From positions 310,001 to 374,000 of the forward strand of contig NZ_JACHEF010000006.1 of the NCBI RefSeq assembly GCF_014207355.1: DNA of 64,000 nucleotides, written 5' to 3'. Of the stretch, positions 1-64,000 are shown piece after piece (the first letter of the stretch is position 1; each line of letters begins with the position of its first letter). The stretch comes from Mesorhizobium sangaii. Its GTDB lineage: Bacteria; Pseudomonadota; Alphaproteobacteria; Rhizobiales; Rhizobiaceae. The position numbers and the translations under genes are program-made. The notes beneath the pieces were generated by a model. The model was not told where the DNA came from and did not search any database. It saw only the letters and a list, made by a program, of their open reading frames with translations.

Positions 1-23
1 GTCCAGCAATCGAGGAGGAAGCC

Positions 24-572
24 ATGACTGCTTATGAGAATGGAACCGCGTCGACTTTGCCACCCACATCGGTACGTCTTCTCCTTGGCCTCGTGCTGAT
101 TGTCGGGGGCATATTCGTCTTGGGTGACGCGGCGCTGGCTACCGTGATCAGCGCCATTGTCATTGGTGTTACGGCCATCGTCGTGGGTGCGTTCGAGATG
201 ATGCACGCCTTCTGGATCAAGGGATGGGGCGGCTTCATATGGCAATTCCTCCTCGGCATCCTGTATATTGTTTTTGGTGCCATGGTGGTGAGGCAGCCTG
301 TGTCAGGCGCCCTTGTCCTGACCTACGTCCTCGGACTGCTGCTTGTGGCCTCGGGTATCATGCGCCTCTTTGTCGGCGTCAGGCACTGGAGCGACGTCGG
401 CTGGGCGATGGTTCTGTCCGGAACATTCGGATTTCTGGCCGGACTTGTTATCCTGACTGGATGGCCCACGACCGGCCTTTGGGTGCTTGGATTCTTGCTG
501 GGTATCGACCTCATTTCGCATGGCATTGCCTGGCTGACAAACGGCTGGGTAGCTGCGGCCAAGACAGCGTGA
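24..572 (+). CDS. HdeD-family (DUF308) membrane protein
   Basis: A 182-residue protein that is almost entirely hydrophobic, with about six membrane segments arranged as a repeated pair-of-helices unit, as in the HdeD/DUF308 family of inner-membrane proteins. In enterobacteria HdeD is linked to acid resistance; no biochemical activity is assigned, so the role here is inferred only as envelope or stress related. A strong ribosome binding site (GAGGAGGAAG) sits just before the ATG, which fixes the start. The upstream region lies outside the window, so its promoter cannot be judged. The gene next to it is convergent. Confidence 0.85.
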   Translation: MTAYENGTASTLPPTSVRLLLGLVLIVGGIFVLGDAALATVISAIVIGVTAIVVGAFEMMHAFWIKGWGGFIWQFLLGILYIVFGAMVVRQPVSGALVLTYVLGLLLVASGIMRLFVGVRHWSDVGWAMVLSGTFGFLAGLVILTGWPTTGLWVLGFLLGIDLISHGIAWLTNGWVAAAKTA

Positions 573-726
573 ATTCTCACGGCGGCCGGGCTCGCCGATT
601 TGTTTGATCGCTGCGCTGTGCTGCGTTGCGGAGCCGCGGATCGGTCCGTCAATACAGATGGTGTTCGCACTGCTTGATGGGATTGGATCGGGGTTGCCCG
701 ATATCAGCGATATCGACCCATGCCGG

Positions 727-1866
727 TCATTGCGCCTGGAGCCGAAGAAGCAACTGGCTCAGACGCTCGGACGGGGCAGCGGTCTGCACCTCGTGTATAT
801 GCCAGTTCGATGGTCCGTTCTTGACACCAGCTCTCACTTCGCTTGGGCAGTATCCGAACTCGCGTCTAAAAGCCCGGCTGAATTCAGCGCCATCACAGAA
901 GCCGTGTTCGTCAGCAATGTCGAGAATTCGACGGCGGTCATTCGGATCAGCGAGCGCTGCATGGGCCGCCAGGAGCCGCCGATGCTGGATGTAGTGCACG
1001 ATCCCTCCGGAAGCCTCGAAAAGTCGGTAGAGACGTGAACGCGATATCCCGAGTCCGCGTGTCAGACGCTCGGCGCCGAGATCCGGTTCAAACAGATGAA
1101 GTTGCACGAATCGACGGGCGCGCTCGAGCAAGGTGGCGGAAATCGGATCATGGGCTTCGGCGAGATGGTCAGAGCATGGCGCGATGCAACCCTGTAGCAT
1201 CGCTCTGGTCGCACCGAGCAAGCCAGGAAGATCGCCAACATTAATCGTAGGAAGCCTCTGGGCGAGGCTGGCCAGATAGTCGGCAAGCAGCGTCCCCATG
1301 CCTCCACCGAGCACGGTGAACTCGGCCATGTCGAGACCCCACCCCATGTCGCGGCAGAAGTCGCGGGGTACGAAGAGCAACAGCATTTCGCTGTCTGTAA
1401 CGCTGCCCTCGAAGACCCGGCCAAGCGAATGCACTTGCACCGATCCGGCCTCCGCGTCGAAAGACCTGGATGGAGTGGTCGTTTGCGATTTGCCGTCCCG
1501 GATAAGGGTCACCAACCAATGATCGATGGGGTCTCGGCGAATGTGACCCGCCAGGCTGGAAAAATCCAAGCCATTGGTGCTGATCTGAGCCAAGGCAAGA
1601 TCGCCTAGATCCCAGAGAAGCTGCGTGCCGGCGAAACCCGCCGCAGTATCGCTCGGCTCGACAAAGTCGAGCATAGTCGCGAAGTTCTGGCGCCATGCCG
1701 CAAACTGGTCCCTCGGAGGCAACTCCCGAGTCGAGAATTCAAAGCAGGGAACCGGAACGGGTTCCGGGACAACCGGACGCAGATCATTCTTGGGGGCGAC
1801 CGCTGTTGCTTGAGGCGACGGTTCGGCGAAGTGGACAGGAAGGGCCCTCGCTGCGTTAGCGGTCAC
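727..1866 (-). CDS. AraC-family transcriptional regulator
   Basis: A 379-residue regulator. The N-terminal two thirds resemble the AraC-binding-like domain found in regulators such as FeaR/AntR types. The C-terminal ~100 residues carry two helix-turn-helix units of the AraC type: the first includes LGISRSRLYRLFEASGG near residue 280, the second includes FSRAFRREFGYCPSEVR near residue 345. It should bind DNA as a dimer and respond to an unknown ligand. The about 290 bases upstream contain an inverted repeat, AGATAT with ATATCT at about 2036-2062, which could be an operator. Target genes are not evident: the neighbours are an HdeD-like protein and an AI-2E transporter. Confidence 0.85.
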   Translation of the reverse strand: MTANAARALPVHFAEPSPQATAVAPKNDLRPVVPEPVPVPCFEFSTRELPPRDQFAAWRQNFATMLDFVEPSDTAAGFAGTQLLWDLGDLALAQISTNGLDFSSLAGHIRRDPIDHWLVTLIRDGKSQTTTPSRSFDAEAGSVQVHSLGRVFEGSVTDSEMLLLFVPRDFCRDMGWGLDMAEFTVLGGGMGTLLADYLASLAQRLPTINVGDLPGLLGATRAMLQGCIAPCSDHLAEAHDPISATLLERARRFVQLHLFEPDLGAERLTRGLGISRSRLYRLFEASGGIVHYIQHRRLLAAHAALADPNDRRRILDIADEHGFCDGAEFSRAFRREFGYCPSEVRAGVKNGPSNWHIHEVQTAAPSERLSQLLLRLQAQ

Positions 1867-2156
1867 AATCGGACTCCTAACGGGCGCAAGCCCTGACGGG
1901 GCTAGATTTCCCGCTCAGGGTCTTCAACAACCAGTCCACAACGTCGGCACGCCGAAAGCAAAGATGCATTAGAGATGCGTTATGTACACTCGTCTTCGCG
2001 CAGCCGGCGACTGTTAGCAAGAGCACTCCCATCAGAGATATCTTTCAATGACAAGAATATCTGCCCGCACAATGCCAATTTAAACCGATTTTTCCCGTTT
2101 TACAAGGTCGTTGGATTTCGACGCCCCCGCTTGGCCATGAAGCATAGTTAATACAG

Positions 2157-3197
2157 CTAAGAAGCACCAAATCTTTCGACAGGACCTCCGGACAGCAGCG
2201 CAGCAATCCAGTGTGTCGAGTGTTGGTGCATGCAATATGTGACTACAACAATCAGAATTGGGACGCCGATGAAAGCCCCGGGCAGACCCCATAGAAAGCT
2301 CCAGAAGAAGATGGCAAACATCACGGCAAAAGGCGAGATGGCCAGCGATGCGCCGGTCAGGAATGGCTCCAGATAGCTGCCGATAACGAACTGAATGATG
2401 TTCAGGCCGAGGAACACAATCAGGGCCAGTTGCCACGACCCGGACTGCGCGACGGCGAACAAGGTCGGAAAGATTGTAGCCACCAGCGGTCCGACGAACG
2501 GAATATAGTTCAGCGCAAAAGCGATCGCCGCCCAAGCGCTTGCGAGTTCGAGCCCGGCAGCCAAGGCAAACCCCCACACGACCAAGCCCGTCAGCACGCA
2601 CGCGATGCTGCGCACCACCATGAAACGGCGGACCTTGGCGCCAATTTCGCGGCCGATTTGCAAGAGCATCTCGCCTTGAGGTTGAGCCGAACTCAGGCGA
2701 AGACGACGCTGGAAATCGTCGGCTTCGAGCAGGCCAAGCATGACAAAGATGAAGGTCAATATGGCAAAGCCGGCCATGCTGTTCAGCCGATTGAGAAAGC
2801 CTTGTGTCAAGCTGATCAGCCAGGTCAGATTGAAATGCTCTTCAAGCGGACCAACGATTGCGATGCCATGGCTCTCCAGCCAGACCGCCCAGTGCGTGTA
2901 TGTCGCCTGAAGCCGGCCAGTATTATAGAACAGCCATTGCGACAGTTCGCCCAGTCCCCAGACGACGGCGGATCCTACGATTATGATCACTGCAACCGTG
3001 AGCAACAGTGTGATCAGCATCGCCGCCAGCTTCGCAATCCGACTTTGCAAAGCCATTTGAACGGGCAAGACCAGCGCGAGAACGAACAATGAGAATGCAA
3101 CTGGCATAAAGATTGACTTGGCGAAATACAACAATGCGAGGACGAGAATGCCGGTTGCAACAGGATGGATCGCCCCGCAACCGGTCGTGTCTTTCAT
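2157..3197 (-). CDS. AI-2E family transporter
   Basis: A 346-residue polytopic membrane protein of the AI-2E/PerM exporter family: an N-terminal helix pair, a soluble middle segment, then four to five C-terminal helices containing the conserved region around FALNYIPFVGPLVA and a late LPGAFIGVPI segment. Family members export small molecules or ions; the name does not prove autoinducer-2 transport. I start it at the ATG at 3197 because AAGGCAG lies at good distance before it; an in-frame start 12 codons earlier lacks such a site. It is the last gene of a run of small minus-strand envelope genes. Confidence 0.85.
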   Translation of the reverse strand: MKDTTGCGAIHPVATGILVLALLYFAKSIFMPVAFSLFVLALVLPVQMALQSRIAKLAAMLITLLLTVAVIIIVGSAVVWGLGELSQWLFYNTGRLQATYTHWAVWLESHGIAIVGPLEEHFNLTWLISLTQGFLNRLNSMAGFAILTFIFVMLGLLEADDFQRRLRLSSAQPQGEMLLQIGREIGAKVRRFMVVRSIACVLTGLVVWGFALAAGLELASAWAAIAFALNYIPFVGPLVATIFPTLFAVAQSGSWQLALIVFLGLNIIQFVIGSYLEPFLTGASLAISPFAVMFAIFFWSFLWGLPGAFIGVPILIVVVTYCMHQHSTHWIAALLSGGPVERFGAS

Positions 3198-3295
3198 TTC
3201 TGCCTTGTCGTCGATCGAGCGCAACGGTCGCAATCTCCGGAACGGAAGCGTTCACGGTCGAGAAAGAAGGCAAGCTCAAATTCCTGCCGGAAGCC

Positions 3296-3679
3296 TCAAC
3301 GGCAGCGGCCGGCATGGACTGGCCGAAAACCATCCGCACGGGCCAGGCAAGCGTTGGAGAAGGTGCGCAGGCGCCCACTCCTGCTCGCACAAACCGGAGC
3401 AAACTGTCGAGTACAGGCGATCGGCTGGGTCGGCCGCGATATGCGACACTGGCCATTGCTCACCACCTGGAATCCTTGGGCGCGAGCCATGCACGCGTTG
3501 CCAAATGTCTGCAGCCTTTCGCCGCGTCGACCGCAAACGGGTGCATGCTGGAAGGTGCAGGCCTGGGGTCGTGGGGGAACAGGACGAGGATGATCGACGG
3601 CGACAGTGCATGCCGGCAACAATGCGGCGACAAGCAAGCACGTGCTCGGGCGGGCAAACAGGCATTGCACCTGCTTCAC
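3296..3679 (-). CDS. Kazal-type double-domain lipoprotein (putative protease inhibitor)
   Basis: A 127-residue protein starting at GTG with an excellent AAGGAG site. It opens with a short hydrophobic signal ending in LLPAC, a plausible lipobox, so it is probably exported and lipid-anchored. Two copies of a ~40-residue Kazal-like module follow; in both the cysteine spacing is C-x7-C-x13-C-x14-C, with the shared pattern APVC..G..TF.NAC.A..GF. Kazal domains classically inhibit serine proteases, but these have four rather than six cysteines, so inhibition is inferred. The GTG start overlaps the stop of the upstream gene by four bases (GTGA), which suggests translational coupling. Confidence 0.75.
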   Translation of the reverse strand: MKQVQCLFARPSTCLLVAALLPACTVAVDHPRPVPPRPQACTFQHAPVCGRRGERLQTFGNACMARAQGFQVVSNGQCRISRPTQPIACTRQFAPVCASRSGRLRTFSNACLARADGFRPVHAGRCR

Positions 3680-4038
3680 CTCACTTCTCCTTCGGATCGC
3701 CCTCGACGCCTGGCTCCGCCTACTGCAAAGGCAATGCACGCGGTAAGGACGAGGCCGCCTAGCAATCCTGCAATGCCAACCCCGACAAGGATTGCCGGGG
3801 TAAGGACGCCAACGCCTTGAGCCGTGGCGTCGACCGCGCCTTCCACCTTTCCGACAACACGTGCAACGCCTGGCAGTTGTCCGGCCAGCCAGGTCAGAGC
3901 CAGTCCGCCGACCGCACCAGTCAAGGCATCGGCTTTTGCGCCCAGACCAAGACCCGTCCATCGCCCCAGGCCGAGGCCGGCCGCTGCACCACAGATGACC
4001 TCTATAGCGAGTACGACAGCAGTCTCGAATGCACCCAT
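3676..4038 (-). CDS. Small Gly-rich membrane protein, paralogue of the protein at 5288-5587
   Basis: About 120 residues from the ATG at 4038; a longer in-frame reading has an arginine-rich N-terminus that looks non-native. Two to three Gly/Ala-rich membrane helices are visible. Near the N-terminus is CGAAAGLGLGRW and near the C-terminus ILVGVGIAGLLGGLVL. The 99-residue protein encoded at 5288-5587 has the same two blocks (CGAASGIALGRW and MVIGAGIAGLLGGLVL) in the same order, so the two are paralogues. I do not recognise a named family or function. The stop overlaps the GTG start of the Kazal lipoprotein gene. Confidence 0.7.
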   Translation of the reverse strand: MGAFETAVVLAIEVICGAAAGLGLGRWTGLGLGAKADALTGAVGGLALTWLAGQLPGVARVVGKVEGAVDATAQGVGVLTPAILVGVGIAGLLGGLVLTACIAFAVGGARRRGRSEGEVR

Positions 4039-4099
4039 CGTTCTGTCCACGTTGCTAGGCGATCGGCTCACGCGATTCCTGGGCGGCGTTGAACCTGAT

Positions 4100-4597
4100 T
4101 TATGCGGCTTCGGACGCCTGACTAAGCGCCTCACGAAGGATCTGCTCCTTCGTCTCGTCCAGCGATGTCTTGAGCACGACGCCACCAAATCCCTTGATTG
4201 CGCTCAGCACCTTATCGGCGGTCATTCCGTGAACCAGCACGAACAATGCAGCATTTCCCGGCTGCAAGGTGGCCGACAGATCTTTCATGAAAGCATCGTT
4301 TATTCCGACGTCGGTCAGTGCGCCGCCAAGCGCGCCGGAAGCGGCGCCAATCGCCACACCGACGACGGGATTGAGGAAAATGACACCGATGAGCAACCCC
4401 CAGAAGCTACCGGACACAGCACCGGTGACGGTGGTGTTCATGATCTGGCTGAGCTTTACATTGCCGGCTTCAGTCCTGGTTGCAATCACGGCATCACCGA
4501 TGTTGATGAGGTATTCCTTCTGCAATGCAAACAGGCGCTGGCGCACCTCTTCAGCCTTGGCTTCGGAGGGGTAGACTATGACGACCAGGTCGGACAT
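4100..4597 (-). CDS. DUF1269 domain-containing membrane protein
   Basis: A 165-residue protein starting MSDLVVIVYPSEAKAEEV, a signature beginning for the DUF1269 family. After a soluble ferredoxin-like N-terminal half come two glycine-rich hydrophobic stretches (around FWGLLIGVIFL and GVAIGAASGALGGAL) and a second soluble part ending with FGGVVLKTSLDETKEQIL. Function of the family is unknown; members are often found with stress and envelope genes, as here. A good GGAGG site lies before the ATG. The 24-base motif at 4676-4699 lies about 80-100 bases upstream and may belong to its control region. Confidence 0.85.
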   Translation of the reverse strand: MSDLVVIVYPSEAKAEEVRQRLFALQKEYLINIGDAVIATRTEAGNVKLSQIMNTTVTGAVSGSFWGLLIGVIFLNPVVGVAIGAASGALGGALTDVGINDAFMKDLSATLQPGNAALFVLVHGMTADKVLSAIKGFGGVVLKTSLDETKEQILREALSQASEAA

Positions 4598-4930
4598 GGG
4601 GCCTCCACTGCGAATTTCGATGGGATCGAGATGCGCTCACGAGATTGCGGGATGCCATTTTAGGTCTCTACCACAGCGAAGAAATTAGCCGGGAATCCCA
4701 GGCCTTTGCGGTCCGTCCCTTTTTGATTGCAGCCCAAGACGACGGAACGGCTTCGACTTGCGCCGGATCACCGCAGGCAGTTACTTCATCTCAATGGTAC
4801 GCAGCCGTATCCAGAGGTCTGCATGAAGCGGCATTGGAAGTGGGTTTCCTGACCTGTTCTCCTGGGCCAAACGGGTCATGCGTCGTTCGCGCCCCGCGAG
4901 CGTTACGGCGGAGCAAGATACGAAACGCGA
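4598..4930. other. Gene-free gap with motif copy 1
   Basis: About 330 bases between the DUF1269 gene and the end of the glycine-zipper lipoprotein gene. No open frame here has a believable start, composition or family match. The only structured element I see is the 24-base motif at 4676-4699. The rest probably holds the DUF1269 promoter on the minus strand. Confidence 0.6.
4676..4699. repeat. Copy 1 of a 24-base intergenic motif
   Basis: The sequence GCGAAGAAATTAGC, then C, G, G and GAATCCC recurs at 5759-5782 with two mismatches in 24 bases. Each copy lies in a gene-poor gap upstream of a minus-strand gene of the small membrane-protein cluster. It could be a promoter or operator element for those genes, or a small dispersed repeat. 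Confidence 0.6.
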
Positions 4931-5188
4931 TCACCTGCATGGCGCCTCGAAGATTCGCCCGTGCCGATCCCGGTATCGACAATATCCGCGGCGGTCGGCC
5001 GCCGCTCCGATCAAGGTACCCGCGACGGCCCCGATTGCACCGCCAACGACCGCATTTCGTACGTCGTTACCGCCAGCTGCTGTTCCGAGCGCGGCGCCGC
5101 CAACCCCTCCGATAACGGCGCCTTTTTCCGCGTTGGTGCAGCCTGCCAAACCTGAGGCGACTGCAAGCGCAAGAGCCAATTTCCTCAT
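4931..5188 (-). CDS. Glycine-zipper outer-membrane lipoprotein
   Basis: An 85-residue protein starting at the ATG at 5188, which has a strong GAGGAG site; an earlier in-frame start lacks one. The first 17 residues are a lipoprotein signal ending GLAGC. A glycine-zipper segment follows, with repeats such as GAVIGGVGGAALGTAAGG and VVGGAIGAVAGTLIG, of the kind found in the YMGG/SlyB-like small lipoproteins. The short C-terminus is basic and contains two cysteines. Such proteins sit in the outer membrane and often respond to envelope stress; a specific role is not known. Confidence 0.85.
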   Translation of the reverse strand: MRKLALALAVASGLAGCTNAEKGAVIGGVGGAALGTAAGGNDVRNAVVGGAIGAVAGTLIGAAADRRGYCRYRDRHGRIFEAPCR

Positions 5189-5287
5189 AGTGGTCTCCTC
5201 GTAGCTACCTGGCAATCTTCAGCGGTGGCGCACCCGGGTGAGGCGGAAAGCGTAGTGCGTTAGGGCCATCTTCTTCATTCGCAGCTG

Positions 5288-5587
5288 TCAGCCTTTCATG
5301 AGTGCCCCAACGAACCCGGCCAGCATAATCAGGACAAGACCTCCGAGCAGCCCTGCTATTCCGGCTCCGATCACCATAGTCGGCGTCAGGCCATCGGCGT
5401 GGTGGCCGACGAGAGGCCCGACACCTGCAATACGGGCGGAGGGCCATACAAAAAGCAGACCGCCAATGCCGCCGATTATGCCGTCGGCCGTCCTGCCGAG
5501 GCTGAAACTAGGCACCCAGCGGCCGAGCGCAATTCCGCTCGCAGCGCCGCAGACGAACTCTATGACCATGCTTGCGACCGCCGGCAT
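5288..5587 (-). CDS. Small Gly-rich membrane protein, paralogue of the protein at 3676-4038
   Basis: A 99-residue protein with three Gly/Ala-rich hydrophobic stretches. CGAASGIALGRW near the N-terminus and MVIGAGIAGLLGGLVL near the C-terminus match the corresponding blocks in the gene two places downstream, showing an old local duplication. An alternative start lies six codons in (MVIEFVCG), and neither start has a strong ribosome binding site. Function unknown; by context an envelope or stress protein. It would be the first gene of the minus-strand cluster that ends with the AI-2E transporter, with motif copy 2 about 170 bases upstream. Confidence 0.7.
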   Translation of the reverse strand: MPAVASMVIEFVCGAASGIALGRWVPSFSLGRTADGIIGGIGGLLFVWPSARIAGVGPLVGHHADGLTPTMVIGAGIAGLLGGLVLIMLAGFVGALMKG

Positions 5588-6170
5588 GGCTACGCATCCA
5601 GGAATTTAGAGAGCTCCACCATAGAACCCCACAATGCCGATTCTGGCGGACGAGCGACGTCTTCAGGCCGCGCCATATTTTCTGATCCCCCATCGGGATT
5701 TTCGCAGTCATGATGAGGACGATGGTCGAGTTGCTGCACACCTTATCCGAACGGGCGCGCGAAGAAATTAGCTGAGAATCCCGTGGTTGAGCCCTACGTC
5801 TCTCTTTGGGGGGCGGCAACAGCTCACTGCCCTTCATGAGGGCATCGCGCATGAGTTGCCGAATATGGATGGTGTCGATCCGGGCTGGAGGGTGCGGCCG
5901 GAACTTCAGGGCGAGAAGCTTCCACAGCTCGAACGATCGACTGTCAGGGATGCGCTACGGTCATCCGACGAGGTGCCAGCTCCAGCTCTGAATGCACAGA
6001 CTTTGCCGGCGATCTGCCAGCGTGTGCAAAGCGAGGGAGGCGATTGTCGAGTTGCGGTCAGGAGACGGCGACACCCACTCCCCGTCGACCCATCGCTGGT
6101 TCGCTGCATGCCTTGCGATTGCAACCTCTGCCGGCTTGGCACCGGCGCAAAAGAGGAAACAATCGGGCTC
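5588..6170. other. Gene-free gap with motif copy 2
   Basis: About 580 bases with no convincing gene on either strand. Open frames crossing it are low-complexity or antisense continuations of the HD-domain gene. It contains the second 24-base motif copy at 5759-5782. A degraded gene cannot be excluded, but I recognise no fragment. Confidence 0.55.
5759..5782. repeat. Copy 2 of the 24-base intergenic motif
   Basis: Matches 4676-4699 at 22 of 24 positions; the differences are T for C and A for G in the middle. It lies about 170 bases upstream of the small Gly-rich membrane protein gene that starts at 5587, in the same orientation relative to that gene as copy 1 is to the DUF1269 gene. Confidence 0.6.
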
Positions 6171-7058
6171 TTAAGTTACCACCGAAAGGCTCGCCGAGGT
6201 CGGCTGCAACACGCCGGGGAACGGGCCGATCCTGGCCGGGCGATGCCCGGACTGGAAGAGGTTGCTGTGGAGGTTGGCGATCCACTGCTTGCCTTCCGTC
6301 GTCAGCTCCAGATAGCGGATCGCGTCGCCAATATAGGGCTCGACCTGCAGCGTGAAGAAATCGGTGAAGATCGCGCCGAGATCGGCGGCGGTCTTGCAGC
6401 CGAGCTTTTCCACCATCCCGATCTCAGAGAACTCGGCAAACAGCGCCGGCAGCTTGCGGTGGTAGAAGGGGTCAGCGAGCTGGCCGATCAGGTCTGCGGC
6501 CCTGACCAGCGCCGGCTCGGTGTTGGTGACCTGGTAGGCCGGATCGTTCGGCACCGGAAAGCGCGTCATCTCGATCGCCGCGACAATGCGCTCCTCATTG
6601 ACGAACTTCGAGGAAGCAAAACGTTGGCGCGCATAGATTTTGGCGCGCTCGATATGATAGGGCGCAAGCACCGCGTCGGATGCGCCGCGCGGTGGCGTAA
6701 AGAAGTCGCCGGCCTCGTTAATGACGAAGCTGTCCTCGGTGTCGCCCTGGCACACGCCGTGGACCATGCCGATGTCGTGGACAAGCAACGCGCAGGTATA
6801 ATGCAGCCAGTCATCGGGGGTCAGGGATTCCGAAAGCAGCCGGCCGCGGATGATCTGCTGGCCAGCGAGCGTAACCATCAGCGTGTGCTCAATGTTGTGG
6901 TAGAGGGCGTTCGAATTGCCGATGCGCTCCAGGACAAGGCGGGCCGCTCCGCCTATGTAGCTCGCATATTCCGGATTGCGATGCGAGAAATACTGGAGAT
7001 AGAGTTCTGACAAATAGTCGCCGAGCCGGTCGGCCATGATGGAGATTGGATTGAGCAT
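6171..7058 (-). CDS. HD-domain metal-dependent phosphohydrolase
   Basis: A 295-residue protein from the ATG at 7058, which is preceded by CAGGAACG; an earlier in-frame start is less likely. Metal-binding HD-domain residues are visible: H54 and H58 in YHNIEH and the HD pair at 94-95 in LLVHDIGMVHG, with further conserved residues in ERAKIYARQRF. HD proteins hydrolyse phosphomonoesters or phosphodiesters, often nucleotides; the substrate is unknown. The next genes include a cAMP-gated channel and a nucleotide cyclase, so a cyclic-nucleotide or nucleotide substrate would make sense, but that is speculation. Confidence 0.8.
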   Translation of the reverse strand: MLNPISIMADRLGDYLSELYLQYFSHRNPEYASYIGGAARLVLERIGNSNALYHNIEHTLMVTLAGQQIIRGRLLSESLTPDDWLHYTCALLVHDIGMVHGVCQGDTEDSFVINEAGDFFTPPRGASDAVLAPYHIERAKIYARQRFASSKFVNEERIVAAIEMTRFPVPNDPAYQVTNTEPALVRAADLIGQLADPFYHRKLPALFAEFSEIGMVEKLGCKTAADLGAIFTDFFTLQVEPYIGDAIRYLELTTEGKQWIANLHSNLFQSGHRPARIGPFPGVLQPTSASLSVVT

Positions 7059-7283
7059 GACAATCGTTCCTGACCGCTTTGAAGCATGACAAGTCGCGCC
7101 GCGCGGCGGCCATCGTAGCACAGTTCCCAGATATTATCTTAAGACCAAGGCCACCGAGGCAGCGGCGACTACCGAATGTTGCTGCGGTCGCCCTCGCCAC
7201 CAACGAAACCGTGGCCGCTGTCGGTGCTATCTGCACAGATCGACGACACACCCTTACAGTCCGGGACTGCACACCTGGTACGG

Positions 7284-8351
7284 TCAAGCCATGGGTGCCG
7301 CGCCGCGCCGCTCGAGCGCGGTCTTGCGGATGATTTCCGCGATCTCCGGGCTGCTGCTGCACAGCATCTGGAAATCCACCGCGTGCAGCGAAAGGAGCGA
7401 GACCACCGTTGCAGCGCTCACGGTAGCCGAACGCGGTTCGCCAGTGATCAGCGCCATCTCGCCGAAGAAGGCACCAGGGCCAAGCTCTACCGGGTTCGGC
7501 GTCGCGACGCTGACGCGCCCCTCAACGACAAAGAACATCCGATCACCGGGCTCGCCAATGCGGCAGATCACGGCGCCCGCCGGCACCATGCGAGGTCTCA
7601 ACGCGCGCACGATCTCGACCAGCACCGCCGGGCCGAGCTTCTGAAACAACGGCACGGTGGCGACCAATTGCCAATTACGGAGGAAATCCCCGCGACGGAC
7701 TTCTTGATAGAAGCCGGTGGCAAGAATGCCGGCCCAGAGCCCGAAGATGCCGATGCCACTCATCATGACCATTCCGGCAAGGACGCGGCCGGCGAAGCTC
7801 TGCGGAATTTCGTCGCCATAGCCGGTAGTGGACAGGGTGACCACCGCCCACCACATTGCCTGGGGGATGCTGCCGAACTTTTCCGGTTGGATGTCGCGCT
7901 CGATGACATAGGCGGCGAGCGCGACAGCGAACAGAACGACGCCGAAGAGGGTGGTGACGCCGATCAGGTTGCGCGCTTCGTTGGCCAGGACCCTGCCCAG
8001 CACCGGGAAGAAAGTCGAGTCGCGCAGCGGTTTCAGCAGCCAGACAGCACAGTAGAGGCTCCGGTCGGGCGTGCCGACAAGCAGAAATGCGGCGAGTGGA
8101 ACCAAAACCGCGAGCACATCAATGGCGATTGCCGGCGTCCTGTCCCGAACGTCTCCCGCCCGGCGCTTGAGCAGCGTCGCGGCCAGTTGCAGGAGATAGG
8201 CGCCCCAAATGACTGTGAGCACGACAGCCAGAGCCAGTCTGCTTCGTCCGGACATGACCGGTATCGTGAGCGCAGCCACCGCCAAAAGCCCAGGCGCAGC
8301 CAGAACCGCGTTGAGCGGCGCGTATATTCTTAAGAAAGGCAGTACCGACAT
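7284..8351 (-). CDS. mloK1: Cyclic-nucleotide-gated potassium channel MloK1
   Basis: A 355-residue inner-membrane channel that I recognise as the Mesorhizobium loti MloK1 protein, used widely in structural work. Four S1-S4 helices lead to a pore with selectivity filter TTGYGD at residues 175-180. The C-terminal cyclic-nucleotide-binding domain (about 220-350) has the phosphate-binding cassette with FGEMA at 296-300, R307 and R348, which match the known cAMP-contacting arginines. Tetramers conduct potassium and open on cAMP binding. Residue 181, just after the filter, is glutamate here; I recall threonine in the reference protein. The neighbouring cyclase gene could supply its ligand. Confidence 0.95.
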   Translation of the reverse strand: MSVLPFLRIYAPLNAVLAAPGLLAVAALTIPVMSGRSRLALAVVLTVIWGAYLLQLAATLLKRRAGDVRDRTPAIAIDVLAVLVPLAAFLLVGTPDRSLYCAVWLLKPLRDSTFFPVLGRVLANEARNLIGVTTLFGVVLFAVALAAYVIERDIQPEKFGSIPQAMWWAVVTLSTTGYGDEIPQSFAGRVLAGMVMMSGIGIFGLWAGILATGFYQEVRRGDFLRNWQLVATVPLFQKLGPAVLVEIVRALRPRMVPAGAVICRIGEPGDRMFFVVEGRVSVATPNPVELGPGAFFGEMALITGEPRSATVSAATVVSLLSLHAVDFQMLCSSSPEIAEIIRKTALERRGAAPMA

Positions 8352-8669
8352 TCTATGCCCACGAGCCGCTTCTCCCTCCAGAATAGAATGCCTTCAAGGC
8401 AAGCGCAAAGGTGCTTGCTGGCGTTGCGATGTGGGTCACCAGCGGTGAACCCAGATGTCCGGGATTGCTTCGTGACCGGACGTGAACAGACAGGCCACAA
8501 CCGACGAGAATGACCCGATCCGGACAATTGCAATAGGTTCCGCGAAGGTCCGGCGAGAAATACTCATAGTCGATAGTCCAAGTCAGTCGTCACTGCATCG
8601 CTATTGAAAACAATAGGTCACGGAAAACGGGTCACAGAGACGGGTCGCGATCACTCGGGAGAAACAGAG

Positions 8670-8689
8670 ACCGGCTGGGCGACCAGCCG
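8670..8689. other. Perfect 8-bp stem, 4-base loop hairpin
   Basis: CCGGCTGG, loop GCGA, CCAGCCGG. It lies upstream of both mloK1 and the cyclase gene, about 80 bases before the left direct repeat. There is no following T-tract, so it is not a standard terminator on either strand. Confidence 0.5.
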
Positions 8690-8767
8690 GACTGGTCAGA
8701 GACGCCCCAGCCTATCCTACCGATATGTCAACCAATTTCGAGCTACCTAGCATAGTCCAGTTTTGCC

Positions 8768-8782
8768 GTGACTGAGTGGTGA
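8768..8782. repeat. Left copy of 15-base direct repeat (attachment-like)
   Basis: GTGACTGAGTGGTGA occurs perfectly here and at 11276-11290, in the same orientation, 2.5 kb apart. The right copy covers the 3' end of tRNA-Arg(CCT). The bases around the left copy show no further tRNA similarity. Confidence 0.55.
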
Positions 8783-9040
8783 AGGCGGCAGTCTCGCGCT
8801 AACCGGTCTCCGGCTGAATTCCCTGAAAACAGGAAAGCAGCGAATTCGCTCGCAACAAGGCTTTGCTTCGAAGGCATTGATCGCGATAGGCGCGGATCGC
8901 GGCATGAACGGACATTCGAGCAGTGGTTTGCCAGTTGCCCTTGTGCGAACGCCGGTATTCTTCCTCTGGTCGACGAAAAGCTGCTTGCGACGTGGGGAAA
9001 CTGCTAAGGTATGCTTCCGATGGAAGCGGGGCAATCGAGT

Positions 9041-10903
9041 ATGGAACGACGCCTGACCGCAATATTGGCCGCCGACGTGGTCGGCTATTCCAGGCTGATG
9101 GGGCTTGACGAAGCCGGCACACTGTCGGCGCTCAAGACGCATCGGCGCGAGATGGCCGACGGCAAGATCGCCGAACACCAGGGCCGCATCGTCAAGCTCA
9201 CGGGCGACGGCATGCTGGTCGAGTTCCCGAGCGTGGTGAACGCAGTGGCGTGCGCCGCCGACATCCAGCGTCGGATGCACGAGCGCAATGTCGACGTGCC
9301 GGAGGAGCGCCGCATCGAATTCCGCATCGGCGTCCATCTCGGTGACATCATCTTCGAGGACAACGACATCTATGGCGACGGCGTCAACATCGCGGCGCGC
9401 ATCGAAAGCATCGCCAAGCCCGCCGGCGTCGCGGTGTCCGGCTCGGTCCGTGACAATGTCGGCAACCGGCTCGATCTCTCCTTCGAGGACACAGGCGAGC
9501 AGACGCTGAAGAACATCGACCGGCCGGTTCGAGTCTACAATGTCGACCTCTTCGCCGGCGCTCCGCCGCCGCTCGTGACGAATGGCGCGGCGTCGCCCAA
9601 GCCAGCGCCGGCGAAGGAAAAACCATCGATTGCAGTGCTGCCGTTCAACAACATGAGCGGCGACCCGGAGCAGGAATATTTCTCCGACGGCATCACCGAG
9701 GACATCATCACCGACCTGTCGAAGATCTCCGGCCTGTCGGTGATCGCCCGCAATTCGGTGTTCACCTACAAGGGCAAGTCCGTCGACGTGCAGGAGGTCA
9801 GCCGGCGCTTCAATGTCGCAACGGTGCTTGAAGGCAGCGTCCGCAAGGCCGGCCAGCGCGTGCGCATCACCGCGCAGCTGATCGACGGCAAGGACAGCAC
9901 GCATCTGTGGGCCGATCGTTACGACCGCGACCTGACGGACATCTTCGCGATTCAGGACGAGATCACAAAAACGATCGTCGACCAGCTCAAGGTCAGGCTG
10001 CTGCCGGAAGAAAAGAAGGCGATCGAGGCGTCGCCGACCGAGAATGTCGAGGCTTACACCTACTATCTGAGAGGCCGTGAGTTTTTCCACCGCGGCACAA
10101 AGCTGAACTACCGGCTCGCCAGACGGATGTTCACGATGGCGATCGAGCTCGACCCGCTCTATGCGCGCGCCTATGCCGGCAGCGCCGATTGCGACTCCTT
10201 CCTGTTCCTCGACTACAGCGAGGAGGTGTCGCTCGACGGCATACTGGCCAACGCCGCCAAGGCGCTCGAGATCGAAAGCGGACTGGCCGAAGCGCATGCC
10301 TCGCGCGGACTGGCCCTCTCGATCGGCCAGCGGTACGACGAAGCGGATCGAGAATTCGAGCAGGCGATCGCGGGCAATCCCAACCTGTTCGAAACCCACT
10401 ATTTCTACGCCCGCAGCTGTTATGCGCGGGGAAAGCTCGAAAAGGCCGCCGTCCACTGGGAGCGCGCCGCCGAGATAGACCCCAACGACTACCAATCCCT
10501 GCTTCTGCTGATTCAGATCTATCGCACGTTGGGGCGGCATGAGGAACAAAGGGAGACGGCTCGCAGGGGTGTTGAACGAGCCGAGCGCGAGTTTGCAAGG
10601 AATCCGGAAAATCCCCGGCCTGCCTACCTCGGCGCCAACGCGCTCGCCGGACTTGGCGAGTTCGATCGGGCGAAGGAGTGGGCCGCGCGCGCTTTCGCGA
10701 TCGACCCCGACGATGTCCTGACCCAATACAACCTTGCCTGCTTCCACTGCTTCCTCGGTGATTTCGACCGGGCGTTCGACATGCTCGAAAGGGTGATGCC
10801 GCGCGCCAACCACGAGATGAAAGCGTGGGTTCTGCAAGACTCGGATTTTGATCCGCTGCACAGCCTTCCGCGCTGGCAGACGGTGCTGGAGCTTGCGAGT
10901 TAG
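9041..10903 (+). CDS. Class III adenylate/guanylate cyclase with TolB-like and TPR regions
   Basis: A 620-residue protein from the ATG at 9041, chosen because the partial duplicate downstream also begins its homology at this codon; an in-frame start ten codons earlier is possible. The N-terminal class III cyclase domain (about 5-180) has metal-binding D12 (ADVVGYSRL) and D56 (LTGDGMLVEF), K52, and the transition-state pair N116 and R120 (VNIAAR). A TolB-like domain with SIAVLPFNNMSGDPEQEYF follows (about 195-320), then several TPR repeats to the end. It probably makes cAMP from ATP in the cytoplasm, with TPRs for protein contacts. Rhizobia carry many such cyclases. Confidence 0.9.
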   Translation: MERRLTAILAADVVGYSRLMGLDEAGTLSALKTHRREMADGKIAEHQGRIVKLTGDGMLVEFPSVVNAVACAADIQRRMHERNVDVPEERRIEFRIGVHLGDIIFEDNDIYGDGVNIAARIESIAKPAGVAVSGSVRDNVGNRLDLSFEDTGEQTLKNIDRPVRVYNVDLFAGAPPPLVTNGAASPKPAPAKEKPSIAVLPFNNMSGDPEQEYFSDGITEDIITDLSKISGLSVIARNSVFTYKGKSVDVQEVSRRFNVATVLEGSVRKAGQRVRITAQLIDGKDSTHLWADRYDRDLTDIFAIQDEITKTIVDQLKVRLLPEEKKAIEASPTENVEAYTYYLRGREFFHRGTKLNYRLARRMFTMAIELDPLYARAYAGSADCDSFLFLDYSEEVSLDGILANAAKALEIESGLAEAHASRGLALSIGQRYDEADREFEQAIAGNPNLFETHYFYARSCYARGKLEKAAVHWERAAEIDPNDYQSLLLLIQIYRTLGRHEEQRETARRGVERAEREFARNPENPRPAYLGANALAGLGEFDRAKEWAARAFAIDPDDVLTQYNLACFHCFLGDFDRAFDMLERVMPRANHEMKAWVLQDSDFDPLHSLPRWQTVLELAS

Positions 10904-10905
10904 CA

Positions 10906-11256
10906 ATGGAACGACGCCTGACCGCAATATTGGCCGCCGACGTGGTCGGCTATTCCAGGCTGATGGAACTGACGAAGCCGGTACGCTGTCGGCGCTCAAG
11001 ACGCATCGGCTCGAGATGGCCGACGGCAAGATCGCCGAACACCAGGGCCGCATCGTCAAGCTCACGGGCGACGGCATGCTGGTCGAGTTCCCGAGCGTGG
11101 TGAACGCAGTGGCGCGGCCGACCGTGCCATCGACCTGCTGGAGCCCTATTTGCGGCTGGTAGGGGACCACATGAAATCATGGTTCAAGAACGTTCGGGTT
11201 TCGATCCCATCCGCAGCCATCCGCGCTACAAGGATCTGCTGAAACCGATCGCCTAA
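10906..11256 (+). pseudogene. Truncated, frameshifted second cyclase-TPR gene
   Basis: The first 209 bases (to 11114) are nearly identical to 9041-9250 of the intact cyclase gene, but a missing base near codon 21 shifts the frame. After a junction near 11114 the sequence encodes what looks like the C-terminal tail of a related cyclase: ADRAIDLLEPYLRLVGDH, and in another frame GFDPIRSHPRYKDLLKPIA before a stop at 11254-11256. So the middle of the protein, about 500 residues, is missing. It begins two bases after the intact gene's stop and is not expected to make a working enzyme. Confidence 0.8.
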
Positions 11257-11275
11257 CGACAGCGCGATATTAGCT

Positions 11276-11290
11276 GTGACTGAGTGGTGA
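11276..11290. repeat. Right copy of 15-base direct repeat, at tRNA-Arg 3' end
   Basis: Identical to 8768-8782. Its last six bases cover the encoded CCA end, the discriminator base and two acceptor-stem bases of tRNA-Arg; the first nine lie just outside the tRNA. tRNA 3' ends are typical integration sites, but no integrase lies between the copies. Confidence 0.55.
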
Positions 11291-11361
11291 TCCCGACAGG
11301 AATCGAACCTGTGACCTACAGATTAGGAATCTGCCGCTCTATCCTACTGAGCTACGGGACC
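11285..11361 (-). tRNA. tRNA-Arg (anticodon CCT)
   Basis: A 77-base cloverleaf read on the minus strand: acceptor stem GGTCCCG paired with CGGGATC (one G-T wobble), D arm GCTC...GAGC, anticodon stem GCAGA/TCTGT with loop TTCCTAA giving anticodon CCT (reads AGG), T arm ACAGG-TTCGATT-CCTGT, discriminator A and an encoded CCA. All standard features are present, so it should be functional. Confidence 0.95.
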
Positions 11362-11446
11362 ACGCGGGCAGACACATAGCCGCTTCGGATCGTTTCGCCA
11401 AGAGGCCGGCCGAACGCAATTCGGCCAGCCCCTTGCGCGACAGGCA

Positions 11447-12610
11447 TCAGGCGGCGAGTGCCGTCTCCGCCAGTTTCACCCAATAGCTCATGCCGTGCGG
11501 GATGACCTCGTCGTTGAAGTCGTAGGCCGGGTGGTGAAGACCGGCGGTGTCGCCATTGCCGATGAAGATGAATGCGCCGGGGCGGGCTTCCAGCATGTAG
11601 GAGAAATCCTCGCCGCCCATCACCGGCTGGATGCCGCGGTGCACATGGGCGTCGCCGGCGACACCGGCCGCGACATCGCTGGCAAACGCCGTTTCTTCCG
11701 CGTGATTGAAGGTCACGGGGTAATTCGCCTGATAGTCGACCTCGATCCTGGCGCCAAACGCGGTCGCCAGCCCGTCGCAGATGGCGCGAATGCGCTCTTC
11801 GGATTTTTTGGCGATTTCCTTGCGCAAGGTGCGCACGGTGCCGGCGATTTCGGCCGTCTCGGGGATGATGTTGTAGGCATCGCCGGCGTGGAACTTGGTC
11901 ACCGACACCACCACGGCCTCGACCGGATCGGTGCTGCGCGAGGCGATCGTCTGCAAGGCGCCGACCAACTGGCTGGTGATGACGATCGGGTCGATGGTGC
12001 CGTGCGGCATTGCCGCATGGCCGCCCTTGCCGCGCACGGTGATGGTGAACTCGGCCGTCGCCGCCATGATCGGGCCCGGGCGGATGGCGAACTGCCCGAC
12101 AGGCAGGCCGGGCATGTTGTGCATGCCGAACACCTTGGAGATGTTGAAACGATCCATCATGCCATCCTTGACCATCTCGTTGCCGCCGCCGCCGCCTTCC
12201 TCGGCCGGCTGGAAGATCACCGCCACCGAGCCGGTGAAGTTGCGCGTCTCGGCGAGGTATTTCGCGGCACCCAAAAGCATCGCGGTATGGCCGTCATGGC
12301 CGCAGGCATGCATCTTGCCGGGAATGGTCGAAGCATAGGGCTTGCCGGAGATCTCGTTGAGCGGCAGCGCATCCATGTCGGCGCGCAGGCCAATGGTGGG
12401 GCCTTCGCCCTGGCGGCCACGGATAATGCCAACCACGCCGGTCTTGCCGAGGCCGGTCACCACGTCGTCGCAACCGAAGGCCTTCAGCTTCTCGGTGACG
12501 AAGGCGGCGGTCTTGAAGACATCGAAGTTCAGTTCCGGCGTCTGGTGCAGATGCTGGCGCCAGCCGGCAACTTCGTCCTGCATTTCGGCGGCACGGTTCA
12601 GGATTGGCAT
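11447..12610 (-). CDS. M20-family amidohydrolase (hippurate hydrolase-like)
   Basis: A 387-residue cytoplasmic zinc peptidase/amidohydrolase of the M20D group, which includes hippurate hydrolase, N-acyl-amino-acid and IAA-amino-acid hydrolases. Visible motifs: GLRADMDALP (76-85), metal-binding HACGHDGHT (101-109), PAEEGGGGG (about 145), dimerisation-domain RGKGGHAAMPH, and the late GGEDFSYML with its metal-binding glutamate. Length matches the family (about 380-400). The exact substrate cannot be read from the sequence. It stands alone between tRNA-Arg and a divergent D,D-carboxypeptidase gene. Confidence 0.88.
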   Translation of the reverse strand: MPILNRAAEMQDEVAGWRQHLHQTPELNFDVFKTAAFVTEKLKAFGCDDVVTGLGKTGVVGIIRGRQGEGPTIGLRADMDALPLNEISGKPYASTIPGKMHACGHDGHTAMLLGAAKYLAETRNFTGSVAVIFQPAEEGGGGGNEMVKDGMMDRFNISKVFGMHNMPGLPVGQFAIRPGPIMAATAEFTITVRGKGGHAAMPHGTIDPIVITSQLVGALQTIASRSTDPVEAVVVSVTKFHAGDAYNIIPETAEIAGTVRTLRKEIAKKSEERIRAICDGLATAFGARIEVDYQANYPVTFNHAEETAFASDVAAGVAGDAHVHRGIQPVMGGEDFSYMLEARPGAFIFIGNGDTAGLHHPAYDFNDEVIPHGMSYWVKLAETALAA

Positions 12611-12827
12611 GATGGTTCCATCTCGCTGTTGGGACAGGCGGGTGTTTTCCGCTGCCTTGCAATTGTGATCGTCAGGCGCTTTGCCATGTTGGCGTCACAT
12701 AGAGTAAATAGCACCGCAACGATGCAGTCCGGTTTTTGAGGGTCGGACTGCAGGGTGCTGGCGATCGCGTAACGAAATCTTACGGAGCCAGGGGCGACTA
12801 CGGCAAGAGGCGATTTCGGATTTGATC

Positions 12828-13997
12828 ATGCGGCACAGGCATTTCCTCAAACTATTCTCGGCTGGCGCAATCGTGCTGTCGGTCCTGGCCGGGTCGGCGC
12901 TGGCCAATCCGGTCGTCGTTTTCGACCTCAACAACGGCCAGATCCTGCAGCATCAGGATGCGTTCAAGCGCTGGTATCCGGCGTCGCTGAGCAAGCTGAT
13001 GACCGCTTATGTGACCTTCCGGGCGATCGCGGCCGGCGAGGTCCAGCTCGATTCGCCGATCAAGGTGACGAAACACTCGGCCTCCGAGCCGCCAAGCAAG
13101 ATGGGCTTCAAGCCGGGCTCGGTGATGCGGCTCGATAACGCGCTGAAGATGATGCTGGTCAAGTCGGCGAATGACATCGCCATGGCCGTTGGCGAGAATG
13201 TCGGCGGCTCACAGGCAGCCTTCGCCGAACGGATGAACGCCGAGGCGACCAGGCTCGGGATGAACGGCACGCATTTCGTCAATCCGAATGGGCTCTATTC
13301 GCCGGACCAATACACGACGGCGCGCGACCTCGCCGTGCTGGTGATGGCCATCCGGCGTGAATTTCCGCAATATGCGCCGTGGTTCTCGATCGAGGGGCTT
13401 GCGGTCGGCAAGAAGGCGATTCCGAACTACAATCTGCTGATCGGCCGGTATCCCGGCGCCGACGGCATGAAGACTGGGTTCGTCTGCCCCTCCGGCTTCA
13501 ACATGATCGGCTCGGCGACCCGCAATGGGCGCACGCTGGTGGCGGTCGTGCTTGGCGAGAAGTCGGCAATCACCCGCGCCGAGGCCGCAGCGAGACTGCT
13601 CGACCAGGGTTTTGACACGCCGGCCGCGGGCTCGGCCACCATCGCCACGCTGGCGCCCTACGGCGACACCGTCTCGCCCAACGACATGCAGGACGAGATC
13701 TGCAAGAAGAAGGCGCGGGCGGAGCAGTCCGAAGCGCCGCCCGACGCCGCTGCCAAGAAAGATGTGCCGAAATCGCCCTACCAGGGAAAGCTCGACCATG
13801 TGCCGACGCTGGTTGCCGTAGGCCTGGGCGGCGCCACCGGTCCGGCGCCGAAGGCCATGCTCGACCAGGGCGGCCAGGAATATGCCGACGTGCCGATCCC
13901 TAGCTGGCGTCCCGACCAGCCGGCGCCGGCCGGCACAGGCCCGGTCGTTGCCGGTCCCGCCGCGCAAGGCGACCAGCCGGTCAAGGTCGCGAACTAG
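12828..13997 (+). CDS. D-alanyl-D-alanine carboxypeptidase (S11 family)
   Basis: A 389-residue penicillin-binding protein. Residues 1-27 form a signal peptide ending SALA, so it acts in the periplasm on peptidoglycan, removing the terminal D-Ala. The three catalytic motifs are all present: SLSK with S53 and K56, SAN at 113-115, and KTG at 215-217. The region after about residue 270 is Pro/Ala-rich and unlike the membrane-anchoring domain of PBP5. I use the ATG at 12828; a TTG two codons earlier is in frame. The stop lies four bases before the CobW-type gene, so the two are probably cotranscribed. Confidence 0.9.
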   Translation: MRHRHFLKLFSAGAIVLSVLAGSALANPVVVFDLNNGQILQHQDAFKRWYPASLSKLMTAYVTFRAIAAGEVQLDSPIKVTKHSASEPPSKMGFKPGSVMRLDNALKMMLVKSANDIAMAVGENVGGSQAAFAERMNAEATRLGMNGTHFVNPNGLYSPDQYTTARDLAVLVMAIRREFPQYAPWFSIEGLAVGKKAIPNYNLLIGRYPGADGMKTGFVCPSGFNMIGSATRNGRTLVAVVLGEKSAITRAEAAARLLDQGFDTPAAGSATIATLAPYGDTVSPNDMQDEICKKKARAEQSEAPPDAAAKKDVPKSPYQGKLDHVPTLVAVGLGGATGPAPKAMLDQGGQEYADVPIPSWRPDQPAPAGTGPVVAGPAAQGDQPVKVAN

Positions 13998-14001
13998 CCG
14001 G

Positions 14002-15090
14002 ATGAGCGGCTTCCCGATCCCTGTCTCGGTGCTGACCGGTTTTCTCGGCGCCGGGAAGACGACACTGCTCAATCGGCTGTTGAAGGATCCGGCGCTGGCC
14101 GACACGGCGGTCATCATCAACGAGTTTGGCGAAGTGGCGATCGACCATCTGCTGGTCGAGCAGGCGTCCGACGGCATCATCCAGCTGTCGGACGGCTGCC
14201 TGTGCTGCACAGTGCGCGGCGAACTGGTCGACACGCTGGCCGACCTGGTCGATCGGCTGCAGACCGGCCGCATCGCCCGTCTGGCCCGCGTCGTCATCGA
14301 GACCACAGGGCTCGCCGATCCAGCTCCGGTGCTGCAGTCGATCATGGCGCACCCGGCGCTGGTCCAGGCCTTCCGGCTCGACGGCGTCATCACGCTGGTC
14401 GATGCGGCGAACGGCAAAGCCACGCTCGACGCGCATGTCGAAGCGGTCAAGCAGGTGGCGGTTGCCGACCGCATCGTGCTCAGCAAGGCCGATCTGGTCA
14501 CCGACGCCAGTGAACTGGAAACGCTGCGGTCCCGCCTGCGGCAGATCAATCCGGGCGCCGATTTGCTTGACGTTGCCGACACGAAGACAGGCGTGGCGGC
14601 GCTGTTTGATTGCGGTCTCTACAATCCGGCGACCAAATCCGCCGATGTGCGGCGCTGGCTGGGCGAGGCGCATGATCATGATCATCATGACGGGCATGAT
14701 CACGAGCATGACCACGGCCACGATCAACGCGTGCGTTCCTATTCGCTGGTCCACGACGGCCCGGTGCCGTTTTCAGCCATCGAGATGTTTCTCCACCTGT
14801 TGCGCTCGGCACATGGCGAGCATCTGCTGCGGATGAAGGGCGTCATCGAGCTCAGCGAAGACCCGTCGCGGCCATTGGTGATCCATGGCGTGCAGAAAAT
14901 CCTGCATCCGCCGGTGCAATTGCCGTCCTGGCCGGATGGCCAGCGCGGCACGCGGCTGGTGCTGATAACGCTCGATATGCCGGAAGACTATGTGCGCCGG
15001 CTGTTCGCCGCCTTCACCAACCGGCCGTCGATCGATACTCCCGACCGCGCGGCGCTGGAAAACAATCCGCTTGCAATCGCCGGGCGGTAA
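14002..15090 (+). CDS. CobW-family GTP-binding metallochaperone
   Basis: A 362-residue G3E-family P-loop GTPase. Walker A is GFLGAGKTT (13-21), the metal-binding GCLCC is at 65-69, and the guanine-specificity-like SKAD is near residue 160. A histidine/aspartate-rich loop (HDHDHHDGHDHEHDHGHD, about 222-240) precedes the C-terminal CobW domain, suggesting zinc or cobalt binding. Family members deliver metal to enzymes or take part in cobalamin synthesis. cobS/cobT lie 16 kb away and no other cobalamin gene is adjacent, so a COG0523-type zinc role is equally possible. Start chosen at the ATG directly after the carboxypeptidase stop. Confidence 0.88.
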   Translation: MSGFPIPVSVLTGFLGAGKTTLLNRLLKDPALADTAVIINEFGEVAIDHLLVEQASDGIIQLSDGCLCCTVRGELVDTLADLVDRLQTGRIARLARVVIETTGLADPAPVLQSIMAHPALVQAFRLDGVITLVDAANGKATLDAHVEAVKQVAVADRIVLSKADLVTDASELETLRSRLRQINPGADLLDVADTKTGVAALFDCGLYNPATKSADVRRWLGEAHDHDHHDGHDHEHDHGHDQRVRSYSLVHDGPVPFSAIEMFLHLLRSAHGEHLLRMKGVIELSEDPSRPLVIHGVQKILHPPVQLPSWPDGQRGTRLVLITLDMPEDYVRRLFAAFTNRPSIDTPDRAALENNPLAIAGR

Positions 15091-15093
15091 ACT

Positions 15094-15351
15094 CTACGAT
15101 CGCTGCTGGCCGCGCTCGACCAGAAAACGATGCCCGCCCGACACCGCCGCCGTTTCGACGAGGCGATGGCCGCTGTCGGAACAGAATGCCGGGATGTCGA
15201 TGACGGCCAGTGGATCGGTGGTTTCGAGCCAGAGCCGGGTGCCTGGCCGCATTCCGGCCAACCGTTTCTTTGCCTTCAGCACAGGCAAAGGGCAGTTCAG
15301 CCCCTTGAGATCATAGACGCTCGCAGGCTTGGGAAGCTTGTTTTCAAGCAT
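15094..15351 (-). CDS. TusA-family sulfurtransferase-like protein
   Basis: An 85-residue cytoplasmic protein with the TusA/SirA signature YDLKGLNCPLPVLKAKK, in which C20 of the CPxP motif is the sulfur-carrying cysteine. The rest keeps the compact two-layer fold pattern (DPLAVIDIPAFC, then GHRL). TusA proteins pass persulfide sulfur for tRNA thiolation or other sulfur routes; which one applies here is unknown. A start 13 codons upstream is in frame, but this one gives the usual family length. It ends three bases after the convergent CobW-type gene. Confidence 0.8.
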   Translation of the reverse strand: MLENKLPKPASVYDLKGLNCPLPVLKAKKRLAGMRPGTRLWLETTDPLAVIDIPAFCSDSGHRLVETAAVSGGHRFLVERGQQRS

Positions 15352-15406
15352 GTCGTTGTCCCACAACCGCTGGGCACCTTTGGGTGACATGCATCGACGA
15401 AAAGCC

Positions 15407-16726
15407 TCAGCCGCCGAACATGCCGAGCAGCTTGTTCTTCAGCCGGGTGACCCTGCTCTCGTCGGCGCTCGCCGCCTGCGTTTCGGCTTCAGGCGCGGTC
15501 TCCATGGGGGCTGCGATGGTGGCGGTGGCGACAGGCGCTTCCTTGGCGGCCTTGGCCGCCTCTTTTTGGGCCTTGGCCGCTTCCTTCTCGGCCAGGGCCT
15601 GCGCCTTGGCGGCTTCCTTGGCCTGCCTGGCTGCCTCTATGGCGGCAAGCCTCTGCTCCTCGGCCTTCTGCTTGGCGGCCTTTTCGGCGTCGAGTGCCGC
15701 CATCTTGCGGCCGGCCGGCGAATCGATGCGGCCCATGCGCGCCGTCTCGGTCACCGAGCCATCGGTGTTGAGCGACGGCGGGTCGATCGGCACACGCTCG
15801 CCGCGCGCCCGGCGCTTGGACCAGTCGGAAACGATGCTGGCTTCCTTGATGCCGGCGATGGTCGGCTTCGGCGGCGGCGCGCTGGCCTTGAGCGCGCCGT
15901 TGAACGCCGCGTCATAGGTGCTCTGATAGGCGTTGTAGGCGCTCTTCAAGGAATCCGGTTGCGTGGTCGCCGGGCAGGGGCCGGTGGGGTCGAATGTCTG
16001 GCCGTCGGCGGCAACCTGGTTGAAGACATAGCGCTTCTCGCAGACGTCGACCTTCGGCGGCACCTTGGTGACCTCGAAATTGTCGTAACCGACCTTCAGC
16101 ATCTTCCAGAACTCGTAATTCGGGTCGTTGCGGTAGCGCGCCATGTTGGCGGCGGTCATGCGGAACGGAAAAGCCTGGATCTGGAATTCGGTCTGGCCGC
16201 CCTGGAAGGCATCGCGGCCAAAGGCATAGATCTGCTCGATCTGCGCATCGGTCATCGAATAGCAGCCCGACGACGAGCAGGCGCCGTGCACCATCAGATT
16301 GGCGCCGGTGCGGCCATTGGCCCGGTCATAGGCATTGGGAAAGCCGATGTTGAAGGACAGATGGTAGTTCGAGCGCGGGTTCATCTGCGACGGGCGCACC
16401 GTGTAGAAGCCTTCCGGCGCCTGGCGGTCGCCTTCGGTGTATTTCGGCCCGAGCTTGCCCGACCATTTGCAGATGTCGTAGCTCGCCACCATGTCGTAGC
16501 GGCCGTTGGTCTTGGCCTTCCAGATTTCGAGCTTGCCCTCTTCCTTGAAGATGCGGGCCATCACCGAGGAGGTGCGGACCATGCCCTTGGCCCTCATGTC
16601 GGCGAGGATCTTGTCGGGCAGCGGCTTGTTGGCCTCCGGGGCAAAATCCTTCATCGACGAATCGTTGCAGCCGGCCACGCCGAGGGCAGCGATCAGGATT
16701 CCAGTGCGGGCAAGCTTGGCGAACAT
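15407..16726 (-). CDS. L,D-transpeptidase-family lipoprotein with Ala/Lys-rich coiled coil
   Basis: A 439-residue protein from the ATG at 16726. Residues 1-20 are a lipoprotein signal ending GVAGC. The N-terminal half is a YafK-like L,D-transpeptidase domain with the catalytic signature HGACSSSGCYSM, whose second cysteine is the nucleophile. The C-terminal ~120 residues are a long Ala/Lys/Glu-rich stretch (repeats such as EKEAAKAQKEAAKAAKEA) that should form a helical rod, perhaps spanning the periplasm or contacting peptidoglycan. Role: peptidoglycan cross-linking or protein attachment. An upstream in-frame extension has no signal and is rejected. Confidence 0.85.
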   Translation of the reverse strand: MFAKLARTGILIAALGVAGCNDSSMKDFAPEANKPLPDKILADMRAKGMVRTSSVMARIFKEEGKLEIWKAKTNGRYDMVASYDICKWSGKLGPKYTEGDRQAPEGFYTVRPSQMNPRSNYHLSFNIGFPNAYDRANGRTGANLMVHGACSSSGCYSMTDAQIEQIYAFGRDAFQGGQTEFQIQAFPFRMTAANMARYRNDPNYEFWKMLKVGYDNFEVTKVPPKVDVCEKRYVFNQVAADGQTFDPTGPCPATTQPDSLKSAYNAYQSTYDAAFNGALKASAPPPKPTIAGIKEASIVSDWSKRRARGERVPIDPPSLNTDGSVTETARMGRIDSPAGRKMAALDAEKAAKQKAEEQRLAAIEAARQAKEAAKAQALAEKEAAKAQKEAAKAAKEAPVATATIAAPMETAPEAETQAASADESRVTRLKNKLLGMFGG

Positions 16727-16943
16727 GGCTGCGGATATCGTCTTTTCTCTGGCGCCAGGGCGATTCGTGCCAAGGCTACTGCACTGAACGTGTCCGGACA
16801 CTAAGCCCGTTAACCTTGAAAATTCCTTACCGCAAGTGTTGATGCGTCCCCCTGCGGCAGTCCCATTGAGCCGAATGCAGCGGCATTTTTGTGGCAGAAA
16901 TGCTCCGCGCCGCCACATTGCGGCGGGCGGGGCAGGGCTTGGT

Positions 16944-17894
16944 TTAGAGACTACGGCCCATTGCCAGGTATTTCTCGCGGCGCTGCTCGCGGAAGTCGGT
17001 GTTGGCGCCGGAAAATTCCTTCATCGTCTTGGCGATGAGGTCGCCCGTCGCGGCAATCACGGTTTCGGCGCCACGATGCGCGCCGCCGAGCGGCTCGGGG
17101 ATGATGGCGTCGATGATCTTGAGCTCCAGAAGATCCTGCGCGGTGATCTTCATGTTGGTCGCCGCGTCCTTCGATCGCGTCGTGTCGCGCCACAGGATCG
17201 AGGCGGCGCCTTCCGGCGAGATCACCGAATAGATGGCGTGTTCGAGCATGTAGACGCGGTTGGCGGTGGCGATTGCGATGGCGCCACCCGAGCCGCCTTC
17301 GCCGATGACCACCGAGATCGACGGCACTTTCAGGCCAAGGCAGGCCGAGGTCGAGCGGGCAATCGCTTCCGCCTGGCCGCGCTCCTCCGCCCCGACGCCG
17401 GGATAGGCGCCGGCGGTGTCGACCAGCGTCAGCAGCGGGATATTGAAACGGTCGGCGAGTTCCATCAGCCGTACCGCCTTGCGGTAGCCTTCCGGCCGCA
17501 CCGAGCCGAAATTGTGCTTCAGCCGGCTGGTCGTGTCGGAGCCCTTTTCCTGGCCGATGATGGCCACCGGCTCGCCGCGGAAGCGGGCGAAACCGCCGAC
17601 GATCGCTTGGTCCTCGCCGAAATTGCGGTCACCGGCCAGCGGCGTGAAATCGTTGAACAGGCCCTTGATGTAGTCGACGCAGTGCGGCCGGTCGGGATGG
17701 CGCGCCACCTGCACTTTCTGCCACGGCGTCAGCGCCTTGTAGGCGTCGCGCAGCGCGTCGCGGGAGCGCTTCTCGAGACGGCTGATCTCGTCGCCGACAT
17801 CGACCGCCTCGCCACTCTCGGCAAGTTTCTTCAGCTCGAGGATCTTGCCCTCGAGGTCCTGCACCGGCTTTTCGAAATCGAGGTAATTGTACAT
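16944..17894 (-). CDS. accA: Acetyl-CoA carboxylase carboxyltransferase subunit alpha
   Basis: A 316-residue protein starting [18 protein letters not shown], the conserved AccA N-terminus and the usual length. Conserved blocks include [42 protein letters not shown] and [12 protein letters not shown]. With AccD it forms the carboxyltransferase that moves CO2 from biotin to acetyl-CoA, the first committed step of fatty acid synthesis. It follows xerD on the same strand with a 99-base gap. A GC-rich hairpin without T-run (16911-16928) lies just after its stop. Confidence 0.96.
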
Positions 17895-17993
17895 GCTTGA
17901 GCGGACCGATACGTCGGAAGGCGAGGACTGGCAGAACCCTGAAATCCAAGGCTCCGGGCGGTGGAATGTCGTCCTCACATAGCGATATGAGGC

Positions 17994-18929
17994 CTAGTCG
18001 GCAAGCGGATGATGATCGTTGACTAGCCGCACCAGCCGCTCTTCCAGCACATGGGTGTAAATCTGTGTCGTCGATATGTCGGCATGGCCGAGCAACTGCT
18101 GCACGGCCCTGAGATCGGCGCCGTTCTGCAGGAGATGGCTGGCGAAAGCATGGCGCAGCACATGCGGCGAGATCTTCGCAGACGCGATGCCGGCCCTTGC
18201 CGCCAGCCCTTTCAGCTCGCGCGCAAAGACCTGGCGCGAGAGATAGCCGCTGTCCGAGGCGGCCGGAAACAGAAACGGACTGTCGGCGAAGGCAGGCACC
18301 TTGGCGCGGGCGGCAAGCCAGCTCCGCATCGCCGTGCGCGCCTTGGCCGATAGCGGCACCATGCGCTCCTTGTCGCCCTTGCCGCGCACCATGAAGAAAC
18401 GGTCGTCGCGCAGCGCCACCGTCACCGGCAGGCCGACCAGTTCGGAAACGCGCAGGCCGGTGGCATAAAGCACCTCGACCAGCGCATGCAGGCGCAGTGC
18501 CGCCAGCCACTCGCTGTCGCCAGGCCCGGCATCGTTGCCGAGGGCGGGATCGCCGGCCTCAAGTGCTGCGCGGTCGATCAGCCGGCCGGTGTCGGCCTCG
18601 CTCATCGTCTTCGGCAGCGGGCGGCCCTTTTTCGGGCTGTCCAGCGTGCCGGTCGGGTCATCCGCGCGCAGACCCTCGGCGTAAAGGAACTTGAAGAACT
18701 GCCGGATCGCCGACAGTTTGCGCGCCTGCGACGTTGGCGCAAAGCCGCGCGCGGCGATATCGTCGAGATAGGCGCGGATACCGGCGGCGGCGGCACCGGC
18801 AAGGCCGCCATCGATCGCGTCCGAAGCGTCTTCGAGGTCACGGCGGTAAGAGGACAGCGTGTTTTCGGCGGCACCGCGCTCGGCGCTCATCATTTCCAGG
18901 AAGGCTTCGATGCGGGCGGCGCTGTTCAT
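17994..18929 (-). CDS. xerD: Site-specific tyrosine recombinase XerD
   Basis: A 311-residue tyrosine recombinase. The N-terminal SAM-like core-binding domain (about 5-95) is followed by the catalytic domain with all active residues: R160 (ATGLRVSEL), K184 (RGKGDKER), H256 and R259 ([12 protein letters not shown]), H282 ([11 protein letters not shown]) and nucleophile Y291 (QIYTHV). With XerC it resolves chromosome dimers at dif. Position beside accA and aroK, away from mobile genes, supports XerD rather than a phage integrase. The start at [10 protein letters not shown] gives the usual XerD length. Confidence 0.94.
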
Positions 18930-18965
18930 TCGGGTTTTCTTGGGCGGGCTTTTTCTTGGCAGCGA

Positions 18966-19118
18966 TCAGCTTTTCTTGGGATTGAGCTTTTCGGGAGGGA
19001 TGCGCACGGTCATTTCCGCCTTCCTCGGCTCGACGAACATCACCAGTGCGAACATCGTACCATAGGCAATGCCGGCCAGAATCGCGAGGATCACGACAAA
19101 GCGAAACAGTGTCGGCAT
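18966..19118 (-). CDS. Small single-span membrane protein
   Basis: A 50-residue protein from the ATG at 19118: short N-terminus, one membrane helix of about 25 residues (FVVILAILAGIAYGTMFALVM), then a cytoplasmic-looking tail ending PPEKLNPKKS. Similar tiny proteins sit between xerD and aroK in other Rhizobiales, as I recall, and are usually labelled hypothetical. Function unknown. A longer reading adds 38 residues of uncharacteristic sequence and runs into the aroK leader, so I prefer the short form. Confidence 0.6.
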   Translation of the reverse strand: MPTLFRFVVILAILAGIAYGTMFALVMFVEPRKAEMTVRIPPEKLNPKKS

Positions 19119-19328
19119 CAATTTTCGCCCGTCTTCTTGTTCTGCGTTTCCAAACCCTGTGCCCTTATGGGACGCCAATCCGCCCAATTCAAGGAAGAAG
19201 CTGAGGTTTGTTAGCGACTTCTGATGATGCACGGCCAGCCCATATCAGGCTCAGGGCTGCTCGCCACGCTTGACGAAAACGGGCTTTTCATGTCGATACG
19301 CCGGCAAAGGGGGCACTCGAAGCATCAG

Positions 19329-19940
19329 ATGAACGCGCTGCCATCAAATCCTGCAGACGAGAACCACGCCGCGCTGCTTGGGCGGCTGGGCAGCCGTTCC
19401 GTCGTCTTTGTCGGGTTGATGGGTGCAGGCAAGACGGCGATCGGCCGCAAGGTGGCGGCGATGCTGGCGCTGCCCTTCATCGACAGCGACCAGGAGATCG
19501 AAAGCGTCTCGCGCATGACCGTTCCGGAGCTGTTCGAGCGCTATGGCGAGACCGAGTTCAGGGCCCTGGAGCAACGCGTCATCCTGCGCGTGCTGGAGAA
19601 CGGCCCGCAGGTGCTGTCGACCGGCGGCGGCGCCTTCATGAACGCCCACACGCGCGAGGCCATCGCTGGCCATGGCGTGTCGGTGTGGCTGAAGGCCGAG
19701 CTCGATCTTTTGATGGAGCGCGTCTCCAAGAAGCAGAACCGGCCCCTCCTGAAAAGCGCCGACCCCCGCGCCGTGCTGGAGCGGCTGATGGACGAGCGCT
19801 ATCCTGTCTACGCGACATCGGACATCACCGTGCCGACCCGCGACGACCGCAAGGAGGTCATCGCGGCCGAGGTGGTGGATGCGCTTTGCCGGCATTTCGG
19901 CATTGATGAGACTGTCCCTACAGACGAGGTGCGATCGTGA
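19329..19940 (+). CDS. aroK: Shikimate kinase
   Basis: A 203-residue kinase with Walker [12 protein letters not shown] (29-39), shikimate-binding [14 protein letters not shown], and GGGAF, then the lid arginine in KKQNRPLL. It phosphorylates shikimate in aromatic amino acid synthesis. The start is uncertain: I use [10 protein letters not shown] at 19329, but in-frame ATGs exist at 19290 and 19224 and none has a strong ribosome site. The stop overlaps the GTG start of aroB by four bases (GTGA), so the two are translationally coupled. Confidence 0.93.
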
Positions 19941-21121
19941 GCGCAAATGAGCCGGTCACGGTCGAAGTCGGCCTTGGCGACCGGGCCTACGACATCCTGA
20001 TCGGCCCCGGTCTGCTATCGCGCGCCGGTGCCGAGATTTCGCGCCGCCTACCAGGTACACGCGCTGCGGTCATCACCGATGCCAATGTCGCGGCAGCGCA
20101 TCTCGAGGCGCTTAAGGACGGTCTGGAAAAGAACGACATCCAGCCCGCTGTCATCACGCTGCCGCCCGGCGAGAAGACAAAGAGCTTCGCCCATCTCGAA
20201 GAGGTGGTCGACGGCGTCCTGGCCGCCAGGCTGGAACGCGGCGATATCGTCATCGCCTTTGGCGGCGGCGTCATCGGCGACCTTGCCGGCTTTGCCGCCG
20301 GCATCGTGCGCCGCGGCATGAATTTTGTGCAGATCCCGACCTCGCTGCTGGCGCAGGTCGATTCGTCGGTCGGTGGCAAGACCGGCATCAACAGTGCGCG
20401 CGGCAAGAACCTGGTCGGCGTTTTCCATCAGCCGAAGCTGGTGCTGGCCGATACCGAAGTGCTCGACACGCTGCCGATCCGCGAATTCCGCGCCGGCTAT
20501 GCCGAACTTGCCAAATACGGCCTCATCGACCGGCCGGCGTTTTTCGCCTGGCTGGAAGAGAACTGGACCCAGGTGTTCGCCGGCGGGCCGGAGAGGGCGC
20601 AGGCCATTGCCGAAGCCTGCCGCGCCAAGGCCGATGTGGTTGCCCGCGACGAGTTCGAGACCGGCGACCGCGCGCTGCTCAATCTCGGCCACACGTTCGG
20701 CCACGCGCTGGAAGCCGCCACCCAGTATGACGGAACCCGGCTCGTCCATGGCGAGGGTGTCGCCATCGGCATGGCGCTGGCGCACCGGTTCTCATCGCGG
20801 CTCAACCTCGCCAGCCCCGACGATGCGGCACGCGTCGAGGCGCATCTGCGCGCCGTCGGGCTGCCGTGGCGGATGGCCGACATTCCGGGTGATTTGCCCG
20901 ATGCCGAGGCGCTGCTCTCCTTCATCGCCCAGGACAAGAAGGTGTCGCGCGGTGCGCTGACCTTCATCCTGACGCGTGGCATCGGCCAGGCCTTCATCGC
21001 CAAGGATGTGCCGGCTTCGGAAGTGCTGTCGTTCCTGAAGGAGATGCATCCGGGCCAGCAGCAGAGCTGGCCGAGCCAGCAGAAGATGCGACCGGGCCAG
21101 CAGAAGATGCCGCTGAGATGA
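19937..21121 (+). CDS. aroB: 3-dehydroquinate synthase
   Basis: A 394-residue NAD-dependent enzyme making dehydroquinate from DAHP. Conserved parts: [33 protein letters not shown], zinc-binding E/H residues in the AELAKYG and [11 protein letters not shown] blocks, and [13 protein letters not shown] start inside the aroK stop. Odd: after the normal ending near FLKEM the protein carries about 20 extra residues with repeated GQQ and SQQKM/GQQKM units, encoded by a short imperfect tandem repeat. Its TGA overlaps the ATG of the next gene (ATGA). Confidence 0.94.
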
Positions 21122-22014
21122 CCAACGAGACCGGCTGGATCGTCGTCGCTGTCCTTGCCGTCCTCATCCTGCTGGCCGTTGCCTTGCGTACGCGCCTGCT
21201 TGCCGCTTTCGGCTATGAACTGTCGCGCATGGAGCCGCTGCGCTCGAGTGAGGCCGAGTTGCGCGGCGCGGTCGACGATTTCCGCCGCGACGGCCAGGTG
21301 GTGCGCGAGGATCGCGATCGCGTCGGCGGCCTGTTCGATCTTGCCGAACTCGAAGTGTCCGACATCATGGTCCACCGCACCAACATGCGCTCGGTCAATG
21401 CCGACAATGCGCCGGAAGCGGTGGTGCGCGAGATCCTGCAGAGCCCGCACACCCGGATGCCGCTGTGGAAGGGCTCGCTCGACAACATCGTCGGCGTGCT
21501 GCACGCCAAGGACCTGCTGCGCGCTTTGAACGACGTCGGCAACGACTTCTCCAAGATCGACGTGATGAAGATCGCCTCGAAACCGTGGTTCGTGCCCGAC
21601 ACCACGACCTTGCAGGAACAACTCAACGCCTTCCTGCGCCGCAAGGCGCATTTTGCCGTCGTCGTCGACGAATATGGCGAGGTCGAAGGGCTGGTGACGC
21701 TGGAGGACATCATCGAGGAGATCGTTGGCGAGATCGCGGACGAGCACGATGTCGACATTCAGGGTGTCAAGCAGGAGGCAGACGGTTCCGTCGTCGTCGA
21801 CGGCACAGTGCCGATCCGCGACCTGAACCGGGCGCTCGACTGGAACCTGCCGGATGAGGAGGCCACCACCATTGCCGGTCTGGTCATCCACGAGACGCAG
21901 TCTATCCCCGAGGAAAAACAGGCGTTTACATTCCATGGCAAACGGTTCGTCGTGATGAAGCGCGACAAGAACCGGATCGCAAGGCTGAGAATACGGCCAG
22001 CCGGCGACGCTTAG
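21118..22014 (+). CDS. CorC/HlyC-type CBS-pair protein without DUF21 domain
   Basis: A 298-residue protein: one N-terminal membrane helix ([17 protein letters not shown]), a short linker, the [14 protein letters not shown] segment that opens the CBS pair, two CBS domains (about 75-205, including [28 protein letters not shown]), and a C-terminal CorC_HlyC domain. The CBS and C-terminal parts resemble the rhizobial hemolysin/CNNM proteins of about 430 residues, but the multi-span DUF21 transport domain is absent. It may regulate magnesium or cobalt transport like enterobacterial CorC, which also lacks DUF21. Coupled to aroB by ATGA. Confidence 0.8.
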
Positions 22015-22018
22015 AGTA

Positions 22019-22119
22019 GTTCACCGTTTCACGGAAACGGCGAACGGCTCTAACTCTTTGTTTCGACGCAATTCCCGGACGGAAAACCGTTTCACACTTT
22101 TCCTGGAATTGCTCTAGGG
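22019..22119. repeat. Rhizobial intergenic palindromic repeat
   Basis: Starts with a hairpin, GTTC-A-CCGTTTC loop GAAACGG-C-GAAC (22019-22045), followed by a segment bounded by GGCTCTAAC and TTGCTCTAGG containing AATTCCCGGACGGAAAACCG. I recognise this as a widespread intergenic repeat type in Rhizobium-group genomes. It may also act as a transcription end signal for the aroK operon. Coordinates of the right edge are approximate. Confidence 0.6.
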
Positions 22120-22233
22120 CGTGTCGCGTTGAACGAATTCAGGGGACGTGCTTCAAACCCCTGTTTTGATGCATGTCGCCCAAAGCCGGCGCGCACTTTT
22201 GGACGCCATGTGAACCAGCGCAACTACGCAGCT

Positions 22234-23775
22234 TCATTCTGTGATCTGGCTCGTCGAGCGTTCGTGGATCGTTGCGCCCGTTTCGGCGTCGACGGCGGCC
22301 AAGCTTACCTCATAACCCCAAAGCCTGCGGATGTGACGAAGCGTGGCGTCGCGGCTGGCATCCTCGAGAAGGATGCCGTCATTGACCTTGTGCTGCAGTC
22401 GCAAATGCCGGTCGCCGAGCAGATCGACATCCATCACCTGGATGTCCGGTCGGTTCGCACCGACGTCGTAGCTGTGAGCGAGCGCGGCGCGTATCTTGTC
22501 ATAGCCGCGCTCGTTGTGAATCGAGGCGACCTGGCAATGCGGTTGGTCGGCAACGTCGCCGAGTACAAAGAACCGCCATTTTCGGATCAAAGTCGGACTG
22601 AGGTACTGGCGGATAAAGGATTCGTCGCGGTGATCCGCCCAGGCGTCGAGCAGGATCTCGCGCCAGTTGCCGTGGCCGGCGATATCGGGAAACCAGTCCC
22701 GGTCCTCGGCCGTCGGCTCTGTCGACATGCGCTGGATGTCCTGCATCATGTCGAGGCCGAGAGCGTAGGGGTTGATGCCGGAAAAGCGCGGATCGTCGAA
22801 CGCCGGCTGGAAGACAACGTTGGAATGATTGCGCAGGATTTCGAGCATGGCGCCTTCGCTGATCAGGCCGCGATCAAACAGCATGTTCATCAGCGTATAG
22901 TGCACGAAAGTGGCGCAGCCCTCGTTCATCACCTGGGTCTGCCCCTGCGGATAAAAATACTGTGCTATGACGCGAACGATCCTGATGATCTCCCGCTGCC
23001 AAGGCTCCAGGACCAGGCTGTTCTTTTCCAGGAAATAAAGCAGGTTTTCCTCGGGCAGGTTGAGCGATTTCTTCCGCTCCGGTTCTTGCTCCTTGTCGCT
23101 GACCCTTTGCTGAGAAGGCGGCAGCGTGCGCCACAAATCGTTGTAGGAGCGCTCCTCGTATTCGAGGCGCTCGCGAAGCCCTTCGCGCTGCCGCTCTGAC
23201 GACAGCTTCGGCGGCCGGTGATAGCGGAAAACGCCCTGCGCCATCAGCGCGTGGGCGGAATCGAGAACAGCCTCGACGGCGGTGAGGCCGTGCCGCTCCT
23301 CGCAACGGGCAATGTAGCCTTTGGCGAAGTCCAGGTAGCCGAGGATCGCGCCCGCGTCCGTCCACTGCTTGAACAACTGATTGTTCTTGAAGAAATGGTT
23401 GTGCCCGAGCGCAGCATGGGCCGTCACCAAGGCCTGCAGGGCCATGGTGTTTTCCTCCATCAGATAGACGATGCAGGGATTGGAATTGATGACCAGTTCA
23501 TAGGCAAGCCCTCGCCCGCCTTTGCGATAGAGCAGATCCTGGTAGAGGAAATGTTTGCCGAAAGACCAGTGACGGTACATCAGCGGCATGCCGACCGACG
23601 AATAGGCGTCGAGCATCTGTTGGGAGGAAATGATCTCCATCTGCACGGGGTAGGTATCGAGATGAAGCTCTTCGACCGCGATTGCCTCGATCGCGTCATA
23701 GGCCCGCGACAATGTCTTGAAATCCCAGTCGGATCCTGAAAAAAGCAGGCTGGATTTACTGGCTGGTCTGGCCAT
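22234..23775 (-). CDS. SpoVR-family protein
   Basis: A 513-residue cytoplasmic protein of the SpoVR/YcgB family, with typical stretches MYRHWSFGKHFLYQDLLYRK, INSNPCIVYLMEENTM, GHNHFFKNN and NEGCATFVHYTLMN. In Bacillus SpoVR takes part in spore cortex formation; in proteobacteria it is the third gene of the prkA-yeaH-spoVR unit and its biochemistry is unknown. The ATG at 23775 has AGGGG before it and is eight bases after the YeaH stop; a GTG four codons earlier is also possible. Confidence 0.9.
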   Translation of the reverse strand: MARPASKSSLLFSGSDWDFKTLSRAYDAIEAIAVEELHLDTYPVQMEIISSQQMLDAYSSVGMPLMYRHWSFGKHFLYQDLLYRKGGRGLAYELVINSNPCIVYLMEENTMALQALVTAHAALGHNHFFKNNQLFKQWTDAGAILGYLDFAKGYIARCEERHGLTAVEAVLDSAHALMAQGVFRYHRPPKLSSERQREGLRERLEYEERSYNDLWRTLPPSQQRVSDKEQEPERKKSLNLPEENLLYFLEKNSLVLEPWQREIIRIVRVIAQYFYPQGQTQVMNEGCATFVHYTLMNMLFDRGLISEGAMLEILRNHSNVVFQPAFDDPRFSGINPYALGLDMMQDIQRMSTEPTAEDRDWFPDIAGHGNWREILLDAWADHRDESFIRQYLSPTLIRKWRFFVLGDVADQPHCQVASIHNERGYDKIRAALAHSYDVGANRPDIQVMDVDLLGDRHLRLQHKVNDGILLEDASRDATLRHIRRLWGYEVSLAAVDAETGATIHERSTSQITE

Positions 23776-23783
23776 CGTACCCC

Positions 23784-25097
23784 TCACGCTCTCTTAAGGG
23801 GAGCCGGCTGTCTGCCGAAGAGGTGGCGAAAGACCGGGTAGATATCGGCGGGCGTGGCGATGCGGCTCATCTGGAAGTTCGGCCATCTCAGGTCGATTTC
23901 GCTGTAGGCACGCCATAGCGATGTCCCGTTTTCGGTTGTACGGAAGATATGGGCCTCACGCTCGTCGATGATCTCCACATAGGCAAAATACTGGCACAGC
24001 CGCATCAGCTTGCCGTTGAGCAAGGCTTTGCATCGCTCGGAATCGCCGGCGAAATTGTCGCCGTCCGAGGCCTGGGCGGCATAGATGTTCCATTCGCGGG
24101 CCGGGTAACGTTCTTCAATAATGCGATGCATTTCCTCCAGCGCGGTGGAAACGACAGTGCCGCCGCTTTGCGTGTTGTAGAAGAATGTTTCCTCATCGAC
24201 CTCCTGGGCCAGGTGCGTGTGGCGGATGAAGACGATCTCGATGCGGTCGTAGCGCCGTTTCAAGAACAGGTGCAGCAGCACGAAGAAGCGCTTGGCCAGA
24301 TCCTTTTCGCGCTCGCCCATCGAGCCGGACACATCCATCAGGCAGAACATGACGGCGTTGGCGTTCGGCACAGGTTGGGGGTCGAAGCGGTTGAAGCGGA
24401 TGTCGACCGGATCGACATAGGCAATTCGCCGGCGGCGGCGTTCCAGCCGGTCGAGTTCCTCGCGCAATGCCGCAATGCGCTGGCGTGCCGCTGCGCTGGA
24501 TGGCACCAACTCAAGCGTAGCGATTTCCTGGAGGATCGCGTCCAACTCCGCCTGCTTGGGACGCCTCAGCGCAATGCGGCGGCCATGGCTGTTGCGCATC
24601 GTGCGCCCAACATTGATGTTGGTCGGTGAACCGGTAGCGGCGAAACCAGCCCGGCGCGGTTTGAAGGCAAGGATTTCCTTGAGGTTGAGCTTGACCATGT
24701 CCGGAAGTTCGAGATCCTCGAAAAAAAGATCGAGCACCTCTTCGCGTGACAGCACGAAACGAAAGTCGTCTTCAGACGCCGTGTTTCCCGGGGACGACGC
24801 TCCCGCGCCGCCACCCTGGCCGGGCTTGGGGATCAGGTCTCCAGGGGAGAAATGCCTGTTGCCCGGCAGGATGTGCTGGCGCCTGCCGCTGTTGCGGGCG
24901 TTGTTGAAACTCGGCTCGCCTGTGCCTCTTTCGGGCATCGGCACGGCGTGCTCGGCATCCGCGTCGGCGATCCTACCAGAGCGGATCTGCTCGCGTATGC
25001 TCCGCTTCAGTTCCTCGCGGGCACGCTTGAGGAAGCGCTGGCGATTGCCGAGGCTTTTGTCCTTTGGATTCAGGCGGCGGTCGATGAAGATCGGCAT
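23784..25097 (-). CDS. YeaH/YhbH-family (DUF444) VWA-like protein
   Basis: A 437-residue protein starting MPIFIDRRLNPKDKS, the conserved start of the YeaH/YhbH family. The C-terminal half is a von Willebrand A-like domain with the metal-site motif DVSGSMGEREKD (around residue 258) and a later TAGGT-like SGGTVVSTAL. Family function is unknown; it works with the PrkA kinase and SpoVR in stress or starvation responses. It lies 17 bases after prkA and eight before spoVR, so all three form one operon. Confidence 0.9.
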   Translation of the reverse strand: MPIFIDRRLNPKDKSLGNRQRFLKRAREELKRSIREQIRSGRIADADAEHAVPMPERGTGEPSFNNARNSGRRQHILPGNRHFSPGDLIPKPGQGGGAGASSPGNTASEDDFRFVLSREEVLDLFFEDLELPDMVKLNLKEILAFKPRRAGFAATGSPTNINVGRTMRNSHGRRIALRRPKQAELDAILQEIATLELVPSSAAARQRIAALREELDRLERRRRRIAYVDPVDIRFNRFDPQPVPNANAVMFCLMDVSGSMGEREKDLAKRFFVLLHLFLKRRYDRIEIVFIRHTHLAQEVDEETFFYNTQSGGTVVSTALEEMHRIIEERYPAREWNIYAAQASDGDNFAGDSERCKALLNGKLMRLCQYFAYVEIIDEREAHIFRTTENGTSLWRAYSEIDLRWPNFQMSRIATPADIYPVFRHLFGRQPAPLKRA

Positions 25098-25114
25098 GGA
25101 CCCATCGGGCTCTC

Positions 25115-27064
25115 TCAGCCCGCCTTGTTCACCCGCATGTACCAGTCCACCAGGCGGCGCACCTGCCGCTGGGTGTAGCCGCGCTCGACCATGCGCTGGA
25201 CGAATTCGTTGTGCCGTTTTTCCGTAACGCCGTCCTGCTTGGAGCCGAAGCTGATGACCGGCAACAGGTCCTCGACCTGACCGAACATCCGCTTCTCGAT
25301 GACCTCGCGGAGCTTTTCATAACTCGTCCATGACGGGTTGCGGTCGTGGTTCCTTGCGCGCGCGCGCAACGTGAACTTCACAACCTCGTTGCGGAAGTCC
25401 TTGGGATTGGCGATGCCGGCCGGCTTTTCGACCTGCGACAATTCGTTTTCCAAAACCTCGCGTTTCAAGATCTGGCCGGTGTCGGGGTCCTTGTAGTCCT
25501 GATCCTCGATCCAGGCATCGGCATAAGCGATGTAACGGTCGAAAAGGTTCTGGCCATATTCGCTATAGGATTCGAGATAGGCTTTCTGGATCTCGTGCCC
25601 GATGAACTCGGCATACCGCGTGGCGATCTCCGACTTGATGAAATCGAGATAGGCTGCTTCCGATTCCTTGGGAAACTGCTCGCGCTTGATCGCCTCCTCC
25701 AGAATATACATCAGGTGCACAGGATCGGCAGCCACTTCCTTGGTATCGTAGTTGAAGGTCTGTGACAGGATCTTGAAGGCGAAGCGCGTGCTGACGCCCC
25801 TCATGCCCTCATCAACCCCGGCGGCATCGCGATATTCCTGAACCGACTTCGCCTTGGGGTCGACGTCCTTCAGGTTCTCGCCGTCATAGGCGCGCATCTT
25901 GGTGTAGAGGGGCGAATTGTCATGCTCGGCCAGGCGGGTCGAGACGGTGAACCGGCTGAGAATGTCCAGCACCTCGGGCGCGCAGGGGCTGGCAGCCAAT
26001 TCGCTCTCCCGCAGCAGCTTTTCGTAGATCTGCCTCTCTTCGGTGATCCGCAGGCAATAGGGCACCTTGACCACGAGGATTCGGTCGAGAAAGGCCTCAT
26101 TGTTCTTGTTGTTCTTGAACTGTTGCCATTCCGACTCGTTGGAATGGGCCACGATGATCCCCTGGTAGGGAAAGGCGCCGAAATTTTCGGTGCCGTTGTA
26201 GCTGCCCTCCTGCGTGGCGGTCAGCAGCGGATGCAGGACCTTGATGGGCGCTTTGAACATTTCCACGAATTCAAGCAGGCCCTGGGTGGTCCGGTTCAGT
26301 CCGCCGCTATAGGAATAGGCGTCCGGATCGGACTGGCTGAAATTTTCCAATAGCCGGATGTCGACCTTGCCGACCAGGGCCGAGACGTCCTGATTGTTCT
26401 CATCGCCAGGCTCGGTCTTGGCGATGCCGATCTGACGCAACCGCGAAGGCATCAGCTTGACCACGCTGAACTTGGAAATGTCGCCGGACAGTTCGTCGAG
26501 GCGTTTGGCCGCCCATGGCGAGATGAGCCCGTTCAACCGGCGTCGGGCTATGCCGTATTTATCCTGCAGCAGGTCGCCCATGCGATCGGGATGGAAGAGG
26601 CCAAGCGGCGATTCGAAAACCGGGCTGACCTGGTTGCCGACCTTCAGCGTGTAGATCGGGCGCTGCTCCATCAATTTCTTCAGCCGTTCGGCAAGGGAGG
26701 ATTTGCCGCCGCCAACCGGGCCCAGGAGATAAAGGATCTGCTTGCGCTCCTCGAGCCCCTGGGAAGCGTAGCGAAAATAGCCGGCGATGCGTTCGATCGT
26801 GTCCTCCATTCCGTAGAAGTCGGAGAAGGAGGGATAGATCTTAACGGTGCGGTTCGAGAAAATGCGACCGAGCCGTTCGTCCTTGCTGGTGTCAACCAGG
26901 TTCGGCTCACCGATAGCCTCGACCATCCGTTCGGGCGCCGAGGCATACATCGATCTGTCCTCTCGGCAGGCAAGGAGATATTGCTGGAGGCTGATTTCTT
27001 CCTGAGCCGCGTTCGCATAAATCTCCGAAAACAGATCGAAGACGTCGGACTGATTCTCGCGCAT
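25115..27064 (-). CDS. PrkA-family serine protein kinase
   Basis: A 649-residue protein with an N-terminal AAA+ ATPase domain, Walker A GPVGGGKSS at 115-123, and a C-terminal PrkA kinase-like domain. Sequence is strongly like E. coli YeaG and Bacillus PrkA, including IGEPNLVDTSKDERL, KIYPSFSDFYGMEDTI and EFVEMFKAPIKVLHPLLTATQEG. It is reported as a serine kinase; an AAA+ protease activity has also been proposed. First gene of the prkA-yeaH-spoVR operon, with a candidate EcfG-type promoter 54-78 bases upstream of its ATG. Confidence 0.93.
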   Translation of the reverse strand: MRENQSDVFDLFSEIYANAAQEEISLQQYLLACREDRSMYASAPERMVEAIGEPNLVDTSKDERLGRIFSNRTVKIYPSFSDFYGMEDTIERIAGYFRYASQGLEERKQILYLLGPVGGGKSSLAERLKKLMEQRPIYTLKVGNQVSPVFESPLGLFHPDRMGDLLQDKYGIARRRLNGLISPWAAKRLDELSGDISKFSVVKLMPSRLRQIGIAKTEPGDENNQDVSALVGKVDIRLLENFSQSDPDAYSYSGGLNRTTQGLLEFVEMFKAPIKVLHPLLTATQEGSYNGTENFGAFPYQGIIVAHSNESEWQQFKNNKNNEAFLDRILVVKVPYCLRITEERQIYEKLLRESELAASPCAPEVLDILSRFTVSTRLAEHDNSPLYTKMRAYDGENLKDVDPKAKSVQEYRDAAGVDEGMRGVSTRFAFKILSQTFNYDTKEVAADPVHLMYILEEAIKREQFPKESEAAYLDFIKSEIATRYAEFIGHEIQKAYLESYSEYGQNLFDRYIAYADAWIEDQDYKDPDTGQILKREVLENELSQVEKPAGIANPKDFRNEVVKFTLRARARNHDRNPSWTSYEKLREVIEKRMFGQVEDLLPVISFGSKQDGVTEKRHNEFVQRMVERGYTQRQVRRLVDWYMRVNKAG

Positions 27065-27513
27065 GATACTCTGCCCTCAGAGCCGTTTTTGGTTCCCTGC
27101 CGGCTCATCATATATTCAACTGCCGGGATGCATTGTGGTTCCCTTCACATGAAGGAGAGCGCGTGCATCTGGCATCGAAACCCGGGCACCACCCATGTGG
27201 CTAAAATCCTTGCCCAAATACTTAGGTGGTGATGGTCAGATGAGACCGTCAAGGGGCAGATATTGATTTCATGAACTTAACTGCAAGACAGTGCATGTGA
27301 TACGGCCTGATGCTGCGACAACTGCGGCCCGACGCGAGGTCCGCGAAGCCGGTTGATCCGGCCCCCTCGACAGCGGATGAGCCCCTAAAGCTCGAGTGCC
27401 ATTGAAGATTCGGATCGATGATCGATCACCGAGCCAGGCCTCCGGTATTACCAATCCTTAACTGGACGCTCATTGCACCTGCAGGCACTGTTGGCCTACA
27501 CGGTCGGGAGACC
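27065..27513. other. Gene-free divergent control region
   Basis: About 450 bases between the prkA operon and the divergent hydrolase gene. No gene seen. It contains the candidate EcfG promoter for prkA at 27118-27142. The part nearer the hydrolase gene shows no clear element. Confidence 0.6.
27118..27142 (-). promoter_or_regulatory. Candidate EcfG (general stress sigma) promoter for prkA
   Basis: On the minus strand the sequence reads GGAAC, a 16-base spacer, then AGTT. The alphaproteobacterial EcfG/RpoE2 consensus is GGAAC-N16/17-CGTT, so one base of the -10 differs. Distance to the prkA start (about 55-80 bases) and the stress role of the operon both fit. Confidence 0.5.
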
Positions 27514-28314
27514 ATGATGATCGATCGACGAAGCCTCATTCTGGCCTCCGTGGCGGCGATGCTGCCATTGGGAGCATCGGCCGCGCGACAACCCGCGCCA
27601 AGAACCTTCGATTACGGGCCGGCCAAGCTCGACATCTATGCGCCTGACGGTGCGAGCGGCCTGCCGGTCGTCTTTTTCGTCCACGGCGGCACCTGGCAGT
27701 TCGGCAAACGCAGCCAGGTCAACGCCAAGCCGGCCTTCCTGCTCGCCAATGGGTTCTGCTTCGTCTCCATCGACTATCGCATGTTGCCCGAGGCCGACGT
27801 CGCCAGCCAGGCCGGCGACGTCGAAAAGGCCTATGCCTATGTGCGCGCCAACATCGCGCAGCATGGCGGCGATCCCGAGCGCATTGTCGGCATGGGCCAC
27901 TCGGCCGGCTGCCATCTGATCGCCTTGACGGGCATGCGCGGTGGCCTGCCTGGCGTCGCGGCACTCATCCTCGACGATACCAGGGCCTATGATCTTGCCG
28001 CGCTTTCCAGCAATGGCGGCATGGTCCGGGCCTATGCCCGCGTCTTTTCCGACCCCTCGCAATGGGCCGCGCTGTCGCCCGCCAGCTATGTCGACGGCCG
28101 CAAGCATCCGCCGACCTTCATCGCCTATTCGCGCGCCGCGGACCGTGGCGAGGCCTCGAAGGCCTTTGCCGGGCGCCTGCGTGCCACCGGCACCAAGGTC
28201 ACTGTGTTCGACGGCAGCGCCTATACGCATATGTCGATCAATCGAGATTTCGGCGAGGACGGCGACGCGCTGACGGCAGCGGCGCTGGCGTTCCTGAAAT
28301 CGTCCGTCAGCTGA
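27514..28314 (+). CDS. Secreted alpha/beta hydrolase (BD-FAE/kynurenine formamidase-like)
   Basis: A 266-residue serine hydrolase. The N-terminus (RRSLILASVAAMLPLGASA) looks like a signal peptide with a twin-arginine pair, so it is probably periplasmic. Oxyanion-hole motif HGGTWQFG and nucleophile elbow GHSAG are present; the likely acid and histidine lie near the end (around YTHMSIN). The HGG and GHSAG arrangement fits the small esterase/formamidase group. Substrate unknown. Start at ATG 27514 with GGGAG before it; the ATG one codon later is equally possible. Confidence 0.82.
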   Translation: MMIDRRSLILASVAAMLPLGASAARQPAPRTFDYGPAKLDIYAPDGASGLPVVFFVHGGTWQFGKRSQVNAKPAFLLANGFCFVSIDYRMLPEADVASQAGDVEKAYAYVRANIAQHGGDPERIVGMGHSAGCHLIALTGMRGGLPGVAALILDDTRAYDLAALSSNGGMVRAYARVFSDPSQWAALSPASYVDGRKHPPTFIAYSRAADRGEASKAFAGRLRATGTKVTVFDGSAYTHMSINRDFGEDGDALTAAALAFLKSSVS

Positions 28315-28434
28315 CCCCGACGCGGCACAGGCATCTGAGGGACTGGATCAGATCAAAAGCGCCGGCGGGATATTGCCGCGTGGGCGTTTGCCGGTGCAAC
28401 TGCTCTCTTCGATCGTCAAGCGGGAGAGAATTCC

Positions 28435-29988
28435 ATGAACGGCGCCGATGTCCTGTGTGACGTGCTTCTGGCCAATGACGTGACGGTCTGCTTCGCCAAT
28501 CCCGGCACATCCGAAATGCATTTCGTCGCAGCGCTTGACCGGAAACCGCAGATGCGTTGCGTGCTCGGCCTGTTCGAGGGCGTCGTGACCGGTGCCGCCG
28601 ACGGCTATGCGCGGATGACCGATCGGCCGGCCGCGACGCTGCTGCATACCGGCCCCGGTTTGGCCAACGGCCTGGCCAACATGCACAATGCCCGGCGCGC
28701 CTTGAGCCCGATGATCAACATTGTCGGCGACCATGCAGCCTATCATTTGCCGCTAGATGCCCCGCTGACCAGCGATATCGAGAGCCTTGCCAAGCCGATG
28801 TCGAACTGGGTGCGCCGCATCGCTGGCCCTGACGATGTTGCGCCGGCGACCGAGGCGGCCTTCCGCGCCTCGCTGACGCCTCCCGGCGTGACCACCCTGA
28901 TCCTGCCGGCGGATGCCGCCTGGGGCGAAGTCGGCGCCGCCTCAATCGGCAAGGTGAAACTGGCGCCGCCGCCGGCCGTCGACATGGACGCCGTGCGCAC
29001 GGTCGCGGCAGCCATCCGTGCCGCTCCGGGTCGGGCGGGCATCATCGTTCGCGGACAGGTCGCGCGAGCCGATGCGCTTGCCGTCGCCGGGCAGATTTCG
29101 ACGGGCAGCGATGTCCGTCTGTTCAGCGAAGTGCTGATCGCCCGGATGCAACGCGGGCGCGGTCGCGTGGCGCCGACGCGCATCCCCTATCCGATCGATG
29201 CGGCGACCGCACTGCTTAGGGATATCGACGTTCTGGTGCTGGTCGGCGCGCGCGAGCCGGTTGCCTTCTTCGCCTATCCGGGAAAGCCGGGGCGGCTTGT
29301 TCGGGAAGGCTGCCAGGTGCTGACGCTGGCCGCGCATGGCGAGGATCTCAGTGCGGCTCTGGAAGCGCTCCGCGACGAACTCGGTATCAAGCCGTCGCAG
29401 CCGACGGCGTTTGCAACCGCCTTTCCCGACGCGGCGACGCCGAGCGGCCAGCTCACGGAGGATGCGATCGCGCTGTCTGTGGCGCACAAGCTGCCGGCCG
29501 ATGCGATCGTCTGCGACGAGGCGGTCACCTCGGCACGGCGTTTCTTCGCCCTGTCGGCCTTTGCCGCGCCGCACGATTACATGATGACCACCGGCGGATC
29601 GATCGGTGGGGGCATTCCGCTGGCAACGGGGGCGGCGATCGCCTGTCCGGGCCGCAAGGTGATCAATCTGGAGGCCGACGGCAGCGGCATGTACACGGTG
29701 CAGGGGCTGTGGACGCAGGCCAGGGAGAATCTAGACGTGGTGACGATCGTCTTTTCCAACCGGACCTATGCGATCCTGCATGGCGAGATGCGCAATGTCG
29801 GCGTCGGCGCGATCGGCGAGAACGCCAGGCGGATGCTTGATCTCGACCAGCCGTCGCTGGACTGGGTCTGCCTGGCCAAGGGCATGGGCGTGGAGGCAGC
29901 CCGCGCCGATACCTGCGAGCGGTTCGACGCCCTGCTGGAGAGCGCCTTGTCGCGACGCGGTCCGTTCCTCATCGAAGCGGTGCTTTGA
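28435..29988 (+). CDS. Thiamine-diphosphate enzyme, acetolactate synthase large-subunit-like
   Basis: A 517-residue ThDP-dependent enzyme with the three usual domains. Glu48 in LFEGVVTGAADGYARM is the cofactor-activating glutamate, and the C-terminal ThDP/Mg site is LEADGSGMYTVQ (normally GDGS...N). It starts with NGADVLCDVLLANDVTVCF, as in the benzoylformate decarboxylase/acetolactate-synthase-like group often annotated as acetolactate synthase. No small subunit lies nearby, so branched-chain synthesis is unlikely; a 2-oxoacid decarboxylase role is as plausible. Clear ribosome site (GCGGGAGAG). Confidence 0.83.
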   Translation: MNGADVLCDVLLANDVTVCFANPGTSEMHFVAALDRKPQMRCVLGLFEGVVTGAADGYARMTDRPAATLLHTGPGLANGLANMHNARRALSPMINIVGDHAAYHLPLDAPLTSDIESLAKPMSNWVRRIAGPDDVAPATEAAFRASLTPPGVTTLILPADAAWGEVGAASIGKVKLAPPPAVDMDAVRTVAAAIRAAPGRAGIIVRGQVARADALAVAGQISTGSDVRLFSEVLIARMQRGRGRVAPTRIPYPIDAATALLRDIDVLVLVGAREPVAFFAYPGKPGRLVREGCQVLTLAAHGEDLSAALEALRDELGIKPSQPTAFATAFPDAATPSGQLTEDAIALSVAHKLPADAIVCDEAVTSARRFFALSAFAAPHDYMMTTGGSIGGGIPLATGAAIACPGRKVINLEADGSGMYTVQGLWTQARENLDVVTIVFSNRTYAILHGEMRNVGVGAIGENARRMLDLDQPSLDWVCLAKGMGVEAARADTCERFDALLESALSRRGPFLIEAVL

Positions 29989-30010
29989 GCACGGCGAAGG
30001 CGGAACAAAC

Positions 30011-30313
30011 CTACCAGCGGGTCTTTTCGCCGGGAGCCGCCGGTTCGATCGCCAGCGCATGCACGCCGGCCTTCAGTTCGTCGGCAAGCAATTCGTTGAC
30101 GGCGCGGTGGCGGTCGATGCGGCTCATGCCGGCAAAGGCCGAAGAGACGACGCGGACGCGAAAATGCGTCTCGCCGGTGCCGTCATAGGCGCCGTGATGG
30201 TCGGAGCCATGATGGTGATGGCCGGCATGGAGATGGCTTTCGTTGATGATGACCAGCCGGTCCGGCGAAAACGCCTTGTTGAGCTTGTCTTCCATGGTTG
30301 CCTGTATGGACAT
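30011..30313 (-). CDS. BolA-family protein
   Basis: A 100-residue cytoplasmic protein with the BolA fold signature: an N-terminal helix (MEDKLNKAFSPDRL), the ESHLHAGH strand, ETHFRVRVVSSAFAG, then IDRHRAVNELLADEL and HALAIEP. BolA proteins bind monothiol glutaredoxins and Fe-S clusters and influence iron regulation and envelope shape. The loop has an extended histidine run (HLHAGHHHHGSDHHG). It is convergent with the ThDP enzyme gene and divergent from the J-domain gene. Confidence 0.9.
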   Translation of the reverse strand: MSIQATMEDKLNKAFSPDRLVIINESHLHAGHHHHGSDHHGAYDGTGETHFRVRVVSSAFAGMSRIDRHRAVNELLADELKAGVHALAIEPAAPGEKTRW

Positions 30314-30493
30314 CGCCGTCTCCCTTCACCACATATGGCTGGCGCAGCAGCCGGCAAAACCAAAATCGGTCTCGCAAAAGCCGCTGCCGTGCAACAAAAT
30401 CCGCCATTCGCCTGCTTTATGCCGCGATTCAGCGGTTAGGGCGATCATCGCGAAAATGTCAATTCTTGTTTCGCATTTGCGAACGCCCCATAA

Positions 30494-31123
30494 ATGGGTG
30501 AGATGAAGCCGTATCCCAAATATTTCGAGAAGATTCGCATCCGCCCGGAGAAGGATGCGGAGCTGAAGTCGCATTCGCCGATCTGCCAGTGGGACGGCTG
30601 CAAGGAAGCGGGCACCCATCGTGCGCCGGTCGGGCGCATGAAGGAGGGCGAGTATTTCCGCTTCTGCTTCGACCATGTGCGCGAGTACAACAAGGGCTTC
30701 AACTACTTTTCCGGCGTGCCGGACACCGAGGTCGCGCGCTTCCAGAAGGAAGCCATGACTGGGCACCGGCCGACCTGGAAGATGGGCGTCAACGGCGCCT
30801 CGACGCGTTCGTCGCCGGATGTAGCCCAGATGCGCTCGGGCCGCGCCGGCTACTATAATCGCATGCGCGACCCATTCGACCTGTTCAAGGGGCCAAAGGA
30901 TCCGCGCGAGGCGCGCGAGCGCAAGGCCAAGCCGCTTGAGGCCAAGGCGCTGGAAACGCTTGGCCTTGATACAAAGGCGACTGGCAAGGAGATCAAGGCG
31001 CGCTATAAGGAACTGGTGAAGCGTCATCATCCGGATGCGAATGGTGGCGACCGAGGTTCGGAAGACCGGTTCCGCGATGTGCTGCAGGCTTATCGCGTGC
31101 TCAAACAGGCGGGCCTGTGCTGA
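30494..31123 (+). CDS. C-terminal J-domain co-chaperone
   Basis: A 209-residue protein. The last ~65 residues form a J domain with the Hsp70-activating HPD motif in KRHHPDANGG, preceded by ALETLGLDTKATGKEIKARYKELV. The N-terminal part (KPYPKYFEKIRIRPEKD, with CQWDGCKEAGTHRAPVGR and FCFDHVREYNKGFNYF) carries cysteines and is typical of a rhizobial DnaJ-like group located next to cobS. It should act with DnaK on unknown clients. A start at codon 4 (MKPYPK) is also possible. Confidence 0.88.
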   Translation: MGEMKPYPKYFEKIRIRPEKDAELKSHSPICQWDGCKEAGTHRAPVGRMKEGEYFRFCFDHVREYNKGFNYFSGVPDTEVARFQKEAMTGHRPTWKMGVNGASTRSSPDVAQMRSGRAGYYNRMRDPFDLFKGPKDPREARERKAKPLEAKALETLGLDTKATGKEIKARYKELVKRHHPDANGGDRGSEDRFRDVLQAYRVLKQAGLC

Positions 31124-31144
31124 GCGACCATACGGTTCGTGTCG

Positions 31145-31171
31145 TTTTCCAACTTTCATAAGGTTGGAAAA
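31145..31171. other. Perfect 9-bp stem hairpin between J-domain gene and cobS
   Basis: TTTTCCAAC, a 9-base loop, GTTGGAAAA. It begins 22 bases after the J-domain gene stop and lies about 75 bases before cobS. It could reduce read-through into cobS, but no T-run follows on the plus strand. Confidence 0.55.
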
Positions 31172-31246
31172 GGCTCTAAGACCGCCCCCGGACAAAATCG
31201 ATTGCCGGCGAAATCAGGCTTTTCGCCCGTGGAGACGTTGAGAGAT

Positions 31247-32233
31247 ATGAACAAGGTCGATCGCGACATCGCCAACCTGCCCGACACGACGGTGTCGGTG
31301 AAGGAGAAATTCGGGTTCGAGTCCAAGATGGTGGTGCCGGCCTATTCGGTGACCAGCGAGCATGTACCCGACATCGATCCGGACTATCTGTTCGACAAGA
31401 ACACGACGATGGCGATCCTTGCAGGCTTTGCCTACAACCGCCGCGTCATGGTGTCGGGCTATCACGGCACCGGCAAGTCGACCCATATCGAACAGGTCGC
31501 CGCCCGCCTCAACTGGCCATGCGTTCGCGTCAACCTCGACAGCCATGTCAGCCGTATCGATCTCGTCGGCAAGGACGCGATCGTCGTCAAGGACGGGCTC
31601 CAGATCACCGAATTCCGCGACGGCATCCTGCCCTGGGCCTACCAGCACAATGTCGCGCTCTGCTTCGACGAGTATGACGCCGGCCGTCCGGACGTGATGT
31701 TCGTCATCCAGCGCGTGCTGGAATCGTCGGGCCGGCTGACGCTGCTCGACCAGAGCCGGGTCATTCGTCCGCATCCGGCCTTCCGGCTGTTCTCGACCGC
31801 CAACACGGTGGGCCTCGGCGACACCACCGGCCTCTATCACGGCACCCAGCAGATCAACCAGGCGCAGATGGACCGCTGGTCGATCGTCACCACGCTGAAC
31901 TATCTGCCGCACGACAATGAAGTGAACATCGTGCTGGCCAAGGCCAAGCACTATCGCGACGGCAAGGGCAAGGACATCGTCAACAAGATGGTGCGCGTCG
32001 CCGACATGACGCGCTCGGCCTTCATCAATGGCGATCTGTCGACCGTGATGAGCCCGCGTACGGTGATCACCTGGGCCGAGAACGCCGAGATCTTCGGCAA
32101 TATCGGCATGGCGTTCCGGCTGACCTTCCTCAACAAGTGCGACGAGCTGGAGCGTTCGGTGGTTGCCGAATTTTACCAGCGCGCCTTTGGCGAGGATTTG
32201 CCGGAAAGCGCCGCCAATGTGGTGCTGGGGTGA
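31247..32233 (+). CDS. cobS: Cobaltochelatase subunit CobS
   Basis: A 328-residue AAA+ ATPase with Walker [10 protein letters not shown] (71-79), Walker B-like [10 protein letters not shown], and the conserved [18 protein letters not shown] region (written here as [10 protein letters not shown]). It starts [22 protein letters not shown], the CobS N-terminus. With CobT and CobN it inserts cobalt into hydrogenobyrinic acid a,c-diamide in aerobic cobalamin synthesis. cobT follows after one small interposed gene. Confidence 0.95.
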
Positions 32234-32242
32234 AACCACCTT

Positions 32243-32698
32243 ATGGGAACAGCCCGCCGGACGTTCCTGTGGAGTTTTTCAATCCTGAGTTTTGGTATCT
32301 GTCAGGCAGCCATGGCCCAGAACGAACCATTCAAACCTGGGCAGATTTGGACTTACCATGGAGCGACACCGGCATCGTCGCGGGTGATCATAGGCGTGGT
32401 CGATAATTTGGAGGGCGAAAGCCAGCCGATCGTTTCGATTTCAGTCACTGATGCGCCGATACCCAATGATGGAAAGCAGCTACAAACCGTTCCTCACCTC
32501 CCTATGGCCGCCAACGTCCTGAAAGAGAGTGTGGTTGAACTTGAGGGGACTGGTCCAATTCCTGCTGGCTTTGATCATGGATACAGTCTGTGGAGACAGG
32601 CGTATGACGGCGGAAAGGGCGGCTACTTTACAATCTCGGTGGAAGAGATTGTCGGCATCCTACGCACCCAGCTTGGTCAACAGCCAGCGGTGAAATAG
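32243..32698 (+). CDS. Small secreted protein of unknown function between cobS and cobT
   Basis: A 151-residue protein with an N-terminal signal peptide (basic start, hydrophobic core, probable cleavage after QAAMA). The mature part starts EPFKPGQIWTYHGA, which resembles the beginning of small secreted proteins of unknown function, and ends VEEIVGILRTQLGQ. I recognise no named family. Base composition is visibly less GC-rich than cobS and cobT on either side. It begins nine bases after cobS and ends ten before cobT, so it is in the transcript. No strong ribosome binding site is seen. Confidence 0.7.
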   Translation: MGTARRTFLWSFSILSFGICQAAMAQNEPFKPGQIWTYHGATPASSRVIIGVVDNLEGESQPIVSISVTDAPIPNDGKQLQTVPHLPMAANVLKESVVELEGTGPIPAGFDHGYSLWRQAYDGGKGGYFTISVEEIVGILRTQLGQQPAVK

Positions 32699-32708
32699 AG
32701 AATAGATA

Positions 32709-34607
32709 ATGGCGGGTCCGGGCGACAATACGCGCAACAAGTCGAAGACGGGGTCTGAAGCCGACAGCTTCAAGCGCGCCGTCACCGTCTGCATGCGTGC
32801 CATCGCCGGTGATAAGGAGCTCGAAGTCGGCTTCGCCAAGGACCGGCCGGCACTTGCCGGCAGCCGCGCCCGGCTGCCCGAACTGCCGAAGAAGGCGTCC
32901 AAGGCCGACATCGCCATCACTCGAGGCCTTGGCGATTCCATGGCGCTGAAGCGCGCCTGCCATGACGTGCGGATCCACACCAAGCTGGCGCCCGAAGGCA
33001 AGCAGGCCCGCGCCGTCTACGACGCGGTCGAGCAGGCCCGTGTCGAGGCGATCGGCAGCCGCGCCATGCAAGGCGTCGCCGACAATATCGGCTCGATGCT
33101 CGAGGACAAATACGCCAAGGCTAACCTCGTCGATGTCAAGGACAAGGCCGACGCGCCGATCGAGGAAGCACTGGCGCTGATGGTGCGCGAGAAGCTGACC
33201 GGCCGTCCGATCCCGAAGAGCGGCGAGCGCCTGGTCGAGCTGTGGCGGCCCTGGGTCGAGGAAAAGGCCAGCGCCGATCTCGACGGTCTCTCGGCCAAGC
33301 TCGACGACCAGCAGGCCTTCGCCCGCGTCGTGCGCGAGATGCTCGCCTCCATGGAAATGGCGGAGGAACTCGGCGACGACCAGGAGACCGAAGACTCCGA
33401 GGACAATGACGACAACCAGCCGCAAGGCGAGGAGCAGAGCGAAGAGGGCGGTGAAGAGGATTCCGGCTCCGAGCAGTCGCAGTCCGAGGATGCCGAGGCG
33501 TCCGCCGACGACGAGCAGTCGGCTGAGACGGAAGCCTCCGACGCCACCGCCGACGACCTGTCCGACGATGACGATGCGGATGCCGAAACGCCCGGCGAGG
33601 CGCGCCGGAACGACAATCCCTTCACCAATCTGCCGAAGGAAATCGACTACAAGGTCTTCACCACGGCCTTCGACGAGACGGTCGGTGCTGAGGAGCTTTG
33701 CGAAGAGGAAGAACTCGACCGGCTGCGAGCCTTCCTGGACAAGCAGCTTGCCAATCTGTCCGGCGTCGTCGGGCGGCTGGCCAACCGGCTGCAGCGGCGG
33801 CTGATGGCGCAGCAGAACCGGTCGTGGGATTTCGACCTGGAAGAAGGCTACCTCGACCCGGCGCGCTTGGTGCGCGTCGTCATCGACCCGATGCAGCCTT
33901 TGTCCTTCAAGCAGGAACGCGACACCAAATTCCGGGACACGGTGGTGACGCTGGTGCTCGACAATTCCGGCTCGATGCGCGGCCGGCCGATCACGGTCGC
34001 CGCCACCTGCGCCGACATCCTGGCGCGCACGCTGGAACGCTGCGGCGTCTCAGTCGAGATCCTTGGTTTCACCACCCGGGCCTGGAAAGGCGGCCAGGCG
34101 CGCGAGAAATGGCTGAAGGACGGCAAGCCGCCGAACCCCGGCCGGCTCAACGATTTGCGCCACATCATCTACAAATCCGCCGATCATCCGTGGCGGCGGG
34201 CACGGCGCAATCTCGGCCTGATGATGCGCGAGGGCCTGCTCAAGGAAAACATCGACGGCGAGGCGCTGCTGTGGGCGCACAACCGGCTGATCGCGCGGCC
34301 TGAACAGCGCAAGATCCTGATGATGATCTCGGACGGCGCGCCGGTCGACGATTCGACGCTGTCGGTCAATCCGGGCAATTATCTCGAGCGCCATCTGCGC
34401 GCCGTCATCGAACTGATCGAGACGCGCTCGCCTGTGGAGTTGCTGGCCATCGGCATCGGCCATGACGTCACCCGCTATTACAGGCGCGCCGTCACCATCG
34501 TCGACGCCGAGGAACTGGCCGGCGCCATGACCGAGCAACTGGCCTCGCTGTTCGCCGAGGAAAGCGCGCGCGACACGCGGCGCGGCGGCATGCGGCGCGC
34601 CGGATGA
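32709..34607 (+). CDS. cobT: Cobaltochelatase subunit CobT
   Basis: A 632-residue protein with the CobT layout: N-terminal domain beginning [12 protein letters not shown], a long central run of Asp/Glu/Ser (roughly 215-300, for example [12 protein letters not shown]), and a C-terminal von Willebrand A domain with the metal site [11 protein letters not shown] and downstream [13 protein letters not shown]. It forms the chaperone-like ATPase complex with CobS that drives CobN. Its TGA overlaps the start of the next gene (ATGA). Confidence 0.95.
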
Positions 34608-35632
34608 TCTTTTCGCGCGGCGGCTTCCAGCAGACGCTTTTCGCCGCCATCGCCCTATTTGCCGGCGCGGCTCCAGTGCTGGCCGGTTCGCCCGACTCGA
34701 CCTCGGTTGAATCGGTCGAAATCTCGGCCCGCCCGATCACCGAATTCCAAATCGGCCGCGCTGACGAACAGTTCGGCCAATTCGAATTCGTCGGCGGCCT
34801 GGAAATGACCTCGCCGACACGCGATTTCGGGGCACTGTCGGCCTTCCGCTTTCTCAAAGGCGGCAGCGATTTCATTGGCGTTTCAGACACCGGCTTCTGG
34901 TTCTTCGGAACGGTGGTCCGCGACGCCGACAAGCGGCCGTCCGGTATCCAGAATTTCCGCATCCAGCAGATGGTCGACGAAGCGGGGCGGGCGATCGACG
35001 AGAAGTGGGAGGTCGACGCCGAAGGCCTCGCCGTCAAGGACGGCATCGCCACTGTCGGCTTCGAGCGCAGCCATCATGTTGCCCAGTTCAAGATCGATCC
35101 CAACGATATGAAGGCGCCGTTCAAGCAGCTCGATTTCCTGGTGCCGGCCCGGGAACTGCGCCAGAACCGCGGTTTCGAGACCGTCACCCACGCCAATGCC
35201 AACGGCCAGCATGAGGGCGGGCTGGTCGTCGTCTCTGAAAAGAGCCTCGACAAGGCCGGCAACATCTACGCCGCCATCATCGAAGGGCCGCACAAGGGCG
35301 TGTTTACGGTCAAGCGCAACGGCGACTTCGACATCACCGACGGCGCCTTCCTGCCGGATGGCGACCTGCTGTTGCTGGAGCGCAGCTTCTCGATGGCCCG
35401 CGGCGTCAAGATGCGGCTGCGGCGCATTTATGGCGAAAGCGTCGAGAAGGGCGCCGTCGCCGACGGGCCGGTGCTGCTTGAGGCCGACATGGGCTACCAG
35501 ATCGACAATATGGAAGGGCTCGACGTCTGGACCCGCGACGACGGCGCGCTGATGGTGTCGCTGGTCTCCGACGACAACCACTCGATCCTGCAGCGCAATC
35601 TCTATCTGGAATTCATCCTGCACCAGGATTGA
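34604..35632 (+). CDS. Secreted esterase-like phytase-family protein
   Basis: A 342-residue protein with a signal peptide (about 1-27, ending PVLAG), hence exported. The mature part matches the esterase-like activity of phytase family pattern (PF13449): [29 protein letters not shown], then [10 protein letters not shown] and [14 protein letters not shown], repeats of a beta-propeller. Family members are periplasmic and presumed phosphatases or esterases; substrate unknown. Translation is coupled to cobT through ATGA, a frequent arrangement in Rhizobiales. Confidence 0.83.
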
Positions 35633-35761
35633 GCAACTCCTCAACCAGCTGACGCTCGCCTGTGGTTTTCGATGGAGCGGCTGGTCTGCTCCGCATTTGC
35701 CTTGCCAAGTCATTGACATTGAACGGTTTTCCAGCCGTGCGTTCGCGCCCCAAAATACTTT

Positions 35762-35799
35762 AGTCTAGACTTGACAATTGATGACGCCGCCGCAATACT
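35762..35799 (+). promoter_or_regulatory. Promoter and palindrome for the ArsR-type gene
   Basis: A perfect 10-base palindrome AGTCTAGACT (35762-35771) overlaps a -35 box TTGACA (35771-35776). After a 17-base spacer comes AATACT (35794-35799) as -10. The ATG of the regulator is at 35807, so transcription would begin at or one base before the start codon. The palindrome over the -35 is a good place for autorepression. Confidence 0.6.
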
Positions 35800-35806
35800 C
35801 AAGTCA

Positions 35807-36175
35807 ATGCTTAACTATTCCGAGATCGACAGCATCTTGCGGGCTCTGGTCGAGCCCACCCGCCGCCAGATCCTGGAAAGATTGAGCCGCGGACCAGCCA
35901 CCGTCAGCCAGCTGGCGGAGCCGTTCGGCATGACGTTCGCCGCCGTGCTGCAACATCTGCAGGTGCTGGAGGCCTGCGGGCTGATCCGCAGCGAAAAGAT
36001 CGGACGGGTGCGCACCTGCCGGATCGAACCGGGCGGGCTTGCCCCGCTCGCCGACTGGATTGCTGAACGCCGCATACCGGCGGAACGTCAGCTCGACCGA
36101 CTTGGCCAGATCCTGGCCGACACAGATCAATCGCCCCCGAAAGTTCAAGATCAGGAAAAGGACGAACAGACATGA
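35807..36175 (+). CDS. ArsR-family transcriptional regulator
   Basis: A 122-residue winged-helix protein, with RALVEPTRRQILERLSRG at the start and recognition helix region FGMTFAAVLQHLQVLEACGLI, typical of the ArsR group that is paired with SRPBCC genes rather than metal sensors: no metal-binding CxC motif is present. It probably represses its own operon. The ATG at 35807 has no ribosome binding site and sits at the expected transcription start, suggesting a leaderless message. Its stop overlaps the following SRPBCC gene. Confidence 0.88.
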   Translation: MLNYSEIDSILRALVEPTRRQILERLSRGPATVSQLAEPFGMTFAAVLQHLQVLEACGLIRSEKIGRVRTCRIEPGGLAPLADWIAERRIPAERQLDRLGQILADTDQSPPKVQDQEKDEQT

Positions 36176-36657
36176 ACCAGATCGCCCCCGTGAAAGACGA
36201 GCATTCCGTCATCCACTCCACATTCACCATCGAGCGGACCTATCCGCAATCGCCTGCCCAAGTCTTCCATGCCTTCGCCGACAAGGCGACCGTGCGCCGC
36301 TGGCGGATCGATGGCGATGGTTTTGCCATCGCCGAATTCAGCTTCGACTTCCGCGTCGGCGGTGGCGAGGTGTCGCGATTCAGTTATGCCGGCGGTCCGG
36401 AGATCAGGCTCGACGCGCAGTTCCAGGACATCGTTGCCGACCAGCGCATTGTGTTCTCCTACAGGATGGCGGTCGGGCCCCAGCCAATGTCGGCATCGCT
36501 CACCACCGTCGAGCTGACCCCCTCGGGCAATGGCACGCGGCTGACCTATACCGAGCAGGGCGCGTTTTTCGACGGTGTCGATTCCGCGAAAGGGCGGGAA
36601 GAGGGGACACGCGGGCTGTTGGAAGCCCTTGCCGCGGAACTCCAGAAGTCGAGGTAG
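36172..36657 (+). CDS. SRPBCC (AHSA1-like) domain protein
   Basis: A 161-residue START-like protein: HSTFTIERTYPQSPAQVFHAF begins the hydrophobic-ligand barrel (shown here in part), followed by KATVRRWRIDG, and the late GNGTRLTYTEQGAFFDG and KGREEGTRGLLEALA helix. Such proteins bind hydrophobic ligands or act as Hsp90-activator relatives. The ArsR-SRPBCC pairing by ATGA overlap is a common module of unknown physiological role. Confidence 0.87.
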   Translation: MNQIAPVKDEHSVIHSTFTIERTYPQSPAQVFHAFADKATVRRWRIDGDGFAIAEFSFDFRVGGGEVSRFSYAGGPEIRLDAQFQDIVADQRIVFSYRMAVGPQPMSASLTTVELTPSGNGTRLTYTEQGAFFDGVDSAKGREEGTRGLLEALAAELQKSR

Positions 36658-36681
36658 ACCGGACCGCGGCCCGGCTCTCGC

Positions 36682-37362
36682 TCAGGATCGTGGGCCGTTG
36701 GTGGCCATCCAGATGACATGGCGCGCGCCGCGCTTGCCGTTGGCGCGCGTGTTGATCTCCTCGACCGCAAAGCCAGCCTGCTTTAGCCGCCGCGTGAAGC
36801 CGCCGTCGGGGCCTTGCGACCACACCGCCAGGACACCACCCGGCCTGAGGGCGGTGCGCGCGGCTCCCAGCCCCTGCAGGCTGTAAAGCGCGTCGTTGGA
36901 TTTGTGGACGATGCCTTGCGGGCCGTTGTCGACATCGAGCAGGATGGCGTTCCAGGCTGCCGGCTCAGACCGTATCAACTGGCCGACGTCGGTTTCCTCG
37001 ACAGTGACGCGCGGATCGTCAAGGCAGCCGCCAAACACCTCGGCCATCGGGCCGCGCGCCCAGGCGACGACCTCCGGCACCAGTTCCGCAACGACGATGC
37101 TGGCATCATTGCCGAGTTCGGCGAGGGCGGCGCGCAAGGTAAAACCCATGCCGAGCCCGCCGATCAACATTCTCGGCCGCCGATGGTCGGCAATCCTTTG
37201 GCAAGACAGTTTTGCCAGCGCTTGCTCGGAGCCGCTGAGGCGGCTGTTCATCAGCTCATTGGTGCCGAGCATGATCGAGAATTCGGAACCGCGCCGCTTG
37301 AGGCGAAGCTCTTGCTGGCCGTCTGGGGTCTTTGCCGAATCGAGCTGGACCCAGGGGATCAC
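36682..37362 (-). CDS. Spermidine-synthase-like methyltransferase-fold protein
   Basis: A 226-residue protein of the spermidine synthase superfamily: RMLIGGLGMGFTLRAALAE forms the nucleotide-binding loop, VAELVPEVVAWARG the acidic strand end, and ILLDVDNGPQG the third conserved region. Members of this short, stand-alone group are often annotated spermidine synthase, but the polyamine-site residues cannot be confirmed here. Cytoplasmic. It is convergent with the SRPBCC gene and 39 bases downstream of the transporter gene on the same strand. Confidence 0.75.
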   Translation of the reverse strand: MIPWVQLDSAKTPDGQQELRLKRRGSEFSIMLGTNELMNSRLSGSEQALAKLSCQRIADHRRPRMLIGGLGMGFTLRAALAELGNDASIVVAELVPEVVAWARGPMAEVFGGCLDDPRVTVEETDVGQLIRSEPAAWNAILLDVDNGPQGIVHKSNDALYSLQGLGAARTALRPGGVLAVWSQGPDGGFTRRLKQAGFAVEEINTRANGKRGARHVIWMATNGPRS

Positions 37363-37401
37363 GGGCTTTCTTTCTGTTTGGCGTGATCTTATCCGAAAGG
37401 C

Positions 37402-38082
37402 CTAGACCGCGACAGCCGGCTGGCTCCAGCGGGCGGCGAGCAGCCGGTAGGGGATGAGCGCCACAATGGCAATGATCAGCTTCACACTGAGGTCGCCGAG
37501 CGCCCAGGAGATCCAGCGCATAGCGTCGACATGGAACACACCCATCAGCGGTGCGGTTTCGAGCGCGAAACTGTCGTTGGGACCAGCAAAGGCGAAAGCG
37601 GCAGAGAAAGCGACGGTAAAGAACACGGCGGTGTCGAACACCGAGCCGACCAGCGTGCCGACGATCGGCGCCCGCCACCAGCTTTGCCGGCGCAGCCGGT
37701 TGAACACGGTGACGTCAAGCAATTGCGCGCAGAGGAACGCAGCACCTGACGCCGCAGCGATGCGCACCAGCCGGTCGGCCGCAGTCTCGAATTCGATCAG
37801 GCCGTGGCGGAACAGGAAGGGCGGGACGAGGATCGAGCAGATCACCGCCGTCATGAAGCCGACAAAGACGATCCTGCGCGCTACGGCAGGTCCGTAGCGG
37901 CGGTTGGCGAGGTCGGTGACCAGGAACGAGAAGGGATAGGTGAAGGCGCCCCAGGTCAAAAGGTCGGCCAGCGACAGGCCACCGATCTGCCCCTGCATCG
38001 GGAACTGCACGAGAATGTTCGACGCCACGACGACAAGCGCCATGGCGGCCACGAAGGGCAGGTATCGCGAGAAGGAACTCAT
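37402..38082 (-). CDS. YhhQ/VUT-family queuosine precursor transporter
   Basis: A 226-residue inner-membrane protein with six hydrophobic segments, of the VUT/COG1738 family. Typical features: LLTWGAFTYPFSFLVTDLAN near residue 42, RLVRIAAASGAAFLCAQLLDV, and FDTAVFFTVAF. E. coli YhhQ imports queuosine precursors (preQ0/preQ1) for tRNA modification. The candidate preQ1-I riboswitch directly in front, ending in the start codon, supports the same substrate here. A weakly acting ribosome site is expected because the A-rich aptamer tail replaces it. Confidence 0.9.
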   Translation of the reverse strand: MSSFSRYLPFVAAMALVVVASNILVQFPMQGQIGGLSLADLLTWGAFTYPFSFLVTDLANRRYGPAVARRIVFVGFMTAVICSILVPPFLFRHGLIEFETAADRLVRIAAASGAAFLCAQLLDVTVFNRLRRQSWWRAPIVGTLVGSVFDTAVFFTVAFSAAFAFAGPNDSFALETAPLMGVFHVDAMRWISWALGDLSVKLIIAIVALIPYRLLAARWSQPAVAV

Positions 38083-38109
38083 TTTTTTATCCTGGGTAAT
38101 GGAACCAGC
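38080..38109 (-). promoter_or_regulatory. Candidate preQ1-I riboswitch overlapping the start codon
   Basis: Read on the minus strand: stem CUGG, loop UUC, CAU, UAC, stem CCAG, then GAU, six A, and AUG. The order and the six-A tail match preQ1-I aptamers such as the Bacillus queC leader (GGUUC-UAG-CUAC... AU-six A-CUA). There the pseudoknot pairs UAG with CUA; here the equivalent pair is CAU with AUG, and the AUG is the start codon. Ligand binding should block translation. Not folded by software. Confidence 0.7.
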
Positions 38110-38189
38110 GGAGCGCTATTCCGAAACGGAATCACGCTCGCTTTGTTTGAGCATCGGAAGCCACTTTGAAAGGCTTGGATCCGATGCCC

Positions 38190-38210
38190 AAGGCGGTCGT
38201 CCCCCGCCTT
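38190..38210 (-). terminator. Hairpin downstream of rpmB
   Basis: AAGGCGG, 7-base loop, CCGCCTT, starting ten bases after the rpmB stop on the minus strand. There is no clear T-run, so it may end transcription weakly or protect the rpmB message 3' end, leaving the transporter gene with its own leader. A second inverted repeat (GCATCGGA/TCCGATGC) follows. Confidence 0.45.
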
Positions 38211-38219
38211 TAAACGATG

Positions 38220-38516
38220 TTAGGCAGCAGGCTGATCGGCAAGCTTCTTGGCGATCTGCTTCTTCAACAGACGCGCGCGCTGCGACAGTTCCTTGACGTC
38301 GGCCTTGGCCAGGAAGGCATCCAGACCGCCGCGATGTTCGACCGAACGCAGCGCGTTGGCCGAAATGCGCAGGCGCACGTTCTGGTTCAGCGCTTCCGAG
38401 ATCAGCGTCACATTGACGAGGTTCGGCAGGAAGCGACGCCTGGTCTTGTTGTTGGCGTGGCTCACATTGTTGCCGGACATGACTGCCTTGGCAGTGAGTT
38501 CGCAGGTGCGGGACAT
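38220..38516 (-). CDS. rpmB: 50S ribosomal protein L28
   Basis: A 98-residue protein starting [20 protein letters not shown], the standard L28 beginning, followed by [15 protein letters not shown] and the conserved [19 protein letters not shown]. Length is normal for alphaproteobacteria. Structural component of the large ribosomal subunit. The ATG at 38516 has AAGG at the right distance; an in-frame upward extension of 52 codons is not part of the protein. Confidence 0.97.
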
Positions 38517-38772
38517 AGTTGTAACCTTCAGTTCTCGGGTCTGCCAAACCTTTATTCCCACGCCGGGTGGCGCGCGGTTCTGGTCAGGCGGCCTTATGGA
38601 AAAAGTTGGCGTTCCATAGTTGCATTTCGCCGGTGCGTCAAGCTCCGGCATGCCCACGGACGCGCCCGGCATTTCATATTAAGGCCGGAATTCATCCTAT
38701 AAGCGGTCTGACAGGGACATGCCAGCCCGGAGTTGCCCGCCTCCGGCCAAGAATCAAGGACCCGATGCCGCC

Positions 38773-39561
38773 ATGCTTCGTTCCTCTCACGCCCTTGCTG
38801 CCGTGCTCGCCATTGCCTTGCCGTCCGCCGCCAAAGCTGCCTCGCCGCAGTCATTCAAGGGCGAGTACATCGTGTCGTTCCTTGGTCTTTCGATAGCGAA
38901 ATCAACGTTTTCCAGCCACTATGAGAACGGCGCTTACGCGATCGAAGGCAGCGTCAGAGCTGCCGGTCTCGCCAGGCTGTTCGACGATACCCAGGGTACG
39001 GTCTCGTCCAAGGGCACGATCTCGGGCAAGAAGATGGTGCCGCAGGCGTTCCGTGCCGACTACACCTCGGGCAAGAGGGCATCGGTGGTCGATATCCGCT
39101 TTGCCAATGGCACGGTCACCTCGACGCAGGTCATCCCGGCGCCGGAAAAGCGCGATCCCAAGAGCTGGGTGCCGATTGGCACCGGCGACCTGGCATCGGT
39201 GCTCGATCCGATGGCCGCCACGGTCATCCACGCCGACAGCCTAGACCAGGTCTGCGGCCGCACGGTGAAATTCTATGATGGCGAGATGCGCGCCGATCTG
39301 ACGCTGACCTACGCGTCGAAGGGCACGATCACGGTGCCGGGTTACAAGGGCAATACCATCACCTGCCGGATGGGCTTCGATCCGGTGGCGGGCTACCGCA
39401 AGGGCCGCAAGGCGCTCAACTACCTGAAGGACCGCAGCCGCATGATGGTGACGTTTGCGCCGCTCGGCCAAACCGGCGTATATGCGCCGATCCACGCCAC
39501 GGTTGGAACGCAGATCGGCACCTTAACCATCAGCGCCAGGCGTTTCGAAGCGGTACAATAG
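38773..39561 (+). CDS. DUF3108 domain-containing exported protein
   Basis: A 262-residue protein with a signal peptide (LAAVLAIALPSAAKAA) and a DUF3108 body: FKGEYIVSFLGLSIAKSTF, YAIEGSVRAAGLARLFDD, and VPGYKGNTITCRMGFDPVAGYRK in part. DUF3108 proteins are periplasmic, beta-rich and of unknown role. The start at 38773 is preceded by AAGGA at some distance; an earlier in-frame ATG at 38719 is possible. Divergent from rpmB. Confidence 0.82.
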   Translation: MLRSSHALAAVLAIALPSAAKAASPQSFKGEYIVSFLGLSIAKSTFSSHYENGAYAIEGSVRAAGLARLFDDTQGTVSSKGTISGKKMVPQAFRADYTSGKRASVVDIRFANGTVTSTQVIPAPEKRDPKSWVPIGTGDLASVLDPMAATVIHADSLDQVCGRTVKFYDGEMRADLTLTYASKGTITVPGYKGNTITCRMGFDPVAGYRKGRKALNYLKDRSRMMVTFAPLGQTGVYAPIHATVGTQIGTLTISARRFEAVQ

Positions 39562-39563
39562 CA

Positions 39564-39614
39564 GGCGCGCCACTGGGACAGAGTTGGGCGCGCCACTGGA
39601 GACAGAATGGGGCG
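39564..39614. repeat. Short tandem repeat spanning the EamA gene start
   Basis: GGCGCGCCACTGG, about 10 bases, then GGCGCGCCACTGG again, then a partial GGCGCGC inside the first codons of the transporter gene. The unit is about 23-24 bases. The second copy differs so that it supplies GGAG and the ATG of the gene. Confidence 0.6.
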
Positions 39615-40500
39615 CGCGACACTCATCGGCTTTTCGGCGGTCGCCATGTGGGCGCTGCTGGCGCTGCTCACGGATGCCTCCGGCCAGGTGCCGCCGTTCC
39701 TGCTGTCGGCGATCACCTTCTCGATCGGCACCGGAGTCGGGCTTGTCGCGCGGCTGGTCATGCCGGCCCCCGACAAGAGCCAGAAGATACCGCCGCAAGT
39801 TTGGCTGATCGGCATTGCCGGCCTGTTCGGCTACCACTTTTTCTACTTCACCGCGTTGCGCAATGCGCCGGCGGTTGAGGCGAGCCTGATCGCCTATCTG
39901 TGGCCGCTGCTGATCGTGCTTGGCTCGGCGCTGATGCCGGGCGAGCGCCTGGCCTGGAACCATGTCGTCGGCGCGCTGCTCGGCCTTGCCGGCACCGTGC
40001 TGATCGTCACCAAGGGCGGTGGCCTCGCCTTCGACGCCCGCTACGCCTTTGGCTATGCCATGGCCGCCGTCTGCGCCGTGCTGTGGTCGTCCTATTCGCT
40101 TCTGTCGCGGCGCTTCCCGTCGGTGCCGACCAGCATCGTCACCTGGTTCTGCGCCGCCACCGCGGTGCTGTCGCTCGCTTGCCACCTGACGCTGGAAAAG
40201 ACCGTGCTGCCGGACGGCGCCGGCCAGTGGCTGGCCGTGCTCGGGCTTGGCCTGATGCCGGTCGGCGCGGCCTTCTACACCTGGGATATCGGCGTCAAGC
40301 GCGGCAACATCCAGGTGCTCGGCGCGGCAAGCTATGCGGCGCCGCTGTTGTCGACGCTGGTGCTGATCGCGGCCGGCGTCGCCGAGCCGTCGCTGCGCGT
40401 CCTTGCCGCCTGCGTGCTCATCACCGGTGGGGCGGCGCTGGCGGCAAAATCGCTGTTCCTGCGCAAGCCGGTCGTGACCGAAAGCGGGGCCAAGGCATGA
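39607..40500 (+). CDS. EamA/DMT-family transporter
   Basis: A 297-residue inner-membrane protein with about ten helices in two EamA halves, of the drug/metabolite exporter superfamily. The second half contains LGLGLMPVGAAFYTWDIGVKRGN and SYAAPLLSTLVLI, like the YddG aromatic-amino-acid exporter group. Substrate unknown. The initiation region is part of a short tandem repeat; GGAG lies six bases before the ATG. Its stop overlaps the start of the next gene (ATGA). Confidence 0.87.
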   Translation: MGRATLIGFSAVAMWALLALLTDASGQVPPFLLSAITFSIGTGVGLVARLVMPAPDKSQKIPPQVWLIGIAGLFGYHFFYFTALRNAPAVEASLIAYLWPLLIVLGSALMPGERLAWNHVVGALLGLAGTVLIVTKGGGLAFDARYAFGYAMAAVCAVLWSSYSLLSRRFPSVPTSIVTWFCAATAVLSLACHLTLEKTVLPDGAGQWLAVLGLGLMPVGAAFYTWDIGVKRGNIQVLGAASYAAPLLSTLVLIAAGVAEPSLRVLAACVLITGGAALAAKSLFLRKPVVTESGAKA

Positions 40501-41171
40501 CGATGCCGTTTGCGGGCGGCATCGACGCCAATGCCAATGCGACGTTGATCTTTTCGCTGGTGGCGGCGGTGATCTACGCCTTCACATCAGGCATGCCGCC
40601 GACGCTCGCCCGCTCGGCGGCAAAGACGCTCGCCGTGGCGATGCTTGGCGTGCTGGCGGTGCTGCAAGGCGGCCCGCTGCTGCTGGTCATCGCCCTTGCG
40701 CTCAGCGCCGCTGGCGACGCCTTCCTGTCGCGCGACGGCGAAAGGGCCTTTCTCGGCGGGCTGGCCAGTTTCCTCGTCGCGCACATCGTCTATGTCGCGC
40801 TGTTCCTGCGCAGTGGCGGCGGCTTGGAACTGCTCGGTGCCGAATCGTGGCGCGGGTCGATCGCGCTGGCAATGGCGGCGTTCGCGATCGTCATGCTGGT
40901 GGCACTCTGGCGGCGTGTCGGTCCCGGCTTGCGCGTTCCGATCGTCGCCTATGTCGCGGCCATCCTCGCCATGGGCGTTTCGGCACTGACGACTGGCAGC
41001 GTCTCGATTGTCGGCGGCGCGCTGCTGTTCATGGCATCGGACGGGCTGCTCGCCACGGAGAAATTCCTGGTGGCCGCCATCTCGCCGCACCGCGTCTGGA
41101 TGCGTTTCGCCGTCTGGGGTCTCTACTACGTCGCCCAACTGGCGATCACCCTGGGATTCCTGCTGAGCTAG
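40497..41171 (+). CDS. YhhN/TMEM86-family lysoplasmalogenase-like membrane protein
   Basis: A 224-residue protein with about eight hydrophobic helices. Conserved parts of the YhhN family are SAAGDAFLSRD (with the essential acidic residue) and FMASDGLLATEKF, the second acidic motif. Animal TMEM86B hydrolyses lysoplasmalogen vinyl-ether bonds; bacterial members are mostly untested. Coupled to the EamA gene by ATGA. Its stop codon overlaps the stop of the convergent cupin gene (CTAG). Confidence 0.85.
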   Translation: MTMPFAGGIDANANATLIFSLVAAVIYAFTSGMPPTLARSAAKTLAVAMLGVLAVLQGGPLLLVIALALSAAGDAFLSRDGERAFLGGLASFLVAHIVYVALFLRSGGGLELLGAESWRGSIALAMAAFAIVMLVALWRRVGPGLRVPIVAYVAAILAMGVSALTTGSVSIVGGALLFMASDGLLATEKFLVAAISPHRVWMRFAVWGLYYVAQLAITLGFLLS

Positions 41172-41614
41172 GGGTTCTTGCTGAGTTGGGGTTGTCTCGG
41201 CTGCCAGCCGGGTTCTGCCAATTCGAAGGTGGCGAACTCAAAGCCCGGAGCGACCGTGCAGCCGACCAGGGTCCATTCGCCCTGGCTGCGCGCCGATTGC
41301 CACCAGCCTGCCGGCACGACGATCTGCGGCCGCTCGCCCGCCGCCAGGTCGATGCCGAGCACCTGCTCGAACACGGCGCCATCTTCCTCACTCATCGACA
41401 GCGCCAGCGGGGCACCGGCATGGAAATGCCAGACCTCGGTGGCGTCCTTGACCCTGTGCCAGGCCGAAACCTGGTGCTGCTCCAAAAGGAAATAGATCGC
41501 GGTCGAATGGCCGCGCGCGCCGCCGGCGCCATCGCGAAAGGTCTCCGCATACCAGCCACCTTCCGGATGCGGCTTCAGGCCGAGGATCGCGATGATTTCG
41601 GCTGCGCTGGTCAT
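41168..41614 (-). CDS. Cupin, DUF985 family
   Basis: A 148-residue cupin beginning AAEIIAILGLKPHPEGGWYAETF in part, the DUF985 signature, with AIYFLLEQHQVSAWHRV, EVWHFHAG and PAGWWQSAR making up the barrel and a possible metal site. Family function is unknown, though some members resemble sugar epimerase-like cupins. Start at ATG 41614; it is 26 bases downstream of gloB, probably same transcript. Confidence 0.85.
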   Translation of the reverse strand: MTSAAEIIAILGLKPHPEGGWYAETFRDGAGGARGHSTAIYFLLEQHQVSAWHRVKDATEVWHFHAGAPLALSMSEEDGAVFEQVLGIDLAAGERPQIVVPAGWWQSARSQGEWTLVGCTVAPGFEFATFELAEPGWQPRQPQLSKNP

Positions 41615-41639
41615 GGGTTCCGGACCATCCTGTTTTTGC

Positions 41640-42407
41640 TTAGAAATTATCCTTGCGCTTGCGGATTTCGGCAAACACCTCGGCGTCCGAAGCTTTCTCC
41701 AGCCCAAGATGCTTGCGGATCGCCGGGTCGTGCCAGCGCAGGAACGGATTGGTCGACAGTTCCTCGCCGATCGTCGTCGGCAGCGTCGGCTTGTTGTCGG
41801 CCCGCAACGCCTCGATCTTGGCGGCACGTTCCTTCAACGCCGAATTGGTCGGGTCGACGGTCAGCGCGAAACGGGCGTTGGAGAGCGTGTATTCGTGGCC
41901 GCAATAGATGACGGTCGCGGCGGGAAGCGCTGCAAGCTTTTTCAGCGACTCGTACATCACCGGCGGTTTGCATTCGAACAGCCGCCCGCAGCCCAGCGCA
42001 AACAGCGTATCGGCGGTGAACGCCACCTTCGATGCCGGCAAGTAGTAGGAAACGTGGCCGGCGGTATGGCCGGGCGTGGCGATCACCTCGATGCGTTCAT
42101 CGCCGAGATGAACGACGGAACCCTCTTCGACGGTTTCGTCGATGCCGGGAATCTTGGCCTTTTCCGCTTCCGGGCCGATGATGCGCAGCTTGAAGCGCTC
42201 CTTCAGCGCCAGATTGGCCTCGACATGATCGACATGGTGATGCGTGGTCAGGATCATCGTCGGCGTCCAGCCGGTGCGCTTGAGCGCGGCCAGGATCGGC
42301 GCTTCCTCGGGCGCATCGATGATCGCGGTCTGGCCGCTTTTGGGGTCATGCACCAGCACGCCGAAATTGTCGCTGCGGCACATGAACTGTTCGATTTCGA
42401 CCGGCAT
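41640..42407 (-). CDS. gloB: Hydroxyacylglutathione hydrolase (glyoxalase II)
   Basis: A 255-residue metallo-beta-lactamase-fold enzyme. The metal-binding THHHVDH motif has H56, H58, D60 and H61; TPGHTAGH supplies the next ligand, and [12 protein letters not shown] is the glutathione-binding region typical of GloB. It hydrolyses S-lactoylglutathione in methylglyoxal detoxification. Length and C-terminal FLRWHDP block match GloB. Divergent from a methyltransferase gene across 138 bases that contain a repeated palindrome. Confidence 0.93.
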
Positions 42408-42456
42408 CGCATCTCTCCATTGTCGCCGCAGACATAGGGCGCCAAGGCGCCGATGT

Positions 42457-42492
42457 CATCCCGGAATGTCGAGTGACATCCCGGAATGTCGA
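42457..42492. promoter_or_regulatory. Two tandem 16-base copies between gloB and methyltransferase genes
   Basis: CATCCCGGAATGTCGA occurs at 42457-42472 and 42477-42492, a 20-base period, close to two DNA turns. The second copy, with preceding bases, contains GACAT-CCCGGA-ATGTC, an inverted repeat. Location between divergent genes makes it a candidate operator for either or both. Confidence 0.45.
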
Positions 42493-42545
42493 CCTCGTCG
42501 AGGCCTTTTGTTGAAACCCGCCGATATCACGGCTACATCCCTCGC

Positions 42546-43334
42546 ATGCATTCCGACATCGTCGATCTTCGATCCTTCTATTCGACAACGCTCGGCCGGT
42601 TCGCCGAGCGTTCGATCACCATGGCGCTGTCGTCAATCTGGGCAACCGTGCCCAATGAGCGGCTGGTCGGCCTCGGCTACACCTTGCCGTGGCTGGAGCG
42701 CTTCGGCACCGATGCCGAGCGGGTCTTCGCCTTCATGCCGGCAACGCAAGGCGCCGTGGTGTGGCCGGCGACGGGGCCGACGGCGACGGCATTGGTCTTC
42801 GACGAGGAGCTGCCGCTGGTCGATTCCTGCATCGACCGCATGCTTCTGGTCCATTCGCTCGAACATGTCGAAAATCCGCGCGAAACGCTGAACGAGATCT
42901 GGCGGGTGCTGTCGCCGGCCGGCCGCGTCGTCATCGTCGTGCCCAACCGGCGTGGCGTCTGGGCGCGCTTCGAGCATACGCCGTTCGGCAATGGCCGGCC
43001 GTTTTCGCGCGGCCAGCTTACCGAACTGCTGCGCGAGACGAATTTCACGCCGGCGGCCTGGTCCGATGCGCTGTTCTTCCCGCCATCGCGGCGGCGCTTC
43101 ATGATGCGCTTCCAGAACGTGCTGGAACGCGCTGGCCGGCGGCTGTGGCCGATCTTTTCCGGTGTGATCGTCGTGGAGGCGCAGAAGCGGCTCTATCAAG
43201 GCGTTCCGGTCGCCCAGCGCGCCTCGCGTCGCGTCTTCGTGCCGGTGCTGTCGCCGCATGGCGCCACGCGGCTCGGCCGTCAAAGTGAGGCCGGCGATGC
43301 CAAGCTATCGGTTGCGCGGGTGACGGCTTCGTGA
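42546..43334 (+). CDS. Class I SAM-dependent methyltransferase
   Basis: A 262-residue protein with the methyltransferase type 11 core: the segment DRMLLVHSLEHVENPRETLNE in part is the post-II motif, and WRVLSPAGRVVIVVPNRRG the next. The glycine-rich motif I is poorly preserved. It is similar to the group found opposite gloB in rhizobia, as I recall. Substrate unknown. Chosen start at 42546; a start 20 codons earlier is in frame. Confidence 0.8.
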   Translation: MHSDIVDLRSFYSTTLGRFAERSITMALSSIWATVPNERLVGLGYTLPWLERFGTDAERVFAFMPATQGAVVWPATGPTATALVFDEELPLVDSCIDRMLLVHSLEHVENPRETLNEIWRVLSPAGRVVIVVPNRRGVWARFEHTPFGNGRPFSRGQLTELLRETNFTPAAWSDALFFPPSRRRFMMRFQNVLERAGRRLWPIFSGVIVVEAQKRLYQGVPVAQRASRRVFVPVLSPHGATRLGRQSEAGDAKLSVARVTAS

Positions 43335-43461
43335 TCGCGACAAGAACGCCTGGGGCCTTGCCCCACCCTATCTGTCGCAAGGGGGCTCGCAGCCCATTTG
43401 AACGACGGATGCGATCGAGTCTCTCCATCCGGTTTCAGCACTGAACGCAAGGACCTCGGCT

Positions 43462-45288
43462 ATGGCTGATCAACTGGACAATGCAGCCACCGTTCAGCCG
43501 GCTGCCGTGGCGGTCGAAGCCAGCAGCCTGCGTGATCAGGTGGCGACGATCAGGCAAGCGCTGACGGGATCACCGGTTCGCAGCTGGTTGCTCTGGACAT
43601 CGGTCGGCATCATGGCCGTCATCATCGCAACGTCGATCGGCCAAGTCCTGCTCAACCGCTGGAACCAGCCTTTCTACGATGCGCTTGCGCGTCGCGACAT
43701 GGCGGCTTTCCTGCACCAGCTTTTCGTCTTTGCGGCAATCGCCGGTGGACTTCTGGTGCTCAATATCGGCCAGACCTGGCTCAACCAGATGATCAGGCTG
43801 AAGCTGCGCGAGGCGCTGACGCTGGATCTGATCGACCAGTGGATGCGGCCGGCGCGGGCCTTCCGTCTGGCCAATGCCGGCGCCATCGGCGTCAATCCCG
43901 ATCAGCGCATGCAGCAGGACGCCGCGCACCTGTCCGACCTGTCGACCGATCTCGGCGTCGGCCTGCTGCAGTCATGCATCCTGCTCGTGTCCTTCGTCGG
44001 CGTGTTGTGGGAACTATCCTCGGGCTTCGTGTTCCATGTCGGCGGCACCTCGCTGGCCATACCGGGCTACATGGTCTGGGCTGCTATCCTTTACGCCGCC
44101 ACCGCTTCCTGGCTGAGCTGGCTGGTCGGACGGCCGCTGATCCGCCTCAACAGCGACCGCTACACACGCGAAGCCGAGCTGCGCTCGTCGATGGTGCGCG
44201 TCAACGAGAATGTCGATGCCATCGCGCTGTACCATGGCGAGGCCGACGCCAGGCGACGGCTCGGGCTTGACCTCAGCACGGTGCTGGGCGCCATGCGCCG
44301 CATCTACACCGCCCAGATCAACCTGTCCTGGGTGACCGACACCTATGGCTGGATCACCGTCGTGGCACCCATCCTGGTCGCCTCGCCGGTCTATTTCTCG
44401 GGCGAAATCAGCTTTGGCGGGCTGATGATGGCGGTCGGCGCCTTCAACCAGGTTCACTCGTCGTTGCGCTGGTTCATCAATAACATTGGCAGCATCGCCG
44501 ACTGGCGCGCCACGCTGATGCGCGTCGCCGACTTCCGCATCGCGCTCAATGAGACCGACGTGCTGCACGACAAGGAAAGGCGCATTGCCTTCGGCGAGAA
44601 CGCCAATGGCAGCCTGACTTTCGAGAAGCTCGAAGTGGCTTCGCGGGACGGCTGCACCAAGCTTGCCGACCAGCATGTCGAAATCCGCCCCGGCGAGCGC
44701 GTCATGATTACCGGCGACCCGGGCGCCGGCAAGACGTTGTTCTTCCGCGCCATTGCCGGCCTGTGGCCATGGGGGAGCGGGCGGATCGGCCTGCCGTTGG
44801 GAGAAAACCCCATATTCGTGCCGCGCGTCCCGTATTTCCCGACCGGTACGCTGCGCGAGGTCCTCGACCATCCGAACGGACCTGCGCCGGCGAGCGACGC
44901 CGACATTTCGGCGGTGCTTGCCGAAGTCGGGCTTGGACGGCTGTCATCCTCACTCGATCGCAGCGCGCGCTGGGAGCATGAGTTGGGCGATGACGAACAG
45001 CGTTCGCTGGCCTTCGCCAGGCTTGCCTTGCGGCAGCCGAAGTGGGTGATCATCGACGAAGCCCTGGACGCGTTCGACGGTCCCTCGCTGCGGCGCGTGC
45101 TGTCGACATTGGATAAGCGCTTGCCCGGGACCGCGATCCTCAACATCGGACGCGGCCTTCACAACAGTCAGTTCTTTCCGCGCGCGTTGACGATCGTCAA
45201 GGATACCGGTGCGCAGGCGCTGAAACCCGTCCGCGTCAGGGCCGGTGCGATCGACCCGCCGCCGGCGGCCGCCCGTCGCAAGAAATAG
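43462..45288 (+). CDS. SbmA/YddA-like ABC transporter (fused permease-ATPase)
   Basis: A 608-residue half transporter. Residues about 40-340 form six membrane helices of the ABC_membrane_2 type (WNQPFYDALARRDMAAFLHQ is diagnostic of the SbmA/BacA/YddA group). The ATPase part has Walker A GDPGAGKT near residue 420, a weakly conserved signature ELGDDEQRS, and Walker B WVIIDEALDAFD. Likely homodimeric peptide or lipid transporter. Long-chain-lipid or antimicrobial peptide roles are known for BacA relatives but are not shown here. Confidence 0.88.
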   Translation: MADQLDNAATVQPAAVAVEASSLRDQVATIRQALTGSPVRSWLLWTSVGIMAVIIATSIGQVLLNRWNQPFYDALARRDMAAFLHQLFVFAAIAGGLLVLNIGQTWLNQMIRLKLREALTLDLIDQWMRPARAFRLANAGAIGVNPDQRMQQDAAHLSDLSTDLGVGLLQSCILLVSFVGVLWELSSGFVFHVGGTSLAIPGYMVWAAILYAATASWLSWLVGRPLIRLNSDRYTREAELRSSMVRVNENVDAIALYHGEADARRRLGLDLSTVLGAMRRIYTAQINLSWVTDTYGWITVVAPILVASPVYFSGEISFGGLMMAVGAFNQVHSSLRWFINNIGSIADWRATLMRVADFRIALNETDVLHDKERRIAFGENANGSLTFEKLEVASRDGCTKLADQHVEIRPGERVMITGDPGAGKTLFFRAIAGLWPWGSGRIGLPLGENPIFVPRVPYFPTGTLREVLDHPNGPAPASDADISAVLAEVGLGRLSSSLDRSARWEHELGDDEQRSLAFARLALRQPKWVIIDEALDAFDGPSLRRVLSTLDKRLPGTAILNIGRGLHNSQFFPRALTIVKDTGAQALKPVRVRAGAIDPPPAAARRKK

Positions 45289-45376
45289 GCTGTTTTCCCG
45301 GGGCCACGGGCTCCAAGCTTTATTTTGCCGCGATCGCGAAGGAAGATTTCCCGAAGAAACAACCCTGGCGTCGGCC

Positions 45377-46180
45377 ATGCTTGATGCTTTACGCCTGCTT
45401 GCCTGTCTTGCCTGTGCCCAGGCCACGCCCATCGCCCCGCCGCCGGATGCGCTGGCGGTCGATGTCGAACTGGTGCTGGCGGTCGACATTTCACTGTCGA
45501 TGGACGAGAAGGAGTTTGCCCTGCAGCGCGCCGGCTATGTCGAGGCGCTGCGGCACCCCGATTTCATCCAGGCTGTCCGCGCCGGCAAGACGGGCCGCAT
45601 CGCGCTCGCCTATTTCGAATGGGCTGGCACGGTTCGCGACGACGCGATCATCGACTGGCAAATCATCGACAGCGCCGAGAGCGCCAACAGCTTTGCCGAC
45701 AAGGTTGCGGCCCGACCGTTCCGCAGCTTCCGCGGCACCTCGATTTCCGGTGCACTGGCTTTCGGCACCGAGCTTTTCGATCGCCCTGCTTTCGAGGGCG
45801 AACGCCGCGTCATCGATATATCGGGCGACGGTCCCAACAATATCGGGCCGCCGGTCACCGCGACGCGCGATGCGGCAACCGCCAAAGGCATCGTCATCAA
45901 CGGCCTGCCGATCCTGATCAATCCGTCACCAACCTTCAGCCATCTCGACCAGTATTATGCGCAGTGCGTGACCGGAGGGCCCGGTTCCTTCGTGTTGCCG
46001 ATCTACGCGGCCGCCGAATTTTCGACCGCAATCCGGCGCAAGCTGATCCTCGAGGTGAGCGGCATTCAAGAGAGGGCGAGGGTCATCCCCGTCGACACTG
46101 GTGCGCCTGTCGACTGCCTGAAAGGCGAGCGGGACAGACGGTTTTTTTCGGACCCGTATTTTCCGGAGCTCGACCGATAG
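45377..46180 (+). CDS. DUF1194 von Willebrand A-like secreted protein
   Basis: A 267-residue protein of the DUF1194 family. VELVLAVDISLSMDEKEF carries a MIDAS-type DxSxS metal site, followed by GRIALAYFEWAG and the SFRGTSISGAL threonine region. The N-terminus (LLACLACAQATPIAPP) may be a signal, so the protein is probably periplasmic. Function unknown. It has no clear partner; the next gene is convergent. Confidence 0.83.
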   Translation: MLDALRLLACLACAQATPIAPPPDALAVDVELVLAVDISLSMDEKEFALQRAGYVEALRHPDFIQAVRAGKTGRIALAYFEWAGTVRDDAIIDWQIIDSAESANSFADKVAARPFRSFRGTSISGALAFGTELFDRPAFEGERRVIDISGDGPNNIGPPVTATRDAATAKGIVINGLPILINPSPTFSHLDQYYAQCVTGGPGSFVLPIYAAAEFSTAIRRKLILEVSGIQERARVIPVDTGAPVDCLKGERDRRFFSDPYFPELDR

Positions 46181-46200
46181 CTTCGGCGCAACGATAGGGG

Positions 46201-47126
46201 TCAGGCCGGATGGGCGCCGAACTTCTGCCGAAACTCATCGTGAAGGTCGCGGCGCCAGCGCCGGCCATAGACATAGCCATTGATCAGTTCGGGCAGCGAG
46301 TAGCCGAGATCTTTCGACGAGCGGTTGGCCATGTAGCCTGAGAAGGCTTCCGGAATACGGCACTTCAGAATATCGGAAATGATCTGCCGCGTGATCATAT
46401 AGGGCGGGATGTGCGGGTAGGAGCGGGCAATATTCGGATGTTTGCGCATCAGGTTCGCATAGGCTTCGACATAGCCGTGGCGACGTCGCGAAATCGAATT
46501 CTCCGAATTGTGCTTCGTCCAGTCGATGTTCTGAGACAATTGCGCGCCGAAGCGCGCAGCAGCAATTCGCGATCCTGCATCCGGGCGATGTCGCTGTCGT
46601 AGCCGCCGATGGCCAGTAACGCCTCGCGGCGAGCTGTTATCGCCGATCCTGCGATCAAGATTGTCTCCGCGACCAGCGTCCGTTCCAGCGTGGCCGAGTT
46701 AAGGAATGCATCGCGGTTGATGCAATTGGTGGCGTGTCCGCCCTTCAGGGAGACATAGGAGCTGATCAGCACTTCGAGCGCGGGATCGGCATCGAACCAG
46801 GTCAGGGTCCGTTCGAGCCTGTGCGGCAAATAGACATCGTCGGAATCGAGGAACGTCACGATGGGGGCCCGCGCGCGCTCGATGCCTGCATTGCGGGCGG
46901 CATTGGCGCCTCGCCATTTCGCGCCGACAGAGACCAGTCGCGGATCGCGAATGCCGGCCAGCGCCGCCGCGGTTCCGTCCGTCGAGCCATCGTCGACGAC
47001 AATATGCTCGAACCTCGGCATGCTCTGGGAACGTACACTTTCCACAGCGCGTAATACCGCCTCACGCCTGTTGTGAGTCGGGGTAATCACCGTGATGAGA
47101 GGAGCGTGCACTGTCTTCCCGGACAT
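46201..47126 (-). pseudogene. Frameshifted family 2 glycosyltransferase
   Basis: The 5' part (47126 down to about 46560) encodes a typical GT2 domain: PLITVITPTHNRREAVLRAV, VDDGSTDGT, TFLDSDDVYLP and later RMQDRELLLRAS. The 3' part (about 46550 to 46201), in another frame, continues with sequence expected of such proteins, from QLSQNIDWTKHNSE to the end. Reading through needs one extra base near 46545-46570, so a single-base deletion, or a sequencing error, splits the gene. If the base is truly missing the product loses about 110 C-terminal residues but keeps the catalytic motifs. Confidence 0.78.
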
Positions 47127-47498
47127 ACTGCGTCAGCCATTTCCAGCGCAAAAAATATGCTTCCTGACAGGTCTTTCGATCTTCAGGACGGTCAAATCGA
47201 TCGGACTCCCCCTTCCATTTCCCCCGTATTGGTCACGACGCTACAAAAAGCAACCGCACCTGTCACCCCACCGGGATGCTGCTCAATGCGCGCGAAATGA
47301 CGAATTCCAGTATCTAGCGCTTCAAGTGCAACACTATTGCCGCGCGTTTTGCTTGCGAATCGCCCTTGCGATGAATGACGCGTCTAGAATGCGAATGCAT
47401 TCCACTACGTCAGACGTAATCGCATCGCGGCCGGTGTTTGGGCAGATTGCCGCGGCGAGGTCGGCTGGTCGGCTTCGGTTCCAGAGGGAGTACCTGTC
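47127..47498. other. Gene-free gap
   Basis: About 370 bases between the divergent glycosyltransferase and DUF1330 genes, less GC-rich than its surroundings. No gene, hairpin or recognisable promoter was found. Small frames here lack a start signal or family match. Confidence 0.6.
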
Positions 47499-47825
47499 AT
47501 GACAGCCTACGCCGTTGCCCATATGCGCCAAGCCCGGATGGGTCCGCAGCTCGTCGAATATCTGCAAAAGATCGATGCCACGCTGGCCCCTTTCGGCGGC
47601 CGTTTCCTGGTCCATGGCGGCGATGTCGAGGTCATCGAAAACAAATGGCCGGGCCACCTGATCATCATCGAATTTCCCGACAGGCAACAGGTGCGCGGAT
47701 GGTACAATTCGGCCGCTTACCGGGCGATACTATCGTTGCGGACCGACAACTCGGAAGCCGACGTGATCTTCGTTGACGGCGTTGAACATCCGCATAAGGC
47801 CACGGATGTCCTTGACTCAGCGTGA
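47499..47825 (+). CDS. DUF1330 domain-containing protein
   Basis: A 108-residue cytoplasmic protein of the DUF1330 dimeric alpha-beta barrel family: YLQKIDATLAPFGGRFLVHGG, then LIIIEFPDRQQVRGWYNSAAY in part. Family function is unknown. Clear ribosome site AGAGGGAG before the ATG. Stand-alone gene. Confidence 0.88.
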   Translation: MTAYAVAHMRQARMGPQLVEYLQKIDATLAPFGGRFLVHGGDVEVIENKWPGHLIIIEFPDRQQVRGWYNSAAYRAILSLRTDNSEADVIFVDGVEHPHKATDVLDSA

Positions 47826-47895
47826 AGTCGACGGGAAAAGCGCGTGGCGCTTTCCTGAGGGAGTTGCGTCCAAACTAAGAGATAGAGCAGCGAGA

Positions 47896-48510
47896 CTACC
47901 GTTTCAGCAAGAACACCGCCTGCTGGCCGAAGAAGTTCCAGAACCACCATGGCATCGACAGGCCGATCTTCTGACCATTGGCGTCGAGCGCGGTTGCTTT
48001 CTCCACGGTGGCGCCGAGCTCGTCGCACAGATTGACGAAGTCTCGGATGGTGCAGAAATGGATGTTGGGCGTGTCGTACCATGAATAGGGCAGGTCCGTG
48101 GTCACCGGCATGCGGCCATTGAGGAACAGCGACATGCGGACCCGCCAATGGCCGAAATTGGGGAAGGACACGATGGCGCGATTGCCGATCCTGAGCAGTT
48201 CCTTGAGAACCAGCTTCGGGTTGCGGGTGGCCTGCAGGGTCTGCGACAGGACGACGAAGTCAAAGCCCTTGTCGGGATAGAACTCGAGATCCTTGTCGGC
48301 ATCGCCCTGAATGACGCTCAAGCCGCGCGCCACGCATTCGTTGACGCCACGCTGCGACAGTTCAAGGCCGCGGCCGTCGACCTGCTTGGTGTCCTGCAGC
48401 AATTCGAGCAGCGAGCCATCGCCCGAACCGACGTCGAGCACGCGCGACTGTGGCGGGATGAGGTTGGCGACGACTTCGAGGTCGACGCGCTGGTTGCGGG
48501 TTACATTCAT
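47896..48510 (-). CDS. metW: Methionine biosynthesis protein MetW
   Basis: A 204-residue SAM-dependent methyltransferase-fold protein. Motif I is [15 protein letters not shown], then [25 protein letters not shown] and [13 protein letters not shown], the MetW signature. It is required with MetX for homoserine O-acylation in several proteobacteria. The ATG at 48510 overlaps the metX stop by four bases (ATGA), fixing this start over a longer frame that lies inside metX. Confidence 0.94.
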
Positions 48511-49685
48511 GATGTGAGCCCTCGCGCGCGCGCCGCGGAGCCGATGAAGCCATTGATGGCGGCAAACAGTTCCGGCTCGTCGAGCAGGAAGGCGTCGTGG
48601 CCGCGATCGGTCTCGATCTCGACGAAGGATACCGACGCGCCGGCCGCATTGAGTGCATGCACGATCGAGCGGCTCTCTTCGGTCGGAAACAGCCAATCGG
48701 AGGTGAAGGACACCAGGCAGAAGCGGGTCTTCGTGCCGGCGAACGCATCCGCCAGCCGGCCGCCATGGTCGGCGGCGAGGTCGAAATAGTCCATCGACCG
48801 CGTCATGTAGAGATAGGAATTGGCATCGAAGCGATCGACGAAGGTCATGCCCTGGTGGCGCAGATAGCTTTCGATCTGGAAGTCGGCGTCGAAGCCGAAG
48901 GTGAGTGCCTCGCGATCCTGCAGATTGCGGCCGAACTTCCGGTGCAGGGCGGCTTCCGACAGATAGGTGATGTGGGCGGCCATGCGCGCCACCGCCAAGC
49001 CCTTCTCCGGGCGCTTGCCGTGCTCGAAATATTTGCCGCCGTGCCAGTCCGGATCGGCCATCACGGCTTGTCGGCCAACCTCATGGAAGGCGATGTTCTG
49101 CGAGGAATGGCGCGCGCCGGTGGCAATCGGCAGCGCCGAGAAGACGCGCTCCGGATAGCTCGACGCCCATTCCAGCACCTGCATGCCGCCCATCGAGCCG
49201 CCGAGGACGCAAAACAGTTTTTCGATGCCGAAATGGTCGATCAGCATCTGCTGGGCGCGCACCATGTCGCGGATGGTGATGATCGGCAGGTCGAGCCCAT
49301 AGGGCTTGCCGGTGGCGGGATTGGTCGAGGCCGGGCCGGTCGAACCCAGGCAGCCACCAATGACGTTGGAGCAGATGACAAAGAAACGACTGGTGTCGAT
49401 GATCTTGCCGGGGCCGATCAGCACTTCCCACCAGCCTGGCTTGCCGGTCACCGGATTGGTGCTGCCGACATGCTGGTCGCCGGTCAGCGCATGGCAGACG
49501 AGGATGGCGTTGGAACGGGCGTCGTTCAGCGTGCCGTAGGTCTGGTAGGCGATCTGGAACGGCGACAGCAGGGTGCCGGCGTCGAGCTTGAGCGGCTTGT
49601 CGAGCCCAAAGCGCAGCACTGGGCTCGACGGCTGATCAGCCTCGTTGTTGGTTTTTCCAGCGCGCAGAGCGGCCATTGCATCCAT
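48507..49685 (-). CDS. metX: Homoserine O-acetyltransferase
   Basis: A 392-residue alpha/beta hydrolase-fold enzyme. Nucleophile elbow GGSMGGMQ, the [10 protein letters not shown] oxyanion region, and the late [10 protein letters not shown] and [14 protein letters not shown] with catalytic Asp and His mark MetX. It acylates homoserine (acetyl or succinyl donor not decided by sequence) for methionine synthesis. Start at 49685; an ATG three codons later is equally possible. Control is by the SAM-II riboswitch and terminator just upstream. Confidence 0.94.
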
Positions 49686-49753
49686 CTCACACTTTGAATC
49701 CGCACGGTGCTCTCGAAATTCGAGGCCGATGCGGTGTCCGGCCGGAGCGGACA

Positions 49754-49787
49754 ACAAAAAACCGGCATTGCAGTCGCAAAGCCGGTT
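49754..49787 (-). terminator. Intrinsic terminator in the metX leader
   Basis: On the minus strand AACCGGC, a 14-base loop, GCCGGTT, followed by TTTTT. It lies between the SAM-II aptamer and metX, as expected for transcription attenuation. The left arm ACCGGC is complementary to GCCGGT within the aptamer (49838-49844). Confidence 0.8.
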
Positions 49788-49803
49788 ACAGGATGCAAAC
49801 GGC

Positions 49804-49856
49804 CCTTTAGCAAGTTGTTTAACGTGGCTGCAAGCCGACCGGCCAAATCACCACGG
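49804..49856 (-). promoter_or_regulatory. SAM-II riboswitch aptamer
   Basis: Read on the minus strand: CGTGG stem, GATTTGGCCGGTCGGCTTGC loop region, CCACG stem, then TTAAACAACTTGCTAAAGG. This matches the alphaproteobacterial SAM-II (metA motif) consensus, nearly base for base with the Agrobacterium example as I remember it. Binding S-adenosylmethionine should lower metX-metW expression. Confidence 0.93.
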
Positions 49857-50001
49857 AAGTTCTCACCCCTTCTAGGACTGCGGGACGCCGCCGTCAACGG
49901 CCAGCCGCAGTCGGGAGGTTGCCACCTCTCGACATTGCGGGCCGTGGCTTGTATTTCCGCTGCGGCTTCCAGATGGAAGCGTTCTCGACGGATTTTGCGA
50001 C

Positions 50002-51111
50002 ATGAGCCAGACACCGGACAAGGCACGTCCAATCCCGCGCGCGGGCATCATGGACATCGACGCCTATGTGCCGGGCAAGAGCACGGCGCCCGCTGGCGTC
50101 GCCAAGGTCTACAAGCTGTCGTCGAACGAGAATCCGCTCGGTCCGTCGCCGAAGGCGATCGAGGCGGCGCGGGAGATTGCTGCGAAGCTCGACGTCTATC
50201 CCGACGGAACCGCCAGGCGGCTGCGTGAGGCGATCGCCGAGGTGCATGGTCTCAACGCGCAGAACATCATCTGTTCCAACGGCTCCGACGAAATTCTCGG
50301 CCTTCTGGCGCAGACCTATCTCGCTCCCGGCGACGAGGCGATTTTCACCGAACACGCCTTCATGGTCTACAAGATCTACGTCCAGTCGGCCGGCGCCACT
50401 CCGGTCGCGGTCAAGGAGACCGACGAGCGTGCCGACATCGATGCGATGCTGGCTGCGGTCACGCCCCGCACGAAAATCGTGTTCCTCGCCAATCCCAACA
50501 ACCCGACCGGCACCTATGTGCCGTTCCAGGAGGTGCGCCGCCTGCATGCCGGCCTTCCCGGAAATGTGCTTCTGGTGCTCGATGCGGCTTACGCCGAATA
50601 TGTCCGCCGCAACGATTATGAAGCCGGCATCGAACTGGTCGGCGGCGCCGAGAACGTGGTGATGACCCGCACCTTCTCCAAGATCGGCCTCGGCGGGGCG
50701 CGGATCGGCTGGATGTACGCGCCGATGCACATCGTCGATGCCATCAACCGTGTGCGTGGCCCCTTCAACGTCAATGCAACGGCGATCGAGGCCGGCATTG
50801 CCGCGATCCGTGACCGCGACCACGTCCAACGCAGCGTGATGCACAACGAAACCTGGCTCACATGGTTGAGCGAGGAGTTCGGCAAGCTCGGGCTGCGGGT
50901 GACGCCAAGCGTCGGCAATTTCATCCTCATCCATTTTCCCGACGACCAGAGCCATTCGGCTGCTGCGGCGGACGAATATCTGACGGCGCGCGGCTATATC
51001 CTGCGGCGCGTTTCCGGCTACGGCTTTCCAAACGCGCTGCGCATGACCGTCGGCACCGAAGAGGCCAATCGCGGCGTTGTCGCCGCTCTCACGACATTCC
51101 TGAAAAGCTAG
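50002..51111 (+). CDS. hisC: Histidinol-phosphate/aromatic aminotransferase
   Basis: A 369-residue fold-type I aminotransferase. It has [42 protein letters not shown], and the PLP lysine in [16 protein letters not shown]. It converts imidazole-acetol phosphate to histidinol phosphate; because it precedes an arogenate/prephenate dehydrogenase gene, it may serve aromatic transamination too. Divergent from metX. The ATG is six bases before the tyrC start at its far end, so the pair is an operon. Confidence 0.9.
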
Positions 51112-51117
51112 AACACC

Positions 51118-52053
51118 ATGACATCACCGATGTTTGAAAAGATCGCGCTGGTCGGCATCGGCCTGATCGGCTCGTCGCTGGCCCGTGTCATCCGCCGCGA
51201 GGGCCTCGCCCGCCACGTCGCCATCTCGACCCGCAGTGCCGCGACGCTGGCGCGGGCGGAAGAGCTTGGGCTTGGCTCCTCCTACACCACCGATGCGAAG
51301 GAATCAGTCCGCGATGCCGATCTGGTCATCGTCTCGGTGCCGGTCGGTTCGTCGGGCGCTGTGGCCGAGGAAATCGCGCCGGCACTGAAGCAGGGTGCGA
51401 TCCTCACCGATGTCGGCTCGACCAAGGCATCGGTCATCGCGCAGATGCAGCCCTATGTGCCTGATGGCGTGCATTTCATTCCCGGCCACCCCCTGGCGGG
51501 CACGGAAAAATCCGGCCCCGATGCCGGTTTCGCCGACCTGTTCGACAATCGCTGGTGCATCTTCACCCCGCTGCCCGACACAGACCCGGATGCGCTGGAG
51601 AGGCTGTCGGAATTCTGGCGTCGGTGCGGCGCCAACATCGACACCATGGATCCGCAGCATCACGACATGACGCTGGCCATCGTCTCGCACCTGCCGCACA
51701 TCATCGCCTACAACATCGTCGGCACCGCCGACGATCTGGAGTCGGTCACCAAATCCGAAGTGATCAAATATTCGGCTTCGGGTTTTCGCGATTTCACCCG
51801 TCTCGCCGCCTCGGATCCGACCATGTGGCGAGACGTCTGCCTGCACAACAAGGATGCCATCCTCGAAATGCTGGCGCGGTTCTCGGAAGATTTGGCCTCG
51901 CTGCAGCGGGCGATCCGCTGGGGCGACGGCGAAAAACTGTTCGACCTGTTCACCCGCACCCGCGCGGTGCGCCGCTCGATCATCGAGGCCGGCCAGGACA
52001 TCGACGCACCCGATTTCGGCCGTCAGGCTGTCGAGCACCCGGCGAAGGCGTAG
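51118..52053 (+). CDS. tyrC: Prephenate/arogenate dehydrogenase
   Basis: A 311-residue NAD(P)-dependent dehydrogenase: nucleotide-binding ALVGIGLIGSSLARV at the start, VSVPVGSSG, and catalytic HPLAGTEKSGPDAGF with the active-site histidine. It makes hydroxyphenylpyruvate or tyrosine from prephenate or arogenate. It follows hisC by six bases, the common alphaproteobacterial hisC-tyrC arrangement. Codon 5 is another possible start (MFEKIALVG). Confidence 0.9.
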   Translation: MTSPMFEKIALVGIGLIGSSLARVIRREGLARHVAISTRSAATLARAEELGLGSSYTTDAKESVRDADLVIVSVPVGSSGAVAEEIAPALKQGAILTDVGSTKASVIAQMQPYVPDGVHFIPGHPLAGTEKSGPDAGFADLFDNRWCIFTPLPDTDPDALERLSEFWRRCGANIDTMDPQHHDMTLAIVSHLPHIIAYNIVGTADDLESVTKSEVIKYSASGFRDFTRLAASDPTMWRDVCLHNKDAILEMLARFSEDLASLQRAIRWGDGEKLFDLFTRTRAVRRSIIEAGQDIDAPDFGRQAVEHPAKA

Positions 52054-52062
52054 ATCGGTTAT

Positions 52063-52989
52063 TCAGCCTGCTGGCCAATGGCTTTTCATCATTGCCAGCG
52101 TCTCGGCCCGGTCCGGCGCGCCCAGCCTGCCGCCGAAACGCAGGCATTTGAGCGCGGCGGCCGCACTGGCAAAGCGCAAGGCCTGCTCGACCGGCATGGC
52201 TTCCGCCAGTCCGACGGCGAAGGCGCCGTGAAAGACATCGCCGGCGGCAAGCGTGTCGACCGCCTTGATCTTTGGCGCAGCCACATGGCGCGACGATCCC
52301 GTCGCGCGATCGAACCACCAGGTTCCGGCCGCGCCGCCGGTAACCGCGACAAACGCATCGCCGCGCCGGGCAAGTGCCTCACAGGCTTGGCGCGAGTCCA
52401 GTTCCGTGCCGCACAGAATGCGCGCAGCCGGCTCGGAAGCGACGATATGGGAGGCCAGCGGCAGCAGCAGCTCCAGCACGTCCCTCGACGCGGTATCGGC
52501 ATCGAGGATGGCCGGCCGGCCGATGGCGTGCGCCGCCTCCAGGGCAAGTGCTGCGGCACCGGGCCAGCGGACGTCGACCAGCACGGCATCGAATGCGGAG
52601 AGGTCGGCGACCGGTAGAACGTCGGGATCGGCCTGGGCTTTACTGTCGTAGAAAGGCACGATGATGCGCTCGCCATGCGCGTCGACCAGGATCGAGGCCA
52701 GCGCCGAGCGGGCGCCACTGACGCGGCGCACGAAGCTGCAATCGACGCCTTCCGCCTTGATCCCGGCGATCAGCTGATCGCCGACGGAATCGTCGCCCGT
52801 GCTCGCCCACAGCGATACCGCGGCGCCCAGACGAAGTGCTGCGCAGGCCGCGCTCGTCGCCATGCCCGAGGCGATCTGGACGCCGTCGGAGGCGATGAAC
52901 TTGCCCTGGTGGTCGGGCAGCGTCTCGACGCGCAGGATCGTGTCCAGCGTCAGCGCGCCGACACTCAGCAGTCTCACGGTTTTTGCCAT
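52063..52989 (-). CDS. PfkB-family sugar kinase
   Basis: A 308-residue kinase of the ribokinase/PfkB family. The first signature is SDGVQIASGMATSAACAALRLG in part; the catalytic base region is DTLAAGDVFHGAFAVGLAEA. Sugar specificity is unknown. Start at ATG 52989, seven bases after the stop of the DUF2125 gene, so the two are cotranscribed. It is convergent with tyrC. Confidence 0.87.
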   Translation of the reverse strand: MAKTVRLLSVGALTLDTILRVETLPDHQGKFIASDGVQIASGMATSAACAALRLGAAVSLWASTGDDSVGDQLIAGIKAEGVDCSFVRRVSGARSALASILVDAHGERIIVPFYDSKAQADPDVLPVADLSAFDAVLVDVRWPGAAALALEAAHAIGRPAILDADTASRDVLELLLPLASHIVASEPAARILCGTELDSRQACEALARRGDAFVAVTGGAAGTWWFDRATGSSRHVAAPKIKAVDTLAAGDVFHGAFAVGLAEAMPVEQALRFASAAAALKCLRFGGRLGAPDRAETLAMMKSHWPAG

Positions 52990-52996
52990 CGATGCG

Positions 52997-53995
52997 CTAT
53001 TCCACCGGCTTGATCTTGCCCAGCGGAATGAAGCCGAGCGAGGCCTTGCCCTTGACCACCTTGAGCGGCATCGACGGCTGGTTGCCGAGCAGCGCCAAGC
53101 CAGCAAAGCCCTGCTCGATCTGCGTCTTTTGCTCGGGGATGGCACCGCCGAGGATCGCCGCCACGGCCTTCGGGTCCTTCAGCGTGATCGTCAGGTCGGC
53201 GTCGATGAGACCATCGGCATCGACCGACAGAGGTCCGGAAACGGTGACGCGCGCCGTGCCCGACGATAGGTCGAGATTGCGGATCTCGATCGCCTGGCCG
53301 CGCAGGCTCTTCACTTGCCTGCCGATCAGTGCCACGCCATTCTTCAGCGTCACGTCGCCGCTGGCATCGAGCGCCGGCAGCACGCGCCCGCCGATCGCCT
53401 CGGAATCGATCTCGAGATCGCTGAAATTGCCGAGATAGTTGATATCCCCACCGCTCGGCTGCAATTGGCCGTTCGCCTTGCCGGCACTGAACAGTTCGAC
53501 CGGATCGGTGTCATCAGCCGGATCGGTCTGGCCGGACAGACCCTCGGCCTGCAGTGAAATCCGCCGTGGCAGCGGCCATGACAGTTTGACGTTGGCTTGC
53601 AGATTGTCCCAGTCGATCCACAACGGCATCATGCCCGGAACGGAAGTCCTGAGCGGACCGCGCAGATCGGCAACCGGCGACAGCGGCTGGATGATCTGGG
53701 CGACCGCATTGAAGCTGCCGGCCGAGGCCGCGATGTTCCTGGCATCGTCCTCATAAGCGAGATTGTCGCAGGAGACGGCAAAGCTCAGCGGATAGCCGCT
53801 GACCTGGAGATTGGCGCAGCCGGCCTCGACACCACCCTTGTTGAGCGTGGCAACGGCCTTGTCGGCTTCACTTCTGACCCGGTCAGCCAGATAGAACCAG
53901 CCAGCGCTGTAAATGGCGAACAACAGGACGATGAACGCGGCAAGCCACAAGAGGCGGCGTCGGCGCTTCGGTTGGCGTTCGTCACTTGACGTCAT
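52997..53995 (-). CDS. DUF2125 domain-containing membrane-anchored protein
   Basis: A 332-residue protein: basic cytoplasmic start (ERQPKRRRRL), one membrane helix (LLWLAAFIVLLFAIYSAGW), then a long periplasmic beta-rich DUF2125 region with VSGYPLSFAVSCDNL. Function unknown; envelope-located by topology. Start chosen at MTSSDERQ; an upstream 29-codon extension is in frame but less likely. Divergent from the ChaC gene. Confidence 0.83.
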   Translation of the reverse strand: MTSSDERQPKRRRRLLWLAAFIVLLFAIYSAGWFYLADRVRSEADKAVATLNKGGVEAGCANLQVSGYPLSFAVSCDNLAYEDDARNIAASAGSFNAVAQIIQPLSPVADLRGPLRTSVPGMMPLWIDWDNLQANVKLSWPLPRRISLQAEGLSGQTDPADDTDPVELFSAGKANGQLQPSGGDINYLGNFSDLEIDSEAIGGRVLPALDASGDVTLKNGVALIGRQVKSLRGQAIEIRNLDLSSGTARVTVSGPLSVDADGLIDADLTITLKDPKAVAAILGGAIPEQKTQIEQGFAGLALLGNQPSMPLKVVKGKASLGFIPLGKIKPVE

Positions 53996-54128
53996 GCTTT
54001 GGCTCTCGTTAACGCATGGGTGTTGTAGGCGGACTCGCGATTCCGACAACAATAGGTAGACAGAGGCGGACGGAAAAAACACCGATTCCGGTGTGGTGCT
54101 GTCATTCTTTGCAATCAGGCGCGGCGAT

Positions 54129-54650
54129 ATGGGCGATTTTTGGGTGTTTGGCTATGGGTCGCTGATCTGGCGGCCGGGTTTCGCGCATGTCGAGACGCAG
54201 CGCGCCCGCCTGCACGGCTACCGGCGCTCGCTGTGCGTCTATTCCTTCGTGCATCGCGGCACGCGTCAGCGGCCGGGGCTGGTGCTCGGTCTCGACCGTG
54301 GTGGCTCCTGCGTCGGTTTGGCGTTCCGCGTGCCCGGCGAATTGCGCGATGAGGTCATCGGCTATCTGCGCGAGCGTGAGCTGGTCACCAACGTCTATCT
54401 CGAACGGACGCTCAAGGTTCGCCTTGACGGTGGCCGGACGGTCGAAGCCGTGGCCTACATCGTCGACCGCCAGCACGAGCAATATGCCGGCGCGCTCGAC
54501 GCGGCGCATGCAGCGGCCGTAGTGCGCGGCGCGGTCGGCCAGTCCGGCAACAATGAGGACTACGTGATCAGCACGCTGGAACACCTTGAGGCGCTGGGCA
54601 TAAGCGACCACTGGCTGCAGGATGTCGCGCGCCGGGTCGCGCCTTTGTGA
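54129..54650 (+). CDS. ChaC-like gamma-glutamylcyclotransferase
   Basis: A 173-residue protein with the cyclotransferase substrate loop FGYGSLIWRPGF at the start, and LRERELVTNVYLERTLKV with the expected acidic residue, plus the C-terminal NNEDYVISTLEHLEALGI typical of the ChaC group. It probably cleaves glutathione to 5-oxoproline and Cys-Gly. Start at ATG 54129 rather than 12 codons earlier because YGSLIW normally lies within the first ten residues. Confidence 0.88.
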   Translation: MGDFWVFGYGSLIWRPGFAHVETQRARLHGYRRSLCVYSFVHRGTRQRPGLVLGLDRGGSCVGLAFRVPGELRDEVIGYLRERELVTNVYLERTLKVRLDGGRTVEAVAYIVDRQHEQYAGALDAAHAAAVVRGAVGQSGNNEDYVISTLEHLEALGISDHWLQDVARRVAPL

Positions 54651-54772
54651 AGCCCTGGCTCTGCGGAAAAGGCCGCCAGGCCTTTGACCTCGATATGGCA
54701 AGACCTAGGTTAGGTTTTGAACCTCAGCCAGGGCTGCATTCACCGGCCCCCTAATCATCCCGGAGATACGCC

Positions 54773-55720
54773 TTGCAGAAACGCCGTCTTGGTCGCACTG
54801 ATCTTTCCATCGCCCCACTGGTTCTGGGCGGCAATGTCTTCGGCTGGACCGCCGACGAGAAAACTTCGTTCGATCTGCTCGACCGCTTCGTCGGGGCCGG
54901 TCTCAATGCCGTCGACACGGCGGACGCCTATTCGCGCTGGGTGCCCGGCCACAAGGGCGGCGAATCGGAAACCATCATCGGCAAGTGGATGAAGGACCGC
55001 GGCAATCGCGATCACGTCGTGGTGGTCACCAAGGTTGGTTCGGATATGGGACAAGGCCACAAGGACCTGTCCGCCGCCTATATCGAAAAGGCCGTCGACG
55101 CGTCGCTGAAGCGGTTGCAGACCGACGTCATCGACCTCTACCTGTCGCACTGGCCGGATCCGACCACGCCCTATGAGGAAACCCTCGGCGCCTACGAGAA
55201 GCTGCTCGCCAAGGGCAAGATCCGCTATGCCGGCTGTTCGAACCTCGACGCCGGCCAGTTGCGCGCGGCACTCGATGTGGCGAGCCTGCGCAGCCTGCCG
55301 CGCTACGAGGTGCTGCAGCCGGAATACAATCTCTACGACCGCTCATCCTTCGACGGGCCGTTGCGCGATCTGTGCGTGGCCGAGGATATCGGCGTCATCA
55401 CCTATTTCAGCCTGGCCAAGGGCTTCCTCAGCGGCAAATACCGCAGCGAGGCCGATCTCGGCCAAAGCCCGCGTGGCGGCGGGGCGAAAGACTACCTCAA
55501 CGCGCGCGGCACGCGCATCCTCGCGGCGCTCGATGCGGTGTCGGCCAGACATTCGGCCAAGCAGGCGGAGGTGGCGCTTGCCTGGGTTATCGCACGGCCA
55601 GGTGTTACGGCGCCGATCGCCAGCGCCACCCGGTCTGAGCAGATGGACAGCCTGATCAAGGCGGCGTCGCTGAAATTGACCGCCGACGACATGGCCGAGC
55701 TCGACAAAGCGAGCGGCTGA
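54773..55720 (+). CDS. Aldo/keto reductase
   Basis: A 315-residue NADPH-dependent (beta/alpha)8-barrel oxidoreductase. Catalytic tetrad candidates: D48 and Y53 (AVDTADAYSRW), the lysine in VVVVTKVGSD, and the histidine in LYLSHWPDP. The start is TTG, giving MQKRRLGRTDLSIAPL, the usual family beginning; CGGAGA precedes it. Substrate unknown. Confidence 0.9.
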   Translation: MQKRRLGRTDLSIAPLVLGGNVFGWTADEKTSFDLLDRFVGAGLNAVDTADAYSRWVPGHKGGESETIIGKWMKDRGNRDHVVVVTKVGSDMGQGHKDLSAAYIEKAVDASLKRLQTDVIDLYLSHWPDPTTPYEETLGAYEKLLAKGKIRYAGCSNLDAGQLRAALDVASLRSLPRYEVLQPEYNLYDRSSFDGPLRDLCVAEDIGVITYFSLAKGFLSGKYRSEADLGQSPRGGGAKDYLNARGTRILAALDAVSARHSAKQAEVALAWVIARPGVTAPIASATRSEQMDSLIKAASLKLTADDMAELDKASG

Positions 55721-55811
55721 AGCTTCTGGCGGCCGCTGCTCGCACGAACGTCCAAGACCAACCTCCTGTCTTGCCATACCGTCCTTCGCACGAGGCAAGG
55801 CAGAGGGTGAG

Positions 55812-56435
55812 ATGGCCGAATTCGCTTCACAGCCGGATCTTTGGCGCCAGCTGTTCGCTCTGGTGCTTGCCGCCACTGTCGTCATGGGCAGCCCGGGGCC
55901 GGCAACGATAAGCGTCACCGCCGTCGGTGCTGCCTTCGGCCTGCGCCACTCCGTGCGCTATACCTGCGGGATCGTGCTGGGCACGGTCGCCGTGCTGCTG
56001 GTCGTGGCCACCGGGGTCATGGCGGTGCTCACGTCGATGCCGAAGCTGGCGCCGCTGCTGGCTTTCGCGTCCGGCGCCTACATCCTCTATCTCGCATTCA
56101 AGATTGCCACGGCTCCGCCATTAGCGGCGCGCACGGCCGAGGCTTCGCGCCCAACATGGCTGGCCGGGTTCCTGCTGGCTGTCGTCAACCCAAAAGCCTA
56201 TGTGGCGATCGCCGCCGTGTTCGCCGGCGCTTCGTCGAGCCAAAGCGCCGGCGATATCGGCATGTGGCTCAAGCTGACTGTTCTGGCGCTGATGATCGTT
56301 GCCATCCACGCTTTGTGGCTCGTTGCGGGCGCGGCGTTCGCCCGCTTCCTGCGCAGGCCTGCGGCCTCGCGGATCATCAATCTGGTCTTTGCCGCAACGC
56401 TGGTGTTGACCACCGCGCTGGCCGTGTTCGGCTGA
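55812..56435 (+). CDS. LysE-family translocator
   Basis: A 207-residue inner-membrane protein with six hydrophobic helices and the LysE/RhtB signature GSPGPATISVTAVGAAFGLRH near the start (shown in part) and ILYLAFKIATAPP. Exports amino acids or related compounds; substrate unknown. AGAGGG lies ahead of the ATG. Confidence 0.88.
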   Translation: MAEFASQPDLWRQLFALVLAATVVMGSPGPATISVTAVGAAFGLRHSVRYTCGIVLGTVAVLLVVATGVMAVLTSMPKLAPLLAFASGAYILYLAFKIATAPPLAARTAEASRPTWLAGFLLAVVNPKAYVAIAAVFAGASSSQSAGDIGMWLKLTVLALMIVAIHALWLVAGAAFARFLRRPAASRIINLVFAATLVLTTALAVFG

Positions 56436-56453
56436 GTGTTGACTCAGGAGCCT

Positions 56454-57242
56454 TCAGGCTTTCGCGCCGAGTTCCCGCAACCGCTTCACCGCGGTCGACG
56501 GCATGGCCGGCGGGTTGGGCGCGCGGGATGCCTCGATGAGAAGCTGGTCACAGGCAGCCTCCGTCTCACCGATCAGCCGGGCCATGAATTCGTCCTTGCC
56601 CAAGCCGGGCGGGATCGGCGGCAGGAAACGCGCCTTGATCGTGCCGGGGTAGCGCAGGAATTTGCGCCGCGGCCAATAGAGACCCGCGACATGGGCGACC
56701 GGCACCACCGGAACGCCAAGCTGCGAATAGATTTCGACGATGCCGTATTTGTAGGCCGGTTCGTCACCCGGCGCGCGGCGCGTCCCTTCGGGATAGATGA
56801 TCAGCTGGCGTGGGTTGCGCGCCATTTCCTGCCTGGTGGCGGCGACCACCGCCTTCAACGCTTTCGAGCGGCTGCCGCGGTCGACTGGGATCATGCGCAT
56901 CTTCATGATGTACCAGCCGAAGAACGGGATCCAGGTCAATTCGCGCTTGAGGATGTAGAGCGGATCCTGGAGGAACGGGAAGAAAGCGATCGCGTCCCAG
57001 AACGATTGATGCTTGGGCGCCAGGATGAAGGAACCCTCGGGCAGGTTTTCCAGGCCGGTGATGTCGCTCTTGGTCCCGGCAATCTTGTCATAGAGCCACA
57101 TACATGTGCGTGACCAGAATTTCGGCACGAACCAGGCGCGGTGGCGGGGAGACAGGAAATAATAGGGGGTCCAGAGGATCATCTGGACGATCAGATTGAC
57201 GTAGAAGACGAAATTGAACGCCAGCGATCGGACATAGAGCAT
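56454..57242 (-). CDS. plsC: 1-acyl-sn-glycerol-3-phosphate acyltransferase
   Basis: A 262-residue membrane-bound acyltransferase with the HX4D catalytic motif in APKHQSFWDAIAF and the phosphate-binding IYPEGTRRAPG. A hydrophobic N-terminal helix anchors it. It adds the second acyl chain to make phosphatidic acid for phospholipids. No good ribosome site precedes the ATG at 57242. Divergence: next gene upstream is the LysR regulator on the same strand. Confidence 0.9.
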   Translation of the reverse strand: MLYVRSLAFNFVFYVNLIVQMILWTPYYFLSPRHRAWFVPKFWSRTCMWLYDKIAGTKSDITGLENLPEGSFILAPKHQSFWDAIAFFPFLQDPLYILKRELTWIPFFGWYIMKMRMIPVDRGSRSKALKAVVAATRQEMARNPRQLIIYPEGTRRAPGDEPAYKYGIVEIYSQLGVPVVPVAHVAGLYWPRRKFLRYPGTIKARFLPPIPPGLGKDEFMARLIGETEAACDQLLIEASRAPNPPAMPSTAVKRLRELGAKA

Positions 57243-57356
57243 GGAGGGAGGCCCGGTGAGAGGTGTGCGTTGGTTACACCAAGCGCGGCGAAAAAGGAAA
57301 TGGCCGCAACCAGCTCTGACCGGCGAAGAAGAATGATCGTCGATCGGTCCGTTCGG

Positions 57357-58259
57357 CTAGGTCAATCGCGCCAGCCGCTCCTTCAGACGTGGGGCAGCGA
57401 AATCGAGAAAGGCCCGCAGTTTGACCGGCAGCAGGCCGTGGCCGGCATGCACCAGGCTTACCGGCCATGGTTCAGGCTCGAACTCCTGCAGCAGGATGCG
57501 CAGCGCGCCTGACCGCAGCGCGGCTTCGATCTGGTAGGAAAGCACCTTTGTCACCCCGATGCCGGCAATCGCGGCATCGATGGCCGCCTCGGCCGTGTTG
57601 ACCTGAAGCCGCGAGCGGACCTGAACCGGGACTTCCGTCCTGCCCTGGGCGAAGCTCCAGGTGGCGGCGGAAGCAAGTCCCTCGAAGGTGATGCAACTGT
57701 GTGTTTCCAGATCCTGCGGGATCATCGGCGTGCCATGCTCGGCCAGGTAGGCCGGGCTCGCACAAGCGACGCGGCGGATCGAGCCGACAGCAATGGCGAC
57801 CAGGCTCGAATCGGGCAATTGGCCGATGCGAATGGCGAGATCGAAATGGTCCTCGACCAGCTGGGTTATGCGATCTGCCAGCGTCAGGCGGATGTTCACG
57901 TCGGGATAGGCCGCGAGAAAGCCGGTGACGACCGGCAGCACGTGCAGGCGGCCCAAGACGACCGGCGCGGTGATGGCCAGTTCGCCGGTCGGAGCGCTGT
58001 ATTCGCCGGCCGCCGTGCGTTCGGCCTCACCGACGTCGTCGAGGATGCGGCGGCAGGCGGCAAGATAAGCCTGGCCGGCATCGGTCGGCGTCAGCCGGCG
58101 CGTCGAGCGGTTCAACAGGCGTGTGTTCAGATGTCGTTCGAGATCGGAAACCTTGCGGCTGACCGTCGCCAGCGGAATGCCGAAACGGCGGGCCGCGGCG
58201 GAAAGGCTGCCGGCCTCCACCGCGGCGACAAAGAGCGACATGGCTTCGAGACGATCCAT
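57357..58259 (-). CDS. LysR-family transcriptional regulator
   Basis: A 300-residue regulator with an N-terminal winged helix (LFVAAVEAGSLSAAARRFGI, then LATVSRKVSDLERHLNTRLL) and a substrate-binding domain of the CrgA-like subgroup. It faces a DUF1348 gene across 122 bases, the classic LysR divergent layout, so it probably controls that gene and perhaps the flavin-binding gene after it. A palindrome overlaps its own ribosome-binding area. Confidence 0.9.
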   Translation of the reverse strand: MDRLEAMSLFVAAVEAGSLSAAARRFGIPLATVSRKVSDLERHLNTRLLNRSTRRLTPTDAGQAYLAACRRILDDVGEAERTAAGEYSAPTGELAITAPVVLGRLHVLPVVTGFLAAYPDVNIRLTLADRITQLVEDHFDLAIRIGQLPDSSLVAIAVGSIRRVACASPAYLAEHGTPMIPQDLETHSCITFEGLASAATWSFAQGRTEVPVQVRSRLQVNTAEAAIDAAIAGIGVTKVLSYQIEAALRSGALRILLQEFEPEPWPVSLVHAGHGLLPVKLRAFLDFAAPRLKERLARLT

Positions 58260-58264
58260 AGCTT

Positions 58265-58281
58265 CTTCCAGAAAATGGAAG
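58265..58281. promoter_or_regulatory. Palindrome upstream of the LysR gene
   Basis: CTTCCA, five bases, TGGAAG, six bases before the LysR start codon and about 100 bases before the divergent DUF1348 gene. It contains a T-N11-A arrangement expected of LysR sites. Binding here would block the regulator's own translation region or promoter. Confidence 0.45.
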
Positions 58282-58381
58282 CACGGATTGCGAATATGTC
58301 ATCTGCATTTGAAGGATGGAAGGCTTTATATCACGGTTGTTGGCCTGCCTGCAGCATGGCCTGGATAAACGAGGAGCTACC

Positions 58382-58852
58382 ATGTCTGAGAGCCGGCCGC
58401 CGTTGCCACCATTCACAGCCGAGACTGCCGTGCAGAAGGCGCGCATGGCCGAGGATGCCTGGAATTCACGCGATCCGGCCCGGGTGGCGCTTGCCTACAC
58501 AATCAATAGCCGCTGGCGCAACCGCGCCGAATTCCTGCAAGGCCGCGATGCCATCGAGGCTTTCCTGGCGCGCAAATGGAGCCGCGAACTCGACTACCGG
58601 CTGATCAAGGAGGTCTGGGCCTTCCACGGCAACCGCATCGCCGTGCGCTTCGCCTATGAATGGCATGACGACAGCGGCTCGTGGTTCCGCAGCTATGGCA
58701 ACGAGAACTGGGAATTCGACGAACACGGGCTGATGCGCCTGCGCATCGCCAGCATCAACGACCTGCCGATCGGCGCGGCCGATCGCAAGTATCACTGGCC
58801 GCTCGGCCGGCGCCCGGACGACCACCCGTCATTGTCGGAGCTTGGGCTATAG
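58382..58852 (+). CDS. DUF1348 (NTF2-like) protein
   Basis: A 156-residue cytoplasmic protein of the DUF1348 family: [35 protein letters not shown] in part, [21 protein letters not shown]. The SnoaL/NTF2-like fold binds small molecules; family function unknown. GAGGAG precedes the ATG. Probably regulated by the divergent LysR protein and cotranscribed with the next gene, 24 bases downstream. Confidence 0.88.
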
Positions 58853-58876
58853 GATCGTCCGGGCAAGGAGGCTTTC

Positions 58877-59527
58877 ATGAATGCGCATGCTTTCACCAGC
58901 GACGTCGCCTTCACGCCGACCGTCAAGGCGATCCAGGCCCGCAAGGGCTCACGCCAGTCCTATGCCCGCGTCGAGGAGCGTGGCGGCTGGCAGGCTGATA
59001 TCACGCCCGACCTTGCCGCCTTCATCGAGATGCAGACCAGCGTCTTCCTGTCGACGGCCAATCGCGATGGCCAGCCCTACATCCAGCATCGCGGCGGACC
59101 GGCAGGGTTTCTCAAGGTGCTGGATCAACACACGATCGGCTTTGCGGATTTCTCCGGCAACAGGCAATTCATCACGCAGGGCAACCTGACCGACAATCCG
59201 CAGGCCTTCCTGTTCCTGATCGATTATGCCCACCGGCAGCGCATCAAGATCTGGGGCACGGCCCGCGTCGTCGAGAACGATGCCGAGCTGATGGCGAGGC
59301 TGATGCCGCAGGACTACAAGGCGCGCCCCGAGCAGGTCATCCTGTTCACGGTTTCGGCCTGGGACTCCAATTGCCCGCAACATATCCCGCAGCGGTTCGA
59401 GGCGGCTGACGTGGCAGCGGCGCTTGGCGAACGGGACAAGCGTATCGAGCGCCTCGAACAGGAGATCGCACGCCTCAAGGGGATTTCAGGCGCTGCAGCC
59501 GGGGCAGGTGCTACAGCCGGGGAATGA
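58877..59527 (+). CDS. Pyridoxamine 5'-phosphate oxidase-family flavin-binding protein
   Basis: A 216-residue split-barrel flavoprotein: FIEMQTSVFLSTANRDGQPYIQHRGGP (in part), then TIGFADFSGNRQF and DYAHRQRIKIWGTARVV. The group binds FMN or F420-like cofactors; it is not the PdxH enzyme itself. The C-terminus ends in an Ala/Gly tail after a short coiled coil. Strong AAGGAGG site. Confidence 0.87.
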   Translation: MNAHAFTSDVAFTPTVKAIQARKGSRQSYARVEERGGWQADITPDLAAFIEMQTSVFLSTANRDGQPYIQHRGGPAGFLKVLDQHTIGFADFSGNRQFITQGNLTDNPQAFLFLIDYAHRQRIKIWGTARVVENDAELMARLMPQDYKARPEQVILFTVSAWDSNCPQHIPQRFEAADVAAALGERDKRIERLEQEIARLKGISGAAAGAGATAGE

Positions 59528-59530
59528 GGT

Positions 59531-60256
59531 TCAGCCGCCGGCCGCGGTCTCGGCCAGCGCGATGCCGTCCGGCGTCGGCTTCATCGGCACGATGCCGCGC
59601 GCCAGCGCCAGCAGGTATTTGTTGTATTCGGTGAACAGCACGCGCAATGCGCGCGGCTTGGTCAGCCAGCTGCCATTGTCGAGGTTGGTGTTGACCACCG
59701 GATACGGTTCGAGCTTGGCGCCATGCAGCAGCCGGCCCATTTCCAGCAGGCTGCGCGGCATATGATAGTTGTTGGTAACCAGGATCACCGTGCCGTAGGC
59801 ATGGCTCTCCACCCATTTGGCGCTCTCCTCGGCATTGCCGATCGTGTCCAGCGCGGCGCGGTCGATGTCGACGCAGCAGGAGAACAAGCGCTTGTCGCCA
59901 CCGATCGCAGCTTGCAGCTGGCGGCGGCTGGCGGAAGGATGCACGCCGCTGATCAACAGCCGCTCGCCCTTGCCGGACGCCAGCAGGTCCATCGCGGCGT
60001 CAAGGCGGGACTGGCCGCCGGTCAAAACGATGATTGCGTCGGCCTTGGCCGGATTGGCGGGTGTCGTCAGGTGGCTGACCTTGTTGGCGAACCAGCCAAA
60101 GCCGCCGGCAAACAGAGTAGCGAGGATGAGCAGGGAAAGTGCGGACACGCGCAGAGCAGCTTTTAAGCGGCTGAGCTTGCCGTGGTCGCGCGAATGGGCA
60201 ACCACCACTGGCATCTGCCCAGCCGTCCCGGTCGTTTGCCGCGCGTCCATCGCCAT
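59531..60256 (-). CDS. YdcF-family (DUF218) membrane protein
   Basis: A 241-residue protein: a membrane helix at about 38-60 (VSALSLLILATLFAGGFGWF), then a DUF218 domain with DAIIVLTGGQSRLDAAMDLL (in part), LLISGVHPS and TVILVTNNYHMPRSLLEM. It may act on envelope glycans, as proposed for SanA/ElyC relatives. Start at ATG 60256, with GGGG eight bases before; a TTG five codons earlier is possible. Convergent with the flavoprotein gene, three bases apart. Confidence 0.86.
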   Translation of the reverse strand: MAMDARQTTGTAGQMPVVVAHSRDHGKLSRLKAALRVSALSLLILATLFAGGFGWFANKVSHLTTPANPAKADAIIVLTGGQSRLDAAMDLLASGKGERLLISGVHPSASRRQLQAAIGGDKRLFSCCVDIDRAALDTIGNAEESAKWVESHAYGTVILVTNNYHMPRSLLEMGRLLHGAKLEPYPVVNTNLDNGSWLTKPRALRVLFTEYNKYLLALARGIVPMKPTPDGIALAETAAGG

Positions 60257-60389
60257 ATGGTTAATCCCCAAATGTGGCTTTGGGTAGTAGAAAGACGCAC
60301 TTTGCGTTACGCCAATTCTCCATCCGTGATCATCCTGTTTCTATCGATGTCATTGTCCCGAACTGGTCCCTGCTTCCAAGCGACGTGAA

Positions 60390-61385
60390 TTAGCCGGCAT
60401 CCGGCTGGCGAACCTCGATGTCGCTGAGATAGGCAACGACGGTGGCGTGCGAGGTTGCCGCCGTCAGTGCGCCGATCACGAGCACCATGAGAAAGACGCC
60501 GAGATAGCCTGCCGACCCGATTGCGAAATTGCCGAACAGCGCGGTCGCCTGGTCGGCCTGCGGCGTCGCCATGTTGCGCGACGACCACCATGAAAAGACG
60601 ATGAACACGAGCACAGCCGCGGCTCCGCCGGCGGCGGCACCCTTCATGCCGGTAACCAGGAAATGCCGGCGGAATTCACGCGCGATGAAGCTCGCCTCGG
60701 CGCCGACGAAATGCAGCACCTCGATGATGTGGCCATTGCCTGCCATGGCGCCGCGCGTTGCGAACACCACGGTCAGCACGGTCGCCGACAGCATCAGCGC
60801 CAGCACGGCGATACCGATGGTCACAGTGGTGCGGGCCATGGCCACCAGCCGGTCGACCCAGGTGCGGTGATCGTCGAGCGATGCGCTTGGCAATTTCGGC
60901 GTGATCGCGGCGCGCATGGCGGCGAAATCAGGCGGGCTGCTCTCGTCGATGGTGACGATGATCAGGCGTGGCACCGGCAGTTCATCGATGTTGAGGCCGG
61001 AGCCCAGCCACGGCTCCAAGAGCCTCGCGGTCGCGTCGCGATCGATGATCCGGGTCGCCTTGACGCCAGGAAACTCGCTGGCCATCTGCGAGGCCTGGGC
61101 AAGGGCGGCCTCCATGTCGAGGCCGTCGACAGGCTTGATCTGGATCGTCGCCTCGCGCGAAATCTGGTTCTCCCAGACCGAGGCGGTGTCACGCACCAGC
61201 GTCACCGCGCCGAAGGTCAGGCAGGACAGGAAGGTCATGATGGCGATGACCAGCACCAGCGCCCGGCCGGCGATGTTCTGCGCCGGCACGATCGGCGCCA
61301 TCCTGCGCTGGGCACGCGGCCTTGCCTCGGCCGCCTCGGCGCCCTGCTCCTGGTGTTCAAGATGTTCGGCGGACAGTTCAGTCAT
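60390..61385 (-). CDS. ftsX: Cell-division ABC transporter permease FtsX
   Basis: A 331-residue membrane protein with one N-terminal helix, a periplasmic loop domain, then three C-terminal helices, the FtsX topology. Downstream of FtsE and overlapping its end by eight bases. FtsEX regulates peptidoglycan hydrolysis at the division site; here the alphaproteobacterial form also has an extended, acidic N-terminus (about 45 residues). Confidence 0.9.
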   Translation of the reverse strand: MTELSAEHLEHQEQGAEAAEARPRAQRRMAPIVPAQNIAGRALVLVIAIMTFLSCLTFGAVTLVRDTASVWENQISREATIQIKPVDGLDMEAALAQASQMASEFPGVKATRIIDRDATARLLEPWLGSGLNIDELPVPRLIIVTIDESSPPDFAAMRAAITPKLPSASLDDHRTWVDRLVAMARTTVTIGIAVLALMLSATVLTVVFATRGAMAGNGHIIEVLHFVGAEASFIAREFRRHFLVTGMKGAAAGGAAAVLVFIVFSWWSSRNMATPQADQATALFGNFAIGSAGYLGVFLMVLVIGALTAATSHATVVAYLSDIEVRQPDAG

Positions 61386-62037
61386 AGATGTCCAGCCTTC
61401 CGCCGGCCAGGATCATGCGGCGCGCGTCGACCTGTTCCATCAGGCCAAGGTCGTGGGTCGCGATCACCACGGCGGTGCCGAGACGGTTGAGTTCGATGAA
61501 CAGCCGCAGCAGCCGTCGCGCCAGCGGCGGATCGACATTGCCGGTCGGCTCGTCGGCCAGCAGGATCTCCGGCTGCTCGATCAGCGCACGGGCGATCGCG
61601 GCGCGCTGTTTCTCGCCGCCGGACAGGACCGGCGGCAGCACATGCATGCGCTCGCCCAGCCCGACCCATTTCAACAGCTCGGTGACATCGGTGCGGTAGC
61701 TCGCCTCCTCGCGTCCACGCACGCGCAGCGGCAACGCCACGTTCTCATAGGTGGTCATATGGTCGAGCAAGCGAAAGTCCTGGAACACCACGCCGATGCG
61801 GCGCCTCAGATGCGGCAGTTCGGCGCGCGAGATGCGCGAGCGGTCCTTGCCGAAAATGGTGATCAGCCCGCGCGTCGGCTTCAACGACATGAACAGCAGG
61901 CGCAGCAACGTCGTCTTGCCGGCGCCCGAAGGCCCGCTCAGGAATTGGAAGGAGCGCTCCGGAATGTGCAGGGAGATGTCACGGAGGATTTCCGGACCCA
62001 TGCCATAGCGGAGGCCGACATTTTCGAAGCGAATCAA
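61378..62037 (-). CDS. ftsE: Cell-division ATP-binding protein FtsE
   Basis: A 219-residue ABC ATPase: Walker A GPSGAGKTT, Q-loop VFQDFRLLDHM, signature LSGGEKQRAAIARAL, Walker B ILLADEPTGNVD. Starts MIRFENVGLRYGMGPEIL, as in FtsE. First gene of ftsE-ftsX. Divergent from the DUF3426-like gene. Confidence 0.94.
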   Translation of the reverse strand: MIRFENVGLRYGMGPEILRDISLHIPERSFQFLSGPSGAGKTTLLRLLFMSLKPTRGLITIFGKDRSRISRAELPHLRRRIGVVFQDFRLLDHMTTYENVALPLRVRGREEASYRTDVTELLKWVGLGERMHVLPPVLSGGEKQRAAIARALIEQPEILLADEPTGNVDPPLARRLLRLFIELNRLGTAVVIATHDLGLMEQVDARRMILAGGRLDIYD

Positions 62038-62229
62038 TTTCGGCGACCTGAAATTCGCGGCGGCAGCGAGCCAGCCTGTTCTGGGTAATGACCATCGGCC
62101 GGCATGGTTAACCGGCGGTTAATTGTTGGGCTTTTTCGGCTCTTCACGAGGGCTCCGGTGGGGAAGCGTTAACCATTTGTGTTTACGCAAAAGAAACGAA
62201 AAGCGAACACCTGCTGCAATGCTGGGGCC

Positions 62230-62874
62230 ATGATGGCTGACGATAGAACCGCGCGCCCGGTTTCCGGCGAAATCATGACCGATCCGGCGGCAATTGCCGC
62301 AACGGACCGGTTCATGCGCGCTCCAGCGTCCGACATCGTCGATGCCGACTATGTGGTGATGCCGCGCCTTGTCCCTGCCGCAGAAAGCGTTTCGCCGCTG
62401 CCGCGTGCGATTGTCACCCCGCCCATCGAGGGCATGGACATGCTGCGCAAGCCCGAGGCTCCAGCGGAGCGGCCACCGGCTTCACGCGGCGGGCCGATCT
62501 TCTGGATCGCCGGCATCGGCGCCGCACTGGCAGCCTTCTGGGTCTCCGGAGGGCATGCGCTGGTGCGCCAGGCGCCGTTCCTGTTCAGCGCGCAGGCGTC
62601 GGCGCTGAGCATTTCTGGGGTCACGTCACGCGTCGACACCTCCGGGCCGAATCCGGTGCTGTTCGTCGATGGCGAGGCCGGCAATGACGGAGCGAAACCG
62701 GCACCGCTGCCGCCGCTCGAAATCCGGGTGACCGGCAATGACGGGCGCACGACCCGCTATACGTTGGGGACATCCGGTCGGGCGCTGGCGTCAGGCGAAA
62801 GATTCGGCTTTGCCAGCCGGCTCGACGTGCCTAAGAACGGCGTAAGAACCGTTTTGGTCACTTTCGCCCAATAG
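62230..62874 (+). CDS. Single-span protein with DUF3426-like C-terminus
   Basis: A 214-residue protein: Pro/Ala-rich cytoplasmic region (about 1-85), one membrane helix (IFWIAGIGAALAAFWVSGG), then a small periplasmic domain with LEIRVTGNDGRTTRYTLG and LDVPKNGVRTVLVTFAQ, like DUF3426. Genes at this place in related genomes often begin with a zinc-ribbon; no CxxC pair is present here. Start could be either of two adjacent ATGs (62230 or 62233). Function unknown. It lies 23 bases before hpt. Confidence 0.72.
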   Translation: MMADDRTARPVSGEIMTDPAAIAATDRFMRAPASDIVDADYVVMPRLVPAAESVSPLPRAIVTPPIEGMDMLRKPEAPAERPPASRGGPIFWIAGIGAALAAFWVSGGHALVRQAPFLFSAQASALSISGVTSRVDTSGPNPVLFVDGEAGNDGAKPAPLPPLEIRVTGNDGRTTRYTLGTSGRALASGERFGFASRLDVPKNGVRTVLVTFAQ

Positions 62875-62897
62875 GCGATCACCGGGGAAGGCCACCA

Positions 62898-63440
62898 ATG
62901 CCAATCGTACGCGGCAAGGACATCGAGGTCCTGTTTTCGGCATCAGCGATCGCACGGCGCAATCTAGAGCTCGCCAAGGAGATCGCCGGCCACGACTACC
63001 ATGATCTGCTGGTGATTTCGGTGCTGAAGGGCTCGTTCATCTTCGCCGCCGACCTGATCCGCGCCATGCATGATGTCGGCCTGTCGCCGGAGGTCGAATT
63101 CATCTTCATTTCCAGTTATGGCGCCGGCACGACCAGCGGCGAGGTGAGGGTGCTGCGCGACATCGACAATGAGGTGGCCGGCCGCGACGTGCTGTTGATC
63201 GACGACATTCTCGAATCGGGCAAGACGCTGAGCTTCACCCGCGACCTGATGTTGTCGCGTGGGGCCAAAAGCTGCGCCATCGCCGTGCTGCTTGACAAGC
63301 GCATGCGCCGCCAGACATCACTCAACGCCGACTATGTCGGCTTCGACTGTCCCGACTATTTCGTCGTCGGCTACGGCATGGACGTGGCGCATGCCTTTCG
63401 CGAATTGCCGTTTGTCGGTGTCGTCAAGGGCGACGTGTAA
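62898..63440 (+). CDS. hpt: Hypoxanthine phosphoribosyltransferase
   Basis: A 180-residue type I phosphoribosyltransferase with the PRPP-binding motif DVLLIDDILESGKTL and the base-binding region KSCAIAVLLDKRMRRQTSLNAD (in part). It salvages hypoxanthine and guanine to IMP and GMP in the cytoplasm. The start MPIVRGKDIEVLF is standard; GGGGAAGG precedes the ATG. Confidence 0.93.
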   Translation: MPIVRGKDIEVLFSASAIARRNLELAKEIAGHDYHDLLVISVLKGSFIFAADLIRAMHDVGLSPEVEFIFISSYGAGTTSGEVRVLRDIDNEVAGRDVLLIDDILESGKTLSFTRDLMLSRGAKSCAIAVLLDKRMRRQTSLNADYVGFDCPDYFVVGYGMDVAHAFRELPFVGVVKGDV

Positions 63441-63515
63441 GCGACGTCCAAAAAGGCTTGTTGGCCTCCGGCGCCTTCAGAAAAAGTCAACTTTTCGCAG
63501 CCAAATATGCCTGCC

Positions 63516-63887
63516 ATGGCAAAGCTTCTGATCGTCGAGGACGATGAGTCCGTTCGCACCCTGGCCGCCCGCGCGCTTGAACGCGCCGGACACATAATCG
63601 ATATCGCCGCGGACGGCGCGCAAGGCCTTTCGCTGATCCGAGCCGCAAATGGTGGCTATGATCTCGTCGTCTCCGACATCCGCATGCCGGAGATGGACGG
63701 CATCGAGATGGCGATTGCGGCGGCAGCCCTCTTCCCGTCGATGAAGATCATGCTGATGACCGGCTATGCCGACCAGCGCGAGCGCGCCGAGGAGCTGAAC
63801 GGCGTTATCCTCGATGTCGTGCAGAAGCCCTTTACACTCGCCGAAATCCGCTCCCGCGTTGAACGGGCGCTGATCTGCTTCGCCTGA
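63516..63887 (+). CDS. Single-domain response regulator (CpdR-like)
   Basis: A 123-residue receiver domain without output region: LLIVEDDESVR acidic pocket, phosphoacceptor aspartate in VVSDIRMPEMDGIE, then LMTGYADQ and the lysine in VVQKPFTL. Resembles CpdR/DivK-type single-domain regulators that act by protein contact; CpdR controls ClpXP proteolysis in the cell cycle, but identity is not proven. A start three codons earlier is possible. Confidence 0.85.
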   Translation: MAKLLIVEDDESVRTLAARALERAGHIIDIAADGAQGLSLIRAANGGYDLVVSDIRMPEMDGIEMAIAAAALFPSMKIMLMTGYADQRERAEELNGVILDVVQKPFTLAEIRSRVERALICFA

Positions 63888-64000
63888 TCAGGCTGGATCG
63901 GCTGCAGCGAGAACGGGCGGAGCGCTCTTGCGACGTTCGAAGTTCAGCGCCAGCAGGCCGGCGCCGATGATCAGGGCAGCGCCGATCACCGTCGTCGACC
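63888..64000 (-). CDS. 3' end of an EamA/DMT-family transporter gene (partial)
   Basis: The last 37 codons of a minus-strand gene cut by the window edge: STTVIGAALIIGAGLLALN, then FERRKSAPPVLAAADPA and stop at 63888-63890. The last helix and basic ending are typical of EamA transporters. Its stop directly abuts the stop of the response regulator gene. Confidence 0.7.
   Translation of the reverse strand, partial: STTVIGAALIIGAGLLALNFERRKSAPPVLAAADPA

Follow-up and report, generated by a model that had tools for sequence, protein, structure and literature searches.

Upstream of a yhhQ/VUT gene in Mesorhizobium sangaii lies a short leader that runs directly into the start codon, raising the question of whether an RNA element here senses a queuosine precursor and, if so, whether the initiation codon itself is the strand that it captures. 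A first-pass annotation of the window (the whole 64,000-nucleotide stretch of DNA analysed here) had proposed exactly this, reading the leader as a preQ1-I riboswitch whose pseudoknot pairs with the AUG. The assignment of the gene held: the open reading frame at 37402–38082 on the minus strand, which encodes a queuosine precursor transporter of 226 amino acids and would be the controlled gene, scores 106.4 bits against TIGR00697 (cut-off 50.95) and also matches Pfam Vut_1 above its cut-off. QueF and TGT are both encoded in the same genome, which makes synthesis and use of preQ1 in this organism probable.

Layout and conservation of the element

The minus strand from 38108 to 38080 reads CUGG-UUC-CAU-UAC-CCAG-GAU-AAAAAA-AUG and ends at the yhhQ start codon. 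The earlier description of 30 bases at 38080–38109 gave no strand; the sequence is present, but the element is 29 bases long, position 38109 being an extra G. The two strands of P1, CUGG (38105–38108) and CCAG (38092–38095), enclose a nine-base loop UUCCAUUAC (38096–38104) made up of UU, the C at loop position 8 (38102), the CAU predicted to partner the start codon as the 5′ strand of P2 (38099–38101), UA and the putative specificity C (38096). Then comes L3 (38083–38091), a GAU linker and six A, for which contacts in the P1 minor groove are expected from the E. coli structure (PMC10622847). The start codon (38080–38082) would be the 3′ strand of P2 when the element is matched position by position, from its sequence, to that structure. 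A Shine–Dalgarno-like AGGA (38090–38093) lies half within P1, at a distance of 7 nt from the AUG. Codon 2 begins with A in the window (38079); in relatives with UGG or UGC at the start of the loop, the base at this place is the partner of loop position 8 in a fourth P2 pair, which the UUC form of the window lacks.

Folding energy does not single out the element. The P1 hairpin alone reaches −3.5 kcal/mol, and shuffled sequence folds just as stably (z of 0.07); it is conservation and homology, rather than energy, that carry the argument. The upstream open reading frame resembles rpmB in its translation and synteny, and three hairpins lie between it and the element (38109–38219, minus strand; fold z-score of −5.8), the last of which can take two bases of P1. 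When the upstream hairpin is included, P1 is absent from the ligand-free minimum-energy fold, the hairpin taking the CU of CUGG while UCC pairs with GGA. The folding programs used cannot represent pseudoknots, and this P1-less fold may be the ligand-free state or merely a limit of the programs; because of the competing fold we lowered our confidence in start-codon capture slightly. A promoter scan found nothing. In some relatives (L322 and L168), a terminator-like hairpin with a U-run immediately precedes the element or is separated from it by a few bases.

Conservation was assessed from both the element and the protein. The descriptor GGTTCCNTNACCN{4,14}AAAANG has one match in the 7.2-Mb genome of this organism, ending at the yhhQ AUG, and a reversed control pattern likewise has one match there. 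Among the 80 best homologues from named records (Mesorhizobium, Aminobacter, Pseudaminobacter and one titled only 'Bacterium'), the element stands in frame at the start codon in all 80, and both flanks drift. When left open at two P2 positions, the descriptor matched 167 of 346 genomes of the same family; among the matches listed, most read GGTTCCAT[CTA]ACCCAGGNTAAAAAAATG, and in no fewer than 13 of the 167 genomes all matches are chance-like. The descriptor search across 249 genomes of the order returned, outside the family, only 13 scattered matches that look chance-like by sequence.

We also searched 50 of the 179 family genomes that had no descriptor match with the YhhQ protein. The gene was found in 46 of the 50, with the element in frame in 37, with its AUG out of frame in 3 and with no element in 6; it is kept, that is, at 40 of 46 yhhQ genes in these other genera of the family. 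The loop CAU is present at all 40 element-bearing genes, a count for which the leaders failing the pattern were printed and inspected by eye. A wider pattern applied to 80 further non-matching family genomes matched 64, of which 63 are genuine by their matched letters. Altogether 250 loci were examined and 245 hold yhhQ: 234 have an in-frame element, 5 have the captured AUG out of frame (L165, L169, L220, L221 and L389) and 6 have no recognisable element (L171, L384, L385 and L391–L393). The genomes of L391–L393 are small.

The pattern behind the 234 in-frame elements fixes GGU, CAU and AUG, and these elements are therefore no test of those positions. P1 is CUGG/CCAG in 233 of the 234 and CCAGGA occurs in 204. 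The exact six-A tail noted in the first-pass annotation is borne out, as the A-run counted with the A of the AUG is 7 in 229 elements and differs by one in 5. The specificity C just 5′ of the second P1 strand was left free in the protein-first search and is present in 117 of 117 elements found that way (234 of 234 in all, the genome patterns having required C for those beyond the 117). The GG/CC top pairs of P1, beneath the predicted pocket, are present, the patterns having required GG and CC. U6, directly after the 5′ strand of P1, is present in the protein-first element-bearing leaders, and among the printed protein-first leaders that failed the pattern there was no element with another base at this position. 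Loop position 13 is other than A in 7 of the 117, and loop position 7 is G, not the U of type III preQ1-I riboswitches, in 79 of the 234. The A-rich L3 followed by the 3′ strand of P2 gives the layout of an H-type pseudoknot, as judged on the letters.

The UGG form is carried by Sinorhizobium meliloti Ak57 pSymB, Rhizobium sp. NLR16a and Shinella sp. PSBB067. The annotated VUT coding sequence of S. meliloti begins exactly at the captured AUG. S. meliloti and Rhizobium sp. NLR16a both have rpmB upstream.

Covariation and exchange of P2 strands

Covariation of CAU with AUG across orthologues had been suggested as a check of the pairing. In a 27-row family alignment (16 distinct rows), P1 and the CAU/AUG pairs are invariant, so there is no within-family covariation for those pairs; it appears instead between clades and in the fourth pair, the only one that covaries in this alignment (G-C in 4, C-G in 3, unpaired in 9). 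The covariation score of the alignment, 0.025, was reached by 20 of 500 shuffles, and one control, the structure slid by +3, outscores the proposed one (0.040 versus 0.025).

Across the 234 in-frame elements, GG at loop positions 7–8 is accompanied by C after the AUG in 67 of 67 and GC by G in 12 of 12, and with UC (n = 155) the base is A in 112, C in 22, U in 21 and never G. Leaving out the 80 close homologues shifts only the UC row (A 44, C 19, U 12, G 0). The 117 protein-first elements give C with GG in 31 of 31, G with GC in 6 of 6, and A 68, C 3, U 9 and G 0 with UC (n = 80). At the five loci with an out-of-frame AUG, G stands opposite C8 in 5 of 5; the captured AUG being out of frame there, the next base has no coding reason. 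The covariation in yhhQ leaders crosses from the leader into the coding sequence.

On a FastTree phylogeny of YhhQ (167 rows, first two residues left out), there are at least 11 changes in loop type and 36 in the base that follows the AUG. Supported branches provide 3 independent pairs for UGG with C at +4, on average 2.6 changing in the expected way, 0.4 showing no difference and none opposite, and 4 independent pairs for UGC with G at +4, all in the expected way; on all branches the pairs number 5 and 7, respectively, too few for a sign test. When the +4 base was simulated as evolving independently, on one tree at a matched rate, 0 of 3000 runs formed all 79 pairs and the largest number formed was 63. 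The information shared with loop type is 0.82 bits at +4 and at most 0.36 bits at the other coding positions from +1 to +24.

The five out-of-frame loci are also without the upstream AGGA. Their captured AUGGA is followed 13 nt later by an in-frame ATG (L389 has an additional in-frame ATG 7 nt later) and is placed like a Shine–Dalgarno sequence for the later ATG, which suggests an evolutionary swap between Shine–Dalgarno capture and start-codon capture that is observable in those lineages. At L167, which also lacks AGGA, the AUG is in frame, and an in-frame GTG occurs 15 nt later.

P2 strands are exchanged between clades. In gammaproteobacterial and related genomes, counting only the fetched descriptor matches that came with a locus, all 17 distinct elements before yhhQ have C10/G29, and the ten fetched matches away from yhhQ in the same genomes are mixed at these positions. 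A second alphaproteobacterial family (yhhQ leaders L082–L085, L285–L313 and L406–L425), which we call Rhodobacterales-type because Pseudorhodobacter turbinis carries the same element, has a preQ1-I-like pseudoknot with a CCG/CGG P2 in 49 of 53 leaders, as found by a search that required four P1 pairs, CCG and CGG (9 of 59 matching genomes were left out of this sample). The failures are L294, L298, L309 and L424, with L298 and L294 narrow misses. In the 49, P1 is CAAG/CUUG in 39, CAUG/CAUG in 4, GAAG/CUUC in 3, CGAG/CUUG in 2 and CGAG/CUCG in 1, and the next P2 pair, which was not required, is U-A in 23, C-G in 5, A-U in 1, G-U in 2 and a non-pair in 18. A sample of the alphaproteobacterial class comprised 156 genomes with a match; the pseudoknot finder, run on 69 of its leaders besides that of the window, returned a believable element only in four Rhodobacterales-type genomes, the hit at L089 being distant and chance-like. 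The CCG/CGG leaders support kinship with preQ1-I for the yhhQ leaders of these alphaproteobacteria, as relatives with exchangeable P2 strands. Just 3′ of yhhQ, all four scanned Rhodobacterales-type loci have sub-threshold matches (33–39 bits, gathering threshold 75) to the Caulobacter small RNA CC2171 (L082 1191–1375, L083 2170–2346, L084 1237–1418 and L085 1249–1423).

The Rfam PreQ1 model had been named as a further check. It matched neither the window element nor any of the four Rhodobacterales-type loci scanned; it also misses six gammaproteobacterial leaders scanned and the crystallised E. coli type III element (L111, 5174–5211), for which Rfam 15 gave no match up to an E-value of 10. Because the E. 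coli element and the six leaders are missed too, we set the silence of Rfam aside as uninformative. Rfam 15, that is, overlooks the E. coli type III element.

Proposed mechanism and alternative readings

On these grounds we hold it highly probable that the leader is a preQ1-class pseudoknot switch that captures the yhhQ start codon in its bound state. The predicted pairing of CAU with the AUG, already put forward in the first-pass annotation, draws support from type III homology, family conservation and covariation of the next pair. The leader would be a class I preQ1 riboswitch derived from the gammaproteobacterial type III yhhQ form or sharing an ancestor with it. PreQ1 would sit between P1 and P2, pairing with C 38096 and surrounded by U 38104 and the A-run, and in this ligand-bound state the loop CAU would pair with the yhhQ AUG. 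The start codon would thereby be buried, its first A forming the ceiling of the pocket, and the adjacent AGGA would be partly held in P1, adding to the block, such that translation of the importer would stop when the precursor is plentiful. Relatives would strengthen the lock by a fourth pair to the base after the AUG.

Of the alternatives, the one that survives best keeps the pseudoknot and changes its ligand, in the UGG/UGC sub-variants at least, to preQ0 or queuine. U7, the base that holds A27 in E. coli, is G in those 79 relatives, and salvage of preQ0 as well as preQ1 in E. coli depends on YhhQ (PMC5372724). The window version, however, keeps U6, U7 and C14, and the type III riboswitch of E. 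coli has a strong preference for preQ1 over preQ0 (PMC10622847). We regard another ligand as unlikely; in the UGG/UGC sub-variants, where position 7 is G, details of the ligand may be different.

Less probable still is a strong ribosome-binding site with a ligand-free 4-bp hairpin, conserved for translation efficiency only. The spacing of AGGA to the AUG suits such a site, an A-run favours initiation, and P1 is neither more stable than shuffles nor part of the minimum-energy fold of the longer leader. This reading nonetheless does not account for conservation of the loop UNNCAUNNC, for the type III match or for the covariation of position 8 with the base after the AUG, nor for the five out-of-frame loci, which keep P1, CAU, the A-run and the AUG without AGGA. 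Weakest, and very improbable, is a DNA operator in which the interleaved inverted repeats CTGG/CCAG and CAT/ATG form a repressor site and the covariation reflects a DNA palindrome: the CAT/ATG half-sites are spaced by roughly two turns of the helix, and conservation is extreme over the whole stretch, but short repeats that interleave around a fixed A-run are what an H-type RNA pseudoknot looks like, the A-run differs in length by one in 5 of 234 elements, and binding of preQ1 by the RNA is proven for the homologous element of E. coli (PMC10622847).

Returning to capture of the start codon by a preQ1-class pseudoknot, we think it likely that the rhizobial leaders form a distinct subtype of preQ1-I in which the AUG is a strand of P2, with its A as the ceiling above the ligand, and P2 extends into codon 2 in many rhizobia.

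Comparison with known preQ1-I riboswitches

The passages compared from a 2024 review of the preQ1 riboswitch family give as control modes Shine–Dalgarno occlusion (full, partial or indirect), transcription termination and domain docking; no start-codon mode is listed in them, and neither 'start codon' nor 'AUG' occurs (PMC11625349). The same passages predict that Shine–Dalgarno-independent switches exist yet escape bioinformatic searches, and place type III sequences almost exclusively in Pseudomonadota, which those of the E. coli paper narrow to almost exclusively gammaproteobacterial (PMC10622847). In the literature on preQ1, queuosine and start-codon riboswitches, compared by title and the opening of the abstract and also by passages of PMC8632094, no description of start-codon capture by a preQ1 riboswitch was found. 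This comparison ran outside the sequence set of McCown 2014. That work reportedly defined type III, with 293 sequences.

Type II riboswitches (B. subtilis and T. tengcongensis) share with the window element the H-type pseudoknot, the AC before the 3′ strand of P1 and a AUAAAAAA-like tail, as in B. subtilis. Their loop has purines and their P2 is different (PMC10622847), and they regulate other genes (PMC11625349). Type I (C. antarcticus) has in common the UU after the 5′ strand of P1, but its specificity site is UC where the window element has AC (PMC11625349), and it differs in its larger loop and two ligands (both papers). Derivation from UAG/CUA, as first suggested, is not favoured: types I and II are the weaker match, and the parent appears to be the CCU/AGG of type III, changed in a single pair from C-G to A-U.

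The closest system is the yhhQ leader of E. coli, a type III preQ1-I riboswitch that was crystallised with preQ1 by Schroeder et al. and represses a reporter 6.1-fold (PMC10622847). In that structure its pocket comprises U6, A25–A27 and C14 with G5-C15, the ceiling being joined by C8 and A13; A27 touches preQ1 and is held in place by U7, A28 lies in the ceiling, and P2 consists of U11-A28, C10-G29 and C9-G30. The E. coli leader reads UUGGG UUCCCUCAC CCCAA ... AAAAAGG UACAAU AUG. Both elements precede yhhQ and have a P1 with a G-C floor pair, a nine-nucleotide UUCCxUxAC loop, the specificity C, an A-rich L3 and a three-pair P2 that includes A28-U11 and G30-C9. The rhizobial loop UUCCAUUAC differs from UUCCCUCAC at positions 10 and 12 only, and position 12 is variable in both clades. 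The bases named for the pocket and P2 are kept (floor G-C, U6, U7, C8, C9, U11, A13, C14, the A-run and G30), such that the A of the AUG would correspond to A28 in the ceiling and the preceding base to A27.

The marks of type III, UU after P1, a pyrimidine-rich loop, AC at the specificity site and yhhQ downstream, are all present in the window element, the UU being lost in the UGG/UGC relatives. The difference lies in the tail. Whereas type III has AAGG, with the Shine–Dalgarno sequence paired in P2, the rhizobial tail is AAUG and its Shine–Dalgarno sequence lies half inside P1; the central P2 pair is A10-U29 in the window in place of C10-G29, with pairing preserved. One compensated exchange of C-G for A-U turns the Shine–Dalgarno strand into the start codon. 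Its tail being AAUG and not AAGG, the element is a variant rather than a plain member of type III, and we judge it to be a new, start-codon-capturing variant of preQ1-I. It offers a related case for the predicted Shine–Dalgarno-independent switches, in one large family that includes Sinorhizobium and Rhizobium, and makes testable whether burying an AUG suffices for riboswitch repression. The known preQ1 relatives hide a ribosome-binding site; the rhizobial element seems to hide the start codon.
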